Source: an uncultured Clostridia bacterium (lineage in GTDB: Bacteria > Bacillota > Clostridia > RUG12999). From it: a stretch of DNA of 64,000 nucleotides. Positions 1-64,000 of this stretch are shown here, one piece after another. The number at the start of each line of letters is the position of its first letter. Position 1 is the first letter of the stretch. The notes under the pieces were generated by a model. That model saw only the letters and a program-made list of their open reading frames with translations. It was not told the DNA's origin and made no database searches. The DNA lies in NCBI GenBank assembly GCA_946555455.1, contig CAMNSU010000006.1, forward strand, positions 1 through 64,000, written 5' to 3'. Both the position numbers and the translations under genes were made by a program.

Positions 1-3000
1 TATATGGTCAATTTCAAACATCTCTGACAAATCCGTCTGTTCTTTGATTGTTTCTGTATTTTTCGTTTGATATTTGCCAAACTGCACACTCATCCATCTT
101 CCGTATAATGTCATACCCTCCGGCAAGTCCGCTTCTGTGACAAAATAGTTCCCGCTGTCTCCTGCCATCTTGCTTCCGGCGTCAAGCAGCGTACCGCGAT
201 AGACGGCAGTTTCTCCGGTCAACGTCTGCTCCGGCGTTTGGAACTTGGTTCCGGCAATCATATTTGCAAAACCTCTTGTGCTATAGACGCCGGCACGTCC
301 CTCCAGCATAAATTGTCCGTCTGCTGTGCGAACCGGTTCGCTGTCGTCCTTTCCGGTGATAACAGGGTTGTTCAGGTTCAGCAATACAACATCTTCCCGT
401 CCGCCTTGGAAGGTAATACGGATAGCGATATGATTGGGGTCGTCTCCCGCCATGTCTAAATAGTCCACTGTTTGAATACCGCCTGTTTCGTGGAAAGGTT
501 CTATCACGGCAAGAAATACCGTTTTTAAATTTTCTCCCTCCCGGCGCAGCATCATAAACGGACTATAACTATCATAGAAATGTCCCTCTGCCGGACGGCT
601 GGTTCGGTAGGACGCGGGACTTTCGCCCAAATAGAGCGTTGTTCCTTCATTTCCTTTTAGGAACATATGAACGCCGCTGCTGCCGTCGGTCTGCCGGAAC
701 GTTACTTTCACCGGCTGCTGTGCATCCGCTGTTTCCACGTTTCGGAAAATGCCGTAATAATTTTCTTTGCTGTCCCACATGCTGGAAAACTCTGTCCACG
801 GTTCTCCCTCTTGCATCGGATGCTGCGGGTCTTTGCCTATCAATTTTTTCGTCTCTCTATCCGCGCTGTAACTGGAATCAAATTGTGTGGAACCATGCAG
901 CATATATTCCTGCCGCTCTCCGCCTTCCACCACAAACGCATCAATGACATAGGGCGTTTCTCCAATCGCATTTGCCAGATTTACCCGCTGATATCTGTCT
1001 GTTTCCCCATAATAGGCATAATTATTAAACACTTCCGTCATGGACACGCCATCCAATTTATTTTCAAACAATGTTAGGTTGCCGCCGTTAAACACATGTC
1101 CGTCGTTTCCATATACCTGCTCTTTGCCCACATTTAAATTTTGATTTTTACCGTTCACAATAACCGTATTATGGGCAAAAACGCTGTTATTATAGACGCG
1201 TCCCGGCGTTCTGGTATACTTTACATCGCCTATTAACTCTTTGCCAAAAGCAAATAGCTGAATGGAATTGCGGTCTTGCTGCAAATGGTTAGCAGAATCA
1301 ATAAAACCAACATTAAACGCCATCTGATGCTCTGAAATACCGCCGCCCAACTGCGCAACGCCGTATGCCGGCAAAAGCGAAGGCATGGTAATATTTCGTT
1401 TCAGCGCAATCCCTTTGTCACAGTCGCCATAGGGTGCGACATTCCCTGCCGGATCCGCCACAACGTCTACCACGCGCAGCGCTTTTTGCAGAAAAGCTAA
1501 CTGACCTGCTAATTTATCATAGACTGCCTGATGCTCCGCTATCTCTTCCGGATAAAATGCAAAATAGGTACGAATGGTATTTAGCAGCTTGATGTTATCT
1601 TGCACATAATAATAATGATAGGTAAACGATTCCGGATACATCGCATCCCGTTTAAAATTCCGACTGATGGTTAGTTCCATAAACTCGCCCAGCCAGCCAA
1701 TTAAATCTGCTCGGTGGAATAAAATCGCCAGTTGTGCGGCACGTTGGTATGTACCGGGCAGATTGGAAGATACCGCCACCTCAAGCGGAATCACCTCTTT
1801 GAGATAATCCAGCTTTTGCATATAAAAATCGTTTGTAATGTGCTCTAATACATCATAGCCTTTTTCCGCAGAAATGCCGGCAAAGCTGGTACTTTTCTGA
1901 ATTTTATCATACAGCGCGACTTGTGCCACCGTAATTTCATTCGTGAACCCATTACTGTCGCTGGACCATTCCACTTTATAGCCTGCTTTGTCCGCAATTT
2001 CGTCCGGAGAGAGCGGATGCTGCAAATTCCATCCCTTGGTAATAAAATAATCCGGCAGGTAATCTGCCCAGCGATCCAAAGAAAGAATAATCCGTCTGGC
2101 ATATTTCTCATCCTGTGTCAAATAATAGGCGTTGGCAAGCACCGAGAGCTTTGTTTCCAAAAAATTCATTTTTGCATAGTCAATGCGTGCCTCAACCGGT
2201 GCATATCCCGGGTCGTCCCACATATCAATAACCGGCAAATACGGGACGCTGACCTTTTTGCCGCTGCGAACAGTTACTTCTTTATATTGATATGGATAGT
2301 TTTCATTCGGATAGGTCACACCGCTGACCGCTTCCAAAATTTCTTCCGGTCGCGCCGGATCCCACTGCCAATCTGCTGTATAACCAAACTCCGCCAGCGG
2401 TTGCTGGACATTGCTGCGCGGCGACTGTTTCGGCACAAAATGTTCCAGCCAATATGTCTCGTCCGGCCATTGCGTCAATATTTCCTCTGCCTGCGCCACA
2501 GCATTTTCCAGTTCTTTTTCTGTCGGCGCAAATATTGGTACCGATTTTTCTTGCTGCGCATTTATTTTTTGACGGACAACTGCCGTATCAATGGTTGCCG
2601 GTAAATTTTCACCGATAATAATCAAATCCGGTTCCTCCCAAAAAACACGTTTATCCAAGATAGATTCCGCTACCACGCGGAGCGGTAACATCGTCCGGTC
2701 TTCCATCACCTGCACCGTAACGTCCATGTAAAACGGTTTCGGCTGCCGGTTTAGTTTGAATTGGGTATTGCCCACCACCATTTCAGCTAACGTGTCCCCA
2801 TAGGATATCGTCACCGTTTCTTTTTCACCGTCCCACCAGACCTGCGCGCCAAACGCCCGCGCCACAAACGCTGCCGGAACTAAAGTGCGGTCTTGCATTG
2901 TGAGCGGCACAACGCGTTCATTTTGTACATCAATCTGTGTTTTTTCACCTTTTACCAGCGCTGTTGGGTTCCCCAACTGCATCACAACCACTTTGCTGTA

Positions 3001-3093
3001 GTCCATTGCCTCTTGCTCCTGTGCAGCAGCAACGAACACACTGCACAGCAAACTCATGATGAGCAGCAAACTGTACACTGTTTTTTGTCTCAT
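1..3093 (-). CDS. Heparinase II/III-family exported polysaccharide lyase-like protein (C-terminus cut by window edge)
   Basis: The frame is open from the ATG at 3093 to base 1, so 1031 residues are visible and the C-terminus is missing. AGGAGG lies just upstream of the start. A signal peptide covers about residues 1-23. Residues ~25-170 look like the copper amine oxidase N-terminal (stalk) domain found in Clostridia surface proteins (pattern RTLVPAAFVARAFGAQVWWD). After it comes an alpha-helical toroid-like part, then a beta-rich part with VFAHNTVIVNG, the H-N-T block typical of heparinase II/III proteins. Family members cleave uronate-containing polysaccharides by beta-elimination. The substrate here cannot be read from sequence. 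An exported or wall-associated site is inferred from the signal peptide and stalk. It may belong with the glycan locus further right, but the tRNAs and a phage-like group lie between them. Confidence 0.8.
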   Translation of the reverse strand, partial: MRQKTVYSLLLIMSLLCSVFVAAAQEQEAMDYSKVVVMQLGNPTALVKGEKTQIDVQNERVVPLTMQDRTLVPAAFVARAFGAQVWWDGEKETVTISYGDTLAEMVVGNTQFKLNRQPKPFYMDVTVQVMEDRTMLPLRVVAESILDKRVFWEEPDLIIIGENLPATIDTAVVRQKINAQQEKSVPIFAPTEKELENAVAQAEEILTQWPDETYWLEHFVPKQSPRSNVQQPLAEFGYTADWQWDPARPEEILEAVSGVTYPNENYPYQYKEVTVRSGKKVSVPYLPVIDMWDDPGYAPVEARIDYAKMNFLETKLSVLANAYYLTQDEKYARRIILSLDRWADYLPDYFITKGWNLQHPLSPDEIADKAGYKVEWSSDSNGFTNEITVAQVALYDKIQKSTSFAGISAEKGYDVLEHITNDFYMQKLDYLKEVIPLEVAVSSNLPGTYQRAAQLAILFHRADLIGWLGEFMELTISRNFKRDAMYPESFTYHYYYVQDNIKLLNTIRTYFAFYPEEIAEHQAVYDKLAGQLAFLQKALRVVDVVADPAGNVAPYGDCDKGIALKRNITMPSLLPAYGVAQLGGGISEHQMAFNVGFIDSANHLQQDRNSIQLFAFGKELIGDVKYTRTPGRVYNNSVFAHNTVIVNGKNQNLNVGKEQVYGNDGHVFNGGNLTLFENKLDGVSMTEVFNNYAYYGETDRYQRVNLANAIGETPYVIDAFVVEGGERQEYMLHGSTQFDSSYSADRETKKLIGKDPQHPMQEGEPWTEFSSMWDSKENYYGIFRNVETADAQQPVKVTFRQTDGSSGVHMFLKGNEGTTLYLGESPASYRTSRPAEGHFYDSYSPFMMLRREGENLKTVFLAVIEPFHETGGIQTVDYLDMAGDDPNHIAIRITFQGGREDVVLLNLNNPVITGKDDSEPVRTADGQFMLEGRAGVYSTRGFANMIAGTKFQTPEQTLTGETAVYRGTLLDAGSKMAGDSGNYFVTEADLPEGMTLYGRWMSVQFGKYQTKNTETIKEQTDLSEMFEIDHI

Positions 3094-3127
3094 ACGGTTC
3101 TCCTCCTAATATACATTTTTCTCTTTT

Positions 3128-3156
3128 ATTTTAGTATAGAAATCTCGCGAAATCAA
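3128..3156 (-). promoter_or_regulatory. Promoter of the heparinase-like gene
   Basis: On the minus strand TTGATT (3156-3151) and TAAAAT (3133-3128) are separated by 17 bp, about 35 bp upstream of the ATG at 3093. Confidence 0.55.
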
Positions 3157-3261
3157 TCGGCAATATCTGTTCTTCTCTAGGCATTTTTTATTTCTACCAT
3201 ACGTTTGGGAACATTTACAAGCAAATTTTAAGAATTCTCAAAGAAAAAGTGATATAAACTC

Positions 3262-3290
3262 TTGACAAGCGGATAAAATAATGATAAAAT
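3262..3290 (+). promoter_or_regulatory. Promoter of the tRNA cluster
   Basis: TTGACA at 3262-3267 and TAAAAT at 3285-3290 have a 17-bp spacer, and the element ends 24 bp before tRNA-Asp. The near-consensus match suits a strongly transcribed stable RNA operon. Confidence 0.8.
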
Positions 3291-3314
3291 ATTTTCTGTT
3301 GCAAATGAATTTAT

Positions 3315-3391
3315 GGCCCGGTAGTTCAGCTGGTTAGAACGCTAGCCTGTCACGCTAGAGGTCAAGGGTTCGAGTCCCTTTCGGGTCGCCA
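3315..3391 (+). tRNA. tRNA-Asp (GTC)
   Basis: The cloverleaf has acceptor GGCCCGG/TCGGGTC with G-U pairs, anticodon loop CTGTCAC (anticodon GTC), a T-loop TTCGAGT, discriminator G and an encoded CCA at 3389-3391. It is the first gene of a three-tRNA cluster. Confidence 0.95.
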
Positions 3392-3407
3392 TTTTTTCTT
3401 TGTATTT

Positions 3408-3483
3408 GCTGCCCTAGCTCAGTAGGCAGAGCACTTCCTTGGTAAGGAAGAGGTCGGCGGTTCGAATCCGCTGGGCAGCTCCA
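3408..3483 (+). tRNA. tRNA-Thr (GGT)
   Basis: Acceptor GCTGCCC/GGGCAGC, anticodon stem-loop CTTCC-TTGGTAA-GGAAG (anticodon GGT), U73 and encoded CCA. It starts 16 bases after tRNA-Asp. Confidence 0.95.
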
Positions 3484-3489
3484 TCACAT

Positions 3490-3565
3490 GTGCCATTAGC
3501 TCAGTTGGTAGAGCACCTGACTCTTAATCAGGGTGTCTAGGGTTCGACCCCCTAATGGCGCACCA
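3490..3565 (+). tRNA. tRNA-Lys (CTT)
   Basis: Acceptor GTGCCAT/ATGGCGC, anticodon loop CTCTTAA (anticodon CTT), discriminator A and encoded CCA. It is last in the cluster. A phage/ICE-like gene group follows within 3 kb, and tRNA 3' ends are common integration sites; I could not identify a second copy of this 3' end. Confidence 0.95.
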
Positions 3566-3570
3566 CTCAA

Positions 3571-3610
3571 AAACCGCTTGAAACACACGTTTCAGGCGGT
3601 TTTGTTTTTT
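3571..3610 (+). terminator. Terminator of the tRNA cluster
   Basis: An AACCGCTTGAAAC stem pairs with GTTTCAGGCGGTT across a short loop and is followed by TTGTTTTTT. Confidence 0.85.
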
Positions 3611-3789
3611 GCTTACGGTTGCCGTTTTCTGTTTTTCTAACACTTTTTCTAACACTTTTCGCTGAAACGTCAAACAAACCGCAAAGACTGCTCCCCAGTT
3701 CCTTCTGTGTCCCATACGGTTTTGTGGCAAAAGTCCTTTGCGCTGCATAAACTGTAGTATGAAATAATCGCTAGAAAGGACTGAGTGCC

Positions 3790-4425
3790 ATGTTAGCCCA
3801 ATATCCGTTCCAACTCGCCCCTTTACCTTATGACTATATTGCTTTGGTTCCACATTGTGATCCGGATACATTATATGTGCATTATGATAAAATTTACTCA
3901 CAGGATTTACAAACGCTGAACTACTTGTTAACACAGTATCCGACGTATCAATCATGGTCTTTAATGCAGCTTATAACCGGAAAAATCAATTTACCTACTA
4001 CTGTAGTAAATAACATCAAATATTATGCCGGCAGCGTCTATGCGCATGAATTATTTTTTTGCACTCTTTGCGGTTCACCCACGCCGCCAAGTGGCAGGCT
4101 TGCAAAACAAATTGATAACAGTTACGGTTCTCTTTCCAACTTACAGGATATTGTCAAACAGGCTGCCCTTAATGTGCTGGGCGCCGGCTGGGTGTGGTTG
4201 ATTGCAGAGCAAGACGGCAGTTTACATATTATCATTACCCAAAATTATGAAATTCCTCGCATCAGTAACTCTGTTTGCATTTTTGCGTTAGACGTCTGGG
4301 AACACGCCTATTTTCTCCCTTATCCTGCCGACATCAGCGCCTATATTAACAATTGGTTTTCTGTGCTGGATTGGAACAAAGCAGAAAAAAATTATCTAAA
4401 AGCAATTCAGTCCCCTTCTGCTTGA
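3790..4425 (+). CDS. Fe/Mn superoxide dismutase-like protein with altered active-site second shell
   Basis: This 211-residue protein has the SodA fold signature: LPYDY near the N-terminus, GAGWVWL at 131-137 and DVWEHAYF at 168-175. By eye alignment the four metal ligands are kept (H31, H86, D168, H172). However, the residues that normally tune catalysis are changed. The gateway His and Tyr (E. coli SodA H30 and Y34) are Ile35 and Asp39. The solvent-binding Gln is absent from both usual places (Ser82 and Tyr153). The start has GAAAGGA upstream at about 10 bases. The protein may bind metal but have weak or different activity, so it should not be called a working dismutase without assay. It stands alone on the plus strand after the tRNA cluster, with no clear promoter. 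Confidence 0.8.
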   Translation: MLAQYPFQLAPLPYDYIALVPHCDPDTLYVHYDKIYSQDLQTLNYLLTQYPTYQSWSLMQLITGKINLPTTVVNNIKYYAGSVYAHELFFCTLCGSPTPPSGRLAKQIDNSYGSLSNLQDIVKQAALNVLGAGWVWLIAEQDGSLHIIITQNYEIPRISNSVCIFALDVWEHAYFLPYPADISAYINNWFSVLDWNKAEKNYLKAIQSPSA

Positions 4426-4511
4426 AGGTAAATACAGAGTGTACTCTTTTCCTTCAAAAAAAGCGCGCGCCTTTTGGGTCAGATGGTAAACAGGAAAATA
4501 CTGTAAATAAA

Positions 4512-4552
4512 GGAGAGTCGAATTCCATGTACCGTGCATGGTTCGGCTCTCC
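4512..4552. repeat. Long hairpin beside the TA-flanked element
   Basis: GGAGAG-TCGAA-TTCCATG pairs imperfectly with GCATGG-TTCG-GCTCTCC. It lacks a U-tract, so it is not an ordinary terminator. It abuts the larger multi-stem element that starts at 4559. Confidence 0.6.
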
Positions 4553-4558
4553 TTCGCT

Positions 4559-4835
4559 TAGCCTGACGCTTCCAATTTGAACCCGCCTAAAACGGCGATA
4601 TTTTGGCATCTTTCGGATTGTCGTCTCCCGTAGGCGCCAGCCTATCTGCATCCTCCGCACCAAAATCTGCTCAAAATATCATCCGTTTTAGGTCGCAGAA
4701 TTTTGAAAGAGCAAATTTTTATGCAAGACAAGGCGAAAGCGGAGCTAATAATTGTTTTATTAGCGAGCATTTCAACGCAGTATTGCGGAAAATTTGCCTT
4801 TCAAAATCGGTGTTTAAATCGGAAGTGCCAGGCTA
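4559..4835. mobile_element. TA-flanked multi-stem element, MITE-like or structured RNA
   Basis: No convincing gene lies here. An outer inverted repeat joins 4561-4587 to 4809-4833 (GCCTGACGCTTCC against GGAAGTGCCAGGC at the tips). Inside are two further long inverted repeats. The first is 4586-4605 against 4672-4692 (CCTAAAACGG against CCGTTTTAGG and onward). The second is 4698-4720 against 4787-4808. The second encloses the hairpin GCTAATAA/TTATTAGC at 4744-4764, and the first encloses TAGGC/GCCTA. TA sits at each border (4559-4560, 4834-4835), as a TA target duplication would leave. A TIR-bounded miniature element and a multibranched RNA are both possible. No transposase is present. Confidence 0.6.
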
Positions 4836-4861
4836 TATCTCTGTTTTTACAATCTTTTCTC

Positions 4862-5209
4862 TCACATCCAATATCCCAATTTTCGTCCAACATCATATAC
4901 AATTTGGTCTACCCACCGGTAAACGGTACGTTCACTTGCGCCAAGCTGTAAACCGGCACCGGCAGCGTTATGTGTTTTTTTCCAATAAACCAACTCCACC
5001 ATCTTTGCCTGTAACGGGTCTATGTGCTGCAACACTTTCTCAATTGCACCAACCGTTTGTTCCATTCGCTGCATATACAGGCTATTCACGTAAATCCTTG
5101 GGGCTGTGCCGCTTTGATATTCTTTTAACTTTTGTTTTGTTTCCGGATAGTTTTGAATTTCCCATAATACATAACCCTTCACTTTTTTGTCCATTGTCTG
5201 TACTGTCAT
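4862..5209 (-). CDS. Small ArpU/sigma-70-region-4-like putative phage regulator
   Basis: The protein has 115 residues starting at the ATG at 5209, which has AGGAGG six bases upstream; a longer in-frame start at 5254 has no good site. The C-terminal half (VYWKKTHNAAGAGLQLGASE then RTVYRWVDQIVYDVG) reads as a helix-turn-helix like sigma region 4. The overall size and layout match the ArpU/RinA-type factors that control late genes or integration functions in phages and ICEs. Downstream, the gene ends beside the TA-flanked element. It is divergent from the XRE-ImmA pair, with a shared 380-bp intergenic region holding repeated GACAATT motifs. Exact family is uncertain. Confidence 0.6.
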   Translation of the reverse strand: MTVQTMDKKVKGYVLWEIQNYPETKQKLKEYQSGTAPRIYVNSLYMQRMEQTVGAIEKVLQHIDPLQAKMVELVYWKKTHNAAGAGLQLGASERTVYRWVDQIVYDVGRKLGYWM

Positions 5210-5255
5210 TATTTTTCCTCCTATTCTTTTCCTGTACGGAAAATCTTTATTCAAT

Positions 5256-5570
5256 TTTGTCTTACCAGGACAATTTTAAGGTGCACTTATACATTTTTGA
5301 ACATACTGCAAACCAATTTCTGACATGCAAAACATACTCCATATCCATGTCTTATCCCAGCAACATCACCAAACTATTTTGCTATACTTTTGATGAAGCT
5401 TCCTCAATTCCTTCTTTTTGTACCCACAAGACAATTATAGCACATAATTTTTGTATTGTCAAGACAATTTTAAACCATTTTTTATAAATTTGTATTAAAA
5501 GGACATTTTCTTTTGTTTTTCTCTTGCTTTTTTATTCTTTTTCCGTTATAATATTGTCATATTAAGATAA
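5256..5570. promoter_or_regulatory. Intergenic operator-like repeats (ARGACAATT family)
   Basis: The motif (A)RGACAATT recurs at 5267-5275, 5429-5436 and 5461-5469, with weaker copies at 5509 and 5568. At 5454-5467 it forms the perfect palindrome ATTGTC-AA-GACAAT. The cluster lies between the divergent ArpU-like and XRE genes and leads up to the XRE promoter, as expected for repressor sites. Binding is inferred. Confidence 0.5.
5524..5552 (+). promoter_or_regulatory. Promoter of the XRE-ImmA operon
   Basis: TTGCTT (5524-5529), 17-bp spacer, TATAAT (5547-5552). Confidence 0.7.
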
Positions 5571-5595
5571 TTCCTATTTAAGGGAAGTGAAAAAA

Positions 5596-5952
5596 TTGAA
5601 CGAACAAAATAATAACCGTCTGGGGCAAAATCTACGGATTCTCCGCAAGGAACGGCAGTGGACGCAAAGTATCGCTGCACAGAAACTAGGGATTTCATTT
5701 TCCACATTTGCGAAATATGAGCGCGGAGACATCAAACCTGACACAGACAAACTTGCACAAATTGCTGATTTATTTGATGTATCTGCCGACTTTCTGCTTG
5801 GCAAAAGCACAATACGCAATGCAAACGCCTTGCCCGGCATGGATCAAGTCTATTTCCGTTTGGCAAAAGGTGCGGAAGAACTGGGTCTGACGGAAGAAGA
5901 CGTTGACGCTATTTTAAATCTCTATCATTCCCACCGGCAGCAAAATCAATGA
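5596..5952 (+). CDS. XRE-family transcriptional repressor (phage/ICE CI-like)
   Basis: Residues ~5-65 form a helix-turn-helix of the XRE/Cro type (LGQNLRILRKERQWTQ, then FAKYERGDIKP and ADFLLGK). The C-terminal ~45 residues are acidic and helical. I chose the TTG at 5596 because AAGGGA lies about ten bases upstream; the in-frame GTG at 5587 overlaps that site. It is followed after 29 bases by the ImmA-like peptidase. XRE plus ImmA is the repressor/anti-repressor switch known from ICEBs1 and many prophages, in which ImmA cleaves the repressor. The GACAATT repeats upstream are its likely operators. An alternative is a stand-alone stress regulator pair. Confidence 0.85.
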   Translation: MNEQNNNRLGQNLRILRKERQWTQSIAAQKLGISFSTFAKYERGDIKPDTDKLAQIADLFDVSADFLLGKSTIRNANALPGMDQVYFRLAKGAEELGLTEEDVDAILNLYHSHRQQNQ

Positions 5953-5981
5953 CATCATGAATCATCGGAGGCAGTGCAATT

Positions 5982-6761
5982 ATGCCAATGCATAACGCAA
6001 AAACCAATTTATATGAACATGTTTCCCATTTGCGCGACCAGCTCCATGTCACGCTGGCTTCCTATCCGCTCAGTCTTACCGGTCTGCCCTTCCGGCATCC
6101 GCTTCAAATTGAGCGCCATCCCTTTCAAACGCCCGGATTTTGTGCGTTGGCATTCGCTGGTGACAAATTCGATACCATTATATTAAACGCAAACCGGAAT
6201 CCATTGGAACAAAATTTTGACTGCGGGCATGAATTGATTCATCTTACCAAACACCGAAGTATAAAGCAGGGTTGTTTTCGTTGTTTTGACAAAGCGCAGC
6301 CAACACAAAATCCATTTATTGAATGGGAGGCAAACGAAGGCGCCGCGGAACTTTTGGTGCCTTACAAGTTATTTCTGCCTGCCGTGTGTGAAACAAGCCG
6401 CATCTATTGCCGCGAGCCGCAGAAGATAAAACCTGCGCTTGCCAAACAGTTCCATGTTACAACAGCAGTGATTGAATACCGTATCCATAGCCTTGCATAC
6501 GAACTTTATCAATACGATATATTAGGTACGGATATTTCTCAAATCGCCTTGCTTTCTCATAACGAAACAAAGCAGCGCCATCTTTCCCATCTGACTGCTT
6601 TTTCCTATTATTGTCCTGACTGTTTATCTTCCATTGTTTCAGGCAATGCAGTCCGCTGTCCCCATTGCGGCGGCAGTTTTCGGCAGAATGCACCGTTTTA
6701 CGGATTAGGGTATCGGCATGACATAGGCGGCGGACATGGCTGCATTGTCATATCCGATTGA
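5982..6761 (+). CDS. ImmA/IrrE-family metallopeptidase with C-terminal zinc ribbon
   Basis: The protein has 259 residues, with GGAGG ten bases before the ATG. HELIH at 83-87 is the zinc-binding HExxH motif, and the acidic stretch EWEANEGAAE (114-123) supplies the third ligand typical of ImmA/IrrE (DUF955) peptidases. The C-terminus adds a CPDC...CPHC zinc ribbon (211-229), which is less usual and may aid protein or DNA binding. It is co-transcribed with the XRE repressor and probably inactivates it by cleavage, as ImmA does in ICEBs1. No integrase, relaxase or structural phage genes are visible nearby, so the module may be a remnant. Confidence 0.85.
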   Translation: MPMHNAKTNLYEHVSHLRDQLHVTLASYPLSLTGLPFRHPLQIERHPFQTPGFCALAFAGDKFDTIILNANRNPLEQNFDCGHELIHLTKHRSIKQGCFRCFDKAQPTQNPFIEWEANEGAAELLVPYKLFLPAVCETSRIYCREPQKIKPALAKQFHVTTAVIEYRIHSLAYELYQYDILGTDISQIALLSHNETKQRHLSHLTAFSYYCPDCLSSIVSGNAVRCPHCGGSFRQNAPFYGLGYRHDIGGGHGCIVISD

Positions 6762-6785
6762 TTCTTTGCTATATTGATTTCTTAC

Positions 6786-6823
6786 AAAAGACGCTTTCAG
6801 CAAACTGTTTGAAAGCGTCTTTT
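6786..6823. terminator. Bidirectional terminator between convergent ImmA and GUS genes
   Basis: AAAAGACGCTTTCA pairs with TGAAAGCGTCTTTT across a 10-base loop. A-tract and T-tract flanks allow use in both directions. Confidence 0.85.
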
Positions 6824-6866
6824 ATGTGATTCATCCTCATGTATAGATATTTTGCTGCCCATTTTT

Positions 6867-8612
6867 CTATTTATTTTCATGCCATCGTTCTTTTAACATA
6901 TACGCTGCCATTTTGGGTTGACGCTGGCGTGTAAACACGCCTTTTTTATTGCCGCCGACCCGTGTAATACCCTGTTTGGTTGCAAAATCGGCAAATGCCC
7001 AGATATGCTCGCCAATCACAAATTCCAACCGGTCAAACACTGCTTGAAACCGGCGTATCATTTCACATTGATATTCTTCTGTGAACATCACGGGCGGGTC
7101 TTGATGAAATCCGGCTATGGTATCCGCGCCGAATTCTGTCATAATCAGCGGTTTATGATATTTTTCATACCACATACGCAGCCGGTGTTCCAACTGCCGG
7201 TCAATCACTTCTAAATGCCCCGGGTCATTATACCAAGAATTGTAGCCATTCACACAGATAAAATCAAACAGTTGTCCCACGCGATCCTCTGCCGGATTGA
7301 CGTTCATCACAATAGTCACAGGGCGGTATTTCTCCAGCCGCCGCATTTCCGCTGCAACCGCTTCAAAATAAGGCAGAGCATTTTCTTCTTGTGTTTTTGC
7401 TTCGTTCGCCACACTCCACGCCACAACACAAGGATGATTCTTGTCCCGCACATAGAGTTCCCGCAGCACTTGCAAATGATGTTCTAACACTTCTCCCGAC
7501 GCCCGATTCGGGCAAAAAACCTGTTCTCCTTCTTTGAAAAAGTTAAAACCGACTGCCGTTGTTTCGTCAATCACCACGATTCCTTCCCTGTCTGCAAGGT
7601 CCATCCATTCTTCTGCATAAGGATAATGAGAGGTACGCACAGAATTGGCGCCCAACCACCGGAGCAGGTTAAAATCTTTTACAATAATCGGCAAATCCAG
7701 ACCTTTGCCTTTGATATCCATATCCTCATGTTTGCCAAAGCCTTTGAAATAAAACGGTTTCCCATTGATGAGAAAATGATTTCCCTTCACTTCTACCGTC
7801 CGTACCCCAAACGGCTGACGGTATAAATCTTCTCCGCTGTGCACCTCCAACGTATACAGATACCCTTTCCCAGGCTGCCAAAGCTGCACATTTTCTATTG
7901 AAACTTTGCCGGTTGCGCCCGTTTGCCGTGCCACTTCCTGCCCGTCCATGTCTAAAATACGCACTTGCACCTGCCCGTCCGATTCCACTTCATAGGAAAC
8001 GATTCCCTGCGTTCCTTCCCATGAAGTGTTGATTGTAACATCACGAATATAGTCCTTTGGCGTACAATATAGGCGCACCGGCCGGTGGATTCCGGCATAG
8101 TTAAAGAAATCATGAAAATATTCCTGCACACGGTATCCTTCCGGATAACGGTCGTCAAACGCTGTTTTGACCTCGCCGGGCGGCAGCGTTGTCCAGTCCA
8201 GCACATTATTCACCGCAACGGTCAAACGGTTATTCCCGCCGATATTGACATATGCGCTGACATCCGCTTCAAACGGCAGGTATCCTCCTTTATGCTGCAT
8301 ACAGCAGCTTCCGTTGACCCACACCTGTGCTTTATGCGTTGCACTGCCAAAGCGCAGCACTACCCGTTTTTCTTTCCAGCCGGCAGGCACATAAAATTCT
8401 GTTTCATACCAGACGTCTCCGATAAAATCACGCAATCGGCTGTCTTGCGTGATATCATTATAGCTGCTCGGAACAGGCATTGATATCGTATCTTCCGGCA
8501 GTTTTCGCTGCCAATTTTCCTCTCTGCCGCAATTCTCCCAGTCCGCTTTAAATTTCCAAACGCCGCATAGGTCTTTTACCTCCCGCACTTCGTTTTCTCT
8601 TGGCAATAACAT
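6867..8612 (-). CDS. uidA: Beta-glucuronidase, glycoside hydrolase family 2
   Basis: The 581-residue protein has the GH2 layout: sugar-binding jelly roll (~1-180), Ig-like domain (~185-275) and TIM barrel (~275-581). The acid/base is E404 in SVANEA and the nucleophile E493 in MTEFGAD. N555 and K557 in GNKKGVFTR match the Asn-x-Lys pair that recognises the glucuronate carboxylate in E. coli GusA (N566, K568), so glucuronidase rather than galactosidase is favoured. The loop after the VGFN block (~357-373) is shorter than in E. coli. There is no signal peptide, so it acts in the cytoplasm. AAGGGGA precedes the ATG. It is the last gene of the glycan operon, 70 bases after the SLH gene, and probably releases glucuronic acid from imported oligosaccharides. 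Confidence 0.9.
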   Translation of the reverse strand: MLLPRENEVREVKDLCGVWKFKADWENCGREENWQRKLPEDTISMPVPSSYNDITQDSRLRDFIGDVWYETEFYVPAGWKEKRVVLRFGSATHKAQVWVNGSCCMQHKGGYLPFEADVSAYVNIGGNNRLTVAVNNVLDWTTLPPGEVKTAFDDRYPEGYRVQEYFHDFFNYAGIHRPVRLYCTPKDYIRDVTINTSWEGTQGIVSYEVESDGQVQVRILDMDGQEVARQTGATGKVSIENVQLWQPGKGYLYTLEVHSGEDLYRQPFGVRTVEVKGNHFLINGKPFYFKGFGKHEDMDIKGKGLDLPIIVKDFNLLRWLGANSVRTSHYPYAEEWMDLADREGIVVIDETTAVGFNFFKEGEQVFCPNRASGEVLEHHLQVLRELYVRDKNHPCVVAWSVANEAKTQEENALPYFEAVAAEMRRLEKYRPVTIVMNVNPAEDRVGQLFDFICVNGYNSWYNDPGHLEVIDRQLEHRLRMWYEKYHKPLIMTEFGADTIAGFHQDPPVMFTEEYQCEMIRRFQAVFDRLEFVIGEHIWAFADFATKQGITRVGGNKKGVFTRQRQPKMAAYMLKERWHENK

Positions 8613-8634
8613 TCGTTTGCTTCCCCTTTCATGG

Positions 8635-8662
8635 ATAAATAAGGGGCGGCATATGCCGCCCC
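8635..8662 (-). terminator. Hairpin between the SLH gene and uidA
   Basis: GGGGCGGC/GCCGCCCC with a 4-base ATAT loop is followed on the minus strand by TTATTTAT. The weak U-tract suggests partial termination or an mRNA stability element, which could lower uidA expression relative to upstream genes. Confidence 0.55.
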
Positions 8663-8682
8663 CTCTCGCTTGTGTATCCGAA

Positions 8683-11283
8683 TTAATTGTAAATCATAAC
8701 GTCTGTGAGTTCTCCATATTTAATGTGCACTACCACAATAGAAGGATTGTCCGGATAGTTTTCCAAATCCCGAATATCCGTCAACTCTCCAACTTGTACA
8801 TGCGGCTCTTCTTTTTCGTCATAGACAGCGTATTTCGCTTTATCCGTCAAATAATATTCCTCTGCGCCGCTTCCGCGGAACCGGAATTTGACAAGATTGC
8901 CGTCTATTTTCACAACCGTTCCAATTCCCGCGCGATATTGTCCGTTGTTTGACTGATTCTTTGCCGTGGGATTGTCGGTTGGTAAATACTTGTCTTCGGA
9001 GCGGTCATATAGAAGCTGCACAAAATCCGCTTCACCATTGCTAATACCATGGCGAATCACGTCGCCTTCTTCGACTGTATAGGTAGTAGCGGTTGTTCCA
9101 GGGCTTTTGGTCTGATTGGGATTATAGTTTGTGTGTTTCAAATCTGCTTCTGCTGTTCCAATGACAGACGCTTCTTTTCCATCTTTGATTTCATATAGCT
9201 TTTGTACGCTGTCCCCATCGCTGTTCAACGCCATTCCAAATGATTTCACCATGGACATGTTTGTACTATACAATAGTTCTGTTTTCAAGTCCACCGTACG
9301 TACAATAACCTCGCCTTGCATACTGTCGGAATAGGCGTAAATATCAGGACTGTATTGATTTCTGTTGGAATAGATACTCATTTTGCTGATTTTGTAGGAC
9401 GCATCGTCATCATATTTCTCTTTTTTAGACGGTACTGTAAAAACAACCGTATCCGGCGATATGATGATTTGGTTGTTAAAGCTTCGTGAAGAAGAAAAAT
9501 AGTCCACGCTGCTTAGTTTGCCCAAATGTCTTAGTCCTATGTCATCTTTATTCTCCGACGGCATATCCAGTTCGCTGACTTTCCCGTCGCTGTCCAGTTT
9601 ATACCGAATGACTTTTCTGATAAATTGGTCGGCGTCCTCATACGCCGCCAAAAACGCCTGTACTGTCACCAGTTCTTCATCTACCAAAATGCGACCGTTG
9701 CGTGTTTTCACGCCGGTTTTCAGTATCGTCCCGTCTGCCGTTAAAATTTTTGCCTGTAACTCCGTCGAAAGGTTTGTTTCCATGGCTGTTTTGATGAGAT
9801 AACCCACTTTCCAGACAGTGGATACCGCAGCAGAGTCATAGGCGGCAATACGTCCGTCTTTGTCTAAATAGAACGTGCCCTCCATACCAAGTTTCAGTTC
9901 ATGCCCGTTTTTCATGTAGGCATAATATTCCTCCGTCAGCCGGTAATCGCTGCCACTCACCGCAATCCGATAGGTGTCCGCCCCTGCGCCTTCTTCAATC
10001 CGGTCAATGGTTCCCTGCGCCGATTGGTCGGATACAATGATTTCTGTGAAATCTCCCTCCACGCTTTTTGCAACGGACAAAACATTCCATTCTTTGATAG
10101 CGTCCAGACCGATTTCCGCTCCTGCCGTATTCCGAATGCTGTAGTGTTCACTGTTTATGTCTAAATCAATTACCTGTGCGCCGATTTTGTCCGTGATAAC
10201 AGCATTTTTCGCGGATACAGCATTGGCAACCGTGACATGATAGTCTTTCACAATCATGGTCTCAATACCGTTTCCGTTGTCAATCAAACGGATATATCCG
10301 CTTTGGCTCAAATCCGGCAAATGGTCAGCATAGCGGTTGTTATAAAGAATATTCGGTGAACCGGAGAACTTCTCCGTGCATTTCTTTTCCGCTTCATCAT
10401 AATAGGTAATACCGTCCGATTCCACTGAAATCAACTTTTCCAGATTTACCGTTATCGTGGAAGCACGCCGATTTTCCAAACAAAACAGCAGTGTATTTTC
10501 TTCATCTGTCTTGTAGTATGCCGTAACAGACAGCCCAATCATATCAAACACGGCTAAATTTGTTTCTGCGTCCAGCGCAAACTGCACCTCTCCGATACGG
10601 ACATACGCTTTATCCGTCCGCACTTCCGGATAGAGCGATACGCCGTTTGCCGATTGTACCACGCCGGTATACTGCTCCATATTCAGTACGGCATTGAGAA
10701 TCGTTTTGCCCTTTACTACGTTATAATCTGTGTTTACGCCATATTGTATCTGCTCCATTACGTCTGTTTCCAGCGCGTTATATACCATGGTTACAAGCTG
10801 CGCCGCTGCCGATTTTGCAGAGGAAGCGCCTTTCAGCAATCCCAGCGAACCGGCTTTTGCAAGATATTGTCCTGCCGGCGTCACTTTTTCATAGCCCAAC
10901 AGCCGAATCAAAATCGCTGCCGCTTCTTCCGTCGTAATCGCATTGTTGGGGAAAAACTGCGACGCGCCATCGCCGCGCACAAGTCCATATGCCGCAAGTT
11001 TATTCACTGCTGCCGCATCGGAAGTGCCTGCTGCAACATCTGTAAAATAAGCCATGTTGCCATAGTCTGTGGTGTCCTTACTATATATATTTGAAACCAT
11101 TTTTGCAAACTGTGCGCGCGTCATGGAATCCGCTTTTGCTGACGCCGCGTCAATGAGTCCCAAATTCACACAAACCGCTTGCGCTCTTCCGCTGCTGTCT
11201 TCTTCCACGGCAAAGCCGGGCGCCGGAATGGTTATCGCAAGCAATATACCTGCAAGAACAATCGAAAGCAATTTCTTTTTCAT
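8683..11283 (-). CDS. Exported SLH-domain protein with a long C-terminal region of unknown function
   Basis: This 866-residue protein has a signal peptide (~1-25, ending GFAVEE). An SLH region at about 30-180 holds S-layer homology-type pieces (MTRAQFAKMVSNIY, YFTDVAAGTSDAAAVNKLAA, NNAITTEEAAAILIRLLGYE). The remaining ~680 residues are beta-rich with no catalytic motif that I recognise. They contain repeating short strand-turn patterns (for example GTIDRIEEG and GVVQSANG) that may be small beta domains. It starts one base after the stop of the preceding SLH gene, so translation is probably coupled. A surface role in binding the polymer is likely but not proven. Confidence 0.8.
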   Translation of the reverse strand: MKKKLLSIVLAGILLAITIPAPGFAVEEDSSGRAQAVCVNLGLIDAASAKADSMTRAQFAKMVSNIYSKDTTDYGNMAYFTDVAAGTSDAAAVNKLAAYGLVRGDGASQFFPNNAITTEEAAAILIRLLGYEKVTPAGQYLAKAGSLGLLKGASSAKSAAAQLVTMVYNALETDVMEQIQYGVNTDYNVVKGKTILNAVLNMEQYTGVVQSANGVSLYPEVRTDKAYVRIGEVQFALDAETNLAVFDMIGLSVTAYYKTDEENTLLFCLENRRASTITVNLEKLISVESDGITYYDEAEKKCTEKFSGSPNILYNNRYADHLPDLSQSGYIRLIDNGNGIETMIVKDYHVTVANAVSAKNAVITDKIGAQVIDLDINSEHYSIRNTAGAEIGLDAIKEWNVLSVAKSVEGDFTEIIVSDQSAQGTIDRIEEGAGADTYRIAVSGSDYRLTEEYYAYMKNGHELKLGMEGTFYLDKDGRIAAYDSAAVSTVWKVGYLIKTAMETNLSTELQAKILTADGTILKTGVKTRNGRILVDEELVTVQAFLAAYEDADQFIRKVIRYKLDSDGKVSELDMPSENKDDIGLRHLGKLSSVDYFSSSRSFNNQIIISPDTVVFTVPSKKEKYDDDASYKISKMSIYSNRNQYSPDIYAYSDSMQGEVIVRTVDLKTELLYSTNMSMVKSFGMALNSDGDSVQKLYEIKDGKEASVIGTAEADLKHTNYNPNQTKSPGTTATTYTVEEGDVIRHGISNGEADFVQLLYDRSEDKYLPTDNPTAKNQSNNGQYRAGIGTVVKIDGNLVKFRFRGSGAEEYYLTDKAKYAVYDEKEEPHVQVGELTDIRDLENYPDNPSIVVVHIKYGELTDVMIYN

Positions 11284-11284
11284 G

Positions 11285-12973
11285 TTATTGTGCCACTCCT
11301 TTCAACTGCAGCATGTTATAAATCAACTTCGCCGCTTCCGCGCGGGTCGTTTTTGCCAGCGGCCGAAACGCGCCGTCCTCATACCCTTTGACAAGATTCA
11401 TCTTTTTGAACACCCGCGCCGCCGGCATCGCATATTCCGCAATCATGGTCTGGTCTTCAAACGCCATGGCTGCAATATCCGTATCCATGGTCACATTGGT
11501 GAGCCGCAGTGCCCGAAATGCTATGGTAACCATATCCTGACGGGTAATATCCTCTCCGACGCCAAACCAACTGTCTGACATACCGCTGACAATGTGGTTT
11601 TTTGCCGCTGCCCGAATGGTATCATAGTACCAATCGCCTTCTTTTACATCTCCAAACGGCAGTACATAAGAACTGTCATCCGTTAATTTTAATGCCGTCA
11701 TGAGCATTTTCACAAATTCCTCCCGCGTCACATTGTCGTCGGGTGCAAATTCTGTTTCGGTTTTTCCGTTGATAACGCCTGTCTGTTTGAGATAGACAAT
11801 AGCGTCTTTTGCCCACGCCACCTGTCCAATATCCGTAAATCCACCCGGTGCTGTAGGCTGATTGGACGGTTCAGGCGTGACAAGCGGCGTGGTCGGACTC
11901 ACCGGCGGGAGATAAGAGCCGCCTACTGACGCGCCTCCGCCCACAGAATGACTGCCGCCGCCGGTTCCACCACCACCGGTTCCACCGCCACTACCGGTAC
12001 CGGCAGCGTTCAGCGCCGTTGTAAATGCCTCTGCCAACGCCTCCGGCGTTGTCGCGCCGGAATTCACCAATGCCTGACGTACCGAAGCAGGTTTTCCTTT
12101 GGCAACATAAGCACTGTAATCAATGCCAAGCTTGCTGCCCTGTTGCTGCAAAATCGCTTCCACATGCCCTGTCCCCACAGATTTATAGCCTGTGATAAGA
12201 TTGGTATAGAGCAACGTCTCAAACCGCTGCGCCGCACTCTGCGCAGAAGTGAATCCTTTGCCCAGCATGAGTCCGTTCACACCTGCTATTCCCTTTGTCG
12301 AAAGATTGTTCCGGTATTGCTGCACAGCTTCCTCCGAAACGCCAATCATTCCAAGGTATTGCAATTTTCCCGCGTCCGTGATTCCTGAAACATTTTGGTT
12401 TAACGCCGCCAGCACGGTTAATTCCTTGATTTTTGCGTCCATTTCATTCAGGTCTTTGAATCTGCCGCCTGCTTTTACGAATGCATATAATCCGTTATAG
12501 ACGTCTGTTTTTGAAATTTTATCATATATCGGCAGGTTCAATCCCAGTTCTTTTCCCTCCATCGCCTGCTGTACATCCGCCGCGCTTTGCGCTGCATGAA
12601 TTTCTTCCAGTATATCCCCTTTGACCTTCACGTCCGGCAGTTCCAGCGGACCGCTTTGTTTTTCCGCTTCCAGCGACGTTATTTCATAACGAAAACTGCC
12701 GCCGCGCCAATCAGGGTTTCCTGTGAAATGAAAGCGGTAACTGCCGCCCTCACCGGAAATCATCTGGTCCACATGTAAAACAGCGGTTTCACCTTCTCTG
12801 TAAATTGTCAATGCCACCGGTTTTCCCTGCGCTGCGTCCGAAAGCGTGCCGGAAATGGTGATTTCCACTTTACTGCCCACAAGCTGCGTATCGATTTCCG
12901 GCATGGCATACACGCTTGTAGCAACCATGCACAAAATCAGCAGCAATGCGGCAACTCCTGTTCTTTTTTTCAT
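11285..12973 (-). CDS. Exported protein with C-terminal triple SLH anchor
   Basis: The protein has 562 residues from the ATG at 12973, which has AAAGGGGGCGTG upstream; a longer frame from 13012 lacks a site. A signal peptide (~1-24) is followed by a beta-sandwich-like domain, a helical region (~125-320), a Gly/Ser/Thr-rich linker (~325-375) and three SLH repeats (~385-560: FTDIGQVAWAKDAI, FGDVKEGDWYYDTI, FEDQTMIAEYAMPA). SLH repeats bind secondary cell-wall polymers and hold the protein at the surface. It sits 16 bases after the giant multidomain gene, so the two surface proteins are co-expressed. No enzyme motif was seen. Confidence 0.82.
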   Translation of the reverse strand: MKKRTGVAALLLILCMVATSVYAMPEIDTQLVGSKVEITISGTLSDAAQGKPVALTIYREGETAVLHVDQMISGEGGSYRFHFTGNPDWRGGSFRYEITSLEAEKQSGPLELPDVKVKGDILEEIHAAQSAADVQQAMEGKELGLNLPIYDKISKTDVYNGLYAFVKAGGRFKDLNEMDAKIKELTVLAALNQNVSGITDAGKLQYLGMIGVSEEAVQQYRNNLSTKGIAGVNGLMLGKGFTSAQSAAQRFETLLYTNLITGYKSVGTGHVEAILQQQGSKLGIDYSAYVAKGKPASVRQALVNSGATTPEALAEAFTTALNAAGTGSGGGTGGGGTGGGSHSVGGGASVGGSYLPPVSPTTPLVTPEPSNQPTAPGGFTDIGQVAWAKDAIVYLKQTGVINGKTETEFAPDDNVTREEFVKMLMTALKLTDDSSYVLPFGDVKEGDWYYDTIRAAAKNHIVSGMSDSWFGVGEDITRQDMVTIAFRALRLTNVTMDTDIAAMAFEDQTMIAEYAMPAARVFKKMNLVKGYEDGAFRPLAKTTRAEAAKLIYNMLQLKGVAQ

Positions 12974-12989
12974 TTCTCTCACGCCCCCT

Positions 12990-15900
12990 TTATTGCACAA
13001 TCGCTGGTACATACATCACCGGTCGGTGTGTATCGCTGTCCAGCACAATGATTTTTACAAAAGACGCTTCTCCTTTGTCTACCGGCAGTTTCAGTTCCCG
13101 TCCATCGGTACCTTTTGCCACAGATTCTTCCTGCTCCGTAATTTCCTGCACCATATAATTCTCCGGCGTTCCAACACATTTTGCCATCAAAATCAACATG
13201 GTTTTATCTTCCTCTGTTGTATTTATCAGCTGCAGCGTCACCTGTCCGTTTGCCGTTCCCACAGCGACAGCTTGATAATCCATGGTTTTTACAGTAAATG
13301 TAATCTGTGCAGGATAAATTGCTTTGCCTGTCGTATCCGTCAGCCCTACGACGGATAGCGTATAGGTTTCGCCCGGATATAAACTTTGCTGCGGACGAAC
13401 CACCAAAGTGTCGCCAAACCCTGCCAGCGACAACCTTGCCGGAATCATTTCACCGCCGGCGCCGACAAACTTTGCCTGTGCGCCAACCGGATTCACAACG
13501 TCGCTGTATTCCACCACTGCGGCGCTGTCCGGCTCCACATTACTGCTGCCATTCGCCGGCGTAGCGGAAAGATACCCTGCCTCACCCGCCTCACGCAATG
13601 TAATGGCATAAATATTTGTGGAAATGGGATTGCCGCTCTTTCCATAATAAAATTCAATGGAATTGGCGTCTTTCGTCCATGATTCTGCCGGTGTACCGGA
13701 AGCGGCTGTCATTAACTCATTATAATTCATGCCGACATTTTTCAGCGTGAACACGCTGCCGTCGTCCCCTACAATGTAAACGTCCATTTTCGGCGCCGCG
13801 CCATAATCCATCACAAACGTCATGTCATAGGTGGTGTTTTTATGATATACCCATGTGCCATCTGTTTTGTCCTTGCCGCTGCCCGCATAATCGCCGATAC
13901 CAATTTTACCGTCTTTGATTGCCAACAGCGTCATTTGATTCTTGGTACCGTTATTATCTGTACAATATCGCATTCTCATATTGGCGCCGGAATTTTCCTC
14001 CGCCGTGATTTTCATTTTTGTATAGAGCACTATTTTGTTGTGATATGCGCTGAATTTCTGCGGCGCTGTAACACGGAAATTGGGGTCGTCGTTGCTGTTG
14101 GGTTCCACGCGCATAAATGGAACGCCGTTTTCCTGTTTCACACGTATGGTACTGTTTTTCACGGAAAACGTAAATCCATCTCCATTTGGTGGCTGCGTAT
14201 CCGCCGCCATACCGGAAAAATTGATGGAACGGTTCATACCGGCTTTTTGCGTCGTAAACGAAAACGTCAGCGGCGGCTGTATGCCGCGTCCTGCGTTATC
14301 TTTTGCGCTGCTTGCAATGGATAATGTATATCCGCTTTCCACATCAAATGCGCTGTGCGCTACCGCAACAGTATTTTCCGCAATCTGTGATAAATCCTTG
14401 TCGTAGACTGTCACCGCGGTTCCGTTTCCCTTTTGCAGCGTAATTTTCCCTGAAAGATTGCCGGCGTCGACAGTGGTCGAAAATTGCAGCGTAATTGCCG
14501 CTGACAAACTGACATTCGTTGTCTTTCCGCCGTTAAAACTTTCCACAAGAAATGCCGCTTTTGTCGTGAACCGGAAAGAACGCGTTGCTGAAATCGCTGT
14601 TCCTGCATTATCCTTTGCAGTCTCCAACAGTTCCAGTGTATAGGTCGCAGAAGGCGAAAAATTGTTGCCTGTCACTTTCACTGTTTTCGCGTCCATCTGC
14701 GCAATCCGCGCTGCCGGAATCGTTTCCGCCGCACCGCCTTCTTTGGTTATCGTGATTTGATTTGCTAAATTTGCCGCGTCCACTTTGGTGGAAAATGCAA
14801 TGGTAATATCGCCTCCCAGTTCCACCTCTGTGGTCGTGCCGCCATTAAATGTTTGCACGGTAAATTCATCTTTTGTGGTAAATGTATAGGCAGCCGTATC
14901 GCTGAACACCGTACCGGCATTATCTGCTGCCGACGGGTCTACAATAACCGTATAAGTAGTCGCTTTGTCAAACGTATTGCCGGTGATGGTAATGCCACTT
15001 GCTCCGTTTTGTACAATGCGGCTGTCCGCAATGGTCTGCGCTGCTCCGCCCTGCGGCTGTAGTTTGATTTTGCCCGACAAATTCGCTTTGTTCACCTCGG
15101 TGGTGAACACAATAGAAATGTCGTCCGTCCAACCGATGTCGGTTGTCTTTCCGGCATTGAACGAGTTAATTTGAAATGCCGCAAGCGCTGCGCTCGTTTC
15201 AAAGGTAAATGTTTTTGTGCCGGAAATCGCAGTTCCGTTGGTATCCGCCGCGGTATCCTTTAACGCCAACGTGTAGGTCGCGGAGGCGTCAAATTCATTT
15301 CCTGTGATTGTTACGCCGTTTTCTCCGTTTTGCACAATGCGCGCCGCGTCCAGATTCATTGCTGCGCCGCCCTGTTTTTGCAGCGTGATTTGATTCGCCA
15401 ACGCCGCCGCTGTCACAGGCGTGGAAAAGGTGACTGTCAGATTTGCATTACGTCCGATATCACTGGTCACGCCGCCGTTAAAATCACTAACCGTAAACGG
15501 CGGATATACTGTCCGGAACGAAAACGTCCGTGTGCCGGAAAGTTTCATGCCCACGCGGTCTGCCGCGGCTGCGTCAAATATCAATTTATACGCTGTTCCA
15601 TATGCCAGTTCCGCCGCCGGTACGATATGGATTCCGTTTGCTCCGTTTTGCACGATTTCCGCATTTGTCAAAACGGCGGGAGTCTCTTCCCCTTTTTGCA
15701 AGGAAACCATTCCAAACAAATCTTCCGCCCGAAGCGGCGAAGAAAACGTCACCGGTATTGCCGCATTCACCGCAATACCTTCTGCCGTGCCGCCATTGAC
15801 CGTTGTCACTTCAAAATCAGGGAAATTGTCGTGCATTTCCAATTCATAGATGTCCGCAAATATTGGTTTATCGTTGGTCGCAAAGTAAAATTCAATGGAA

Positions 15901-17915
15901 TTGGCGCTGTCCGTCCATGCCTGCGTAGGCGTTCCGTTTGCACAGTGCATTTTGTCATAGCCAATGTCCACATTTTGCAAAGAATAATTCGTTCCGTCGT
16001 CACCTGCAATGGAGATATCCATGCGGTGCGCCGCAAAATTGGTTCGCATGGATATCGTATAGGTCACACCGTCTGCAAATGTCCAAGAGCCGTCCGTCTG
16101 GTCTTTGCCGCTGCCCGCATAGTCGCACACGCCGATTTTGCTGTTGCGCAGTCCCAGCATGGTCAGTTGATTTTTCGTGCCGCCGCTGTCTGTGCAATAC
16201 CGCACGCGCATATTAGCGCCGCCTGCTGCATTCGCCGCTATTTTCATTTTAAAAGAAATGGTCTGGTAGTCACCGTAGCTGCTCATGGGATTCGGCAAAG
16301 TCATGCGGAAATTCGGGTCGGTTTTCGTGGTATTTTCCGTTATACCACGTACTTCCAGATAGTTTTTGCCGCCGCTCTCCCGCACACGCAGTGTATCTCC
16401 CTTTTCCGAGAAGGTAAAACCAGGCTCGTTTACAGGCTGCGCGTCTTTTGTCATGGCTGAAAAATCCGTATACAGCGTACCAAACGCCGCCGGTCTTGTC
16501 GTGAAAGAAAAGGCTTTGTCAGATGCCGCACCAATGGTCTCTCCGCCGTTATCCGCTACGTCGTCCGCCACGCTCAGCGTATAGCTGCTTGCCACGTCAA
16601 ATTGGTTTCCTGTGATCAAAACGCCTTTTGTGCCGTCTGCTTTGATGGCTTCATCTGCCACGGTCAAAGCAGGTTCTCCGTCCTTTTGTATTGTCAGTTT
16701 ACCATAGAGGTTTGCAGGACTGATTTCCGAAGAAAATTGCAGTCCGATATCCTCTGTCACACCGATTTTCTCTGTTTTTCCGCCGTTAAAACCGGAAACT
16801 GTGAACCCTTCCATCGCTTTGAGCTGATAGGTTGCCGTACCGGACAGCGCTGTACCGAAAATATCTGTTGCGCCGGATAAATCCAGTGTATATTCTCCGC
16901 CGGAGGTAAACGCATTATGGGAAATGGAGATGGATTTCTGGTCGGGGCTGACTTTGATATTTTCTTTTGCAACGGTCTGCTCACTTTCACCTGTCTGATA
17001 AAGTTTTATTTTATCTGCAAGACCACCGGCATAAACTTCGTTGCTGAACTGCACGGTGATATCGTCTGCCAGCGGAAGGTCTGTCAATGTGCCGCCGTTC
17101 ACGCCGCCTGCCGCCACTTCAAATGCCGGTAAATCGCCGCTGATTCCATAGACTTGCGCATCGTCAAATTTCAAAATATTACCGCCGCTAGTGGACGCTC
17201 GCGGTCCTGTTGACTGTTCCAGATAATTTTTTCCTACTTTAAACGGTGTTCCGTTGTTATCGCTGTATTTTTCTCCGTTGATGAAAAACGCTGCGGTGGC
17301 GTCACTGCTGCCGCTTGTCGCTTTCAGCACAATAATCGTATCATTCCAAGTGTCATATGCCTGCCCGCTGGCTACCGTCAATTTCTGCGTGTTTCCCGCG
17401 CCGTCATGACTCATCACTTCCACATAATTGCTGCCGCCGCCCGAAGTCCGGTAAATCCGCATCAGCCGCAAATTAGAATCCCCTGCATTCGCGCCTTTTG
17501 CGAGTCCCCATTCCGCATAGACGCCGCCAATCTGGTTGGGCGTATATGCCATGCGTGCTTTCATCACAACGTAATAGTCTCCTGCGCCTTTTAGTGTGTC
17601 AAACCCCTCCATCAGCCGACGGGATTTCATCATGTTGCCGGTTCCCGTCGCTGTCGGATAGGAATATTTTCGATAGCCGCCGTCGCCGTCAGCGACCCAT
17701 TCATTTTTCTGCGTCGCCGTGTCGCCTGATTCCACTTTCCATTCGCTTGTGTTTGCATTTCCGCGGTTTCCTTTGTCGCCGTCCGCCGCGGTGTCAAACG
17801 ATGTAAACGGAACCAATTCTATCCGCTGCGTCTGAGCAGTTGCTGTCATTCCTGCAAACAGCGCTATCGTCATCATAAACACTGTTACTATCGCCGCTCC
17901 CCGCTTTTTCATCAC
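12990..17915 (-). CDS. Giant exported multidomain protein with Big_5-type repeats and lectin-like modules
   Basis: This 1641-residue protein has a signal peptide (~1-28). About eight Ig-like repeats of the SbsA/Big_5 type each begin with a pattern such as FTVSGFNGGKT or FLVESFNGGKT, followed by a strand like ITLQFSTTV. Three segments (~30-260, ~480-700 and ~1230-1440) look like concanavalin-type sandwiches. The last two share the block DPNFR...MRYCTD...GKIGxxDYAGSGKD. The C-terminus (~1540-1641) resembles the terminal domain of other Clostridia surface proteins. No catalytic residues are evident, so a carbohydrate-binding scaffold is likely. Its start overlaps the GH94 stop by four bases (ATGA). 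The repeats differ enough to be old, and there is no SLH domain. Confidence 0.8.
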   Translation of the reverse strand: MMKKRGAAIVTVFMMTIALFAGMTATAQTQRIELVPFTSFDTAADGDKGNRGNANTSEWKVESGDTATQKNEWVADGDGGYRKYSYPTATGTGNMMKSRRLMEGFDTLKGAGDYYVVMKARMAYTPNQIGGVYAEWGLAKGANAGDSNLRLMRIYRTSGGGSNYVEVMSHDGAGNTQKLTVASGQAYDTWNDTIIVLKATSGSSDATAAFFINGEKYSDNNGTPFKVGKNYLEQSTGPRASTSGGNILKFDDAQVYGISGDLPAFEVAAGGVNGGTLTDLPLADDITVQFSNEVYAGGLADKIKLYQTGESEQTVAKENIKVSPDQKSISISHNAFTSGGEYTLDLSGATDIFGTALSGTATYQLKAMEGFTVSGFNGGKTEKIGVTEDIGLQFSSEISPANLYGKLTIQKDGEPALTVADEAIKADGTKGVLITGNQFDVASSYTLSVADDVADNGGETIGAASDKAFSFTTRPAAFGTLYTDFSAMTKDAQPVNEPGFTFSEKGDTLRVRESGGKNYLEVRGITENTTKTDPNFRMTLPNPMSSYGDYQTISFKMKIAANAAGGANMRVRYCTDSGGTKNQLTMLGLRNSKIGVCDYAGSGKDQTDGSWTFADGVTYTISMRTNFAAHRMDISIAGDDGTNYSLQNVDIGYDKMHCANGTPTQAWTDSANSIEFYFATNDKPIFADIYELEMHDNFPDFEVTTVNGGTAEGIAVNAAIPVTFSSPLRAEDLFGMVSLQKGEETPAVLTNAEIVQNGANGIHIVPAAELAYGTAYKLIFDAAAADRVGMKLSGTRTFSFRTVYPPFTVSDFNGGVTSDIGRNANLTVTFSTPVTAAALANQITLQKQGGAAMNLDAARIVQNGENGVTITGNEFDASATYTLALKDTAADTNGTAISGTKTFTFETSAALAAFQINSFNAGKTTDIGWTDDISIVFTTEVNKANLSGKIKLQPQGGAAQTIADSRIVQNGASGITITGNTFDKATTYTVIVDPSAADNAGTVFSDTAAYTFTTKDEFTVQTFNGGTTTEVELGGDITIAFSTKVDAANLANQITITKEGGAAETIPAARIAQMDAKTVKVTGNNFSPSATYTLELLETAKDNAGTAISATRSFRFTTKAAFLVESFNGGKTTNVSLSAAITLQFSTTVDAGNLSGKITLQKGNGTAVTVYDKDLSQIAENTVAVAHSAFDVESGYTLSIASSAKDNAGRGIQPPLTFSFTTQKAGMNRSINFSGMAADTQPPNGDGFTFSVKNSTIRVKQENGVPFMRVEPNSNDDPNFRVTAPQKFSAYHNKIVLYTKMKITAEENSGANMRMRYCTDNNGTKNQMTLLAIKDGKIGIGDYAGSGKDKTDGTWVYHKNTTYDMTFVMDYGAAPKMDVYIVGDDGSVFTLKNVGMNYNELMTAASGTPAESWTKDANSIEFYYGKSGNPISTNIYAITLREAGEAGYLSATPANGSSNVEPDSAAVVEYSDVVNPVGAQAKFVGAGGEMIPARLSLAGFGDTLVVRPQQSLYPGETYTLSVVGLTDTTGKAIYPAQITFTVKTMDYQAVAVGTANGQVTLQLINTTEEDKTMLILMAKCVGTPENYMVQEITEQEESVAKGTDGRELKLPVDKGEASFVKIIVLDSDTHRPVMYVPAIVQ

Positions 17916-20098
17916 GCTTCCTCCTTCCTGCCTGTGCCGCGTTTTTCACATACGGCAGTTCCTTCCCTGTATTTTATTTCATATTCCTCTGCGCGGAATG
18001 TTCTTGTCAACGTTACTTCTGTCCATGCCTTTGGCAGCCGCGGCTGCACTGTCAGTCCGCCGCAGGTTGCCCGAACACCGAAAATATGTTCCACCAATAC
18101 CCACAACAACCATGCAACCGTACCCGTTCCCATGTGGCAGCTGGAACGTCCGAAATTCGGCGTATCCAGCCCAAAATAATAATTGGGCACAAACAGCGGA
18201 AGCTGCATATTGTTCTCCGGCGGATTTTCAGGATTGGTCGGCAATGTTCGTAAAATTGTCTGCACCGCCCCTGCGCCGTCGCCCGTGACGGTCTGTGCCA
18301 ACGCTGCAAACATGGACGCATGGCAGTAGACAGAACCGTTTTCTGTGGTTCCCGCCTGCTTAATGCTAATGCGCCCCCAAGTGCTGTTCCATTCTTGAAA
18401 CGCAGGCGCAAGCAGGCGGTATCCCATTTTTGTTTGCAGTGAAGCAATACTGCTTTGCAGCGTTTCCATTCGCTCGGGCGGAACCGCGCCGCAAATGATT
18501 GCCCATGTTTGAGCATTGAGAAACAGTTTTGCTTCCGTGTCCTGTTCTGTTCCAAAGGGCTTTCCGTTATCATCAAATCCCGCCACATACCATTTTCCGT
18601 CCCAGCAGTGACGGTTCACGGATTCGGCAAATTGCTCCGCCAACGTCGCAAATCCTTCTTCCGGCGCCAAAACCTCCAGCCGCCGCAAGCAGTCAATCAA
18701 TGCCAGAGTGTTCCAAGTAGATTCACCTTTTCCGCCCCGACCCGCTCCATTGATGGGATCCGTCCAGTCGCCGTCTTTCATCAAACATAGCCCATGCGCC
18801 CCAAGCTGACCCGCCATATAGCGCACCGCTTTCACCAAATGCGTCAATACGCTTTCCTGCTTACTATCATCTATGTAACTCTCAAGTTTTTGGTAGTAGT
18901 CTGCATTTCCTGTTTTTTCAATAATTTCTGTCAGACAAAGCACCAACCATAGCGGCGCGTCGGAATGGTCCACATGACAAAGCGCCCGCTCTGGCGACCC
19001 GTCCGTCATATACCACTGTTTCATGGAACCGTCTGCCCGCTGCCGCCGCAGCACACGCAGCGCATAAATAAGCGCTTCCTCCGGGTCAATCATCGCATAG
19101 CCGAGTGCGTCTTGCAGTTGATTGCGCACCGGACAGTAAGCGGACACCCTGTTGAGCCTTGTCAAATATACCATCTGTTTTTTCAGCCAATAATTTGTCA
19201 AATAGTTCAGTTCTTTTTCCGGCGTTTCTATGTGGAAACATGCGCAGCGTTTTTGCCACAGTTTTTCCACCTTTTCCAGTTCTTCCGCCGCATTCGGAAA
19301 CGCCTGCCGCCGTGCGCGGATTTCTTCCCGCTCCGCCGCGACGCCAATGACGAACGTTACCGTTTCGCTTTGCTGCGGTGCCAAATGAAAGCTATGCTGC
19401 ATACACCCCATAAAATCTTCGCCTTCACTGTCCGTATTGCTGCACTTACCGCGCAATACCGCTGCCGGCACCGCCGCGCCGTCACTCCCCCAAAACCGCT
19501 GTCCGCTGCCGTCATAGGAGGCAGGCGCACGGTCGCTCATCATATAGTAATATGCCTTTTTGTGTTCCACTTTTTCTTTATCTTCATAGAGCACATGATA
19601 GGGAAATGAATATTTATATAAATATCCTTCCGCTTCTATATAGCGGCATTCTCCGCCCATGGGGCCGCTATTGGAAAACGGAACGGCGGAAAACAGGGAT
19701 ACCTCCGCAGAAGATTCGCCCTTGTTTGTCAGCGTAAACTGCCAAATTTCATAGTCACCCTGCACCGGCACAAGCACCTGCGCTGCCGCTTCCACCTGTC
19801 CAATCTGTTCTTTTGCTGTGGAAGTCCCCAAACGGTATGTACAGCTATATGCCTCTCCTTCGCCTGCAAATAGCCGGCTGGCGGTTCCGTCCGCACACCG
19901 GAGATAAAAATACCGCGCTCCGGTGGTATATGTATTCGCATGATAGCCTTCCATGAAAAAACTCTTTCCCTGCATCCGCTGGGACACTTCCATATAATAG
20001 GTATCGTTGAAAAGAATATTGTTCCACGCGGTCGGCGTGTGGGGCGTATGTACTACATACGCCTTGCCCTCCTCCGCAAATGTGCCAAGTGCCTGCAT
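17912..20098 (-). CDS. Glycoside hydrolase family 94-type phosphorylase (cellobiose phosphorylase-like)
   Basis: This 728-residue protein has no signal peptide and is therefore cytoplasmic. The N-terminal ~270 residues are a beta-sandwich, followed by an (alpha/alpha)6 barrel. The barrel holds the family blocks YCPVRNQLQDALGY (321-334), HVDHSDAPLWL (375-385) and GDWTDPIN (443-450). The last corresponds to the DWND block that carries the catalytic acid. GH94 enzymes split beta-linked disaccharides with phosphate to give a sugar-1-phosphate. It starts 26 bases after a sugar-binding lipoprotein gene, so import and phosphorolysis are linked. Sugar specificity cannot be stated, and the protein is shorter than typical cellobiose phosphorylases (~800 residues). 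Confidence 0.82.
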   Translation of the reverse strand: MQALGTFAEEGKAYVVHTPHTPTAWNNILFNDTYYMEVSQRMQGKSFFMEGYHANTYTTGARYFYLRCADGTASRLFAGEGEAYSCTYRLGTSTAKEQIGQVEAAAQVLVPVQGDYEIWQFTLTNKGESSAEVSLFSAVPFSNSGPMGGECRYIEAEGYLYKYSFPYHVLYEDKEKVEHKKAYYYMMSDRAPASYDGSGQRFWGSDGAAVPAAVLRGKCSNTDSEGEDFMGCMQHSFHLAPQQSETVTFVIGVAAEREEIRARRQAFPNAAEELEKVEKLWQKRCACFHIETPEKELNYLTNYWLKKQMVYLTRLNRVSAYCPVRNQLQDALGYAMIDPEEALIYALRVLRRQRADGSMKQWYMTDGSPERALCHVDHSDAPLWLVLCLTEIIEKTGNADYYQKLESYIDDSKQESVLTHLVKAVRYMAGQLGAHGLCLMKDGDWTDPINGAGRGGKGESTWNTLALIDCLRRLEVLAPEEGFATLAEQFAESVNRHCWDGKWYVAGFDDNGKPFGTEQDTEAKLFLNAQTWAIICGAVPPERMETLQSSIASLQTKMGYRLLAPAFQEWNSTWGRISIKQAGTTENGSVYCHASMFAALAQTVTGDGAGAVQTILRTLPTNPENPPENNMQLPLFVPNYYFGLDTPNFGRSSCHMGTGTVAWLLWVLVEHIFGVRATCGGLTVQPRLPKAWTEVTLTRTFRAEEYEIKYREGTAVCEKRGTGRKEEA

Positions 20099-20124
20099 AC
20101 CTGTTTCCCGCCTTTCCCCAGTGA

Positions 20125-21651
20125 TTAGTTGCTCAAATATTTCTGATAAGCGCTGTTATATTTCTCCAGCACTTCATCAATCCCCATGGTTTTCAGTTGC
20201 TGTACAAAGTTGTCAAAGTTTGAAATCGGTTCCGTGCCCGTGATGAATTTATCCATCATTTCATCTTTATATGTTGTAATATCTCCCATTTTCGCGCTGA
20301 TTTCCGAACGTTCTGCATCTGTGAATTTCAGTTTCGGGAACGATTTGCGGATAATCGGTTCATATTTATCGCGTGCCGCGCCCGCTTCCGGCGACAGCAG
20401 TTGTTTTTCATAACGCATATCCTGCACCATGGGCCAATCAATCGTAAGCGCTTCGGAATACAGCGCAATCTGCGGCGCTTTTCCGTCCGGATTTTTCAGA
20501 ATTTTGTCTGTATAAACCGGATCGCCGCTCTCCATGGTATAGGTATCGCCTTCTAAACCGAAGTTGGTGAGCAGCATACCTTCCTCGCTGAAAATATAAT
20601 CAAACAGTTTGATGACTGCTTCTTTGTTTTTAGACGCTTTGCTGATAGCAGCCGCCCCATCGTCGCGCGCGCGCGTCATTTGATACCATGTACCAACCGG
20701 AACATCGCCCTGCGTCGGCGGCAGGAGCGCTGTAAATTTTCCTTCCGGATTGGTTTTTTCCAGCAGTTGATTGAAGAAATCAATGCGGGATACCCAATCG
20801 TGCAGCACGCCGGATTGTTCGTTTGTCACCCGCGCCTGCCATTGTTTGTTGTCCAGCGTCGGATATTCTGTATCAACCAATTTTTCCGTATACATTTTGT
20901 TCAGGAAGGTCAGCACGTCTTTCATGCGCGGGTCAATCGCGCCATATTTCACGGTTCCGTCCTCCACAAAATATTCTTCCCGAATACCAAACGCTTCCGC
21001 AAAGTTCATCAGTCCTGATTTCTTGCTGCGCGTCGTATAGGGGATTTCATCTTTTTCTCCGTTGCCATTGGGGTCTCCGTCGCGGAATTTCACCAGCATG
21101 TTATAAAATTCGTCCAATGTCTTTGGTTCTTCAATCCCCAATTTATCCATCCAGTCTTTGCGTGCAAAATAAACATTTGCCGTCTTAACAGGAGAGATTT
21201 TTGCCAGCGTATAAATGTTGCCGTCCAGCGCTGTCAAGTCGCGCACCGTGGTTTCATCTTCTTCAATTGCTTTTTTGATGTTGGGCGCGTGCTGGTCAAT
21301 CAAATCATTCAGCGGCGCAAACGCCTTGGTATATTTGTTGAGTTCGTCCAGTTTATACACTACCACGTCAGGGATTTCGTCCGACGCCATCAACAAATTA
21401 AACCGTTCTTTTGCGTCTGCGGAAGCGGAAGGTGCCAGTTCCAACTGGATATCCACGCCGCATTTCTCGTTTAACTGCTGAAATACCATCATGTCATTGG
21501 ACATGGGTGCGTCCGAGCGGTCTGTGATAAACATTTTGATGGGCACCTTGCCGTCCGCCGTTTGGGTTCCGTCTCCGCACGCCGCTAATGTGCAAACCAT
21601 CGCTCCCGCCAACAAAGCAGCGGCGCCGCGTTTTAACATCGTTTTTTTCAT
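20125..21651 (-). CDS. Extracellular sugar-binding lipoprotein of an LplA-type ABC importer
   Basis: The protein has 508 residues from the ATG at 21651 (GGGAGG upstream); the frame extends to 21720 without a site. The lipobox LAAC has Cys25 as the acylated residue. It is a family 1 solute-binding protein. Near residue 200 there is a Ca-binding-like loop, DPNGNGEKDE, shared with the paralogue at 25265-26755. The two are alike over their whole length (WVSRIDFxN, LLxNFGLE and PRLKF/PKLKF blocks). It has its own promoter and leads the unit running into GH94 and the surface proteins. It delivers oligosaccharide to the permeases encoded just upstream. Confidence 0.88.
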   Translation of the reverse strand: MKKTMLKRGAAALLAGAMVCTLAACGDGTQTADGKVPIKMFITDRSDAPMSNDMMVFQQLNEKCGVDIQLELAPSASADAKERFNLLMASDEIPDVVVYKLDELNKYTKAFAPLNDLIDQHAPNIKKAIEEDETTVRDLTALDGNIYTLAKISPVKTANVYFARKDWMDKLGIEEPKTLDEFYNMLVKFRDGDPNGNGEKDEIPYTTRSKKSGLMNFAEAFGIREEYFVEDGTVKYGAIDPRMKDVLTFLNKMYTEKLVDTEYPTLDNKQWQARVTNEQSGVLHDWVSRIDFFNQLLEKTNPEGKFTALLPPTQGDVPVGTWYQMTRARDDGAAAISKASKNKEAVIKLFDYIFSEEGMLLTNFGLEGDTYTMESGDPVYTDKILKNPDGKAPQIALYSEALTIDWPMVQDMRYEKQLLSPEAGAARDKYEPIIRKSFPKLKFTDAERSEISAKMGDITTYKDEMMDKFITGTEPISNFDNFVQQLKTMGIDEVLEKYNSAYQKYLSN

Positions 21652-21690
21652 GTGAGTTCCTCCCTTATCTTTTTTTATTTTGATATGTTC

Positions 21691-21720
21691 AGTATACCGT
21701 TTCCCCACCGGCTTTTGCAA
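21691..21720 (-). promoter_or_regulatory. Internal promoter before the lipoprotein-GH94-surface protein unit
   Basis: Minus-strand TTGCAA (21720-21715), 18-bp spacer and TATACT (21696-21691) lie in the 177-bp gap between the permease and lipoprotein genes. This implies two transcription units in the locus. Confidence 0.6.
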
Positions 21721-21828
21721 GCATTTGGCGCATTCTGGACAGGAATGAGCGATGCAGGTAAAAAACGGTCTATTTTATTATGGAAGTTCCATATCATACA
21801 CTATGTTGCCGTCCGGCTGTCCCTCTGC

Positions 21829-22740
21829 TTATCCTTTTACAGCGCCGACCATCACACCTGCTACGAAATATTTTTGAATAAACGGATAGACACATAGAAT
21901 TGGCGCTACCGCCACCACAATGGTTGCATATTTAATGGTCTCCGACAATCCCACCACATCTTGTGATGCGCTGGTAATCATGCTGTCTGTCTGATTTTGC
22001 AGCACAATGTCGCGCAAAATCAACTGTAACGGACGCAAATCCTTTGCCCGCGGCAGGTAAATCATTGCTTGGAAGAAACTGTTCCAGTGCGCCACGGCAT
22101 AAAACAGCGTGATGGTTGCAATGGACGGAATGGACAGCGGAATGATAATTTGCAGCAGCAGACGCAAATCGCCGCAGCCGTCTATTTTCGCCGCTTCCTC
22201 CAGTTCCTCCGGCAGTTGCTGCAAGAAAGACCGCATGATAATCATGTTCCATGTATTGATTGCGCCCGGCAGTAAAATTGCCCAGCGAGTGTCCAGCAAA
22301 TGCAGGTTTTTCACCAACAGATAGCTTGGAATCATGCCGCCGTTAAACAACATGGTGAACACAATTAAAAAGGAAAATACGCTTCTGCCTTTGAACCGTT
22401 TGCGCGAAAGCGGATAGGCAGCGCACATGGTAAACACAATGTTGATTGCCGTTCCTGCAATGGTGTAGAAAATGGTGTTGCCATAAGAACGCAGCAGACC
22501 CGGATATTGAAATACGTTTTTATAGGCTTCCAGTGTTGGGTTCACCGGCAGCAGCCACACCTTGTTTTGAATTGCCGCCACTTCATCGCTAAACGACATA
22601 CTCACCACATAAATAATCGGATACAGCGTAACCGCTGCAATAAATAACAAAAAGACCACGTCCAGCGCGAGGAAAATCCGCCGCGGAATGGTACGGTCAC
22701 TTAAATTGCTTGCCACGTTAATCGTCCTCCTTCTTACCAC
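21829..22740 (-). CDS. Sugar ABC transporter permease, LplC/YtcP type
   Basis: The 303-residue protein has six predicted membrane segments and the cytoplasmic EAA loop EEAAKIDGCGDLRLLLQIII (~187-206) that docks the ATPase. It belongs to the CUT1 class MalG-like permeases. Its start overlaps the end of the partner permease gene by seven bases, which indicates translational coupling. No ABC ATPase gene lies in the locus. Such systems in Bacillota generally share a multitask ATPase of the MsmX type encoded elsewhere (known for the family, inferred here). Confidence 0.9.
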   Translation of the reverse strand: MVRRRTINVASNLSDRTIPRRIFLALDVVFLLFIAAVTLYPIIYVVSMSFSDEVAAIQNKVWLLPVNPTLEAYKNVFQYPGLLRSYGNTIFYTIAGTAINIVFTMCAAYPLSRKRFKGRSVFSFLIVFTMLFNGGMIPSYLLVKNLHLLDTRWAILLPGAINTWNMIIMRSFLQQLPEELEEAAKIDGCGDLRLLLQIIIPLSIPSIATITLFYAVAHWNSFFQAMIYLPRAKDLRPLQLILRDIVLQNQTDSMITSASQDVVGLSETIKYATIVVAVAPILCVYPFIQKYFVAGVMVGAVKG

Positions 22741-23690
22741 AGTGCCGCTTCGGAATATTTCTTGCTGAGCCGGTTGGCAATCACCACCAGCACCAACCCA
22801 ATCAAAGACTGGAACAGCCCGATTGCCGTTGCCAAAGAATAGTTGGGGTCGGAACTTGCAAGACCGACGCGGTAAATATACGTTGAAAACACATCCGCCG
22901 CCGGATAAAGCTTGGGATTGTACATCAAAATAATGGACTCATATCCCACCTCCAGCAGATGCCCGATTTTCAAAATAAACATGGTGACAATCGTTGTGCT
23001 GATACCGGGCAGCGTCACATGAATCGTCTGTTTCCAGCGTCCTGCGCCGTCAATAATTGCCGCTTCGTATAACGTCGGGTCAATGCCCGCCAGCGCCGCT
23101 ATGTAAATAATTGCGCCCCAGCCAATACCTTTCCAGACATTCATGGTGGTGTAAATTCCCCAGAAATAGTTGGGTTCTGTCAGAAAATAAACGCGCTGCC
23201 CGCCGCACGCTTCAATGATGTTGTTAACAATGCCTGTGCTGAGCGACAGGAAATTCACTACCATACCAACCACTACCACCGTAGAAATGAAATGCGGCAG
23301 ATAGCTGATGGTTTGAATACTGCGTTTAAACATCACGTTGCGGATTTCATTGAGCATCAGCGCAAAAATGATGGGCGCCGGAAATCCAATCAAAATATCC
23401 AGCAAATTAATACCCAATGTATTTTTCAGCAAACGGGTAAAATAGACCGACTTGAAAAACTGCGCAAAGTTTGCCCAGCCCACCCACGGACTGCCCGCAA
23501 TGCCGTCATAGACATTGAAATTCTTAAACGCAATGACCACCCCATACATTGGGGCATACCGAAACACAATATAATAAGCGATAACGGGCAGGAACAAAAA
23601 ATAGAGCACTCTGTCCCGCCAGATTTCATGCATCGTCTTTTTCCATCGGCGCTCCCGCAATCCGGCGGATACGCTCACAGCCGTTTTCAT
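22734..23690 (-). CDS. Sugar ABC transporter permease, LplB type
   Basis: The 318-residue protein has six membrane segments. Its opening FLFLPVIAYYIVFRYAPMYG and FKNFNVYDGI are typical of LplB-like MalF-class permeases. The EAA loop is YEAAIIDGAGRWKQTIHVTL (~220-239). AAGGAGAG precedes the ATG. It sits between the second solute-binding lipoprotein and the LplC-type permease and forms the heterodimeric channel with the latter. Confidence 0.92.
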   Translation of the reverse strand: MKTAVSVSAGLRERRWKKTMHEIWRDRVLYFLFLPVIAYYIVFRYAPMYGVVIAFKNFNVYDGIAGSPWVGWANFAQFFKSVYFTRLLKNTLGINLLDILIGFPAPIIFALMLNEIRNVMFKRSIQTISYLPHFISTVVVVGMVVNFLSLSTGIVNNIIEACGGQRVYFLTEPNYFWGIYTTMNVWKGIGWGAIIYIAALAGIDPTLYEAAIIDGAGRWKQTIHVTLPGISTTIVTMFILKIGHLLEVGYESIILMYNPKLYPAADVFSTYIYRVGLASSDPNYSLATAIGLFQSLIGLVLVVIANRLSKKYSEAALW

Positions 23691-23707
23691 AAGTCTTCTC
23701 TCCTTTT

Positions 23708-25249
23708 CTATCTGTTTTCATATCGTTGCAGCGCACTTTGATTGATTTCCACAGCACGCTCAATGCCCAATTCCCGAAGCTGCTGCAAAAAACCGTCAAA
23801 TTCCGTAAACGGCTTTTTGCCGCTGATGAAATCAAACACATTGTCGCCGATACAAACATTCACGTTATTCATAATGCGCGCCAGTTCTTCACTTTCCGTT
23901 TCCGTTGGCGTGACCAGCGGAAGGATATGCGCCTGCGCAGCAGTATTCGCCCAAATCTTGACCGCGTCTTTTTGCTGCGGCCAAATCAGACATTGATTCA
24001 AATATTGCGGGTCTTGTACGAACGACCCACCATAGGTCACACGGGTATAGTCCGCCAGCACCTCCTGAATGCTTTTGCCGCCCGCGTTGTTGAGCACTTG
24101 GTCGGAATAGCGATAGTGGCTTCCCTCTTTGGTATACGTCACATTTTCAATGCCGAAATTCATCAGGTCATGTCCCTCTCCCGAATAAGCGAAATCCAAA
24201 AAACGGACTGCGGTTGCCACATCTGCGCACTGCGGCGTGATTGCACTGGACCAACCCGGCGTATATACATGGTCGCGCTGTCCGATAAATGGCTGTGCGC
24301 CGCGTTCGCCGGCAGGATAGGGCGCCGCTTCCACATCAAAATTCTTGCCACCCGTCTCCCTAAAATAACCGCCAATACCATCATTCGCCGTGGTCACGGT
24401 TGCAACCGCTTCTCCTGTCACCATTTTGGTGTCCACGCCGCTGCGGTCATTGACTGCGTAGTCAGGGTCCAGCAGTCCTTCCTCATACCAAGCGTTCATT
24501 TGCATTAAATAGTCGCGGTAACCCTGCTGCATAACGCCAAACTTCACCGTTCCCTCCTCCACGTAGAAAAAGGGATGAATCTGAAACGCACTGTGCAGTC
24601 CAAACCGTTCCTGACTGGTCTCCACCTCCGCTTCCAGCGAAAGCGGATATTTCACGCCCGGAAACTGTTTCATCTGCCGCAAAATTTGCGTCCAATCATC
24701 AATCGTTTCCGGCGCGCTGCTGCCCAATTGCTCCAAATAGTCCTTGCGAATCACAGGGCCTTGCGACACCAGCAACTGCTCGCCGCCGCGCACAAACGGA
24801 AACACATAATATTTTCCGCCGTCCGTGCGGACGAGTTGATCTACTTCAGGATTTTGCGCCAAATAGGATTTCAGATTCGTGGCGCCTTGCTGTATATGTT
24901 CCGTCAAATCAATAATATAGCCGTCCGCAAGCGCTTTTTCCGGTCCGCCCGGAAAAGAAATCCAGTTATATTCAATAATATCCGGCAATTGTCCCGACGC
25001 CAGCATCAGTGTGAGTCCCGCTTTTTCCTGTCCCTTGCGCGGATGAATGAAACTGACCTTCACGCCCGTTGCTTCCTCCAGCGCTTGATAGAGTTTGGTC
25101 TGCGCCATCTCTAGTCCGCTGGCTGAAATACTATCCGGCATTTGCGTCCAGATTTGCAGCCGTTTTTCTGCCGGCGCTTGCCGGCTGCCGCAGCCCCCCA
25201 GCATAAGACATAAACCCAGCAGGACGGTCAAGAAACAAAATTTCTTCAT
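23708..25249 (-). CDS. Extracellular solute-binding lipoprotein, divergent member
   Basis: This 513-residue lipoprotein has the lipobox LGGC with Cys20. It is a family 1 solute-binding protein related to the other two in the locus but clearly more divergent: it lacks the DPNGNGEKDE loop, while FLDFAYSGEGHDLMNFGIE matches the family. It is encoded 17 bases upstream of lplB. Three binding proteins for one permease pair suggest that several oligosaccharides from one polymer are captured. Confidence 0.85.
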   Translation of the reverse strand: MKKFCFLTVLLGLCLMLGGCGSRQAPAEKRLQIWTQMPDSISASGLEMAQTKLYQALEEATGVKVSFIHPRKGQEKAGLTLMLASGQLPDIIEYNWISFPGGPEKALADGYIIDLTEHIQQGATNLKSYLAQNPEVDQLVRTDGGKYYVFPFVRGGEQLLVSQGPVIRKDYLEQLGSSAPETIDDWTQILRQMKQFPGVKYPLSLEAEVETSQERFGLHSAFQIHPFFYVEEGTVKFGVMQQGYRDYLMQMNAWYEEGLLDPDYAVNDRSGVDTKMVTGEAVATVTTANDGIGGYFRETGGKNFDVEAAPYPAGERGAQPFIGQRDHVYTPGWSSAITPQCADVATAVRFLDFAYSGEGHDLMNFGIENVTYTKEGSHYRYSDQVLNNAGGKSIQEVLADYTRVTYGGSFVQDPQYLNQCLIWPQQKDAVKIWANTAAQAHILPLVTPTETESEELARIMNNVNVCIGDNVFDFISGKKPFTEFDGFLQQLRELGIERAVEINQSALQRYENR

Positions 25250-25264
25250 AGTTCGCCGCCCCCC

Positions 25265-26755
25265 TTAGCGTTTATATCTTGCATAGGCTTCATTGTAAAT
25301 TTCCAGCACACGTTCTATGCCAAGTTCCTGTAACCGCTGCCGGTAAGTTTCAAATTCCTCCAATGAGTTGGTACCGATAATAAAACGGTCAATCATCTCA
25401 TCTTTATAAATACGGATATCTCCCAAAAGCTGCGCCAGTTCCTGACTTTCCTCTTTTGTGAATTTCAGCCGCGGAAACGACGGCAAAATGATGGGGTTAT
25501 AAAGTTCCCTTGCCTGCTGCGCCACCGGCGAAAGCAACTGCTGTTCATAGCCTTTGTCCTGCAAAAGCGGCCAGTCCATTGCAATACCGTTTTGCCAAAG
25601 GGCAATTTGCGGCGCCGCACTCGTATTGTTTAGCACTTTATCCGTATATTTGGGCTGCCCGTTTTCCATTTTGTAGTGCTCGTCTTCCAGTCCGAAATTC
25701 AGCAAACGCGTTCCCTCGTCGCTATAGATGTAGTCGTATAGCCGGATGATTTTCTGAATTTGCTTGGAATTTTTGTTCACTGCCGCCGCACCGCTGCCGC
25801 GGACAGTTGGCATTTGGTAATGTGTTTTGGGGTTCCCGTCCGCTGAAGGCGGTAAAAATGCCCGAAATTCCGCCTCCGGCATTTGGGTATTATAGAAATC
25901 AATCCGCGATACCCAATCGAACAAAACACCCGCTTTGTTTTCCGTCACTTTGGACTGCCAGCTTTTCGCGTCCGCCGCAATATATTCCGGGTCTATCAAC
26001 TGCTGTTGATACAGCCGGCGGATAAAATCCAGTGCGTCTTTCATGCGCGGGTCTGCCGCGCCATAGACAATTTTTTCATTTTCCACAAAAAACTCTTCCT
26101 CAATGCCAAACGGTTCCAAAAACTGCATGAGTCCGTTCTTTCGATACCGCGTCACAAACGGAATCTCATCCTTTTCGCCGTTGCCGTTGGGGTCGCCGTC
26201 CCGCATTGCCACCAGCATTCCGTAAAAATCGTCCAGTGTTTGCGGCGCCGAAAGCCCCAGCTTTTCCATCCAGTCGCTCCGTGCAAAATATACCTGGGAT
26301 ACGCGCTCCGAAGCAATCATCGGCATAGCATAAATCTGACCGTCCAGCATGGCGAGTTCTTTGTTTGTCTCGCTGTCGTCCACCAAATATTTTTTTAAGT
26401 TAGGTGTTTTTTCTCCAATGTAAGGCGTAAGCGGTACAAATGCCGTGTAATTTGCGTGAATCTGATCCAGATTATAAATAAATATATCCGGTCCATCTTG
26501 TGACGCCAAATAGGATTTGAATTTTTGCGGCGCTTCTGTTTTGGAATAAACCTCTAATTCTATGGATACATTACAGCGTTTTTCCAGTTCCCGCACCACC
26601 GCCATATCGGAGGAAATGGGTGCTTCTTCCCGCTGTTCCATAAAAATACGGATAGGCTGTGCGGAAGAAACTGCTGCGCGCTGCAGTCCGCACCCTCCCA
26701 GCACCAAAGAACAGCCAACCGCTGCTAAAATCCATGTGGCAATTTGTTTTTTCAT
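25265..26755 (-). CDS. Extracellular sugar-binding lipoprotein, first gene of the import operon
   Basis: This 496-residue lipoprotein has the lipobox LGGC with Cys22. It is a close paralogue of the protein encoded at 20125-21651: both carry the DGDPNGNGEKDE loop, DPRMKD, WVSRIDFxN and YKDEMxDxFIxGT. The start at 26755 lies downstream of a good promoter. It is 15 bases upstream of the second lipoprotein gene. The duplication probably arose inside the locus and allows different ligands or affinities. Confidence 0.88.
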   Translation of the reverse strand: MKKQIATWILAAVGCSLVLGGCGLQRAAVSSAQPIRIFMEQREEAPISSDMAVVRELEKRCNVSIELEVYSKTEAPQKFKSYLASQDGPDIFIYNLDQIHANYTAFVPLTPYIGEKTPNLKKYLVDDSETNKELAMLDGQIYAMPMIASERVSQVYFARSDWMEKLGLSAPQTLDDFYGMLVAMRDGDPNGNGEKDEIPFVTRYRKNGLMQFLEPFGIEEEFFVENEKIVYGAADPRMKDALDFIRRLYQQQLIDPEYIAADAKSWQSKVTENKAGVLFDWVSRIDFYNTQMPEAEFRAFLPPSADGNPKTHYQMPTVRGSGAAAVNKNSKQIQKIIRLYDYIYSDEGTRLLNFGLEDEHYKMENGQPKYTDKVLNNTSAAPQIALWQNGIAMDWPLLQDKGYEQQLLSPVAQQARELYNPIILPSFPRLKFTKEESQELAQLLGDIRIYKDEMIDRFIIGTNSLEEFETYRQRLQELGIERVLEIYNEAYARYKR

Positions 26756-26782
26756 ATGTCAACACCGTCCCTTACGAATTTT

Positions 26783-26810
26783 ATTATATCAGATGATTTG
26801 CGCAGTGCAA
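26783..26810 (-). promoter_or_regulatory. Promoter of the sugar import operon
   Basis: Minus-strand TTGCAC (26810-26805), 16-bp spacer, TATAAT (26788-26783), 28 bp upstream of the ATG. Confidence 0.6.
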
Positions 26811-26923
26811 TAGATTTGCCCGAACAGGTATCAAATGGTATGCAAAGGTAAAAAAAAGTTTATCTGTTTTTCGTGGTATCATCGGTTTTTCACCGATTCC
26901 ACCATTTTTGACATGCCCTGCTT

Positions 26924-26978
26924 GAAAAAACGAAAACTGCCCGGCCGCTCGGAATTATCTCCAGGTTGCAAGGCAGTT
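26924..26978 (-). terminator. Terminator after the AraC regulator gene
   Basis: On the minus strand AACTGCC pairs with GGCAGTT around a long loop and is followed by TTCGTTTTTT. Confidence 0.65.
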
Positions 26979-26993
26979 CTGTCTGTTCTTTTT

Positions 26994-29285
26994 TTATAAT
27001 TCTTTATATTTTCCGGGCGTCATACCGATATACTTACGAAACACGCGGATGAACACCGTGCTGCTGTTAAATCCCACTTGGTCGGCAATTTTGTCCACAC
27101 TCAAATTGGTCGCGTCCAGCAGTTCTTTGGCTTTGGCAATTCTGGTTTTGTTAATCATCACCAAAATTCCCTCTCCGGTTTGTTCTTTATATGCCCGCGA
27201 TAAATATGCCGTGGAAAAATAAAGCTGTTCCGCAATGTTGGACACTGACAAATCCTTGTCCATGTAGTGTGCTTCAATATATTCGTTCACGCTGGACGCC
27301 ACTTTAGAGCGGCTGTCCGTCTGTTCCGGCACAAACTGTCCACATATCAATTCAATCAGCTGCAACAGATTCTTTTTGATGGACGCCATATCATTGGTGT
27401 TGAGAATGGAACCAAATAACTCCAATTCCGACATTTCCTCAACGCTTCTGTTGCCGTCCAACGTTTTGACAATGGTACTCAGGATATCGTGAATAAACAA
27501 CTTCGCCATAGACGCCGGCAAAGGGGCGCGTTCAATGTTGTTGCGCAGCAAATCCAGCACAATTTTTTCCGCGTCCTCTGCCTGCCCCCGCTTGATGGCG
27601 TTCATCAGCTTTTGCTCCACATCAAACGGATAGTCAAAACTGCTTTTATCAAAAGAAATATCCTGCACATTCATGGGGTCATAACGCTGCGTCAACAGTT
27701 TATATTCCAAAATTTCCAGCGCCTCCCGATAGGCAACCGGCAGCGTATCCAGTCCGGTATGCAGTCCGCTGGCGGCGCATACAACGTCAATTTCCAGTTC
27801 CTCCGCCAATGTTTTCAGCGTCACGCCTGCAATGCGTTCCAGCACCTGCCGCGCTTCTTCCGGCGGCGACGCTTGCTTCAAATTCACCACCAGCACGCGC
27901 AGGTCATCCGCTTCCACCAGATAGGCAGGATTGTCGCCCGCCAGTTCGCTGGTGACGTTTTGCAAAATGAACGTCAAAATATCAGCCTTGCGCTGTTCGG
28001 ACAACTCTTTTTCATCACTGAAAAATGCCTCACAAGATTGAATATAAAAGACCTCCACTGCGAATTGGTCACCCGCAAGCTGCAAATCCAGCGGCTCCAA
28101 ACTTTCCTGCAATACATTATCCGCCACTTTCCCTTTCAGCAGCCGGAGCAGAAAATCCTGCCGCAGCGCCGCTTTTTGCCGCTGCAATTCGTCCGCTTCC
28201 TGCCGTCCCAAAAAGGTGGCGCTGTCCACCATGGACTGAATCAAGCTAAATTCATCCGTATCCTTGTCTCTGTCCGCACTGACGCCAATTTTCTGGGAAA
28301 CCGCGCTGATTACCCGCTCAATCGCCGTGCGGTTGCGGCGAATGGAATAGATAATAATAAACCCGCCCGCTGTCAGAACCACCGTCGTAATGGCAATCGT
28401 TGTTGCGACAACCACAAGCGATTCCGGCGAAATAGACACTTTCTTTCCTAATAATATATATTGAAACTTTTCGTCTGCACTATGTTGCGCGCGCTGCACA
28501 TAAGTTTCTCCCGCCATGCGGCAGGTTTGCTCTCTGCCGCTCTGCGCCGTTTCAGCCTTCGGCCATTTTTCCTTGTCCAGCCCTGCCGGCGCACAAAACA
28601 CATTTCCATATTGGTCGGCAATCATAAATTTGCTGTCCGCTGTTTCTTCCGGCAGCAAACGGCGCAGCGTTGCTTCATTGACCAAAATAACCACTTTCCC
28701 CATGCTGACTTGGCTGTCCAGCACCGGTATATTTTGTATATACGCAATGGACGTGCCGCCCTGTTTCATGGGCACCGGTTCATAGAACATACTTTCGCCG
28801 CCGCGTCCCATCAGCGATTCCCACTTTTGCTGCGTAATATCATAATAGGGGTGCAAAATTTTAAAGGCTTTTTCTTTTTCATAAAAGGAGGTCGCTGTGA
28901 TACAAATTTCCGGCTGGCTGAGATAGATATAGAATCCATCCAAGTAATCTGCGGATTGGGAAATCATCCGCATTTTTTCCATCACCTGTTTCACTCTGTC
29001 ATTATAGCTGCGCGCTGTGTCCCTATTTAAATAGGAAAGGGAAATCACTTCTTCGTCCAGCGCAATTTGCGTTGCCAAATAGGATATTTCGCTGAACGTC
29101 TTATCCATAGACCGCGCCACATTCGTCAGCATTTCTGTTTGACGGCGGTCTGCTTCCTTGTCCATGATGTGAACCGACTGGAAAATAACCACCAAATTCG
29201 CCAATATGGGCAGCAGTAGTACCACCACATAGGTAATCGTCAGCGTCATCACCACGCTTTTGGATTTCCATAAACTTTTTTTCAT
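26994..29285 (-). CDS. Membrane-bound AraC-family regulator with extracellular sensor domain
   Basis: The protein has 763 residues from the ATG at 29285 (GGAGGG eight bases upstream). Membrane helices at ~10-35 and ~293-316 bracket an extracellular, Cache-like sensor. A cytoplasmic linker follows, and the C-terminal ~100 residues form a double helix-turn-helix of the AraC type (VSNIAEQLYFSTAYLSRAYK, then VDKIADQVGFNSSTVFIRVF). This single-protein sensor-regulator is common next to Lpl-type import loci in Bacillota. It is divergent from the exported GH-A hydrolase gene and next to the import operon, so it probably activates both in response to oligosaccharide. Confidence 0.9.
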   Translation of the reverse strand: MKKSLWKSKSVVMTLTITYVVVLLLPILANLVVIFQSVHIMDKEADRRQTEMLTNVARSMDKTFSEISYLATQIALDEEVISLSYLNRDTARSYNDRVKQVMEKMRMISQSADYLDGFYIYLSQPEICITATSFYEKEKAFKILHPYYDITQQKWESLMGRGGESMFYEPVPMKQGGTSIAYIQNIPVLDSQVSMGKVVILVNEATLRRLLPEETADSKFMIADQYGNVFCAPAGLDKEKWPKAETAQSGREQTCRMAGETYVQRAQHSADEKFQYILLGKKVSISPESLVVVATTIAITTVVLTAGGFIIIYSIRRNRTAIERVISAVSQKIGVSADRDKDTDEFSLIQSMVDSATFLGRQEADELQRQKAALRQDFLLRLLKGKVADNVLQESLEPLDLQLAGDQFAVEVFYIQSCEAFFSDEKELSEQRKADILTFILQNVTSELAGDNPAYLVEADDLRVLVVNLKQASPPEEARQVLERIAGVTLKTLAEELEIDVVCAASGLHTGLDTLPVAYREALEILEYKLLTQRYDPMNVQDISFDKSSFDYPFDVEQKLMNAIKRGQAEDAEKIVLDLLRNNIERAPLPASMAKLFIHDILSTIVKTLDGNRSVEEMSELELFGSILNTNDMASIKKNLLQLIELICGQFVPEQTDSRSKVASSVNEYIEAHYMDKDLSVSNIAEQLYFSTAYLSRAYKEQTGEGILVMINKTRIAKAKELLDATNLSVDKIADQVGFNSSTVFIRVFRKYIGMTPGKYKEL

Positions 29286-29350
29286 GCTGTGCCGCCCTCC
29301 AATTTTTATCACACCGTATTATCCATCAAATGATACTTTATGTTACTTCC

Positions 29351-29380
29351 ATTATAGCGGAAAAAACCGCATAAAGTCAA
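29351..29380 (-). promoter_or_regulatory. Promoter of the AraC regulator gene
   Basis: Minus-strand TTGACT (29380-29375), 18-bp spacer, TATAAT (29356-29351). Confidence 0.7.
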
Positions 29381-29431
29381 GCATTACGGCGAAAAAGTAG
29401 ATTACGGTCTATGAAGAGAAATTATTGTCTA

Positions 29432-29460
29432 TTGATTTTCCGTCCGAAATCCAATATACT
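29432..29460 (+). promoter_or_regulatory. Promoter of the exported GH-A hydrolase gene
   Basis: TTGATT (29432-29437), 17-bp spacer, TATACT (29455-29460). It is back to back with the regulator promoter, only ~50 bp apart. Confidence 0.7.
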
Positions 29461-29497
29461 GGAGATAGCAAGAAAGATACAAAAGGAGGCAACTCAA

Positions 29498-32400
29498 ATG
29501 AAACAGTTCAAAGCGCTGAAAATTACGCTGGTGCTCTGTATGTTGTGTTCCATATTTCTACCTGCTGCGGCAGTGGATATGGATATTCTTGTCAAGTCTG
29601 ACGGCAACCTCATTGCGCTGGATCAGGCGCCCTTTTTCAAAAACTATCGGGTCATGGTGCCCGCTGTCCAGTTTTTGAATGGTCTGGGCGCGGAAGTCAC
29701 TATCACGGACGAAAAACTCACCACCACCAAAAACGGTCGCAGCGTGGAACTCTATTGGAACCGCGGAGAAGCGGTCGTGAACGGTGCGGCTGCATGGACG
29801 GACGCAGCGCCCTATAGACAGGGCGATCTGGCAGTGATTCCGGCGGCGATTACCGCGCGTGGTCTGGGCTACAACGTCACCTTCAACGACATTACCTACA
29901 TATTACATGTAGATTCACCCGGCTATGTATCGCCCTCCGGCGGCACACTGTCGCCCTCCGGAACCGGTCCTGCTGCAACAGCAGCGCCTTCCGGCACAGT
30001 TGCTACTCCGCCGCCCTTTACGCCAAGCGGCCCTGAACGGTTTGAAACCGCCGCCTGCACAGGCGACGCGTTTGTCCGCGGCGGCTCTGACAACGAAAAC
30101 GCAAACAAGGGAACGGAAAAACGGCTGGAATTTAAAGCGACCAGCGATGCAGGATATGCGCGGCGTATCTATTTGCAGTTCGATGTATCCAAATTCACCG
30201 ACCCGCTGGTGACAAATGCCAAAGTACGGTTCTATACCGTCAACATTGAAAAAGAAAACGGCAAAGCAACTGTTGTGGCACATGCCGTGGATAGCAATTG
30301 GAAAGAATCGGAAATTACCTTTAAAAACGCGCCGGCAAAGGGTGCGCAAATCGGTCAGGTGACGGTTGACAAAAACAATTCTTGGTTTGAACTGGACATT
30401 TCCGACTATGTGCGCAGCAAACTGTCCGCCGGTGAAAAAATCATCAGCGTTTGTCTGGACGGTATTGCAAAAGAAAACTTCCGTTTGGATTTTGACAGCC
30501 GCGAAGGAAGCAACAAACCGGAATTGAAACTCAAATATGGCGGCACGTTCGACGTTGTGGAAGCGGTTCCCACCGCAACACCTATGGTGCTGGCAGTAGA
30601 CCCGGTGGCAAATGCCAAAGCAATGATGCTGTCCTCCAAAGCGGTCGTTACCAAGGAAACCGCGTCCAGCGAACCTGTTCTGCTGGAAAACGGCGACATG
30701 GTGCTCTATCCGTCTGAGGATACCTATGCGCGCGGCGGCGGCAGTGCAAAACAGAATTTTGCAAACGATTCCGTCATTGGTATCAAAGGTGCGCCGGATT
30801 CCGACCCTGATACCAAACGTAAGGCATATGTGAAATTCGACCTTTCTGCCGCACCGGAAAGCGCTTATAAAAACGTTGTGCTGCGTTTATACTGCACCAT
30901 GCTGCAAGACAACAAGGCACAGACCGTATCTGCGCTAAAAATGGATAACGGCTGGAATGAAAAAGACGTCACATGGGAAAAACAGCCCTCTGTCGGCGCA
31001 AAAGTTGCTGACGCCGCCATTTCTAAAGTGGGACAATGGGTGGAAATGGATATCACCAGCTATGTCAACGAACAATTGAAGAGCGGCAAAACCGTTTCCC
31101 TGTCCTTGCAGGACGTTTCAAACCAAAACCTGCGTCTGGAATTTTCCAGTTCCGCCGGTACCAACAAACCGCAGCTTTTGCTCTCCAAAAACGGCTATAC
31201 CATTGCGCAGGAGAAAGACGACGGTTATAAATATGTGATGGTGGACGTCAACAGCAATCCGAGCAACAAATCTTCTAAATATAATCCGACCAAAACGCGC
31301 GTTATCAGTTCGCTGCCCGGTTTCAAAACGGGAAACAAAATTTCGCTCAGCAAATACGGCGGACGGACGGATAAAAAGCAGGAAGCGACCGGCTTCTTCT
31401 ACACCAAGAAGGTCGGCGACCGCTGGTATATGATTGACCCCGAAGGTTATGAATATATCAACATTGGCATGGTTGCCGTTTCTCCCTATGGAACGCCGAA
31501 CGAGAAAAAGGCAATGGAAGCCAAATACGGCACGGAAACCAATTGGGTGAACACAGTGACAAAAGATTTGATTGATTTGGGCTTTAACGGTGCGGGCGCG
31601 TGGTCTAAGGACGACCTGCTGAAACAGTCCACTACCAAAATGCCTTATACATCATTGTATTACTTTGTCACAGGATACGGCGACAGCATTGGCACAACCG
31701 CACAGCAGTCCGGTCACAAAGGTTTTGAAGGCGATGCGATTCCGGTCTTTGACCCTGATTTCGTCACATTCGCGGACGAATTGGCGAAAAAATCCTGTAC
31801 GCCGCTGAAAGACGACCCGTATTTCATGGGCTATTTCACCGACAACGAACTGCCCTGTTCCAGCAAAATGCTCGACCAGTATTTGCAGCTTGACAACACC
31901 AATCCGCAATTGATTTATTCCTATACCACCGCATGGGAGTGGCTGAAAGCGCGGCACGGCGCGAATGCGTCTTTGAGCGACGTCACGGCAAACGACCGTG
32001 AAGACTGGCGCGATTTCGTCTATGACCGGTATTTCAGCGTTGTCTCCGCGGCAATCAAGAAATATGACCCCAATCACATGATTTTGGGCTGCCGCTACTA
32101 TTCCGACGGACGTACCAGTCCGGGAATGCACCGCGCGGCAGGACGGTATTGCGACGCGGTATCCATGAACTACTACAGCCATTGGTCGCCCGATTTGAGC
32201 AACATGGCGCAATGGGAGGAATGGTCCGGCAAACCGATTCTGATTACCGAATGGTATGTCAAAGGCGCCGATTCCGGCATGGGTAACACCTCCGGCGCAG
32301 GCTGGCTGGTGAAAACGCAAAAAGACCGCGGTCTGTTCTACCAGAACTTCACCATTGGTCTGCTGGAATCCAAGTCCTGCGTGGGCTGGCACTGGTTTAA

Positions 32401-32566
32401 ATACCGCGACAACGACCCGACTTCTCCCGCTTCCGACCCGTCCAACACCGATTCCAACAAAGGTATCATCAGCGGGAAATATGAATATTATAAAGATTTG
32501 ACCTCACAAATGAAAACCATGAATCAGGAGGTCTACAATATCGCAGATTATTTCGACGCAAAATAA
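29498..32566 (+). CDS. Exported clan GH-A glycoside hydrolase (agarase-like) with stalk and two DNRLRE-type modules
   Basis: The protein has 1022 residues from the ATG at 29498 (AAGGAGG upstream). A signal peptide (~1-25) is followed by a copper amine oxidase N-type stalk (~28-138), a Pro/Ser/Thr linker (~140-178) and two DNRLRE-like beta modules (~180-350 and ~395-565; each with a VRFYT or LRLYC strand and a WxExxxTxxxxP block). The catalytic part (~600-1022) has WYMIDPEGYEYINIGM and LGFNGAGAW, as in GH50/agarase-like barrels. Likely catalytic residues are E784 in YFTDNELP (acid/base) and E918 in ILITEWYVKG (nucleophile). The substrate is unknown; agarase similarity is at fold level only. 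Probable first step of polymer breakdown outside the cell. Confidence 0.8.
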   Translation: MKQFKALKITLVLCMLCSIFLPAAAVDMDILVKSDGNLIALDQAPFFKNYRVMVPAVQFLNGLGAEVTITDEKLTTTKNGRSVELYWNRGEAVVNGAAAWTDAAPYRQGDLAVIPAAITARGLGYNVTFNDITYILHVDSPGYVSPSGGTLSPSGTGPAATAAPSGTVATPPPFTPSGPERFETAACTGDAFVRGGSDNENANKGTEKRLEFKATSDAGYARRIYLQFDVSKFTDPLVTNAKVRFYTVNIEKENGKATVVAHAVDSNWKESEITFKNAPAKGAQIGQVTVDKNNSWFELDISDYVRSKLSAGEKIISVCLDGIAKENFRLDFDSREGSNKPELKLKYGGTFDVVEAVPTATPMVLAVDPVANAKAMMLSSKAVVTKETASSEPVLLENGDMVLYPSEDTYARGGGSAKQNFANDSVIGIKGAPDSDPDTKRKAYVKFDLSAAPESAYKNVVLRLYCTMLQDNKAQTVSALKMDNGWNEKDVTWEKQPSVGAKVADAAISKVGQWVEMDITSYVNEQLKSGKTVSLSLQDVSNQNLRLEFSSSAGTNKPQLLLSKNGYTIAQEKDDGYKYVMVDVNSNPSNKSSKYNPTKTRVISSLPGFKTGNKISLSKYGGRTDKKQEATGFFYTKKVGDRWYMIDPEGYEYINIGMVAVSPYGTPNEKKAMEAKYGTETNWVNTVTKDLIDLGFNGAGAWSKDDLLKQSTTKMPYTSLYYFVTGYGDSIGTTAQQSGHKGFEGDAIPVFDPDFVTFADELAKKSCTPLKDDPYFMGYFTDNELPCSSKMLDQYLQLDNTNPQLIYSYTTAWEWLKARHGANASLSDVTANDREDWRDFVYDRYFSVVSAAIKKYDPNHMILGCRYYSDGRTSPGMHRAAGRYCDAVSMNYYSHWSPDLSNMAQWEEWSGKPILITEWYVKGADSGMGNTSGAGWLVKTQKDRGLFYQNFTIGLLESKSCVGWHWFKYRDNDPTSPASDPSNTDSNKGIISGKYEYYKDLTSQMKTMNQEVYNIADYFDAK

Positions 32567-32620
32567 TTCGCAATTTCTTGTACCCTGCGCCACGACCTGC
32601 AAGGGGTACCTCATTCAAAC

Positions 32621-32664
32621 AAAAAGCCCTGCTCGTGTTTTTACTGCACCGGCAGGGCTTTTTC
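32621..32664 (+). terminator. Terminator after the GH-A hydrolase gene
   Basis: AAAAAGCCCTGC pairs with GCAGGGCTTTTT across an 18-base loop. The stretch 32665-32799 that follows holds nothing I can recognise. Confidence 0.85.
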
Positions 32665-32799
32665 TATCTGTGAAATGAACCGCGTCCAAATTATTTTTAT
32701 CGCGCTTTTCCCATGGATTGCCGCCGCAGTTTCGCGGTTTGCAGCAGAATAGTCTCTTTTGTTCGCTGCCACGTGTGCCGGCGGTTCTGTCTCACTGAA

Positions 32800-33267
32800 T
32801 CACTTGTCCCATGTGCCGATATGAATCACAGTCACAGCGCGGCGGCGGGCATAGGAAACCGTTTGATATGCGCCGCTTTGCGGGCGGCAGATATAGGCGA
32901 GCAGAAAATCCGCTTGGTCTACCATCCAGCGGTTCCGGCGGCGAATTGCGTCTTTATAATGCACGCCGGGAAGCGGATAGATAATGTCGTCATACATGGC
33001 GCGGAAATAGCTTTCGTTTTGCTGAAAATCTTTTGTGATATACGGAATGACCCATTCCAGACGGATATATGGGAACTCCCGCCGCAGCGTGCGCACTTTG
33101 CTTTCGCACAGCGCGTCAAAGCCACCCATGCCGCCTGATAAAAAGCATGTTACGCCCTCCCGCTGCACCAGCCGCCGCAATTCCAGATAGACCGCGCCGC
33201 CTAAATCTCCGCTGCCGAACACGTCCCGATGCCCCGCAAACGTACATATCTTTTCTGTCAATTTCAT
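32800..33267 (-). CDS. SLOG-superfamily (YpsA/DUF1273-like) protein
   Basis: This 155-residue protein begins ICTFAGHRD and contains FLSGGMGGFDALCE (43-56), the glycine-rich nucleotide-binding loop of SLOG proteins. It ends with the VDQADFLLAYI and GAYQTVSYARRR elements typical of the YpsA/DUF1273 group. SLOG proteins bind nucleotides or related ligands and often act as sensors. AAAGGAGCG precedes the ATG. It is divergent from a small XRE regulator, and one of two identical 14-bp sites covers its -35 region, so the XRE protein probably represses it. Confidence 0.82.
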   Translation of the reverse strand: MKLTEKICTFAGHRDVFGSGDLGGAVYLELRRLVQREGVTCFLSGGMGGFDALCESKVRTLRREFPYIRLEWVIPYITKDFQQNESYFRAMYDDIIYPLPGVHYKDAIRRRNRWMVDQADFLLAYICRPQSGAYQTVSYARRRAVTVIHIGTWDK

Positions 33268-33294
33268 CGCTCCTTTTAGTTACTTTTTATATTT

Positions 33295-33323
33295 ATTATA
33301 CCACCACCTCACGTATTAGTCTA
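33295..33323 (-). promoter_or_regulatory. Extended -10 promoter of the SLOG gene, overlapped by an operator
   Basis: Minus-strand TGGTATAAT (33303-33295) is an extended -10. A weak -35, TAGACT (33323-33318), lies 17 bp upstream inside the repeat at 33313-33326. Confidence 0.6.
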
Positions 33324-33355
33324 TACCTTTTCGTTAATAATGTATTAGTCTATAC
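33313..33355. promoter_or_regulatory. Duplicated 14-bp operator GTATTAGTCTATAC
   Basis: Identical copies at 33313-33326 and 33342-33355 have GTAT/ATAC palindromic ends and are spaced 29 bp, near three helical turns. The first covers the SLOG -35; the second lies 28 bp before the XRE start codon. Probable autoregulatory sites for the XRE protein. Confidence 0.65.
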
Positions 33356-33383
33356 ATAAATACATTATTTGAGGGTGTTATTT

Positions 33384-33632
33384 ATGATTAAATTGAACGT
33401 TTTGAAATTGCTGGAACAAACAGGGCAAACTCCTTATGGACTTTTTAAACAGATGGGTATGAGTTATACTAATTTTACTAAAATGATTCAAAACGAAACA
33501 AAATCGATTTCGTACAAAAATATTGAAGCGCTCTGTACTATTTTTCAGTGTACACCAAATGAACTTCTTGAATATTATGATGATAAAACAGGTGAAGTCT
33601 TGTCCTTTGAAGAAGCATTCCGTAAAAAATAA
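33384..33632 (+). CDS. Small XRE/Cro-type regulator
   Basis: The protein has 82 residues from the ATG at 33384 (GAGGGTG upstream). It is a single helix-turn-helix domain of the compact Cro type: LKLLEQTGQTPYGLFKQMGM, then NFTKMIQNETKSISYKNIE, ending with CTPNELLEYY. A short acidic-basic tail follows. Base composition is more AT-rich than neighbours, which hints at transfer. It is divergent from the SLOG gene with shared duplicated operators, so it likely represses itself and the SLOG gene. Confidence 0.85.
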   Translation: MIKLNVLKLLEQTGQTPYGLFKQMGMSYTNFTKMIQNETKSISYKNIEALCTIFQCTPNELLEYYDDKTGEVLSFEEAFRKK

Positions 33633-33707
33633 ATCGTCAAATATTCTCATCCTATGACAATCTGATTACAAAGCTCTTACTCTTTTATGTCGATTTATGT
33701 ACAAGCC

Positions 33708-33736
33708 TTGTGCTCTGTCGGATTTTGTTCTATAAT
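33708..33736 (+). promoter_or_regulatory. Promoter of the M23-like gene
   Basis: TTGTGC (33708-33713), 17-bp spacer, TATAAT (33731-33736). Confidence 0.65.
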
Positions 33737-33767
33737 GAAACCACGACTGACAAAAGGAGGGATGCCC

Positions 33768-34775
33768 ATGCGACATTTTGGCTGTTTCAGCTTGGTTCTT
33801 TGTCTGCTGCTGTTCCCCACAACGGCGCCGGCAATGAACCTACCTGTGGATTTACAGGATGCTGTGGTATTTGAAATTGGTTCCGCTACGGCGGTGTTCG
33901 GCGGCGAACGACGAATCATGGACGCGCCGGTGCTGATTCGCAGCGACCGCAGCACCATCCCCATTAAATTCATAGGCGAATGGTTTGGCGGCAGCGTCCG
34001 GTGGGACGGCGCCAGCCGCTGTGCTGTGCTTTCCTTTCCTGAAACGACGGTGCGCGCCGCCATTGACAATCCTGTTCTGGAGGTCAATGGCAGTGCGGTA
34101 ACAGTGGACCCTGCCCCGTTCATTTACCAAGACCGTACGTTTTTGTCTGTCCGCGCCGTGGCAGATTTGTTAGGAAAACAACTCTACTATAGCGGCAATG
34201 ACAAGCCTGTTATTTTAACAGACAAGGAAATCTCACCGCAAGCGCTCCCCGCCGTATTGGAAGCGGCAACGGAAGCGCTGCACCCGTCCGCCCTGCTGCA
34301 ATGGCCGGTGGCGGGCTACTACAAGATTTCCACCATATTTTGCTGTGACAATCCCGACTGCTATTCCCACAATGGCGGCAAAAACGGGCACGGTGCATTG
34401 GATATTCCCGCGCCCGAAGGGACGCCGGCGACCGCTTCCGCGGACGGTATCGTTACGTTCGCCGGAATCGGCGGCAGCGACAACAGTTACAGCGGCTATG
34501 GCAACATTGTTGTGTTAGACCATGGCAACGGCATTTCAACACACTATGCACACCTTGCGGACATTTCTGTCAGCGTAGGCGACCGGATAGTGTGCGGCGA
34601 ACCGGTAGGAACCGTTGGCAGTACCGGCTATGTGACCGGAAACCATCTGGATTTCGCCGTCTGGAGCGGCGGAAAAAAGGTGGATCCATTCCTATATTTG
34701 GAACTTCCGACAGAGGCGGTATGCTGCGAATCCTGCGACCAGCCGTTTTTAGACGCGGCACGGGGCAACCATTAA
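33768..34775 (+). CDS. Exported M23-like peptidase domain protein with stalk domain and altered zinc motif
   Basis: The protein has 335 residues from the ATG at 33768, seven bases after AAAGGAGGG; an ATG at 33762 directly touches that site. A signal peptide (~1-23) is followed by a copper amine oxidase N-type stalk (~30-155) and a LytM/M23 domain (~175-315). The first zinc motif is intact (H208-x3-D212 in HGALD), as is HYAH (259-262). But the normal HLHF motif reads HLDF (293-296), so the third ligand is Asp295 instead of His. Either Asp serves as ligand or the domain is a non-catalytic cell-wall binder. LytM proteins cut peptidoglycan cross-bridges. The gene is monocistronic with its own promoter and terminator. 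Confidence 0.8.
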   Translation: MRHFGCFSLVLCLLLFPTTAPAMNLPVDLQDAVVFEIGSATAVFGGERRIMDAPVLIRSDRSTIPIKFIGEWFGGSVRWDGASRCAVLSFPETTVRAAIDNPVLEVNGSAVTVDPAPFIYQDRTFLSVRAVADLLGKQLYYSGNDKPVILTDKEISPQALPAVLEAATEALHPSALLQWPVAGYYKISTIFCCDNPDCYSHNGGKNGHGALDIPAPEGTPATASADGIVTFAGIGGSDNSYSGYGNIVVLDHGNGISTHYAHLADISVSVGDRIVCGEPVGTVGSTGYVTGNHLDFAVWSGGKKVDPFLYLELPTEAVCCESCDQPFLDAARGNH

Positions 34776-34788
34776 AACATTTATATGT

Positions 34789-34820
34789 GAAAAGAGCCAA
34801 GGGATTACCTTGGCTCTTTT
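34789..34820. terminator. Bidirectional terminator between convergent M23-like and transglutaminase-like genes
   Basis: AAAAGAGCCAAGG pairs with CCTTGGCTCTTTT across the GATTA loop. Confidence 0.9.
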
Positions 34821-34834
34821 CATGTTGCATCAAC

Positions 34835-35827
34835 TCATTTTAGCCATTGCCAAACGCGCCAACTGTCTACCCATGCCAAAAACTGCTGCCAAAAATTGTT
34901 GAATTGCTCCTCCCTATAACTGCGCAAATGCAGCGCCGGCAATTCATACGACGGGCCGCCTTCAAAGAATGTGGTTCGCGGCGTATGGCTCTCATTCATG
35001 GCGCTCTCGCCCAGCAAAAAATAGGTGTGAAGCAGCATCTCAAACGTTCCGTCTTCCATCACAGGGTCGTCCCACGTCACGTCCACGCCATACCAGTTTC
35101 CGTCCAACTGCACCGCGTTCCACATATGTCCTCCCGTCTCTCCGTTCGCATTCGCTTCTCCCTCAATGGAAATACAGGCAATGCCCAGACGGTTCATCAC
35201 CATTTGAAACGCTTTCGCATAGCCGTCGCAAACCGCTTTGTGCTCCACCAGTGCGCCATATGCCAAATGAGAATTGCTCTGCCGGTCTTTGTCATAACTG
35301 GTCTCCCGCACCAAAATATCATGTGCAGCGCGGATTTTAGCATAGTCCGTGTCCTGCTGCGCTGCTTCCGCCGCAATCCTGTCCGCCGCCGTTTCCATCT
35401 GCGCTAGCTTTTCCGCCACACTGTTTTGGTCATCTCCTTGCGCGAAATAGTTTCCGCCCTCCGGCGGTTCTATCCGCGCCTGATAGCGCAGCACCGTATT
35501 TCCCTGCATGATTTTTGCAGTGTGCATATGAATTTGCGTGCTGCTCAGCCAAAACAATTCCGGATAGTCATATTTCAGCGCACGGCAGGCAGTCTCCAAA
35601 TCCTGAAGCAGTCCGTCCATATCCGCAAGAACGGTATTATCGGAAAAATAGTTTGTTAGTTCCACTGCGCCGACTTGTGTTTTCATGATTTCCAGATTGT
35701 CCAGCAGCGCCGTATACAAAACTGCCGCGCTTCCCTGCAACTGCGTTTTGTAATACTGCTGCGCGGCGGCAGTTCCCGTCGGCAATATCATAAGTGCCGC
35801 CAGCAAACCGGCAATCCATCTGCGCAT
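34835..35827 (-). CDS. Exported transglutaminase-like protein
   Basis: The protein has 330 residues from the ATG at 35827 (AGGAGG upstream) with a signal peptide (~1-23). The transglutaminase-like triad is visible: C200 in AVCDGYAKAF, H234 in GGHMWNAV and D249 in YGVDVTWDD. Bacterial members are usually cysteine peptidases or cross-linking enzymes at the cell surface. The N-terminal ~120 residues form a helical region often seen in Clostridia 'transglutaminase domain' proteins. The substrate is unknown. It is convergent with the M23-like gene, and both probably act at the cell wall. Confidence 0.85.
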   Translation of the reverse strand: MRRWIAGLLAALMILPTGTAAAQQYYKTQLQGSAAVLYTALLDNLEIMKTQVGAVELTNYFSDNTVLADMDGLLQDLETACRALKYDYPELFWLSSTQIHMHTAKIMQGNTVLRYQARIEPPEGGNYFAQGDDQNSVAEKLAQMETAADRIAAEAAQQDTDYAKIRAAHDILVRETSYDKDRQSNSHLAYGALVEHKAVCDGYAKAFQMVMNRLGIACISIEGEANANGETGGHMWNAVQLDGNWYGVDVTWDDPVMEDGTFEMLLHTYFLLGESAMNESHTPRTTFFEGGPSYELPALHLRSYREEQFNNFWQQFLAWVDSWRVWQWLK

Positions 35828-36036
35828 ACGCTTTCCTCCTTTTTTACCATCACTTGTCAAGTGATGGTAGAATCCCCAGAATACTACACCAAATTTTTAT
35901 CATCTCTTATTCTATGCTTATGTCTCTATTGTACCACACATTTCTTTTTTTTGTCACAAGAATGAACAAAATGATAAAAAAACGGCATAAAAATAATTAT
36001 TTCATTTCATAAATCATAGAATATTTTGCATTCCCA

Positions 36037-36065
36037 TTGACTTTTTCGGTTTCTTTTGATATAAT
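36037..36065 (+). promoter_or_regulatory. Promoter of the small membrane protein gene
   Basis: TTGACT (36037-36042), 17-bp spacer, TATAAT (36060-36065). Confidence 0.75.
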
Positions 36066-36132
36066 TTCCCAGAAATTCCGACAAATTTCGCTAAAAAAGG
36101 CAAAAAAATGAAGAAATGGGGAGAAGATTTCT

Positions 36133-36498
36133 ATGTCAAAGAAAAAGAAATTTGCACTCGGTATTGCGGCGTTCGCCGGATTCTATACGGTCGCCAGCAT
36201 CATCATGAGTCTTTGTTGGTTCACAAACTATGGTTCCTATGACGGACTGCGGTTCGGATTGCTTGTTGTAGAGGCATCGGTTGCAGAAATTGAAGAAAAT
36301 GAAAATTATCCGGTGGAAAGCGGACTGATTGGCGGTCGCATCGACGGAATCTATTTCGCTGCCTATAAACGCGGCGAATACCAAGTGGGCGACAAAGTGA
36401 CCACGCTTTGTATCATGAATCCGTTCAGCCGCTACAGCGACGACATCGCGCTGCGTCTGGATTTCAAACATCATTCATCAAATGCCAAAAGAGCATGA
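36133..36498 (+). CDS. Small membrane-anchored protein of unknown function
   Basis: This 121-residue protein has a lysine-rich start (MSKKKK) and one hydrophobic segment (~7-32), probably an N-in anchor or uncleaved signal. The outer part of ~85 residues contains IYFAAYKRGEYQVGDKVTTL, which resembles a small beta-barrel. GGGGAGAAG precedes the ATG and a strong promoter lies upstream, so it is likely expressed alone. I recognise no family. Confidence 0.7.
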   Translation: MSKKKKFALGIAAFAGFYTVASIIMSLCWFTNYGSYDGLRFGLLVVEASVAEIEENENYPVESGLIGGRIDGIYFAAYKRGEYQVGDKVTTLCIMNPFSRYSDDIALRLDFKHHSSNAKRA

Positions 36499-36585
36499 GC
36501 CTGTTTGACTTATGTCCCTTTTGATATTTGAAGCGGCTCCTGCAGTTGCAAGCGCCGCTTCTGTTTCCCAATTCAAATATCTTAA

Positions 36586-36615
36586 AAAGCCCTATGCCGC
36601 GCGGCATAGGGCTTT
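36586..36615. terminator. Bidirectional terminator between small membrane protein and SLH-serpin genes
   Basis: AAAGCCCTATGCC pairs with GGCATAGGGCTTT around GCGC. A weaker AGCGGC/GCCGCT hairpin lies at 36531-36559. Confidence 0.85.
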
Positions 36616-36621
36616 CGCATT

Positions 36622-38346
36622 TTATTGTGCAAAGGCATATTGTCCCAGAAACAAAATTTCTCCCGCCGCATCGTCGCGAATGAAATAGGTGAAGGGATGA
36701 TCCGCCTTGAATGCAATCGGCTCCGGTCTTTCTGTAAATGCACTTCCGCCTACCGCAGCAATTGCCGTAACTGCCGCCGCTTCCGTTCCGTTTTCATCCA
36801 CGTCAATATAGGTTTTATGCAGTACAGAATTTATAAACAGCAGTCTTTCGCCAATCATAGGACTGAAATCCGCCGCCGCTCCAAATGCTGTTTGTACGCC
36901 CAAGTTTTTCATCATATCATTTAATTTTGTAGAAAATTCTGTACGGAATTTCGGCAGCGACAGCGCCACATAGCTGCGGCTCATGTGTTCCGCTGCCTGC
37001 TCCAAATTGCCGTTCGTTCGGTCGGTTAAAGCAATATACATGCTGATATCCGCACCCTTGTAGGGCAGACGCACCATTTGCATGTTGGCATCCGCATAAT
37101 AGTCCATATATCCTGTTTCGTGCATAAAATCTATTTCTGTTTCTTTGCCGTCACGGCTCACAAAGGTATCCGACCGCGTCGCGCCCTCCGAAAATTGATT
37201 TGCCCAAGTCCCTTTGAAATAGACTGCGTTCACCAGCAGTGTCCAAAATTTATTGTCCTGAATAATGCTGTCAATCTTACCGTTCGTGTGTTCTTCCACC
37301 CAACTGTTCACTGTGTCCACTGCATTTTGATTCGTCACATCTGCCGCGGTTCCCTGATAGAACTGACTTATTTTCTTTTGGTAATCGGGCGCAAAGGAAC
37401 GTCCCTGCATGTTGTCTGTGTTGCGCCAAATGGAATTGGCAACCTGCAATTTCAGTTCGTCTTTCGCGTTATAGGTTTCCATCACCTGCGCCGCCTGCTT
37501 GTTGAACGCGTCCAAATCGTCAATATCCAGCGCGTCTAAAATCTCCTGCCGTGTCTCTCCCGCCGCGCCGTTTGCCGCCATGGCAAACGCCATTTTGATG
37601 CTGAACGGTGAAAACATATAGTTTTCGTCCTGCGGCATTTGTGCGTTCAGTTTCCATGTAAAACCTGTATTTTTCAAGGTTTCGTCCTGTGTCATGACCG
37701 TTTTCCACTGTTCTTCCGTAAACTTCCCTTTTGCAATCAGCATATCCCGTACCGGTTCGCCGTCTGCGGTTTTTGCCAGCAGCGCGCCGTTGCAGATATT
37801 CGCCATGTCGCTGCGAATCAGCGCATAGTCCGCCTGTGTCACCGCCGCTTTGCTGTAGTTGTTCAGCAGCATACCCGCCGCAATGCCCATTTCATAGGCA
37901 GTATCCGGTTCTGCCGCATAGCCGAAGGCGCGCAGCAGCATGGTCGCAAATTCCTGTCCCGTCACGCCGCGTTCCGGCTCAAACGCCGTTTCGCTCACGC
38001 CTTTGATATACCCTTTTTCTGCCGCACAGGCAATCAAATTCCGCGCCCAACTTCCGGAAATATCCGTAAACGAACTTTTCTCATAAAATTCGGTTCCCGC
38101 CTGCTGCACATTTTCGCCCATCAAACGCACTACCATAGTCGCCGCCTGTTCACGTGTGACCGGTTCCTCCAACGCAAAGCCGTTTTCCGTCCCCCACATC
38201 AGTCCCAGTCCTTGCAGCTGCTCCGCTGCCTGCTGCTGATATGGCACGTCCCATGTTCCGATTTTGTAGGTTTCGTTTTGCGCCGCCGCACCAAAGCTTC
38301 CCAGCAGTATGAGACACGCTAAAGCCATGCTAAGTCCCTTTTTCAT
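36622..38346 (-). CDS. SLH-anchored serpin (surface protease inhibitor)
   Basis: This 574-residue protein has a signal peptide (~1-22), two to three SLH repeats (~30-210: EEPVTREQAATMVVRLMG, FTDISGSWARNLIACAAEKG) and a complete serpin domain (~225-574). The serpin hallmarks are FSPFSIKMAFAMAANGAAGET, NSIWRN and LLVNAVYFKGTWANQF. The reactive-centre hinge at 516-530 (ENGTEAAAVTAIA) is small-residue-rich, as in inhibitory serpins. The scissile bond lies near 533-541 and cannot be fixed. The C-terminus ends PFTYFIRD...ILFLGQ, as usual. Bacterial serpins inhibit serine or cysteine proteases. Fixed at the wall by SLH, this one could protect surface enzymes from host or rival proteases. GAAAGGGGAC precedes the start. 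Confidence 0.92.
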   Translation of the reverse strand: MKKGLSMALACLILLGSFGAAAQNETYKIGTWDVPYQQQAAEQLQGLGLMWGTENGFALEEPVTREQAATMVVRLMGENVQQAGTEFYEKSSFTDISGSWARNLIACAAEKGYIKGVSETAFEPERGVTGQEFATMLLRAFGYAAEPDTAYEMGIAAGMLLNNYSKAAVTQADYALIRSDMANICNGALLAKTADGEPVRDMLIAKGKFTEEQWKTVMTQDETLKNTGFTWKLNAQMPQDENYMFSPFSIKMAFAMAANGAAGETRQEILDALDIDDLDAFNKQAAQVMETYNAKDELKLQVANSIWRNTDNMQGRSFAPDYQKKISQFYQGTAADVTNQNAVDTVNSWVEEHTNGKIDSIIQDNKFWTLLVNAVYFKGTWANQFSEGATRSDTFVSRDGKETEIDFMHETGYMDYYADANMQMVRLPYKGADISMYIALTDRTNGNLEQAAEHMSRSYVALSLPKFRTEFSTKLNDMMKNLGVQTAFGAAADFSPMIGERLLFINSVLHKTYIDVDENGTEAAAVTAIAAVGGSAFTERPEPIAFKADHPFTYFIRDDAAGEILFLGQYAFAQ

Positions 38347-38442
38347 CGTTTTGTCCCCTTTCTTATGTAAAATTTGACTACTTTGTTAGACGTTTTCCAC
38401 CTGTTTTTGGTTCCCTTCCGCAAAAAAATATTTCATTTCCTA

Positions 38443-38471
38443 TTGAACAAACGTACGTTTTTCGATATAAT
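38443..38471 (+). promoter_or_regulatory. Promoter of the recD2-comF-mrnC operon
   Basis: TTGAAC (38443-38448), 17-bp spacer, TATAAT (38466-38471). Confidence 0.7.
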
Positions 38472-38555
38472 ATATTGGAAAAGGCGTATATGCGTGCGCG
38501 GGTCGGCAGAGATGCACGAAATGATACCAAAAAAACAGAAAGGTCAGAAAGCGGC

Positions 38556-40784
38556 ATGGAAAGTTTAAGCGGAACAGTAGCGGACATCATTTTTGAAAAC
38601 CGTGAAAACGGATATATGGTTTGCGAATTTGTCACGGAAGAACAGGACGACGTGGTGATTGTCGGCTGCCTGCCGTTTATCGCGCCCGGAGACAAGCTGC
38701 AACTGACCGGCAGTTGGGTCATGCACATGGAATACGGCGAGCAGTTCAAGGTGGAGCACTATGAAAAGGTGCTGCCGGAAACCGCCGAGGATATTTTGAT
38801 TTTTCTTTCCTCCGGCGTGATTCATGGCATTGGCGCAAAAACGGCGCAAAAAATCGTGGAAGCGTTCGGCGCGGACACGCTGCGTATCATGCGCGAGGAG
38901 CCTGGAAAGCTGGCGCGTATTTCCGGCATTTCCATGGACAAGGCGTCCAAAATCCACGCGGAATTTATCAGCAGCGAAGCCATTTCCGAACTCGTTGTAT
39001 TTTTGGGCAAAAACGGCGTCAGCACCAACATGGCATACAAAATTTTCCGAACGCTGGGCGAGGACGCACTGGAAAAAATTCAGGAAAATCCCTATGTCCT
39101 ATGCAACGACATTGACGGCATCACGTTTGCCACAGCGGATAAAATTGCGGCGTCGCTGTCGTTCGACCCTGCGAGCCGTCAGCGCATGGAAGCTGCTGTC
39201 CTGCACGCACTGAGCGATGGCGCGGGCGGCGGACACACGTTTTTACCGCAGCCTGTGGTGGAGGAATATGTGGCGAAACTGCTGCATGTCTCCGCCGACC
39301 AAGTACAGACCGCTATTTATCAATTGCACATGACGGGCCGTATCCGCATTGTGGAACAGGCGGATTTTCATGCGCTTTATTTGACCGCGTTTTATACTGC
39401 CGAAGAACACACGGCGCATTTCCTAAAATCTCTGCGCCGACAGGTATTTGAGATTCAAAAGCAGGATATACTAAACGATATTGCTGCCTTTGAACAACAA
39501 CAGGGCATTCAGCTTGCGGAAAAGCAAAAACAAGCAGTGGAATATGCACTCACCAGCGGGATTTTGGTGATAACCGGCGGACCCGGAACCGGAAAAACCA
39601 CCATTATTCAATGCATGATTGCGCTCATGGAACAGCGCGGGCTGGATATTGTGCTCGCCGCACCGACAGGTCGCGCGGCAAAACGCATGACGCAGATGTG
39701 CCACCGCGAAGCCAAAACGATTCACCGTTTGCTGGAGGTGGAGTTTGACAGTGTGCAAAGCGGTCAGGTGTTCAAGCGCGACCGCAGTAATCCGCTGGAA
39801 CAAGACGTGATTATCATTGATGAGGTGTCCATGCTGGACATCACCATGATGTTTTATTTGCTGCGGGCAGTGAAACACGGCGCGCGTGTGATTTTGGTGG
39901 GCGACAGCGACCAGCTTCCCTCCGTTGGCGCGGGCAATGTCCTCAGCGACATTATTTTAAGCGGCGCGGTGCCGGTGATTTGTCTGGACGAAATTTTCCG
40001 GCAGGCAAAACAGAGCATGATTGTTGTCAATGCGCACCGTATCAATCAGGGGCAATATCCCGAAACCAGTTCCAAAAACGGTGATTTTTTCATTCTCCGC
40101 CGTCCGTCTGCCGCGCAGGGCGTGGCGGAAATTTTGGAACTATGCCGGACACGGCTTCCCAAATTTTTGGGCGAGGACGCGCTGGACGCCATACAGGTGC
40201 TCACGCCTGTCAAAAAAGGGGAAACCGGCGTGGAAAACCTAAACAAACAATTGCAGCAGGTGTTCAACCCGCCCGCCAAAGACAAAAAAGAAGTGAAACG
40301 CCCGCGGTATATGCTGCGCACCGGCGACAAAATCATGCAGATACGCAACAACTACGACATTGAATGGACGCGTTCCATTGGTCAAAAGGGAACCGGTATT
40401 TTCAACGGCGATATCGGATTCATTGAAGATATTGACAAACGCCAAGGCGTGCTATATATTATATTTGATGGGGACAAGCAGGTGACGTATCCGTTTGAAC
40501 TGCTGGACGACATTGATTTGGCATATGCCATGACGGTACATAAAAGTCAGGGCAGCGAATTTTCCGCCGTGGTCATGCCCGCCTATCCTGTCAGTTCCAT
40601 GCTGTTGTCCCGCAACTTGTTCTACACCGCCGTCACCCGCGCCCGCCGTCTGGTGGTGCTGGTGGGACGTGAGGAAGTGATTCGCTACATGACGGACAAC
40701 AACCGCGAATCCATGCGCTACAGCGGACTGGCAGCGCTGCTGCAGGAAAAAATTCAATCAGAGGAAGGAACTAACGCAATATGA
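38556..40784 (+). CDS. recD2: RecD2-type ATP-dependent DNA helicase
   Basis: The protein has 742 residues from the ATG at 38556, where the family start MESLSGTVADIIFENRENGY falls; an upstream ATG at 38475 adds 27 residues that do not look like the family. Domains are an N-terminal OB-like domain, helix-hairpin-helix repeats (~80-200), then an SF1B motor with Walker A GGPGTGKTT, Walker B IIDEVSM, motif VGDSDQLPSVGAGNVL, and a C-terminal MTVHKSQGSEF and FYTAVTRAR. RecD2 is a 5'-3' helicase in repair, found without RecBC in Bacillota. It overlaps comF by four bases. Confidence 0.95.
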   Translation: MESLSGTVADIIFENRENGYMVCEFVTEEQDDVVIVGCLPFIAPGDKLQLTGSWVMHMEYGEQFKVEHYEKVLPETAEDILIFLSSGVIHGIGAKTAQKIVEAFGADTLRIMREEPGKLARISGISMDKASKIHAEFISSEAISELVVFLGKNGVSTNMAYKIFRTLGEDALEKIQENPYVLCNDIDGITFATADKIAASLSFDPASRQRMEAAVLHALSDGAGGGHTFLPQPVVEEYVAKLLHVSADQVQTAIYQLHMTGRIRIVEQADFHALYLTAFYTAEEHTAHFLKSLRRQVFEIQKQDILNDIAAFEQQQGIQLAEKQKQAVEYALTSGILVITGGPGTGKTTIIQCMIALMEQRGLDIVLAAPTGRAAKRMTQMCHREAKTIHRLLEVEFDSVQSGQVFKRDRSNPLEQDVIIIDEVSMLDITMMFYLLRAVKHGARVILVGDSDQLPSVGAGNVLSDIILSGAVPVICLDEIFRQAKQSMIVVNAHRINQGQYPETSSKNGDFFILRRPSAAQGVAEILELCRTRLPKFLGEDALDAIQVLTPVKKGETGVENLNKQLQQVFNPPAKDKKEVKRPRYMLRTGDKIMQIRNNYDIEWTRSIGQKGTGIFNGDIGFIEDIDKRQGVLYIIFDGDKQVTYPFELLDDIDLAYAMTVHKSQGSEFSAVVMPAYPVSSMLLSRNLFYTAVTRARRLVVLVGREEVIRYMTDNNRESMRYSGLAALLQEKIQSEEGTNAI

Positions 40785-41509
40785 TAAAAATAAAAGTGCA
40801 TCCATGGACTTATTTGACCGATTTGTTTTTTCCGCCCAAATGTGTTTTTTGCGGAAAATTACAGTCGCCCGGCACGCGTCCTGTGATTTGCTATGAATGT
40901 CTCAACAACATTCCGGAAGATAGTCTCAAATGCGTGAAATGCGGCGGCAATATGCACCTGTCAGACGGACGGTTCCACTGTTATACCTGCAAAAGCGTCG
41001 GACGGCAATATGACGCGGCGTTTAGCATTTTTCCTTACAAAGACAATGTCAGAGACGCTATTTTGCGTTTCAAATTCAGCGGCGAAACTGCTGCTGCCGC
41101 GGATTTTGGGTTTCTGCTTTCCGATTTTATTTTGCGTTTGGGCTTTTCCAAAAGCAATATTCAGTATATCACCTATGTTCCTTCCGATAAACAGAGGGAA
41201 CGCAGCCGCGGCTTCAACCACATGAAACAAATCGCGGGATATGTTGGAAAATATACCAAAATTCCTGTGAAAGACCACGTTGTGGAGAAAAATAAAAGCA
41301 CACCGGCGCAAAGCACTTTGAAAGCGCAGGAGCGCGCTAAAAATATTGTCGGCGTGTTTTCCGTCAACGAACGCGCACTGATTAAAAACAAATGTATTAT
41401 TCTGCTTGATGATATATTCACCACCGGCGCTACCACGATTGAAGTGGCAAAAACACTCAAACGCGCGGGCGCAAAATATGTTTGTGTCATCACGCTTGCA
41501 CATACCTAA
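40781..41509 (+). CDS. comF: ComF-family phosphoribosyltransferase-like protein
   Basis: The 242-residue protein has an N-terminal zinc finger (CVFCG at 21-25, CYEC at 37-40, CVKCG) and a C-terminal phosphoribosyltransferase fold with the PRPP loop IILLDDIFTTGATT (~206-219). PSDKQRERSRGFNHMKQIA is typical of ComF. ComF is needed for DNA uptake in competent bacteria and binds single-stranded DNA-handling proteins. No other competence genes lie here. Its start overlaps recD2 (ATGA), so the two are translationally coupled. Confidence 0.93.
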   Translation: MIKIKVHPWTYLTDLFFPPKCVFCGKLQSPGTRPVICYECLNNIPEDSLKCVKCGGNMHLSDGRFHCYTCKSVGRQYDAAFSIFPYKDNVRDAILRFKFSGETAAAADFGFLLSDFILRLGFSKSNIQYITYVPSDKQRERSRGFNHMKQIAGYVGKYTKIPVKDHVVEKNKSTPAQSTLKAQERAKNIVGVFSVNERALIKNKCIILLDDIFTTGATTIEVAKTLKRAGAKYVCVITLAHT

Positions 41510-41526
41510 AAGGAGTTGATTCCGAT

Positions 41527-41931
41527 ATGGATTTTATTTCGGATATATTTTCGCCGGAACTGCCGGCAAGCCAATATTCGCCTTTGACGCTTGCCTATTT
41601 GGGCGACAATGTCTATGAGTTGTTTGTCCGCAGCTATCTGGTGTCACAAGGCAATTATCCGGTTCACCGGTTACATATGATGGCACGCGACTATGTCAGC
41701 GCGGCGGCGCAGAGCAAGGCGCTGGAATGGATTGAAGAAGAATTCACCGAGGAGGAAGCGGCGGTTTATAAACGCGGACGCAATGCGAAATCCGCCACGG
41801 TTCCCAAAAATGCCAAACTCATTGATTATAAACGTGCTACCGGACTGGAAACGCTGATGGGATACCTTTATTTAACAGGACAAAGCGAACGGATTTTTTA
41901 TTTTCTCAAAAAAATCATTGCACATCACTAA
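41527..41931 (+). CDS. mrnC: Mini-ribonuclease III
   Basis: The protein has 134 residues from the ATG at 41527 (AAAAGGAG upstream); a frame opening at 41482 lacks a site and overlaps comF. The RNase III catalytic core without a dsRNA-binding domain is visible: LTLAYLGDNVYELFVR near the N-terminus, RGRNAK in the middle and ETLMGYLYLTGQ at the end. In B. subtilis Mini-III matures the 23S rRNA ends. It is the last gene of the recD2-comF-mrnC run, 17 bases after comF. Confidence 0.93.
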   Translation: MDFISDIFSPELPASQYSPLTLAYLGDNVYELFVRSYLVSQGNYPVHRLHMMARDYVSAAAQSKALEWIEEEFTEEEAAVYKRGRNAKSATVPKNAKLIDYKRATGLETLMGYLYLTGQSERIFYFLKKIIAHH

Positions 41932-41972
41932 AAATTTTGTGAAATCAGCCACTACACCCGACTTCACAGATG

Positions 41973-41981
41973 TGGTATAAT
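41973..41981 (+). promoter_or_regulatory. Extended -10 promoter before the restriction-modification pair
   Basis: TGGTATAAT follows a small TGTGAA/TTCACA hairpin (41938-41968). No clear -35 is seen. The same extended -10 occurs in the triple-hairpin elements and before the SLOG gene. Confidence 0.5.
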
Positions 41982-42098
41982 CATAGATAAGAAGATGAAT
42001 CGAACTGATTTAAAATTAGAAAGTTTATGTAAAATATGCATTACTTTGAATTGTAATATAGGAGATATAGTCGAATTAAAAAAAACGGAGGTGCTGAA

Positions 42099-43007
42099 AT
42101 GAACGGAAAAGTTCCCCATATTGTGCAGTATCAAGGTTCAAAGAGAATCTTGGCACCGCAAATTCTTCAATATATGCCAGATAGATTTAATCGGTTAATT
42201 GAGCCTTTTGCTGGCATGGCGGCAATAAGTATTGCTGCGGCATATGAGAACAGAGCAAGTAGGTTTCATATAAATGATTTAAATGCACCTTTGGTGAGAA
42301 TGCTTCAGTTTGCCATTGAGCATCCTCAAGAACTTATTGATTCCTATTCAAAAGTATGGGAAGAACAATTCATGTATGGAGACGATCATGTCCAACATTT
42401 TTATGTTGTCAGAGAGAGATTTAATAATGGCGAAGAAACACCTGAAAATATGCTCTATTTGCTTGCGCGTTGTGTTAAAGGTGCAGTGAGGTATGGTAAG
42501 AACGGTAACTTTAACCAATCTCCAGACAAGCGCAGACACGGAACTAATCCTAAAACACTTGCACCTAATGTATATGCAATTTCACGCCTTTTGAACGGAA
42601 AAGCTACCTTTTCATCTCTTGATTATCACGAAATTTTAGAAATGGCTCAGCCTGGTGATCTACTTTACATGGATCCTCCATATCAAGGTGTTAGCAATGT
42701 GCGGGACAATCGATATTTTGCTGATGTTCCGTTTGATGAATTTGCCGAATCGATTGAAATTCTTGAACGAAAGGGCGTTGACTATTTAATTAGCTACGAT
42801 GGAGAATGTGGCGGAAAAGAGTATGGAGAAGAACTTCCTTCGAGTTTGCATTGTCAAAAAATAATGCTAAACGCTGGACTTTCTAGTCAAGCACTATTGC
42901 TGGGGAAAAAATCAACTACCTTTGAAGCATTGTATATAAGTGAAGCGCTATTACCTATTTTCAATAGTGTTCCTCAACAACTATCTTTATTGGAGGCAAT
43001 GGCATGA
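42099..43007 (+). CDS. D12-class adenine-N6 DNA methyltransferase (type II modification enzyme)
   Basis: This 302-residue protein has the SAM-binding motif LIEPFAGMAAISIA (~31-44), the FxGSK-like opening YQGSKRILAPQIL and the catalytic DPPY at 192-195, in the order of Dam/DpnM-like D12 enzymes. AACGGAGG precedes the start. It overlaps the HNH gene by four bases (ATGA). The pair is distinctly AT-rich compared with flanking housekeeping genes and uses A/T-ending codons, which points to recent acquisition. It should protect the chromosome from the partner nuclease. The recognition sequence is unknown. Confidence 0.9.
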   Translation: MNGKVPHIVQYQGSKRILAPQILQYMPDRFNRLIEPFAGMAAISIAAAYENRASRFHINDLNAPLVRMLQFAIEHPQELIDSYSKVWEEQFMYGDDHVQHFYVVRERFNNGEETPENMLYLLARCVKGAVRYGKNGNFNQSPDKRRHGTNPKTLAPNVYAISRLLNGKATFSSLDYHEILEMAQPGDLLYMDPPYQGVSNVRDNRYFADVPFDEFAESIEILERKGVDYLISYDGECGGKEYGEELPSSLHCQKIMLNAGLSSQALLLGKKSTTFEALYISEALLPIFNSVPQQLSLLEAMA

Positions 43008-43714
43008 GTGAGTATTCAAAAGAATTCCTTGAATTATTAGAGTCGGTGACTGCCAAAAGGCCACGCACGGTCATTCAACATATTCTCAAAAACGGCTATA
43101 TTACATCTCAGGAATTGAAGGATGTTTATGGATATAACCATCCCCCAAGAGCTGTTCGGGATGTAAGAGAATATGGCATACCTCTTATTACCTATAGAGT
43201 TCAAGGGGCAGATGGCAGAAGTATTGCAGCATATAAATTTGGTAATCCAGCAGATGCTAAAAAGACTCTTTCTAAATCGGCGGGTCGGACAGTTCTTTCA
43301 AAGGTGTTAAAACAAGCTTTGATTGAGAAATACGGTGCAAAATGCTTCATTTATCTTGAAGAAATGGATGCGGGTGTTTTACAAGTTGACCATCGAGTTC
43401 CCTATGAAATCGGTGGAGAACATGATGAAAAGGATATTGATTATTTCATGCTTCTTAGCCCCTCAGCAAATAGAGCGAAGTCATGGACATGTGAACATTG
43501 TATAAATTGGGAGAAAAAGGACAAGGGCTTTTGTTTGCGTTGTTTTTGGGCACATCCCGAAGACTATGACCATGTTGCTGAACGGGTCGAAAAGATTGTT
43601 TCGATCATATTTACAGGGGATGAAATAGAAGACTATAATAGGCTGGTTAGTTTATCTGGCGAAGAGGCAGCACAAGCAACTATTAAGAAAATTTTACATG
43701 AGCACTTGAAATAA
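43004..43714 (+). CDS. HNH-type putative type II restriction endonuclease
   Basis: The 236-residue protein has an N-terminal winged-helix-like part (~15-75: VIQHILKNGYITSQELKDVY) that may recognise DNA, and a C-terminal HNH nuclease. The nuclease part has LQVDHRVPYEIGGE with H130, then SPSANRAKSW and the zinc-type cysteines CEHC...CLRC (~163-183). It directly overlaps the methyltransferase gene, the usual layout for a restriction-modification pair. No type II enzyme is recognised by name. A cofactor-independent or mobile HNH enzyme is a less likely alternative. Confidence 0.8.
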   Translation: MSEYSKEFLELLESVTAKRPRTVIQHILKNGYITSQELKDVYGYNHPPRAVRDVREYGIPLITYRVQGADGRSIAAYKFGNPADAKKTLSKSAGRTVLSKVLKQALIEKYGAKCFIYLEEMDAGVLQVDHRVPYEIGGEHDEKDIDYFMLLSPSANRAKSWTCEHCINWEKKDKGFCLRCFWAHPEDYDHVAERVEKIVSIIFTGDEIEDYNRLVSLSGEEAAQATIKKILHEHLK

Positions 43715-43995
43715 AGAAATGCATTTAAGCTATTTATAAACGAGCTATATAGATATATACAATTTGAGTTGGAACATATTGCTATTATCCACAGCTATTT
43801 GAGCGAGTGTTATCAAAGCCGATAACAAAATGATAACATTAGCCCATATAGGCAGGATAATATGGATACATCAAATAATCAAAAGCACCACGAATATGAC
43901 AGAGAATAATCTCTAAACAAAATTGATTAGACTTTGTCGAGTGGGAATTGTATACAGTTTGCACCACGATATTAAAACGGTAGGAGGAACATGGA

Positions 43996-44847
43996 ATGGA
44001 TGAAAAACAAAAAAACATGCTGGAACTCGTTGCGTATAAAATCCGCCGGCATGTATTGGAAGGCGTATTCAGCGCCGGATGCGGACATCCGGGCGGCTCA
44101 CTTTCCATTGCTGATATTTTGGCGGTTTTATATTTTGATGAAATGCATGTAGACCCCAAAAATCCGGCATGGGCGGATCGCGACCGGTTCGTTTTGTCAA
44201 AAGGGCATTGCGCGCCCGCGCTCTATGGCGCATTAGCAGAAAAAGGGTTTATTCCCGTGGAGGATCTCAAAACGCTGCGCAAAGCGGACAGCTATCTGCA
44301 AGGACACCCTGACATGCGCAAAATTCCCGGCGTGGATATGTCCACCGGTTCTCTCGGGCAGGGCATCTGCTGTGCAAACGGCATGGCAATCGCCGCAAAA
44401 CTCGACCAAAAATCCTACCGTGTCTATACCATTTTAGGAGACGGCGAACTGGAAGAAGGGCAAGTATGGGAAGCGGCTATGTTTGCCGCCCACCACAAAC
44501 TGGATAATTTGACCGCGTTCGTTGACCTCAATCTACTGCAAATCGACGGCGATGTGCGCGACGTCATGAATCCCATGCCGGTTGATGAAAAGTTTAAGGC
44601 ATTTGGCTGGAATGTGATTTGCGTGGACGCACATGATTTAACCGCCCTGCGCGGCGCGCTGGATCAGGCAAAACAATGCAAAGGCAAACCCACTGTCGTC
44701 ATTTGTAAATCCATCAAAGGGAAAGGCGTTTCTTTCATGGAAAACGAAGCCTCATGGCACGGCATGGCGCCCAATCAGCAGCAATATGAAACAGCAATTG
44801 CGGAAATTGACGCAAAAATCCATCAGCTTTCCGCTGCAATGGCATAG
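43996..44847 (+). CDS. Transketolase, N-terminal (thiamine diphosphate-binding) subunit
   Basis: The 283-residue protein covers only the TPP-binding half: GHPGGSLSIADILAVLYF, LSKGHCAPALYG, and the TPP/Mg motif GDGELEEGQVWEA ending in NLLQIDG. TAGGAGG precedes the ATG. The pyrimidine-binding half is encoded separately 96 bases downstream, a split form common in Clostridia and Archaea. It moves two-carbon units between sugar phosphates in the non-oxidative pentose phosphate pathway. TTGTATACAG at 43948-43957 upstream resembles a palindrome before pflB. The 281 bases between the HNH gene and this start hold no other feature I can support. Confidence 0.93.
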   Translation: MDEKQKNMLELVAYKIRRHVLEGVFSAGCGHPGGSLSIADILAVLYFDEMHVDPKNPAWADRDRFVLSKGHCAPALYGALAEKGFIPVEDLKTLRKADSYLQGHPDMRKIPGVDMSTGSLGQGICCANGMAIAAKLDQKSYRVYTILGDGELEEGQVWEAAMFAAHHKLDNLTAFVDLNLLQIDGDVRDVMNPMPVDEKFKAFGWNVICVDAHDLTALRGALDQAKQCKGKPTVVICKSIKGKGVSFMENEASWHGMAPNQQQYETAIAEIDAKIHQLSAAMA

Positions 44848-44865
44848 CCTGACGTTTCTTTCTTC

Positions 44866-44891
44866 ATGCGCTTATTCGGCGGCAAGCGCAT
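44866..44891. other. Hairpin in the gap between transketolase halves
   Basis: ATGCGCTT pairs with AAGCGCAT across 10 bases. There is no U-tract, so it may adjust mRNA stability or the subunit ratio. Confidence 0.4.
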
Positions 44892-44943
44892 GTGACCGGT
44901 CAATTTTTGCCGCGCTGCCGCCGGCGGCGGAATGGAGTGAACT

Positions 44944-45879
44944 ATGGCAGACATTAAAAAAGTTGCAACCCGTGAGGCATACGGGAATGCACTGAAAGAA
45001 TTTGGCGAAAAATATGATATTGTCGTTCTGGATGCAGACCTTTCCAAGTCCACCAAAACAGACGGCTTTAAAAAAACATATCCCGACCGTTTTGTCAACG
45101 TTGGTATTGCTGAGGCAAACATGATGTCCACTGCGGCAGGTATTGCAAGCTGCGGCAAAACCGTGTTTGCAAGTTCTTTTGCAATTTTTGCGGCGGGACG
45201 TGCCTTTGAACAAGTGCGCAATTCCATTTGCTATGCCAACCTGAATGTGAAAATCGGCGCGACCCATGCCGGTATTTCCGTTGGCGAAGACGGCGGAAGC
45301 CATCAAGCAATTGAAGATATTTCTCTCATGCGCAGCATTCCTAATATGACAGTTATCAATCCGGCAGACAGCGTGGAAGCGCGCGCTGCAGTGGAAGCGG
45401 CAATTTTGCATGACGGTCCTGTCTATCTGCGGTTTGGACGGCTGGCGACGCCTGTTATCTATGACGCAGAAAATTATACCTTTGAACTGGGCAAAGGCAA
45501 ACAACTGCGCGACGGCAGCGACGTGGCTATTATCGCCACCGGACTGATGGTGCCGGAAGCGCTGGACGCAGCCGACGCTTTGGCGCAGGAAGGGATTCAT
45601 GCACGCGTCATTGATATTCATACGATTAAACCGATTGACAAGGATATTATTGTCAAAGCAGCAAAAGAAACCTCTTTCATTGTCACTGCGGAGGAACATT
45701 CCATCATTGGCGGTCTGGGCAGCGCCGTTGCGGAAGTGCTCTGCGAAAATGCGCCGGCGAAGCTGGTGCGTATTGGTGTGCAAGACGAATTCGGTCGTTC
45801 CGGCGACCCCTATGTGCTGCTGAAAGAATATGGACTTTCGGCGGAAAACATTGTCCACCAAGTGAAAGCGAATCTGTAA
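44944..45879 (+). CDS. Transketolase, C-terminal (pyrimidine-binding) subunit
   Basis: This 311-residue protein starts ADIKKVATREAYG and has DADLSKSTKT, FVNVGIAEANMMSTAAGIA, GISVGEDGGSHQAIEDI and the glutamate needed to activate thiamine in the NVGIAEAN block. The last domain (~190-311) is the transketolase C-terminal Rossmann-like fold. GGAATGGAG precedes the ATG. It forms a heterotetramer with the N-terminal subunit. Confidence 0.93.
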   Translation: MADIKKVATREAYGNALKEFGEKYDIVVLDADLSKSTKTDGFKKTYPDRFVNVGIAEANMMSTAAGIASCGKTVFASSFAIFAAGRAFEQVRNSICYANLNVKIGATHAGISVGEDGGSHQAIEDISLMRSIPNMTVINPADSVEARAAVEAAILHDGPVYLRFGRLATPVIYDAENYTFELGKGKQLRDGSDVAIIATGLMVPEALDAADALAQEGIHARVIDIHTIKPIDKDIIVKAAKETSFIVTAEEHSIIGGLGSAVAEVLCENAPAKLVRIGVQDEFGRSGDPYVLLKEYGLSAENIVHQVKANL

Positions 45880-45890
45880 TATTGCAAGTA

Positions 45891-45919
45891 AAACCACCAA
45901 TGAATAAAGTGGTGGTTTG
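45891..45919. terminator. Hairpin after the transketolase operon
   Basis: AAACCACCA pairs with TGGTGGTTT. A second, stronger hairpin follows. Confidence 0.6.
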
Positions 45920-45935
45920 CTCCTACTAAAAGCGC

Positions 45936-45977
45936 AAAAAAGCATTGGCGAGGGTAAAACAGCAGCCAATGCTTTTT
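45936..45977. terminator. Bidirectional terminator between transketolase and SGNH genes
   Basis: AAAAAGCATTGGC pairs with GCCAATGCTTTTT. Confidence 0.85.
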
Positions 45978-46035
45978 GTAATTTCGGCAATCTTTTAACA
46001 TAGGGAAATCAAACCTATGCCGTATTGCGTCTTGC

Positions 46036-47160
46036 TTATGCGCCGCAAAATTTGTTTAACAGTTCTCCCACGGCAGCGCCGATGACATTCGCCATACGAA
46101 TCATACCCAAATCATTGGGGTGGCAAGCGTCTACGGTGCAGGAATCCCGATGTTCTCCTGCGAACAGGCTTTCGCCGTCCACAAACCGAATCCGTTTGTC
46201 GCCTGCACGGACTGCCTCATGATATACATTCTGCACAATTTCCCGCCGTCTGATATCCTCGCCATTTTCCGGATTGAAACTGGGACGGCTCACCAAAACA
46301 ATGGGAAGCGCCGGCTGCGCCCGCCGAACTGTCTGAATCAGCGGCCCCAGCGTGTTTTCCAAATGCTCCGGCGTAGGTGCGTTATAGTCATAGTCGCATA
46401 CAAAAACGGACATATCCATTGTAGCAAGATATTCCGCTATAGCCGGTTCTCCCTTCGCATTGCCCGAAAAACCAAGGTTGACAAAATCGCAGTTATACCG
46501 CCTTGAAATCACCGCCGGATAGGTATTGCCAGGTCGGCTGGCACAAAGTCCGTGCGTGATGGACGAACCGTAAAACACCACGGGTGTTTGATAGTGATAC
46601 GGCACGCCTTCCGTCAATTCCGCTCCGCTTTCTATACCAATTCCCACCCGTTCCACTGGATTATGAATCGGAAAATGTATCATAAAAGAACGCATTTTTG
46701 CTTCCGGCAATTCCACCTCTGCCTGATAACCCGACGCCATGTCAACAGGCGGCATAAATGTCCGCAGATAAGTCGTTTGGCTGCCGACCGTTTCATATAA
46801 ATCAAATCCGGCGTTTCCTGTAAGCGCCATGCGCTCAAACCGGTTTATCGACGGCATAAACGACCGCAATACGATGCGCCGTGAATTGGTTGCAAAACGC
46901 ACCCTGCCGCCTGTCGTACACCAATTCAATTTTGACACGCCCTCGCTTACCGTTTGCGCAATTTCCGGCGGCATACGGTGAAATTGCTCCGTCTCCTGCG
47001 GCTGATATAATCCGTATATCTGAAACGGTTTTGTCCGCACATCTCGAAATGTAATCCTCTGCATATTGCCTGCCTGCGATACCTTCAAATTGGCATCCAA
47101 CGCTGCGGCATCCATTTTTTTTGCCGAACCGGGACACTCTTTTTTCTGTTCTTCCTGCAT
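46036..47160 (-). CDS. SGNH/GDSL-family hydrolase (probable carbohydrate esterase)
   Basis: This 374-residue protein lacks a signal peptide. After an N-terminal beta-sandwich (~35-185) the SGNH domain shows block I GSSITHG (Ser nucleophile ~198), block II LGFSGNAKGE (Gly, Asn) and block V DACHPNDLG (Asp, His). This two-domain form is common for esterases that remove acetyl or other acyl groups from sugars or small molecules. Start choice: GGAG ten bases upstream and a good promoter. It is a single gene bounded by a terminator. Confidence 0.88.
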   Translation of the reverse strand: MQEEQKKECPGSAKKMDAAALDANLKVSQAGNMQRITFRDVRTKPFQIYGLYQPQETEQFHRMPPEIAQTVSEGVSKLNWCTTGGRVRFATNSRRIVLRSFMPSINRFERMALTGNAGFDLYETVGSQTTYLRTFMPPVDMASGYQAEVELPEAKMRSFMIHFPIHNPVERVGIGIESGAELTEGVPYHYQTPVVFYGSSITHGLCASRPGNTYPAVISRRYNCDFVNLGFSGNAKGEPAIAEYLATMDMSVFVCDYDYNAPTPEHLENTLGPLIQTVRRAQPALPIVLVSRPSFNPENGEDIRRREIVQNVYHEAVRAGDKRIRFVDGESLFAGEHRDSCTVDACHPNDLGMIRMANVIGAAVGELLNKFCGA

Positions 47161-47217
47161 TGGTCTGCAACTCCTTTTTCATGCGGAGACGATGTATCTC
47201 CCGCTTTCATACGCGCT

Positions 47218-47246
47218 ATTATATACCGCGGCAACAAAAAAGTCAA
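47218..47246 (-). promoter_or_regulatory. Promoter of the SGNH hydrolase gene
   Basis: Minus-strand TTGACT (47246-47241), 17-bp spacer, TATAAT (47223-47218). Confidence 0.8.
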
Positions 47247-47418
47247 CCTATTCTTTTTTCACATTATCTGCAATTTCACAGTTTTTTCATTTCTTTGTAT
47301 AAAACATCGCATTCCGAAAGGATAAAAGCGCACTGAAGCAAAAAATTTGCCGCAATGCGCCGCCCCAAACTGTTTCATTATCATTCTGTTTATAACGGAT
47401 AGAATATCCTCTGGTTTT

Positions 47419-48759
47419 TTATAAATAATGTGATATCCGCTGCGCAATTCTCCCAATGCGTTTGTAGGTCATTATTTTACAAATAAAATCTGTCACACGC
47501 CCATATTTGCGATACAACAGATTAAACAACAAATAGGAGGCTCTTTGCTGTTTGTTCTCCGGCATTCTTTTCAGTATATTTTTCAGACTATAAATCTGTT
47601 GATATATCCATATGTAGCCGTGATATAATTCTTGCGCCGTCATGCCGGCCGGCTGAAACACAACATTTGCCGTGTTATATCTGGATAAATCATCAGATAC
47701 AATGCGTCCCTCTTTTTTTAATTTATCATATAATACCGTGCCTGGATATGGCGTCAAAATATGAGAGGTTACTGTTTCAATTTTGTTTTTCACAATCCAG
47801 TCCAGCGTCAGCCGGAACGTTTCAGGGGTATCGCCGTCAAGTCCAAATACAAAACTTCCGTTAATCATGATTCCTCTGTCATGAATCGCGTGTACCGCCT
47901 GCTCATATTGGGCGGTGTTATTTTGTATTTTATGAACATTGTCAATGGACGATGGGCTAATGCTTTCAAATCCGATAAATAAACTCCGGCAGCCGCTTTC
48001 TTTCATTAAATCCAGCAGACTTTCATCATCAGCAACATTGATTGACACTGCCGCATTCCATTGAATCCCCATCGGCTTGATGGTTTCTAAAAACGCTCTT
48101 GTCCATGCAGGATTTCCGGCAAAATTATCGTCAATAAACATAATATGTTTCGAGCCAACCGCTTTGATGTCCTGCAAAACATCCTCAATCTTACGATTCA
48201 CATACATGCGCTGCGCCGCACTGTTATAGCAAAAATCGCAGCGAAACGGGCAGCCCCTGCTGGTATGAATCACATTGCAATATAAATATTGTTCTTTCTT
48301 CAGAGAATCATAAGCCGGAGAAACAATATCTTCTCCTTTAAATGCTTTGTCGCACCTATATATTTTTTTCAGCTGCCCATGTTCATAGTCCGTTACAATG
48401 TCAGTCCACGTTCCCTCTGCCGCGCCCACGCACAGCACATCAAAACAATCCTTTGGAACCGTATCATACGCAGTTGTTATGTGGATACCGCCTGCAACCA
48501 CAACCACGCCTTTGCGCCGAAATTTTTCAGCAATTTCCACCGCTCTGGGCATTGTATCTACTGTGACAGAGATACCGACAATATCGGGCGAATCGTCATA
48601 GTGAATGTCTTGAATGTTTTCATTTTCCAGCACAACAGTATGCCGGTCCTGAAGAATATGAACAACTGTTAAAAGTCCGAGCGGCGGCGCCATATGGATT
48701 TTGATATCCGTATCCATGGGTCTTTTTATCATCTTAGGCTGTATTAATTTTATGTACAT
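47419..48759 (-). CDS. B12-binding radical SAM protein (BchE-like)
   Basis: The protein has 446 residues from the ATG at 48759, six bases after GAGGTG; an in-frame GTG nine bases earlier lies inside that site. The N-terminal ~140 residues form a cobalamin-binding fold, but I do not see the classical DxHxxG, so base-off His binding is doubtful. The radical SAM cluster motif is CPFRCDFC (C-x3-C-x2-C), followed by FIDDNF and FGLDGDTPE. Such enzymes methylate unactivated carbons or rearrange substrates in natural product, lipid and cofactor routes. The gene stands alone, so the substrate is not indicated. Confidence 0.88.
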   Translation of the reverse strand: MYIKLIQPKMIKRPMDTDIKIHMAPPLGLLTVVHILQDRHTVVLENENIQDIHYDDSPDIVGISVTVDTMPRAVEIAEKFRRKGVVVVAGGIHITTAYDTVPKDCFDVLCVGAAEGTWTDIVTDYEHGQLKKIYRCDKAFKGEDIVSPAYDSLKKEQYLYCNVIHTSRGCPFRCDFCYNSAAQRMYVNRKIEDVLQDIKAVGSKHIMFIDDNFAGNPAWTRAFLETIKPMGIQWNAAVSINVADDESLLDLMKESGCRSLFIGFESISPSSIDNVHKIQNNTAQYEQAVHAIHDRGIMINGSFVFGLDGDTPETFRLTLDWIVKNKIETVTSHILTPYPGTVLYDKLKKEGRIVSDDLSRYNTANVVFQPAGMTAQELYHGYIWIYQQIYSLKNILKRMPENKQQRASYLLFNLLYRKYGRVTDFICKIMTYKRIGRIAQRISHYL

Positions 48760-48799
48760 GATATCCACCTCATATACTTCTTTTGCAAATAATATCCCA

Positions 48800-48843
48800 T
48801 GCCCTCTTAGCCTTCAAGTCCATTTTTTATAAAAAAGTTCCTG
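48800..48843. repeat. Third, partial copy of the tRNA-Leu downstream repeat (R3)
   Basis: The sequence TGCCCTCTTAGCCTTCAAG through TTATAAAAAAGTTCCTG matches R1 and R2 with small changes, then diverges. 48844-49079 contains several hairpins (for example GATTTTTG/CAAAAATC) and no gene. Confidence 0.7.
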
Positions 48844-49079
48844 TGGAACTTATCGAAAACACAGCAAAACCAAGGACTTTCAAGTGCGCGAAGCGCACAA
48901 ACCCGAAAAAGGTTGTTAGCCAACAAAGCGCCAGCGAACGCGTTTATACCCCTTCAGGGCATAGGCAAGTGCGCTGAGCGACTTGGCGTGACCTTTTTCG
49001 GAAAAGAAGGAACGACGGAGCATGTGACTGATTTTTGTGCAAACAAAAATCGGAACGAAGCAAAGTCTGTTCCGACGTG

Positions 49080-49167
49080 GTGCCCTCTTAGCCTTCAAGT
49101 CCCTCTTTTTTATAAAAAAGTTCCTGCAGCTTCGCTGCAAGAACTTTCCGGTAGCAAAGGAGGGGAC
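49080..49167. repeat. Second copy of tRNA-Leu 3' end plus terminator (R2)
   Basis: It is nearly identical to 49281-49367, including the terminator hairpin and the last ~18 bases of the tRNA gene (GTAGCAAAGGAGGGGAC versus GTGCAAAGGAGGGGAC). The copies are ~200 bp apart. This layout resembles tandem attachment-site duplication or local amplification. Confidence 0.8.
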
Positions 49168-49280
49168 GCGCCTTGCTCCCGCAATTCGCATTGCTCGGCG
49201 ACCATACCCTTCGGTATGGTGCCCGCCTGCGCACCACGTTCGCTGGAAGCTTGCCACCGGCAACCTTCCTCTCCGCTCTC

Positions 49281-49367
49281 GTGCCCTCTTAGCCTTCAAG
49301 TCCCTCTTTTTTATAAAAAAGTTCCTGCAGCTTCGCTGCAAGAACTTTTTGGTGCAAAGGAGGGGAC
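49281..49367. repeat. First copy, covering the true tRNA-Leu 3' end and terminator (R1)
   Basis: It carries the functional tRNA 3' end and the hairpin terminator. 49168-49280 between R2 and R1 is a string of short hairpins (ACCATACC/GGTATGGT and others) with no gene. Confidence 0.8.
49315..49347 (-). terminator. Terminator of tRNA-Leu
   Basis: Minus strand: AAGTTCTTGCAGC-GAA-GCTGCAGGAACTT followed by a T-run. Confidence 0.85.
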
Positions 49368-49434
49368 TTGAACCCCCATGGATTGCTCCACACGCCCCTC
49401 AAACGTGCGCGTCTGCCGGTTCCGCCACCTTTGC
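49350..49434 (-). tRNA. tRNA-Leu (GAG)
   Basis: Type II tRNA with acceptor GCAAAGG/CCTTTGC, anticodon stem CACGT/GCGTG, loop TTGAGGG (anticodon GAG), a long variable arm, discriminator A and encoded CCA. Confidence 0.93.
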
Positions 49435-49540
49435 ATATCAATTAGATTGTAACAGTATTATTATACCATACAAGATTGATTTGTCAAGAGATAAAACCAT
49501 TTTTTCTTTTAACTCGGAAGAAATCTAATATTTTTAAATC

Positions 49541-49580
49541 GAAACAGTGTGCATGAGAACCACTTCATACACACTGTTTC
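49541..49580. terminator. Terminator after the malic enzyme gene
   Basis: GAAACAGTGTG pairs with CACACTGTTTC across ~18 bases. Confidence 0.75.
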
Positions 49581-49607
49581 TATCTATTCTTCACATTTTA
49601 TATACCT

Positions 49608-50780
49608 TTAGAGTCGGGCAACACCCGTTTTGCGCGCCGCTTCTGCCACTGCTTTTGCCACTGCCGACGTCACCGCTTTGTTAAACGGATCCGGAATGAT
49701 ATAATCCGCTGCCAGTTCTCCCTCCGATACAATCTCTGCAATTGCTTTTGCTGCCGCAATCTTCATTTCATCATTAATATCGCTTGCCCGAACGTCCAAT
49801 GCACCGCGGAAAATACCAGGGAATGCCAAAACATTGTTAATTTGGTTTGGGAAATCGCTGCGACCTGTTCCCATTACCTTCACACCTGCCGTTTTCGCTT
49901 CCTCCGGCATGATTTCCGGTACCGGATTTGCCATTGCCAACACAATGGGGTCTTTCGCCATTGATTTCACCATCTCCGCTGTCAAAACGCCCGGCGCTGA
50001 TACACCGATAAACACGTCAGCCCCTTTGATAACATCTGCCAATTGTCCCTTCTTCTGTTGTTTGTTAGACAATTTTGCCATCTCTGCTTTCACGGCATTG
50101 AGATTTTCGCGACCTTCATAAATAGCTCCTTTTGTATCGCACAGAACCGCGTTTTTCAGTCCCATTTTCATCAGCAATTTTGTAATTGCAATACCCGCCG
50201 CGCCGCTGCCATTGACAACCACTTCCACTTCGGACATGTCTTTTCCCACCAGTTTCAGTGCGTTCATAATACCTGCTAGCGTCACAACGGCTGTCCCATG
50301 CTGGTCGTCATGGAAAATCGGAATATCACATACTTCCTTCAATTTTTGTTCAATTTCAAAGCAACGCGGCGCAGCAATATCTTCTAAATTAACGCCGCCG
50401 AAAGAGCCTGCCAGCAGTCTGACCGTATTCACGATTTCATCAACATCTTTTGAACGGATACACAGCGGAAACGCATCCACGCCGCCAAATTCCTTAAACA
50501 GTACGCATTTTCCTTCCATCACAGGCATACCCGCTTCCGGTCCAATATCCCCCAGTCCCAGCACAGCCGTTCCATCTGTTACAACTGCCACTAAATTGTG
50601 GCGTCTGGTATATTGATAGGATAAATCCACATCATCCTGTATGGCTTTGCAAGGTTCCGCCACACCCGGCGTATAAGCAATTGCCAAATCAGCTTTATCC
50701 GCTACCTGTGCACGGCTTACTACTTCAATTTTGCCCTTCCATTCCTCATGTTTCTGCATTGCCAATTCCTGATTGGTCAT
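49608..50780 (-). CDS. NAD(P)-dependent malic enzyme
   Basis: The 390-residue protein has the short bacterial malic enzyme layout: KADLAIAYTPGVAEPC (~29-44), VTDGTAVLGLGDIGPEAGMP (~66-85), the metal site FHDDQHGTA (~161-169) and the Rossmann loop VVNGSGAAGIA (~187-197). It decarboxylates malate to pyruvate in the cytoplasm, feeding the pyruvate formate-lyase encoded divergently next to it. There is no phosphotransacetylase-like extension of the MaeB type. AGAGGAGG precedes the ATG. Confidence 0.95.
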   Translation of the reverse strand: MTNQELAMQKHEEWKGKIEVVSRAQVADKADLAIAYTPGVAEPCKAIQDDVDLSYQYTRRHNLVAVVTDGTAVLGLGDIGPEAGMPVMEGKCVLFKEFGGVDAFPLCIRSKDVDEIVNTVRLLAGSFGGVNLEDIAAPRCFEIEQKLKEVCDIPIFHDDQHGTAVVTLAGIMNALKLVGKDMSEVEVVVNGSGAAGIAITKLLMKMGLKNAVLCDTKGAIYEGRENLNAVKAEMAKLSNKQQKKGQLADVIKGADVFIGVSAPGVLTAEMVKSMAKDPIVLAMANPVPEIMPEEAKTAGVKVMGTGRSDFPNQINNVLAFPGIFRGALDVRASDINDEMKIAAAKAIAEIVSEGELAADYIIPDPFNKAVTSAVAKAVAEAARKTGVARL

Positions 50781-50893
50781 CCCGCATCCTCCTCTTTTTC
50801 AAACAGACATTAACGCTATCAATCTTCAAAAGTTGTTTACGCCATGGAGATTGATTCTGTCATCTTTTTTCATAATCTTTTACGTTCTTTTTT

Positions 50894-50922
50894 ATTATAC
50901 ACATTTATGCCATGCTTGTCCA
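50894..50922 (-). promoter_or_regulatory. Promoter of the malic enzyme gene
   Basis: Minus-strand TGGACA (50922-50917), 17-bp spacer, TATAAT (50899-50894), with a ~110-base leader. 50923-51135 shows nothing else I can name. Confidence 0.65.
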
Positions 50923-51135
50923 TAGTGAAAACGTCAGATTTTGCGGAAATTTCTATATTTGTGCACCATTGCCAAGGAATCGTTACCATTCCCGCTATTT
51001 TCTCTTTTTTCTGCTTCGGCACATTCTAAAAAAAGAACATTTCCGCATTCCAATCACAGTCTAACACTCCCAATTTCCTTTATTCATCGTCATTTCAAAA
51101 TATATACTAAATTGGTATGATAATAGAAGGATATT

Positions 51136-51145
51136 TTGTATACAA
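51136..51145. promoter_or_regulatory. Palindrome TTGTATACAA upstream of pflB
   Basis: A perfect 10-bp palindrome, similar to GntR-family operators. TTGTATACAG occurs upstream of the transketolase operon. Function is inferred. Confidence 0.35.
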
Positions 51146-51171
51146 TTTCCCCTAGGCAGGAAACAGAAACT

Positions 51172-51294
51172 ATGGTATAATAGTCATATGGTGACTATTA
51201 TAGAATAAAAAGCGCCGCCGAATTGTTTCATCGCTTCGCTCGAAACCGGCGATGCGCAAAATTATACCAGTCCGCGCTGCGGACATGGTATAAT
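51172..51294 (+). repeat. Triple-hairpin element, copy A (before pflB)
   Basis: Hairpin 1 is TATAATAGTCA/TGACTATTATA. Hairpin 2 is a GCCG..GTTTC/GAAAC.GGC stem. Hairpin 3 is ATTATACCA.TCCGC/GCGGA..TGGTATAAT. Both outer hairpins carry TGGTATAAT, an extended -10. The element ends 73 bases before the pflB start and points toward it. Confidence 0.75.
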
Positions 51295-51366
51295 AGTCAT
51301 ATAGTAAAAAACCAATTGTATATCGTTTATTTTTATAGATATTTCAGAAAAGGAGTGTTCCTATCA

Positions 51367-53553
51367 ATGGAAATTCGTGTCAGAGATTTTATCGTAGACA
51401 ATTACACACCGTATGACGGAGATGACAGTTTTCTCGCTTCGCCGACGGAAAAAACACAAAAACTTTGGGATAAAGTAAAAGACCTCATGCAGCAGGAAAC
51501 CAAAGCCGGCGGCGTGTTGGATATTGATGAAAAAACCATTTCCACCATCACTGCCCACGATGCCGGTTATATTGATAAAGCGTTGGAAGATATTGTCGGT
51601 CTGCAAACAAATGCGCCGCTCAAACGTGCCATTATGCCGTTTGGCGGAATCCGTATGGTTCGTTCCTCTTTGGCAGCATATGGCAAGGAAATGGATCCGC
51701 GCGTAGAGGATATTTTCAAATATCGCAAAACACACAATGACGGCGTATTTGATGTTTACAGTGAAGAAATGCGTAAAGCGCGCCATACCGGTGTTATCAC
51801 AGGACTGCCGGACGCTTATGGACGCGGGCGTATCATTGGCGACTATCGCCGCGTAGCGCTCTATGGTGTTGATTTCTTAATTGAGCAGAAAAAGAAAGCG
51901 AAAGATGCGCATTCCAAAGGGCGCATTGACGGCAACAAAACACGTGAAATTGAAGAAATGGCGGAACAAATCCGTGCGCTTGGCGAACTCAAAGAAATGG
52001 CAGCTAAATATGGTTATGATATTTCAGCACCTGCACAGGATACCAAAGAAGCGATTCAATGGGTTTATTTTGGCTATTTGGCAGCAGTCAAGGAACAGAA
52101 CGGCGCCGCTATGTCTATTGGACGTATTTCCACATTCTTGGATATCTATGCGGAAAAAGACCTAAAAAGCGGCAAATATACCGAAGAAGAAATCCAGGAG
52201 TTCGTTGACCATTTCATTATGAAACTGCGTATGGTACGGTTTCTGCGTACCCCCTCCTATGATGAACTGTTCTCCGGCGACCCGACTTGGGTCACAGAAT
52301 CTATCGGCGGTATGTGTCTGGACGGTCGTCACATGGTCACCAAGATGTCCTACCGTTTTCTGCACACGCTGGTAAACCTCGGCCCCGCACCGGAACCCAA
52401 CCTGACCATTTTGTGGTCGCCCAGCCTGCCGCAGAATTTCAAGAATTTTTGCAGCCGCATCTCCATTGAAACGTCTTCTATTCAATACGAAAACGATGAG
52501 CTGATGCGCGCAAAATTCGGTGACGACTATGGTATTGCTTGTTGTGTTTCCGCAATGGAAATCGGCAAACAAATGCAGTTCTTCGGCGCTCGCGCGAACT
52601 TGGCAAAAGCATTGCTCTATGCTATCAACGGCGGAAAAGACGAAAAAACCGGTGAACAAATTGCGCCGGTCAGCGAACCGGTTCAGGGAGATTATCTTGA
52701 TTTTGACGACGTTTGGGGCAAATTCGATAAAATTTGTAACTGGCTGAGTGAACTTTATATCAATACGCTGAATGTGATTCACTATATGCACGACAAATAT
52801 TGCTATGAACGCATTCAAATGGCGCTGCATGATGAAAAAATTCTGCGTACTTCCGCTTGCGGCATTGCAGGTCTGTCCGTTGTTGCGGACAGCTTAGCGG
52901 CGATTAAATATGCAAAAGTAAAAGCAATTCGCAACGAGGACGGATTGATTGTGGACTACGCGATTGAAGGGGAATATCCGGCATTCGGAAACAATGATGA
53001 ACGCGTAGACCGGCTGGCGATGGACATTGTTGAAAACTTTATGAAAAAACTGGAAAATAACCACACCTACCGCAATTCCAAACCCACACTTTCCATTTTG
53101 ACCATCACGTCCAACGTCGTTTATGGGAAAAAGACAGGAAATTCGCCGGACGGACGAAAAGCGGGTGAACCGTTTGCCCCGGGCGCAAATCCCATGCATG
53201 GGCGCGACAGTCATGGCTGCGTTGCTTCCATGAAATCGGTTGCCAAATTGCCCTATGACTACAGCGAAGACGGTATCTCCTATACCTTCTCCATTGTACC
53301 GGAGGCATTGGGTAAATCCAAAGACGAAAAAATTGTGAATCTGGCAAATCTGCTGGACGGTTATTTTAAAGAAACAGGGCATCATATTAATGTCAATGTT
53401 TTGAACAAAGAAGTTTTGCTGGACGCAATGGATCATCCGGAACTGTATCCGCAGCTTACAATCCGTGTGTCGGGTTATGCTGTCAACTTTATCAAATTGA
53501 CGCGCGAACAACAACTTGATGTCATTAACCGTACGTTCCACACACGTTTCTAA
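51367..53553 (+). CDS. pflB: Pyruvate formate-lyase (formate acetyltransferase)
   Basis: The protein has 728 residues from the ATG at 51367 (AAAAGGAG upstream); the upstream frame extension lies inside a repeat and has no site. The catalytic Cys pair is C392-C393 in GIACCVSAM. The radical-bearing glycine is G703 in RVSGYAVNF close to the C-terminus. WGNDD-type substrate residues and [11 protein letters not shown] are also present. It converts pyruvate and CoA to acetyl-CoA and formate under anaerobic conditions and is activated by the radical SAM enzyme encoded 47 bases downstream. Length is slightly below the usual ~750. Promoter activity from the repeat element upstream is likely. Confidence 0.96.
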
Positions 53554-53600
53554 CAGAAGAAACGTGCGGCAAATCTGCCGTACGCTGAAAGGAGATTATC

Positions 53601-54329
53601 ATGGCGATAGGAAATATTCATTCCACGGAGTCTTTTGGCGCATTAGACGGTCCCGGTATCCGTTTTGTTGTGTTCCTGCAAGGCTGTCCGCTGCGCTGCC
53701 TGTATTGCCACAACTGCGATACATGGAATCCCGCAGACGCGGCACAGCGCATGACGCCGCAGCAGCTCTTGGAAATGATTTTATCCTATCGCCATTTTAT
53801 CGCCAGCGGCGGCGTCACCTTTTCCGGCGGCGAACCGCTGCTGCAACATGCCTTTGTTGAAGAAATGGAAGATTTACTTGCGGCAGAAGGAATTCATGTG
53901 GCAATTGACACCTCCGGTATTATGCCGCTGGAACAGATACAGAGCTGCATAGACAAATGCAATCTCGTTTTGCTTGATATTAAATCTATTGACGCTACGC
54001 TGTGCCAAACGCTGACCGGCGCTTCCAACAAAAATGCACTGCGGCTTTTGGACTATCTCGAGCAGACCGGCAAGCCGGTTTGGATTCGTCATGTGATTGT
54101 TCCGGAATATACGCTTAACGAAGAACACCTTCATCAGATGGGCAAATATCTCAGCCGTTTTTCTTCTATTGAGCGGATAGAACTGCTGGCATTTCACAAG
54201 CTGGGTGAGTATAAATGGGAGCAAATGCGGCAAGACTATAAGCTGTCAGGAATACAACCGCCTACACAGGAAGAGATGCAGCGCGCAAAAGATATCTTGC
54301 GTTCCTATCATCTTCCTGTCCATGAATAA
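53601..54329 (+). CDS. pflA: Pyruvate formate-lyase activating enzyme
   Basis: The 242-residue radical SAM protein has the cluster motif C29-x3-C33-x2-C36 (CPLRCLYC), then GGVTFSGGEPLLQ for SAM binding and DTSG. It installs the glycyl radical on PflB. AAAGGAG precedes the start, and the gene is co-directional with pflB. Confidence 0.96.
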   Translation: MAIGNIHSTESFGALDGPGIRFVVFLQGCPLRCLYCHNCDTWNPADAAQRMTPQQLLEMILSYRHFIASGGVTFSGGEPLLQHAFVEEMEDLLAAEGIHVAIDTSGIMPLEQIQSCIDKCNLVLLDIKSIDATLCQTLTGASNKNALRLLDYLEQTGKPVWIRHVIVPEYTLNEEHLHQMGKYLSRFSSIERIELLAFHKLGEYKWEQMRQDYKLSGIQPPTQEEMQRAKDILRSYHLPVHE

Positions 54330-54343
54330 AATTATAAAAACAC

Positions 54344-54372
54344 TTGACAAAATGGAATATTTATCTTATAAT
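54344..54372 (+). promoter_or_regulatory. Perfect consensus promoter of tRNA-Ser
   Basis: TTGACA (54344-54349), 17-bp spacer, TATAAT (54367-54372). Confidence 0.9.
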
Positions 54373-54399
54373 AGAAAAGTAAAGCAACAAACGACCTAT

Positions 54400-54491
54400 G
54401 GAGAGGTGGCCGAGTTGGTTGAAGGCGCACGATTGGAAATCGTGTAATCGTTAGTAGCGGTTCGAGGGTTCGAATCCCTTCCTTTCCTCCA
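54400..54491 (+). tRNA. tRNA-Ser (GGA)
   Basis: Type II tRNA with acceptor GGAGAGG/CCTTTCC (one G-U pair), anticodon loop TTGGAAA (anticodon GGA), a long variable arm and encoded CCA at 54489-54491. The discriminator reads U73 rather than the usual G73 of bacterial serine tRNAs. Confidence 0.92.
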
Positions 54492-54516
54492 CGTCGCAGC
54501 AAACTTTGCTGCATTC

Positions 54517-54547
54517 AAAATGCCCACTCAAAAGAGTGGGCATTTCT
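54517..54547 (+). terminator. Terminator of tRNA-Ser
   Basis: AAATGCCCACTC-AAAA-GAGTGGGCATTT, preceded by GCAGCAAA/TTTGCTGC at 54496-54512. Confidence 0.8.
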
Positions 54548-54572
54548 CATATGCTTCGTTGCTGCTCCTCTT

Positions 54573-54673
54573 CCGTGAAAGGTCTCGCTTGCTTCGCCTA
54601 TGCCCTTGTAAACGCGGGCATAACGGCTTCACGGCGCTAACAACCTTTCACGGGAATTTGCGCCTTCGGCGCA
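54573..54673. repeat. Nested hairpin cassette after tRNA-Ser
   Basis: CCGTGAAAGG pairs with CCTTTCACGG (54573-54582 with 54644-54653). It encloses TATGCCC/GGGCATA, and TGCGCC-TTC-GGCGCA follows. No gene is present. 54674-54815 shows nothing further. Confidence 0.6.
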
Positions 54674-54815
54674 TAAAATGGCAACAGTCATTTACTGCGT
54701 TTCCCTGAAAACTATATCTTCTCTTTGAAAATTAATAAAAAAGATATCCAAACCATCGGATTTTTTCACAGGGCAATAAACGTCCATACACTAATACAAA
54801 AAAACATTTCCGTCA

Positions 54816-54974
54816 TTACAGAGATTCAAAAAACAGTGAAAGCGCTTTCCTTCCCAATAACTCTATAACTGTACCAAAAACGAAAACTTCCAAAAAAACC
54901 AATACAACAGATAGGCAGAAAACGGATAAAACAATGACAATTATCCTTTTTATTTTTTTGCGTTCCTCCTCCAT
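54816..54974 (-). CDS. Candidate 52-residue single-pass membrane protein
   Basis: A short frame runs from the ATG at 54974 to TAA at 54816. The product has a charged start (MEEERKKIKR), one long hydrophobic stretch (~11-38) and a short tail. AAAAAGGGGTGG lies ~10-20 bases upstream, and copy B of the triple-hairpin element ends 43 bases before the start with an extended -10 on the same strand. No family is recognised. The coherent charge-hydrophobic pattern and promoter placement support it, but codon evidence is thin. Confidence 0.45.
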   Translation of the reverse strand: MEEERKKIKRIIVIVLSVFCLSVVLVFLEVFVFGTVIELLGRKALSLFFESL

Positions 54975-55016
54975 TTGAAACACCCCACCCCTTTTTGTAC
55001 ATTCTTATTTGCAACT

Positions 55017-55145
55017 ATTATACCATAATTGCGAAGCAATTTGGTATAATTTTGCGCATCTCCGCCGGTTGCCGCGTTTTATGCGCGGCGAGGCGGAGGC
55101 ACTTTTCAAATCCGTATAATAGTCACTTTGTGACTATTATACCAT
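55017..55145 (-). repeat. Triple-hairpin element, copy B (before the 52-residue ORF)
   Basis: It has the same order as copy A but on the minus strand. Stems are TATAATAGTCAC/GTGACTATTATA, then CTCCGCC..GCCGCG/CGCGGC..GGCGGAG, then ATTATACCAAATTGC/GCAATTATGGTATAAT. 55146-55310 up to the next gene is AT-rich without a clear promoter. Confidence 0.75.
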
Positions 55146-55310
55146 GAAAACATATTCTTTTCAATCCTTCCTCCTTATCTGCATCATTTAATAGTTTCTA
55201 CATCAAATTTTACAACTATTTTATATTTTATTTATGAAAATCTTAATAATTATTTTATATACTTATTTATATTAGTAATCAACAAAAGCACAGAAAGGGA
55301 GAATTTGAAC

Positions 55311-58300
55311 ATGAAAAAGAAACTCATTTTGGTGGCTCTTGCGGCGATTTTGGTGTGCAACACCATGTTTACTGCCGTATTGGCAGCAGACAAAGACACC
55401 TTTACCTTGATTAGCACGGAGAAAAGCGAAGCATTGGGAGGAACTGTATACCGCTACAGACATGGTAAGACCGGCGCGGAAGTTATCTATAACGACAACA
55501 ATAGCGAAACGCGCGAATTTGTACTCGGGTTTAAAACACCGCCCACAGACAGCAAAGGTGCAAACCATGTTTTGGAACATGCGCTTTTTTGCGGAAGCGA
55601 GAAATATCCGACCAAGAATATCATGCACTACATACAGAACGGCTCCTCCTCTCTCAGATTAAACGGCATCACTGCTGACGACTGTACCTATTATCTCATA
55701 CAAACTCAAAATGCCACGGAATACTACAACATGATTGACGTTTATCTAAACGGCATCTTTCACCCGCTTTTCCTGACGGACGAAAATATTTTCCGGCAGC
55801 AGGGTATCCGCATTGAATATGTGGACGGCGCGGCGCGGTATAACGGCGTAGTGTATAACGAACTGCGAATCAAAAATTTAAATACTGCGGAAAATTCCGT
55901 CAATTTCCTTGCCGATAAATTATATCGCGGCATTTATGGCGATACAACGCCTGTTTTCAGCGCGGGCGGCGAACTTGCCGATATTAAAAATCTGACCTAT
56001 GAAGATTTACTTCGCGTCTACAATACTTATTATATTCCTTCCAACAGCATGACCTACCTTTCCGGCAAGCAGGACATCCAAAAAACGCTGGACGCGCTTG
56101 ACATATTTTTCTCTGAAAACACTGCAAAAGCGCCGGATATCTCCTTTGATGACACAAAGCAAATTCCCCAAAACAAATTGCAGGAATACAACATCAATGA
56201 AACCACCAAAACCGTTGATATCGGTTTTATGTCCTCCGGTGTTCCGGCAGCGGCTGACCCCAAAGAACGGTTTGCGAATGAAATTGTTTTTGACATCATC
56301 AAACAAAAAATGGAAGAAAAAACAGGTCTGACAAATACCTACATTTCGGGCGGAAACACCGGCGGTATTATGACGCTGGCATTGATGATTTCTGAAGTTC
56401 CACTTCAGCAAAAAGATGAAATCATTAAGGCATATAATGAAGTTTTAAAAGACCTTGATGAAAACGGCATAGACAGCGCAGACATTGACGCGTTTGTTGA
56501 CAATGACGACCGTTATTTCTATCAGAATTATGACAATGTGTTTATCGGATTGCTTTATCAGGACAATCCGCTTGCGTATACGGAAATCCACTCCATGCGT
56601 GAGTATTACAAAAATCACAAGGAATATTTTCACGAACTTTTGCAAAAGTATTTCACCGAAAATCCGTGCAGCGTGACCGTCGTTTCGGGAAACGGCACAT
56701 TTGACGCGGAGGACAGCGTTGTGAAGGTAAGCGCAGAGGAATTGCAGCGCATCAAGAGTGAAACGGAAGCGTTTCAAAAGTGGAACGATACCGAGGACGA
56801 CCCTTCCGTGATTGGCAAAATTCCATTTTTGACGCTTGATGAAGTGAAAGACGTGCCTCAAAAATCGGATTCCGTTTATGCGGAACAAGACGGTATTCCA
56901 TTCTATTTTACCGAAAAAAGCGATGAATCCTCCGCAAGCCTATATTTCCCGCTCGATATCGAAACGAAAGATTTGGACTATGTACATCTTATGTATGCGT
57001 TTTGGCAGTATCAGGCGGACAAATCGGGCAGCAGCTTTTTTGCCTCTATTTTGCCGCTGGAAAATGCGCAAAACAGCGAAGAAATCAATCCCCATCTCCA
57101 ACTATGGCTTTCAGAGGAAAACAAATCCGACAGCCTGCAAAAAGCACTATCGTTTTTGGAATCAGAAGAAATGTGGAATGCAGATGCACTGAAAGAGTAT
57201 ATCTCCAAAACGCCCAAAGAAATCATTGACAGCTATTATGACCCATATTTTCTAAGCAGCGAACTGAAAGGCTCCGCACTGTCGGCAGGCGGTCGTTTCG
57301 GTATTTTTGTTCCTGCGAATACCATTGTGAAAGACTCTCCGCAATACTGCCGTTTTTTACAAAGCCTTGACCTGAACGACGCGGAACAAATACTGGAAAA
57401 GATGAAATCGCAGGCAGAAAAAATCATACGAAACAGCAAGCCTGTTATAGGATATGTCGGAACCAGCGCGGATTATAGCGAATTTAAAAACACCGTGTGC
57501 GAACTGTTTCAGGACGCCGAAAACCACAAAAGCGCGGCGTTGAACCTGCCGGCAGGTTATTACAGCGCGGCAACGATTACCAAACTCACTGACGCAAACC
57601 ATTTCATGCTGGCAGCAACTTACGGCGCAGAAAAATATTCCGGAAAAATGGCTGTTCTGGGCAAAGTATTGACCACGAAATATATCTATCCCATCATGCG
57701 TGGAAAACACGGTGCATACGGCGCAAGCGTTTCTTTCTATGAGGACGGAATGGTCTGCGCGGTGACAGGTCTTGCCGATATTGATTTTGCCATTGGACTA
57801 TGGCAAGGCATCGGTGACTATCTGCGCAGCATGAATATGACGCAAAATGAACTGAACTCCTATATCGTTGCCGCTGTTCAGGAATATGATGAATGGGAAT
57901 ATACCGCCTCGGAATATGGTGCAACATTTGCGCTAGAAAAACGAGCGCCCGAAGAATGTGAGCAGCACCGAAACGAAATGCTGCAAACCACTGTTCAGGA
58001 CATCAAAGAATATGCTGATTTTGTCGACAGTCTGGTGAACCAACAAAGAGTATTTGCCGTACTTGGTAAATCCGCAGCAGACAGCGCAAAATTCGATTTT
58101 GCCTACTATGGCAATGCCGATACTTTAGAAGTCACACCGCGGCTCACCAAACATCCGGCCGACTATATGCAGGGCAGAAGCGACGGTTCTCTTGCGCTGG
58201 AGGACAATATCACACGTGCCGAAGCGGCACAGATGATATCGCGCATTATTGCCGATACACGGGGCGCGTCGGGCGGCACTGCCTTTTCAGACGTCTCGGC

Positions 58301-58616
58301 GGATAGCTGGTACTGCGGCGCGGTTTCCTCACTTTGTGAAAAAGGTATTATGACCGGCTATGAAGACGGCAGTTTTAGACCAAATCAACATATCACGCGC
58401 GCAGAACTGGCAGCAATCCTTTCAAAGTTCATCTATAACGGTGATACATCGCTGCAAGCGGCTGATGTGGACAACAGCGCATGGTATGCGGACGCTTTGG
58501 CAAAAATGCTGAACGCCGGATATATCCATGGTTATGAAGACGGTTCTATCCGCCCCGACCAATTCGTCACAAGAGGGGAAACCAAAATCATGATAGACCG
58601 AATGCTAAACAAATAA
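55311..58616 (+). CDS. SLH-anchored M16C (presequence-protease type) zinc peptidase
   Basis: The protein has 1101 residues from the ATG at 55311 (AAAGGGAG ten bases upstream). A signal peptide (~1-26) is followed by a four-lobed M16C peptidase (~30-940). The inverted zinc motif HVLEH is at H86, E89, H90 with the third ligand E184 in GVVYNELR. Three SLH repeats close the protein (~960-1101: FSDVSADSWYCGAVSSLCEK, GYEDGSFRPNQHITRAE). M16C enzymes are usually intracellular or organellar clamshell peptidases that degrade peptides. A secreted, wall-anchored form would trim extracellular peptides. The gene is followed by its own terminator. Confidence 0.92.
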   Translation: MKKKLILVALAAILVCNTMFTAVLAADKDTFTLISTEKSEALGGTVYRYRHGKTGAEVIYNDNNSETREFVLGFKTPPTDSKGANHVLEHALFCGSEKYPTKNIMHYIQNGSSSLRLNGITADDCTYYLIQTQNATEYYNMIDVYLNGIFHPLFLTDENIFRQQGIRIEYVDGAARYNGVVYNELRIKNLNTAENSVNFLADKLYRGIYGDTTPVFSAGGELADIKNLTYEDLLRVYNTYYIPSNSMTYLSGKQDIQKTLDALDIFFSENTAKAPDISFDDTKQIPQNKLQEYNINETTKTVDIGFMSSGVPAAADPKERFANEIVFDIIKQKMEEKTGLTNTYISGGNTGGIMTLALMISEVPLQQKDEIIKAYNEVLKDLDENGIDSADIDAFVDNDDRYFYQNYDNVFIGLLYQDNPLAYTEIHSMREYYKNHKEYFHELLQKYFTENPCSVTVVSGNGTFDAEDSVVKVSAEELQRIKSETEAFQKWNDTEDDPSVIGKIPFLTLDEVKDVPQKSDSVYAEQDGIPFYFTEKSDESSASLYFPLDIETKDLDYVHLMYAFWQYQADKSGSSFFASILPLENAQNSEEINPHLQLWLSEENKSDSLQKALSFLESEEMWNADALKEYISKTPKEIIDSYYDPYFLSSELKGSALSAGGRFGIFVPANTIVKDSPQYCRFLQSLDLNDAEQILEKMKSQAEKIIRNSKPVIGYVGTSADYSEFKNTVCELFQDAENHKSAALNLPAGYYSAATITKLTDANHFMLAATYGAEKYSGKMAVLGKVLTTKYIYPIMRGKHGAYGASVSFYEDGMVCAVTGLADIDFAIGLWQGIGDYLRSMNMTQNELNSYIVAAVQEYDEWEYTASEYGATFALEKRAPEECEQHRNEMLQTTVQDIKEYADFVDSLVNQQRVFAVLGKSAADSAKFDFAYYGNADTLEVTPRLTKHPADYMQGRSDGSLALEDNITRAEAAQMISRIIADTRGASGGTAFSDVSADSWYCGAVSSLCEKGIMTGYEDGSFRPNQHITRAELAAILSKFIYNGDTSLQAADVDNSAWYADALAKMLNAGYIHGYEDGSIRPDQFVTRGETKIMIDRMLNK

Positions 58617-58655
58617 AATACGCTGCCAGATTCTCTCTCACTATAAAAATAAGTG

Positions 58656-58684
58656 AAACGGCATAGATTTTCTATGCCGTTTTG
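58656..58684 (+). terminator. Terminator after the M16C-SLH gene
   Basis: AAACGGCATAGA pairs with TCTATGCCGTTT, then TG. 58685-58853 holds no recognised feature. Confidence 0.8.
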
Positions 58685-58853
58685 CTGTTCGGTGTTAACA
58701 ATGACAACGGCAGATATCTACGAAATCATAGTAAATGTTAATCTTTTTAGGTTTATGGACTTCAATCCGTTTCACCATATCGTTTCTTGCAGCGGGTGTC
58801 CATTCTTATAAATAAAAATTTTTGATGAAATTTTATTGAAATGTATGCAAAAC

Positions 58854-58983
58854 ATGGTATAATATACGCAGAGCGTATATTATACGGATTAGAAAAGTGC
58901 CTTCGTCTCGCCGCGCATAAAAACGCGGCAACCGACGAAGATGCACGAAATTATACCAAAACGCTTCGCGTTTGTGGTATAAT
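58854..58983 (+). repeat. Triple-hairpin element, copy C
   Basis: Stems are TATAATATACGC/GCGTATATTATA, CTTCGTC..GCCGCG/CGCGGC..GACGAAG and ATTATACCAAAACGC/GCGTTTGTGGTATAAT. Compared with copies A and B the stem bases change on both sides together. Confidence 0.78.
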
Positions 58984-58988
58984 ATTTT

Positions 58989-59194
58989 CCAAGAAGGGAT
59001 TCTCTCCGGCTTACGCCGTCGATTCATCCCCCCTTGGGAATTCCCCCTGCCAGCGTCCTTCGTTCGCACGTCGTGTCTCATTCTTCGACACTCCGGACGC
59101 TGTAAGGTATGCAATCTTCGGCACGTGTCCGAAGATTGCATGAACAAAAAATTCAGAATTCTACATGTTTTGGTACTTTTTGCACCAAAAGTAC
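58989..59194. repeat. Series of intergenic hairpins between copies C and D
   Basis: CCAAGAAGGG with CCCCTTGG (58989-59038), CAGCGTCC/GGACGCTG (59051-59102), a 13-bp perfect stem ATGCAATCTTCGG/CCGAAGATTGCAT (59109-59141) and GTACTTTT/AAAAGTAC (59173-59194). No gene fits. Confidence 0.6.
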
Positions 59195-59197
59195 ATT

Positions 59198-59284
59198 ATG
59201 GTATAATATACGCAAAGCGTATATTATACGGATTTGAAAAGTGCCGCCGAATCGTTTCGTCGCTTTGCTCGAAACCGGCGAAGA
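59198..59284 (+). repeat. Triple-hairpin element, copy D (lacks hairpin 3)
   Basis: It has hairpin 1 TATAATATACGC/GCGTATATTATA as in copy C, and hairpin 2 CGCCGAATCGTTTC/GAAACCGGCG as in copy A. It stops at GAAGAT, so hairpin 3 is missing. It lies 48 bases before the M6 gene. Confidence 0.72.
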
Positions 59285-59331
59285 TATATGATTGTATTTT
59301 TTCATACTATACATTTTAAGGAGGGGAAGCT

Positions 59332-61662
59332 ATGAAAAAGAAAAAGATTCCGCTATTGATAATGTTAAGCCTTGCGTTTATTTTATTGTTTGGAAATACA
59401 GTAGTTGCCGCACCGATTTCTCCGTCATTTGATGAATGTATGATTCCGCAGACAGGCTGTGTACAGTCCAACGGTGATACCGATATTGCACTTTTTTCAA
59501 CCGAGGACAGACAACAAAAACCGCTTACACATCAGAAACTGCTTGCAATTTTAATAGAATTTAATGATGTTAAAATTACAATGGACAGTGAATTTTGGAA
59601 TAAAGAAATGTTTGATACAACGCCCGGCAAGCTCAGTGTTGTGAACTATTGGAAAGAAAATTCAAACGGTTTGGATATTTTTGAGCCCGCCGATACTTCA
59701 AGTGTCAATACGGGTGGCAAAGGTACTGTAAGCTATAGTGACTACACTGAAATTCCATATGAAATTTCAGAATGCCGCGATGGTGTTGTCAGGATTTCGC
59801 TTGATATTCCGCATCCCTCTCCGACAGGTGATGCGAAAAGCAGCGACTTGCATAAAGTGGTTATGATGGTAGCAGGCGCTATGGAGAAAAATTTCGACTT
59901 TACAGTTGAAAATCCATATATTGTAACAATATTCGCAGGATATTGAGAATTAATAGCACAAGGGACAGCAGGAAAAGGACATATCCGAGGTTTTACATCC
60001 GGCTCCGGTATAAAAACTCCGGGAGGTATCAGTCTCAACAGATATACCGTTCAGCCTGAAATGTATTCTTTAGATATTCCCTATGGTATTGGTACTATTT
60101 GCCATGAACTTGGACATTCTGTTTTTAATCTCCCTGATTTGTATTTTCAAAAAGCAATGGGGGCTGATAATAAATATACCCTTATGGCATACGGCAACAG
60201 TGGAAGACGGTTTGACCATGCCGACAGAGATGAACACTATGATGACCCTTATGCACAATGTACAGGACATGTACCGACACATTTAGATCCGTGGTGTAAA
60301 ATACAATGCGGTTTTATAACCCCCCAGCTTGTAAACAATTGGGACGGAACTATCAATAGTATTTCTGATATGGGACGGAACAGTAAATATAACGTAATCA
60401 AAGTGCAGAGCAAAGCTGATCCCAAACAATATTTCCTTATCGAAAATCGCCAGCTTACAGGCTTTGACAAAGGCTTGGAATGCTTAAATATCATGGCTAA
60501 GTACCCATATGATAATCTTTTTAACGGCGGAGTTATCATATGGCATATTGATGAAAACGTTGGATACAGTAAGCATAACAACGAAGCCAAAATGCACCCA
60601 TTTATCAGTATAGAGCAAAGCAATAACCAAAGTGCGTATGACTACTCATGGGCTTATTTAAATAAGGACGGCAGAAATACCTTCAATTCTGAAACAACAC
60701 CAAACTCTAATTTTCATATCACAAGATTACCGGGCGAAAAATGTTCATTGTCGGAAGATTGTCACCCGCAGACAGTAGAAAGCGGAATATCAATAGAGGT
60801 ATTGGACGACAGCAGTCCGTCAATGCGGATAAAAGTCCGCGTTGATGATGCATATAAAGTGGGAGAAACGGTTGAAACGCATACGCATACACTTGTACAT
60901 CATGCAGCAGTAGCTGCAACTTGTACAAAAACAGGTACCGGTGAATATTGGAAATGCGAAGGTACAGACGCTTGTCATAAAATGTTCTCGGACGCAAACG
61001 GTTTGATAGAAATTACGGAAATTCCAATCACAACCGCAACAGGACATACGCAAGTAACAGACACAGCAATTGCACCTACTTGTGAAACAGACGGTAAAAC
61101 AGCAGGCAGTCATTGCAGCGTATGTAATACGGTTATTACAGCGCAAACGATAATACCAAAGCTACATCATCGTTGGGGCGCTTGGATGATTACCGCAGAG
61201 CCGACATTTGTCATGACAGGAAAGGCAGAGCATATTTGCGAAAATGACACTACGCACAAGGATACTATTGACTTGCCGATTTTAACAGATACAACAGTAT
61301 GGACAGAGGACTTAAAAATCGAACCTACCGAAACAGAAAATGGCTTGGCAACTTATACATCGCAATATGGCAATGTGACAATTATCCTTCTTGCACCGAA
61401 TTCTAAATATGATTATAACATCACGTACGAAAATGAAAAAGCGGTTATAACCGTTCCGCAAGACGGCTTATATACGGTCATTTTTGCTGCGTATGATAAT
61501 GGCAGATTATTAGCCGTTCATGCACAAAATATACAGTTTGTAAAAGGCGAAAATCCCGCTGTATCTCCGCAAAATTTTAACACAAACAGCAAAGTTAAGG
61601 TTATGCTTTGGGACAGTCTAAAAGAAATGAAACCGCTTTGTGTGGCAGACGGAAACGAATAA
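59332..61662 (+). pseudogene. M6-family (immune inhibitor A-like) metallopeptidase gene interrupted by one in-frame TGA
   Basis: AAGGAGGGG precedes the ATG. The frame encodes a signal peptide (~1-26) and the start of an M6 peptidase, then meets TGA at 59944-59946 (codon 205). It continues in the same frame with no further stop to 61662. The continuation holds the zinc site HELGH (258-262) followed by NLPDLY, as in M6 enzymes, then a Cys/His-rich repeat region (~510-600) and a C-terminal domain ending VKVMLWDSLKEMKPLC, as in Clostridia surface proteins. The stop replaces the conserved glycine of the AGYGEE-type block (here AGY-stop-E), so a single GGA to TGA change explains it. Without readthrough the zinc site is lost. 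Sequencing error is possible. Confidence 0.85.
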
Positions 61663-61850
61663 TTAAACTTACTGCATATATATCACTCCATTTCTCTCGG
61701 AACGGCGTTTGGCGTGGACACGCAAAAGCCAATTGGTGGGAAGTAGGTGTAACCTTTTGCACAAATTCCAATCCCCAAAAGCGCATATTTATACCATCTT
61801 CAAAAGTTTACACACAGCTAAAATTTCCACTATTGCAGCATATAACATAG

Positions 61851-61889
61851 AAAAATCGTCTATCGCATTTTGTACGATAGACGATTTTT
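61851..61889. terminator. Bidirectional terminator between the M6 gene and the ACT gene
   Basis: AAAAATCGTCTATCG pairs with CGATAGACGATTTTT. The rest of 61663-62033 shows no gene. Confidence 0.88.
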
Positions 61890-62033
61890 GAATCCTGTTT
61901 GACAAACAACCATAAAACAATGACTTTGCTGCTTTATAAAGGTTGCCTATAGATATACCATTTTATCTGTAAAATCATGTTGGAATGCCCGAAACATTCT
62001 TTTTTTCAGCTTATAGATATACTGTCTCTATTT

Positions 62034-62459
62034 CTAGATTTCCTCCAGCGACAGCAGTTTAAATCCTTTGCTTTGCAGCATATCTATCATTTCCTGCATA
62101 TCTGCCGGACGAATCACCAGCGCAGCCGGATTGGTTCCCTGCCGTCCTGCAAAAGCATACATGTATTCAATCGAAACGCCTTCTTCTTTAATGGTTTGTA
62201 TGATTTCATACAGTGCGCCGCATTCGTCCTGCATGGAAACGCCAATCACGTCTGTAAGCGTCGCCGTCATGCTGTTTTCTTTGAGTGCCGCAAATGCTGC
62301 TTCCGGTTTGTCCACAATGAGCCGCAAAATGCCAAATTGCGTGGTGTCGGAAACATATAATGCATAAATATTCACTTCGTTTTCTTTTAAAAGTCCTAAA
62401 ACTTCTGCCAGCCGTCCCGGACGATTTTCTAAAAACACAGATACTTGTTTAATTGTCAT
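62034..62459 (-). CDS. Tandem ACT-domain regulatory protein
   Basis: The 141-residue protein has two ACT domains (~3-65 and ~70-138). The first begins VSVFLENRPGRLAEVLGLLK and the second VIGVSMQDECGALYEIIQTI. ACT domains bind amino acids. Proteins of this form are regularly encoded beside phenylacetate-CoA ligases in anaerobes and are thought to sense aromatic or branched amino acids. It follows paaK by 15 bases and shares its T-box leader. Confidence 0.9.
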   Translation of the reverse strand: MTIKQVSVFLENRPGRLAEVLGLLKENEVNIYALYVSDTTQFGILRLIVDKPEAAFAALKENSMTATLTDVIGVSMQDECGALYEIIQTIKEEGVSIEYMYAFAGRQGTNPAALVIRPADMQEMIDMLQSKGFKLLSLEEI

Positions 62460-62474
62460 AAACCCGCCTCCTGT

Positions 62475-63776
62475 TTAAACCAATTTTCGATTGTCTATCA
62501 CTCGTTTTGCTTTTCCTTCGCTTCTTGGAATACTACGCGGTTCCACTAATTTGACCGCCGCGCTGATGCCCAGCACCGATTCCAGTCTCTGCCGCAGCTT
62601 TTTCTCTTGCGCTTCAATATTACGCACTGCATCGGAAAACAGTTCTTCTGTCATTTCCACATGAACTTCCATTGTATCCAGCAGTCCTTTGCGGTCTACA
62701 TAAATCATGTAATGCGGTTCCACTTGCCCGTACTCCAACAACACGGATTCAATTTGCGATGGGAACACGTTCACGCCACGGATAATAAGCATATCATCGC
62801 AGCGCCCTGTCACTTTTTCCATACGCGGCAGCGTTCTTCCGCAGCCGCAGGTTTCCCATGTTAATCTGGACAAATCTTTAGTACGGTAGCGAATCAATGG
62901 CAGCGCTTGTTTGGTGATACAAGTAAACACCAGTTCGCCTTTTTCACCCTCCGGCAGCACCTCGCCCGTTTCAGGATTGATGATTTCCGGAATGAAATGG
63001 TCTGCATGGATATGCAATCCGTCTTTCTCTGTGCAGTCCATCGATACGCCCGGCCCCATGATTTCACTCAGCCCATAGATATCATGCGCTTCCAGCCCTA
63101 ATTTATTCTCAATTTCCGCTCTCATATGTTCCGTCCATGGTTCCGCGCCAAAACAACCAAATTTCAAATTCAACCGGTCTTTGGTAATTCCCATTTTTTG
63201 CATTTCATCTGCAATATACAGCGCATAAGAAGGCGTACAGCATAGCACAGTCGATTGAAAATCCACCAGCATTTGCACTTGGCGGCTGGTGTTACCTGTG
63301 GAAGCCGGTACAACCGTTGCTCCTAAATACTCCGCGCCGCCGTGCGCTCCTAGTCCTCCGGTAAACAATCCATATCCATAGGAAACATGCACCCTGTCTT
63401 TTTTGGTAACGCCCAACGAAGTCATGCCGCGCGCCACACATTCTGACCATACTTCCAAATCTTGCTCCGTATATCCGACAACCGTCTGCTTTCCTGTCGT
63501 GCCGCTGGAGGCATGGATACGCACCACATCTTCCATCGGACAGGCAAATGTGTTAAACGGATAGTTGTCACGTAAATCCATTTTGGTCGTAAACGGCAAT
63601 TTGTGCAAATCCTCTACTGACCGGATATCCTCCGGCGTCACACCCGCTTCTTCCATTTTCTTACGGTAGAACGGCACGTTTTCATAGACCCGTTTCACCG
63701 TATCAATCAGGCGTTTGCTTTGCAGCTTTCGCATTTGTTCTTTGTCCATACATTCAATTTCTTCGTTCCAATACAT
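62475..63776 (-). CDS. paaK: Phenylacetate-CoA ligase (aryl-CoA ligase)
   Basis: The protein has 433 residues from the ATG at 63776 (GGGAGGGAG upstream); the longer frame to 63872 runs into the T-box and is rejected. Family marks are the ATP loop [19 protein letters not shown], the [10 protein letters not shown] block and the lysine near the C-terminus in RSEGKAKRV. It makes aryl-CoA from arylacetates with ATP. In amino acid-fermenting anaerobes it works with indolepyruvate oxidoreductase-type enzymes on aromatic amino acids. The T-box leader ties its expression to amino acid supply. Confidence 0.93.
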
Positions 63777-63804
63777 CTTGCCTGCTCCCTCCCTTTCCTT
63801 CATC

Positions 63805-64000
63805 AAAAAAAGCCCGCCATTCCATGCAGCAACATGGGACGACAGACTTTGGTCTCTAATTCGTGGTACCACCCAATTTCAGCAGTGCGCACACACTGCC
63901 CTCGTTTGGCAGATACAGGTTTTCATAACCGATATCCTTTTCCTGTAACGTGGAAAATTCCGCGCATACCTACTGTTCTTTCAATATGCGAGCTCAGGAG
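63805..64000 (-). promoter_or_regulatory. T-box riboswitch leader of paaK (5' part beyond the window)
   Basis: On the minus strand the T-box sequence GGGTGGTACCACG is at 63874-63862, followed by a terminator hairpin (GTCCCATG/CATGG region) and a seven-base T-run at ~63811-63805. Further upstream AACAGTAGG within a CGCATA/TATGCG stem marks the end of Stem I. The UGGU of the T-box would pair with a tRNA ending ACCA (A73), which argues against tRNA-Trp (G73) and fits Phe, Ile, Leu, Tyr or Val. The specifier codon cannot be assigned here because most of Stem I is off the edge. Confidence 0.88.

Follow-up and report, generated by a model that had tools for sequence, protein, structure and literature searches.

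The window analysed here is a stretch of 64,000 nucleotides of an uncultured Clostridia bacterium, and the locus under study lies between two open reading frames (ORFs) whose 3' ends both point toward it (Table 1). It consists of a 277-bp element and of a 57-bp palindrome, the latter ending on the very TA with which the element begins. Three tRNA genes are found in a run upstream, at 3315-3562 of the window (Rfam matches L001 316-389, 409-481, and 491-563). On the other side, an XRE-like regulator ORF is followed by an ORF resembling an ImmA/IrrE-type metallopeptidase (5587-6761), both being named from the look of their sequence only, and these two ORFs, together with the regulator-like one at 4862-5254, may represent the remnant of a mobile element.

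Table 1. Features of the locus, in coordinates of the window (TIR, terminal inverted repeat; R1 and R2, covariance models described in the text)
Feature	Position	Strand	Basis
ORF, 3' end toward the element	3790..4425	+	ORF list
Palindrome of 57 bp from TA to TA, zero-arm form belonging to a second family with the TIR TAAGCRAAGGAGAGTCGAAC	4504..4560	not assigned	Sister-family copies
Complete two-arm mobile element, TA-273 bp-TA	4559..4835	+	Seven full copies in the own genome; empty sites
Left TA of the target duplication, on which the neighbouring mini-hairpin ends	4559..4560		Sequence; duplication demonstrated at other copies
Left TIR TAGCCTGACGCTTCCAATTTGAACC	4559..4583	+	Pairs with 4811-4835
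Arm 1, structured hairpin module (sense strand: minus) directed toward the left end	4586..4698	-	R1 match; fold and G-T bias on the minus strand
Centre between the two arms, GGTCGCAG	4691..4698	+	Sequence and fold
Arm 2, structured hairpin module (sense strand: plus) directed toward the right end	4694..4807	+	Covariance models R1 and R2
Conserved core of arm 2, GCAAGACAAGGCG...CAACGCAGTATTGC	within 4694..4807	+	
Right TIR, imperfect reverse complement of the left TIR	4811..4835	-	
Right TA of the target duplication	4834..4835		Sequence
ORF, helix-turn-helix / phage-type regulator-like, 3' end toward the element	4862..5254	-	ORF list; name from the look of the sequence only

In the original prediction, the locus was described as a multibranched, TA-flanked element of about 275 bp, with a closed outer stem and two internal arms carrying apical hairpins. 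This element is real and measures exactly 277 bp including both TAs (4559-4835). The folding of positions 4400-4900 (501 bases) recovers the announced architecture, namely an outer stem of 25 bp, two long internal arms, and their apical hairpins, with an energy of -166 kcal/mol, compared to a mean of -114.7 (sd 7.3) for shuffled sequences, none of which was as stable out of 100 (z = -7.0). An ungapped repeat finder recovers only part of this pairing because the stems contain bulges. As expected from its two-fold symmetry, the full element displays no strand preference in terms of folding energy (8/20). Its ends are TAGCCTGACGCTTCC, and 17-20 of 20 end bases match between the two ends in the own-genome copies (about 16-20 of 20 in other families). 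According to the ORF list, the element encodes nothing. Besides, it contains three promoter-like matches, for 1.1 expected, and a search for terminators inside it found none, neither of these results being informative.

The own 3.1-Mb draft genome harbours seven full copies, 97-100% identical and located on seven different contigs, as well as truncated ones, and many more copies, of 94-97% identity, are present in the congener G002. The nine full copies that were aligned all have a TA-to-TA length of 277 or 278 bp and lie between unrelated flanks; the search of the own and related genomes proposed with the prediction thus gave dispersed copies. One copy of the congener (L039) splits a metallophosphoesterase gene, and, when its two flanks are fused at a single TA, the reading frame is open across the junction and includes the metallophosphoesterase motif ...PCYYVTGNHEYWSG... 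(...CYYVTGNHEYW...). In the same line, the anticipated empty sites with a single TA were found in relatives for L029 (in two of them), L028, and L004, while the sites of L005, L006, and L007 are neutral, since in the relative the TA itself has been altered. As for the window copy, it is older: G002 appears to share it, the flanks matching contig ends that break inside the element, and G001 has neither the element nor the hairpin at this site. With its TIRs, its TA target-site duplication, and its many dispersed non-coding copies, the element is a MITE with TA borders, as had been proposed. Plasmid and phage records yielded no copy of the window element, and neither a recurrent neighbour gene nor a partner protein was found beside the copies.

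Some observations concern the insertion sites themselves. At 57 of them, the commonest bases outward from the TA are A, G, and C (54, 42, and 37%), identical to the first bases of ends of the TAAGC type, a signal that is weak because the boundaries of a few copies may be misplaced. An ABC transporter gene has a copy within a few codons of its end, and a new stop codon is supplied there by the end of the element (L006 near 1502; L050 near 1500). In G000:C21, a solo end directly adjoins GGAGGATGTCCCATG, and its last bases look as though they had been incorporated into a ribosome-binding region.

The long hairpin reported beside the element is also present, but has to be redrawn as a separate 57-bp palindrome (4504-4560) that shares the TA 4559-4560 with it. 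Since the element starts exactly at the last TA of this hairpin, the data suggest that it was inserted there. Two-arm elements with the TAAGCRAAGGAGAGTCGAAC ends exist in the own genome (299 bp in G000:C9 and 280 bp in C3), along with further ends-only copies of 48-57 bp, and a congener carries a one-arm form of this sister family (161 bp).

The relation between the two arms was evaluated with R1, a covariance model of arm 2, which also recognises, on the minus strand, arm 1 of the window element (22 bits, E = 5e-4, filters off). In a two-arm element of the sister family, R1 matches both arms, on opposite strands, with 72.5 and 51.4 bits. Such matches of paired arms on opposite strands imply that the two-arm element is made of two inverted copies of one hairpin module, and each arm points outward to its own end. 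A direct alignment of the left half with the right half, made without a model, is not significant in most families. Depending on the element, zero, one, or two arms are present.

R1 detects the arm in 77 of 391 Clostridia genomes belonging to more than 20 families, and the positive genomes usually have several copies among the matches scored, of which there were at most nine per genome. In a phylum-wide sample of Bacillota that includes the class of the window, the arm is found in 13 of 399 genomes, a few of them outside Clostridia. The two-arm plan, of 273-279 bp, recurs in many Clostridia families with different TIRs; the TIRs vary by lineage, and both ends within one element always match each other. 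One-arm relatives measure 161-164 bp overall, those of G592, G568, and G726 being about 163 bp long with ends such as TAGTACCTTGTAACCCCTAAA; the first two are complete genomes of 3,069,953 and 2,943,336 bp. In the isolate Acetivibrio sp. MSJd-27, forms of 120-160 bp and 30-58 bp recur. Some one-arm elements of G592 and G568 (L267 3882-4046, L268, and L269) have about 50 additional bases in the apical part of the arm, a feature that the long (about 155 bp) Correia elements of Neisseria also show.

In terms of pairing, 95% of the cells pair in 38 diverse arms, 37 of 39 pairs are changed on both sides, and the covariation score reaches 0.568, compared to 0.07-0.13 for slid structures, figures that have to be read in the light of related arm sequences and of R1-fitted alignments that lean towards the structure. 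A template-switch correction keeping palindromes perfect could mimic such covariation, but would not explain the strand bias. On the arm sense strand, 85 G-T pairs are counted versus 16 A-C pairs (46 versus 16 when two wobble-dominated columns are removed). In independent MAFFT alignments, arm 2 favours the plus strand (52 G-T, 7 A-C) and arm 1 the minus strand (48 G-T, 20 A-C), and, the biases being opposite within one element, genomic strand effects cannot explain them. For other lineages, greater stability in the sense orientation is seen in 17 of 17 arms, which is a descriptive count because this orientation is defined by a conserved motif, and the sense strand is better by about 22 kcal/mol in four of five Streptomyces arms. 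With DNA energy parameters, the asymmetry is smaller but goes in the same direction, so that the folding of single-stranded DNA (ssDNA) would also give a strand bias. The fact that, for each arm, the best fold is that of the strand pointing outward from it favours a role in single-stranded form, RNA or ssDNA. These data therefore favour a model in which selection would act on the single-stranded arm, most simply as RNA, folded ssDNA being the alternative. No match to Rfam was obtained in the window element or its relatives, nor, apart from one discarded match to a miRNA family, in the Streptomyces elements. The structured RNA that had been put forward as an alternative to the MITE gains support from the strongly covarying stems and the strand-specific wobble pairs, as a complement to the MITE rather than a competitor.

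An alternative without any RNA role would see in the arms the DNA sites of an enzyme that reads structure, either acting on ssDNA (HUH or REP/RAYT-like) or being a serine recombinase with a TA crossover. The two inverted hairpins resemble the REPIN plan, the strand bias suggests that the wobble strand would be the one carrying the 3' end at each terminus, and the TA could be a 2-bp crossover core. However, HUH elements do not duplicate their target, the excess of wobble pairs goes beyond what DNA energies would require, and no enzyme was found; this alternative is therefore considered unlikely. REPINs are like the window element in having two inverted copies of a hairpin module, and they are moved in trans; they are not known to leave a TA duplication. 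REPs measure 20-40 bp (PMC3733652).

The arm shows a likeness to the core of the Neisseria Correia elements, and the sequence presumed to be this core was tested. It gives 100% matches at 40 or more places in N. gonorrhoeae records, and is found at 81-85% in Cupriavidus metallidurans and Eleftheria. In addition, the arm core of one of the one-arm elements described above shows 81-88% identity with palindromes that are flanked by TA and lie between genes on plasmids of Streptomyces. The second model, R2, which was built with 24 Bacillota arms only, recognises in a Neisseria contig a complete 105-bp Correia element (39.5 bits, E = 8.5e-8 over 76 kb, both strands) and a second one with 24.5 bits, most other copies giving a weak match or none, so that a single one is strong. 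It also finds, at the correct place and strand, a further Correia copy (E = 0.0025) and, weakly, four Streptomyces loci (E = 0.002) and Cupriavidus (E = 0.011). By plain alignment, the Correia core is identical to the Clostridia arm of G145 at 49 of 70 positions (70%), no shuffle out of 400 being as good, and to the window core at 43 of 73 positions, for which one shuffle out of 400 was as good.

A convergent origin of this similarity, through palindromes that would have acquired the AAGGC/CAACGC motifs by chance or by a shared enzyme preference, would agree with the single high-scoring Correia copy and with the completely different ends. It seems doubtful, nevertheless, in view of the R2 score, of the identity to G145 that shuffling did not reproduce, and of the same TA borders, place, and strand in all matches. 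The window arm thus appears to be the same module as the Correia hairpin. Both share the core GACAAGGCG..CCGCAG-hairpin-GGCAAGG..CAACGC..GTA.TGG, and Correia elements (CREE, NEMIS) resemble the window element in being mobile, intergenic, and non-coding, with TIRs and with TA ends that are duplicated (PMC2229807, PMC2649163). They differ by their single arm and their size of 105-157 bp (69-157 bp for a single core), as against two inverted arms and 277 bp, and by their 26-bp TIR, TATAGTGGATTAA in Neisseria, which the window element lacks. The window element works in the manner of a Correia element, yet its different ends and number of arms keep it from being filed as one, and the best name appears to be that of a two-arm, Correia-like orphan MITE, apparently a new two-armed variant of a cross-phylum family. 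A bolder and so far tentative proposal, which is probably not correct as a whole, would be that this family of Clostridia, Streptomyces, and Neisseria is defined by its conserved single-stranded fold rather than by its ends: a TA-cutting machine would read the folded RNA or ssDNA and leave the ends free to diverge.

As to the means of mobilisation, the original prediction assigned the MITE to the Tc1/mariner-IS630 kind, a label that rests only on the TA and is not supported. Such an ordinary MITE would be an internally deleted copy of a local IS630, moved by the transposase of the latter and with an incidental fold, and the TA borders and duplication, the TIRs, and the size would all suit it. 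Yet the DDE_3 domain (IS630; PF13358) was detected in none of eight arm-bearing hosts with fresh copies; DDE_Tnp_1 (PF01609) and DDE_Tnp_1_2 (PF13586) were likewise not detected in eight and ten hosts, respectively, so that no IS4/IS5 transposase was found either. The search for a full-length transposon with the same ends, proposed with the prediction, gave no longer same-ended element in the own genome (TIR scan), in the isolate MSJd-27 (80 TIR sites), or at the 76 end sites of a complete genome. The solo TIRs of G035 and G000 led to no autonomous element, the solo ends being truncated copies or hairpins. These absences of partner and transposase are suggestive and not final, because draft assemblies lose repeats. 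Furthermore, the arms and the length are kept across families while the TIRs differ, which is not expected of independent deletions, and an IS630 origin is therefore judged quite improbable. In this context, RUP and IS630-Spn1 are like the window element in terms of TA insertion and MITE size, RUP being 107 bp long and its host containing an IS630 that matches it (PMC2229807), whereas no IS630 was found in the eight arm-bearing hosts. Finally, a structured RNA acting in cis, as a gene or a regulator, and inherited vertically would account for the covariation and the strand bias, but is hardly tenable, being contradicted by the unrelated flanks, the empty sites, the gene disruption, the nested insertion, and the many copies.

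Taken together, these data make us fairly confident that the element is a non-autonomous MITE that inserts at and duplicates TA, with TIRs of about 25 bp around two inverted copies of an arm module apparently common to Correia and to other Bacillota, Streptomyces, and Cupriavidus elements, that is probably moved in trans and whose arm would be selected as a single strand. Most likely, a host-encoded or separately encoded enzyme making TA insertions would move it. The arm sequence and pairing would be kept by selection on the single-stranded form, probably an RNA produced when host transcription reads through a copy. Owing to the two-fold symmetry, whichever side the read-through comes from, the RNA would contain one arm in the correct orientation beside the complement of its partner. 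By analogy with the Correia RNA, which is bound or cleaved by RNase III (PMC2649163, PMC10969869), the probable effect would be RNase III binding or cutting and a control of the flanking mRNA.

Other repeats offer partial parallels. ERIC (IRU, RU-1) of enterobacteria is, like the window element, a TA-flanked, structured MITE, without known transposase (PMC2229807); as a family member it was rejected, real E. coli copies being matched neither by R2 nor by R3, a model that includes Correia. In one E. coli ERIC (L304 1001-1089), AAGGCGG is seen by eye opposite AACGCAG, as in the arm, and neither model scores it. The BOX repeats of Streptococcus pneumoniae are modular, palindromic, and mobile, with a variable number of modules (PMC3049150). 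They are likened to the window element by description only, and their boxB modules are tandem and direct, whereas the arms of the window type are inverted and at most two.

Correia elements have so far been studied mainly as a feature of Neisseria, and their mobilising mechanism is not reported in the literature (PMC2649163). If their core is a module also present in elements of Clostridia, of other Bacillota, and of Actinomycetota, the enzyme can be sought in culturable hosts that have fresh copies. The arm, which covaries, is strand-biased, and is absent from Rfam, is a candidate structured RNA, and the window family, with its recent insertions and empty sites, provides a system for a direct test of the role of the fold.

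Some minor observations were made outside Clostridia. An Rfam match to MIR1858 in Streptomyces was discarded, being far below its cut-off. The records NZ_CP119140.1 and NZ_CP119142.1, entered as plasmids in PLSDB, are N. gonorrhoeae chromosomes of 2.17 Mb. Lastly, a one-arm element of Streptomyces atratus (L284 2353-2432) adjoins a group II intron match (RF01999, above cut-off) in an unannotated stretch.
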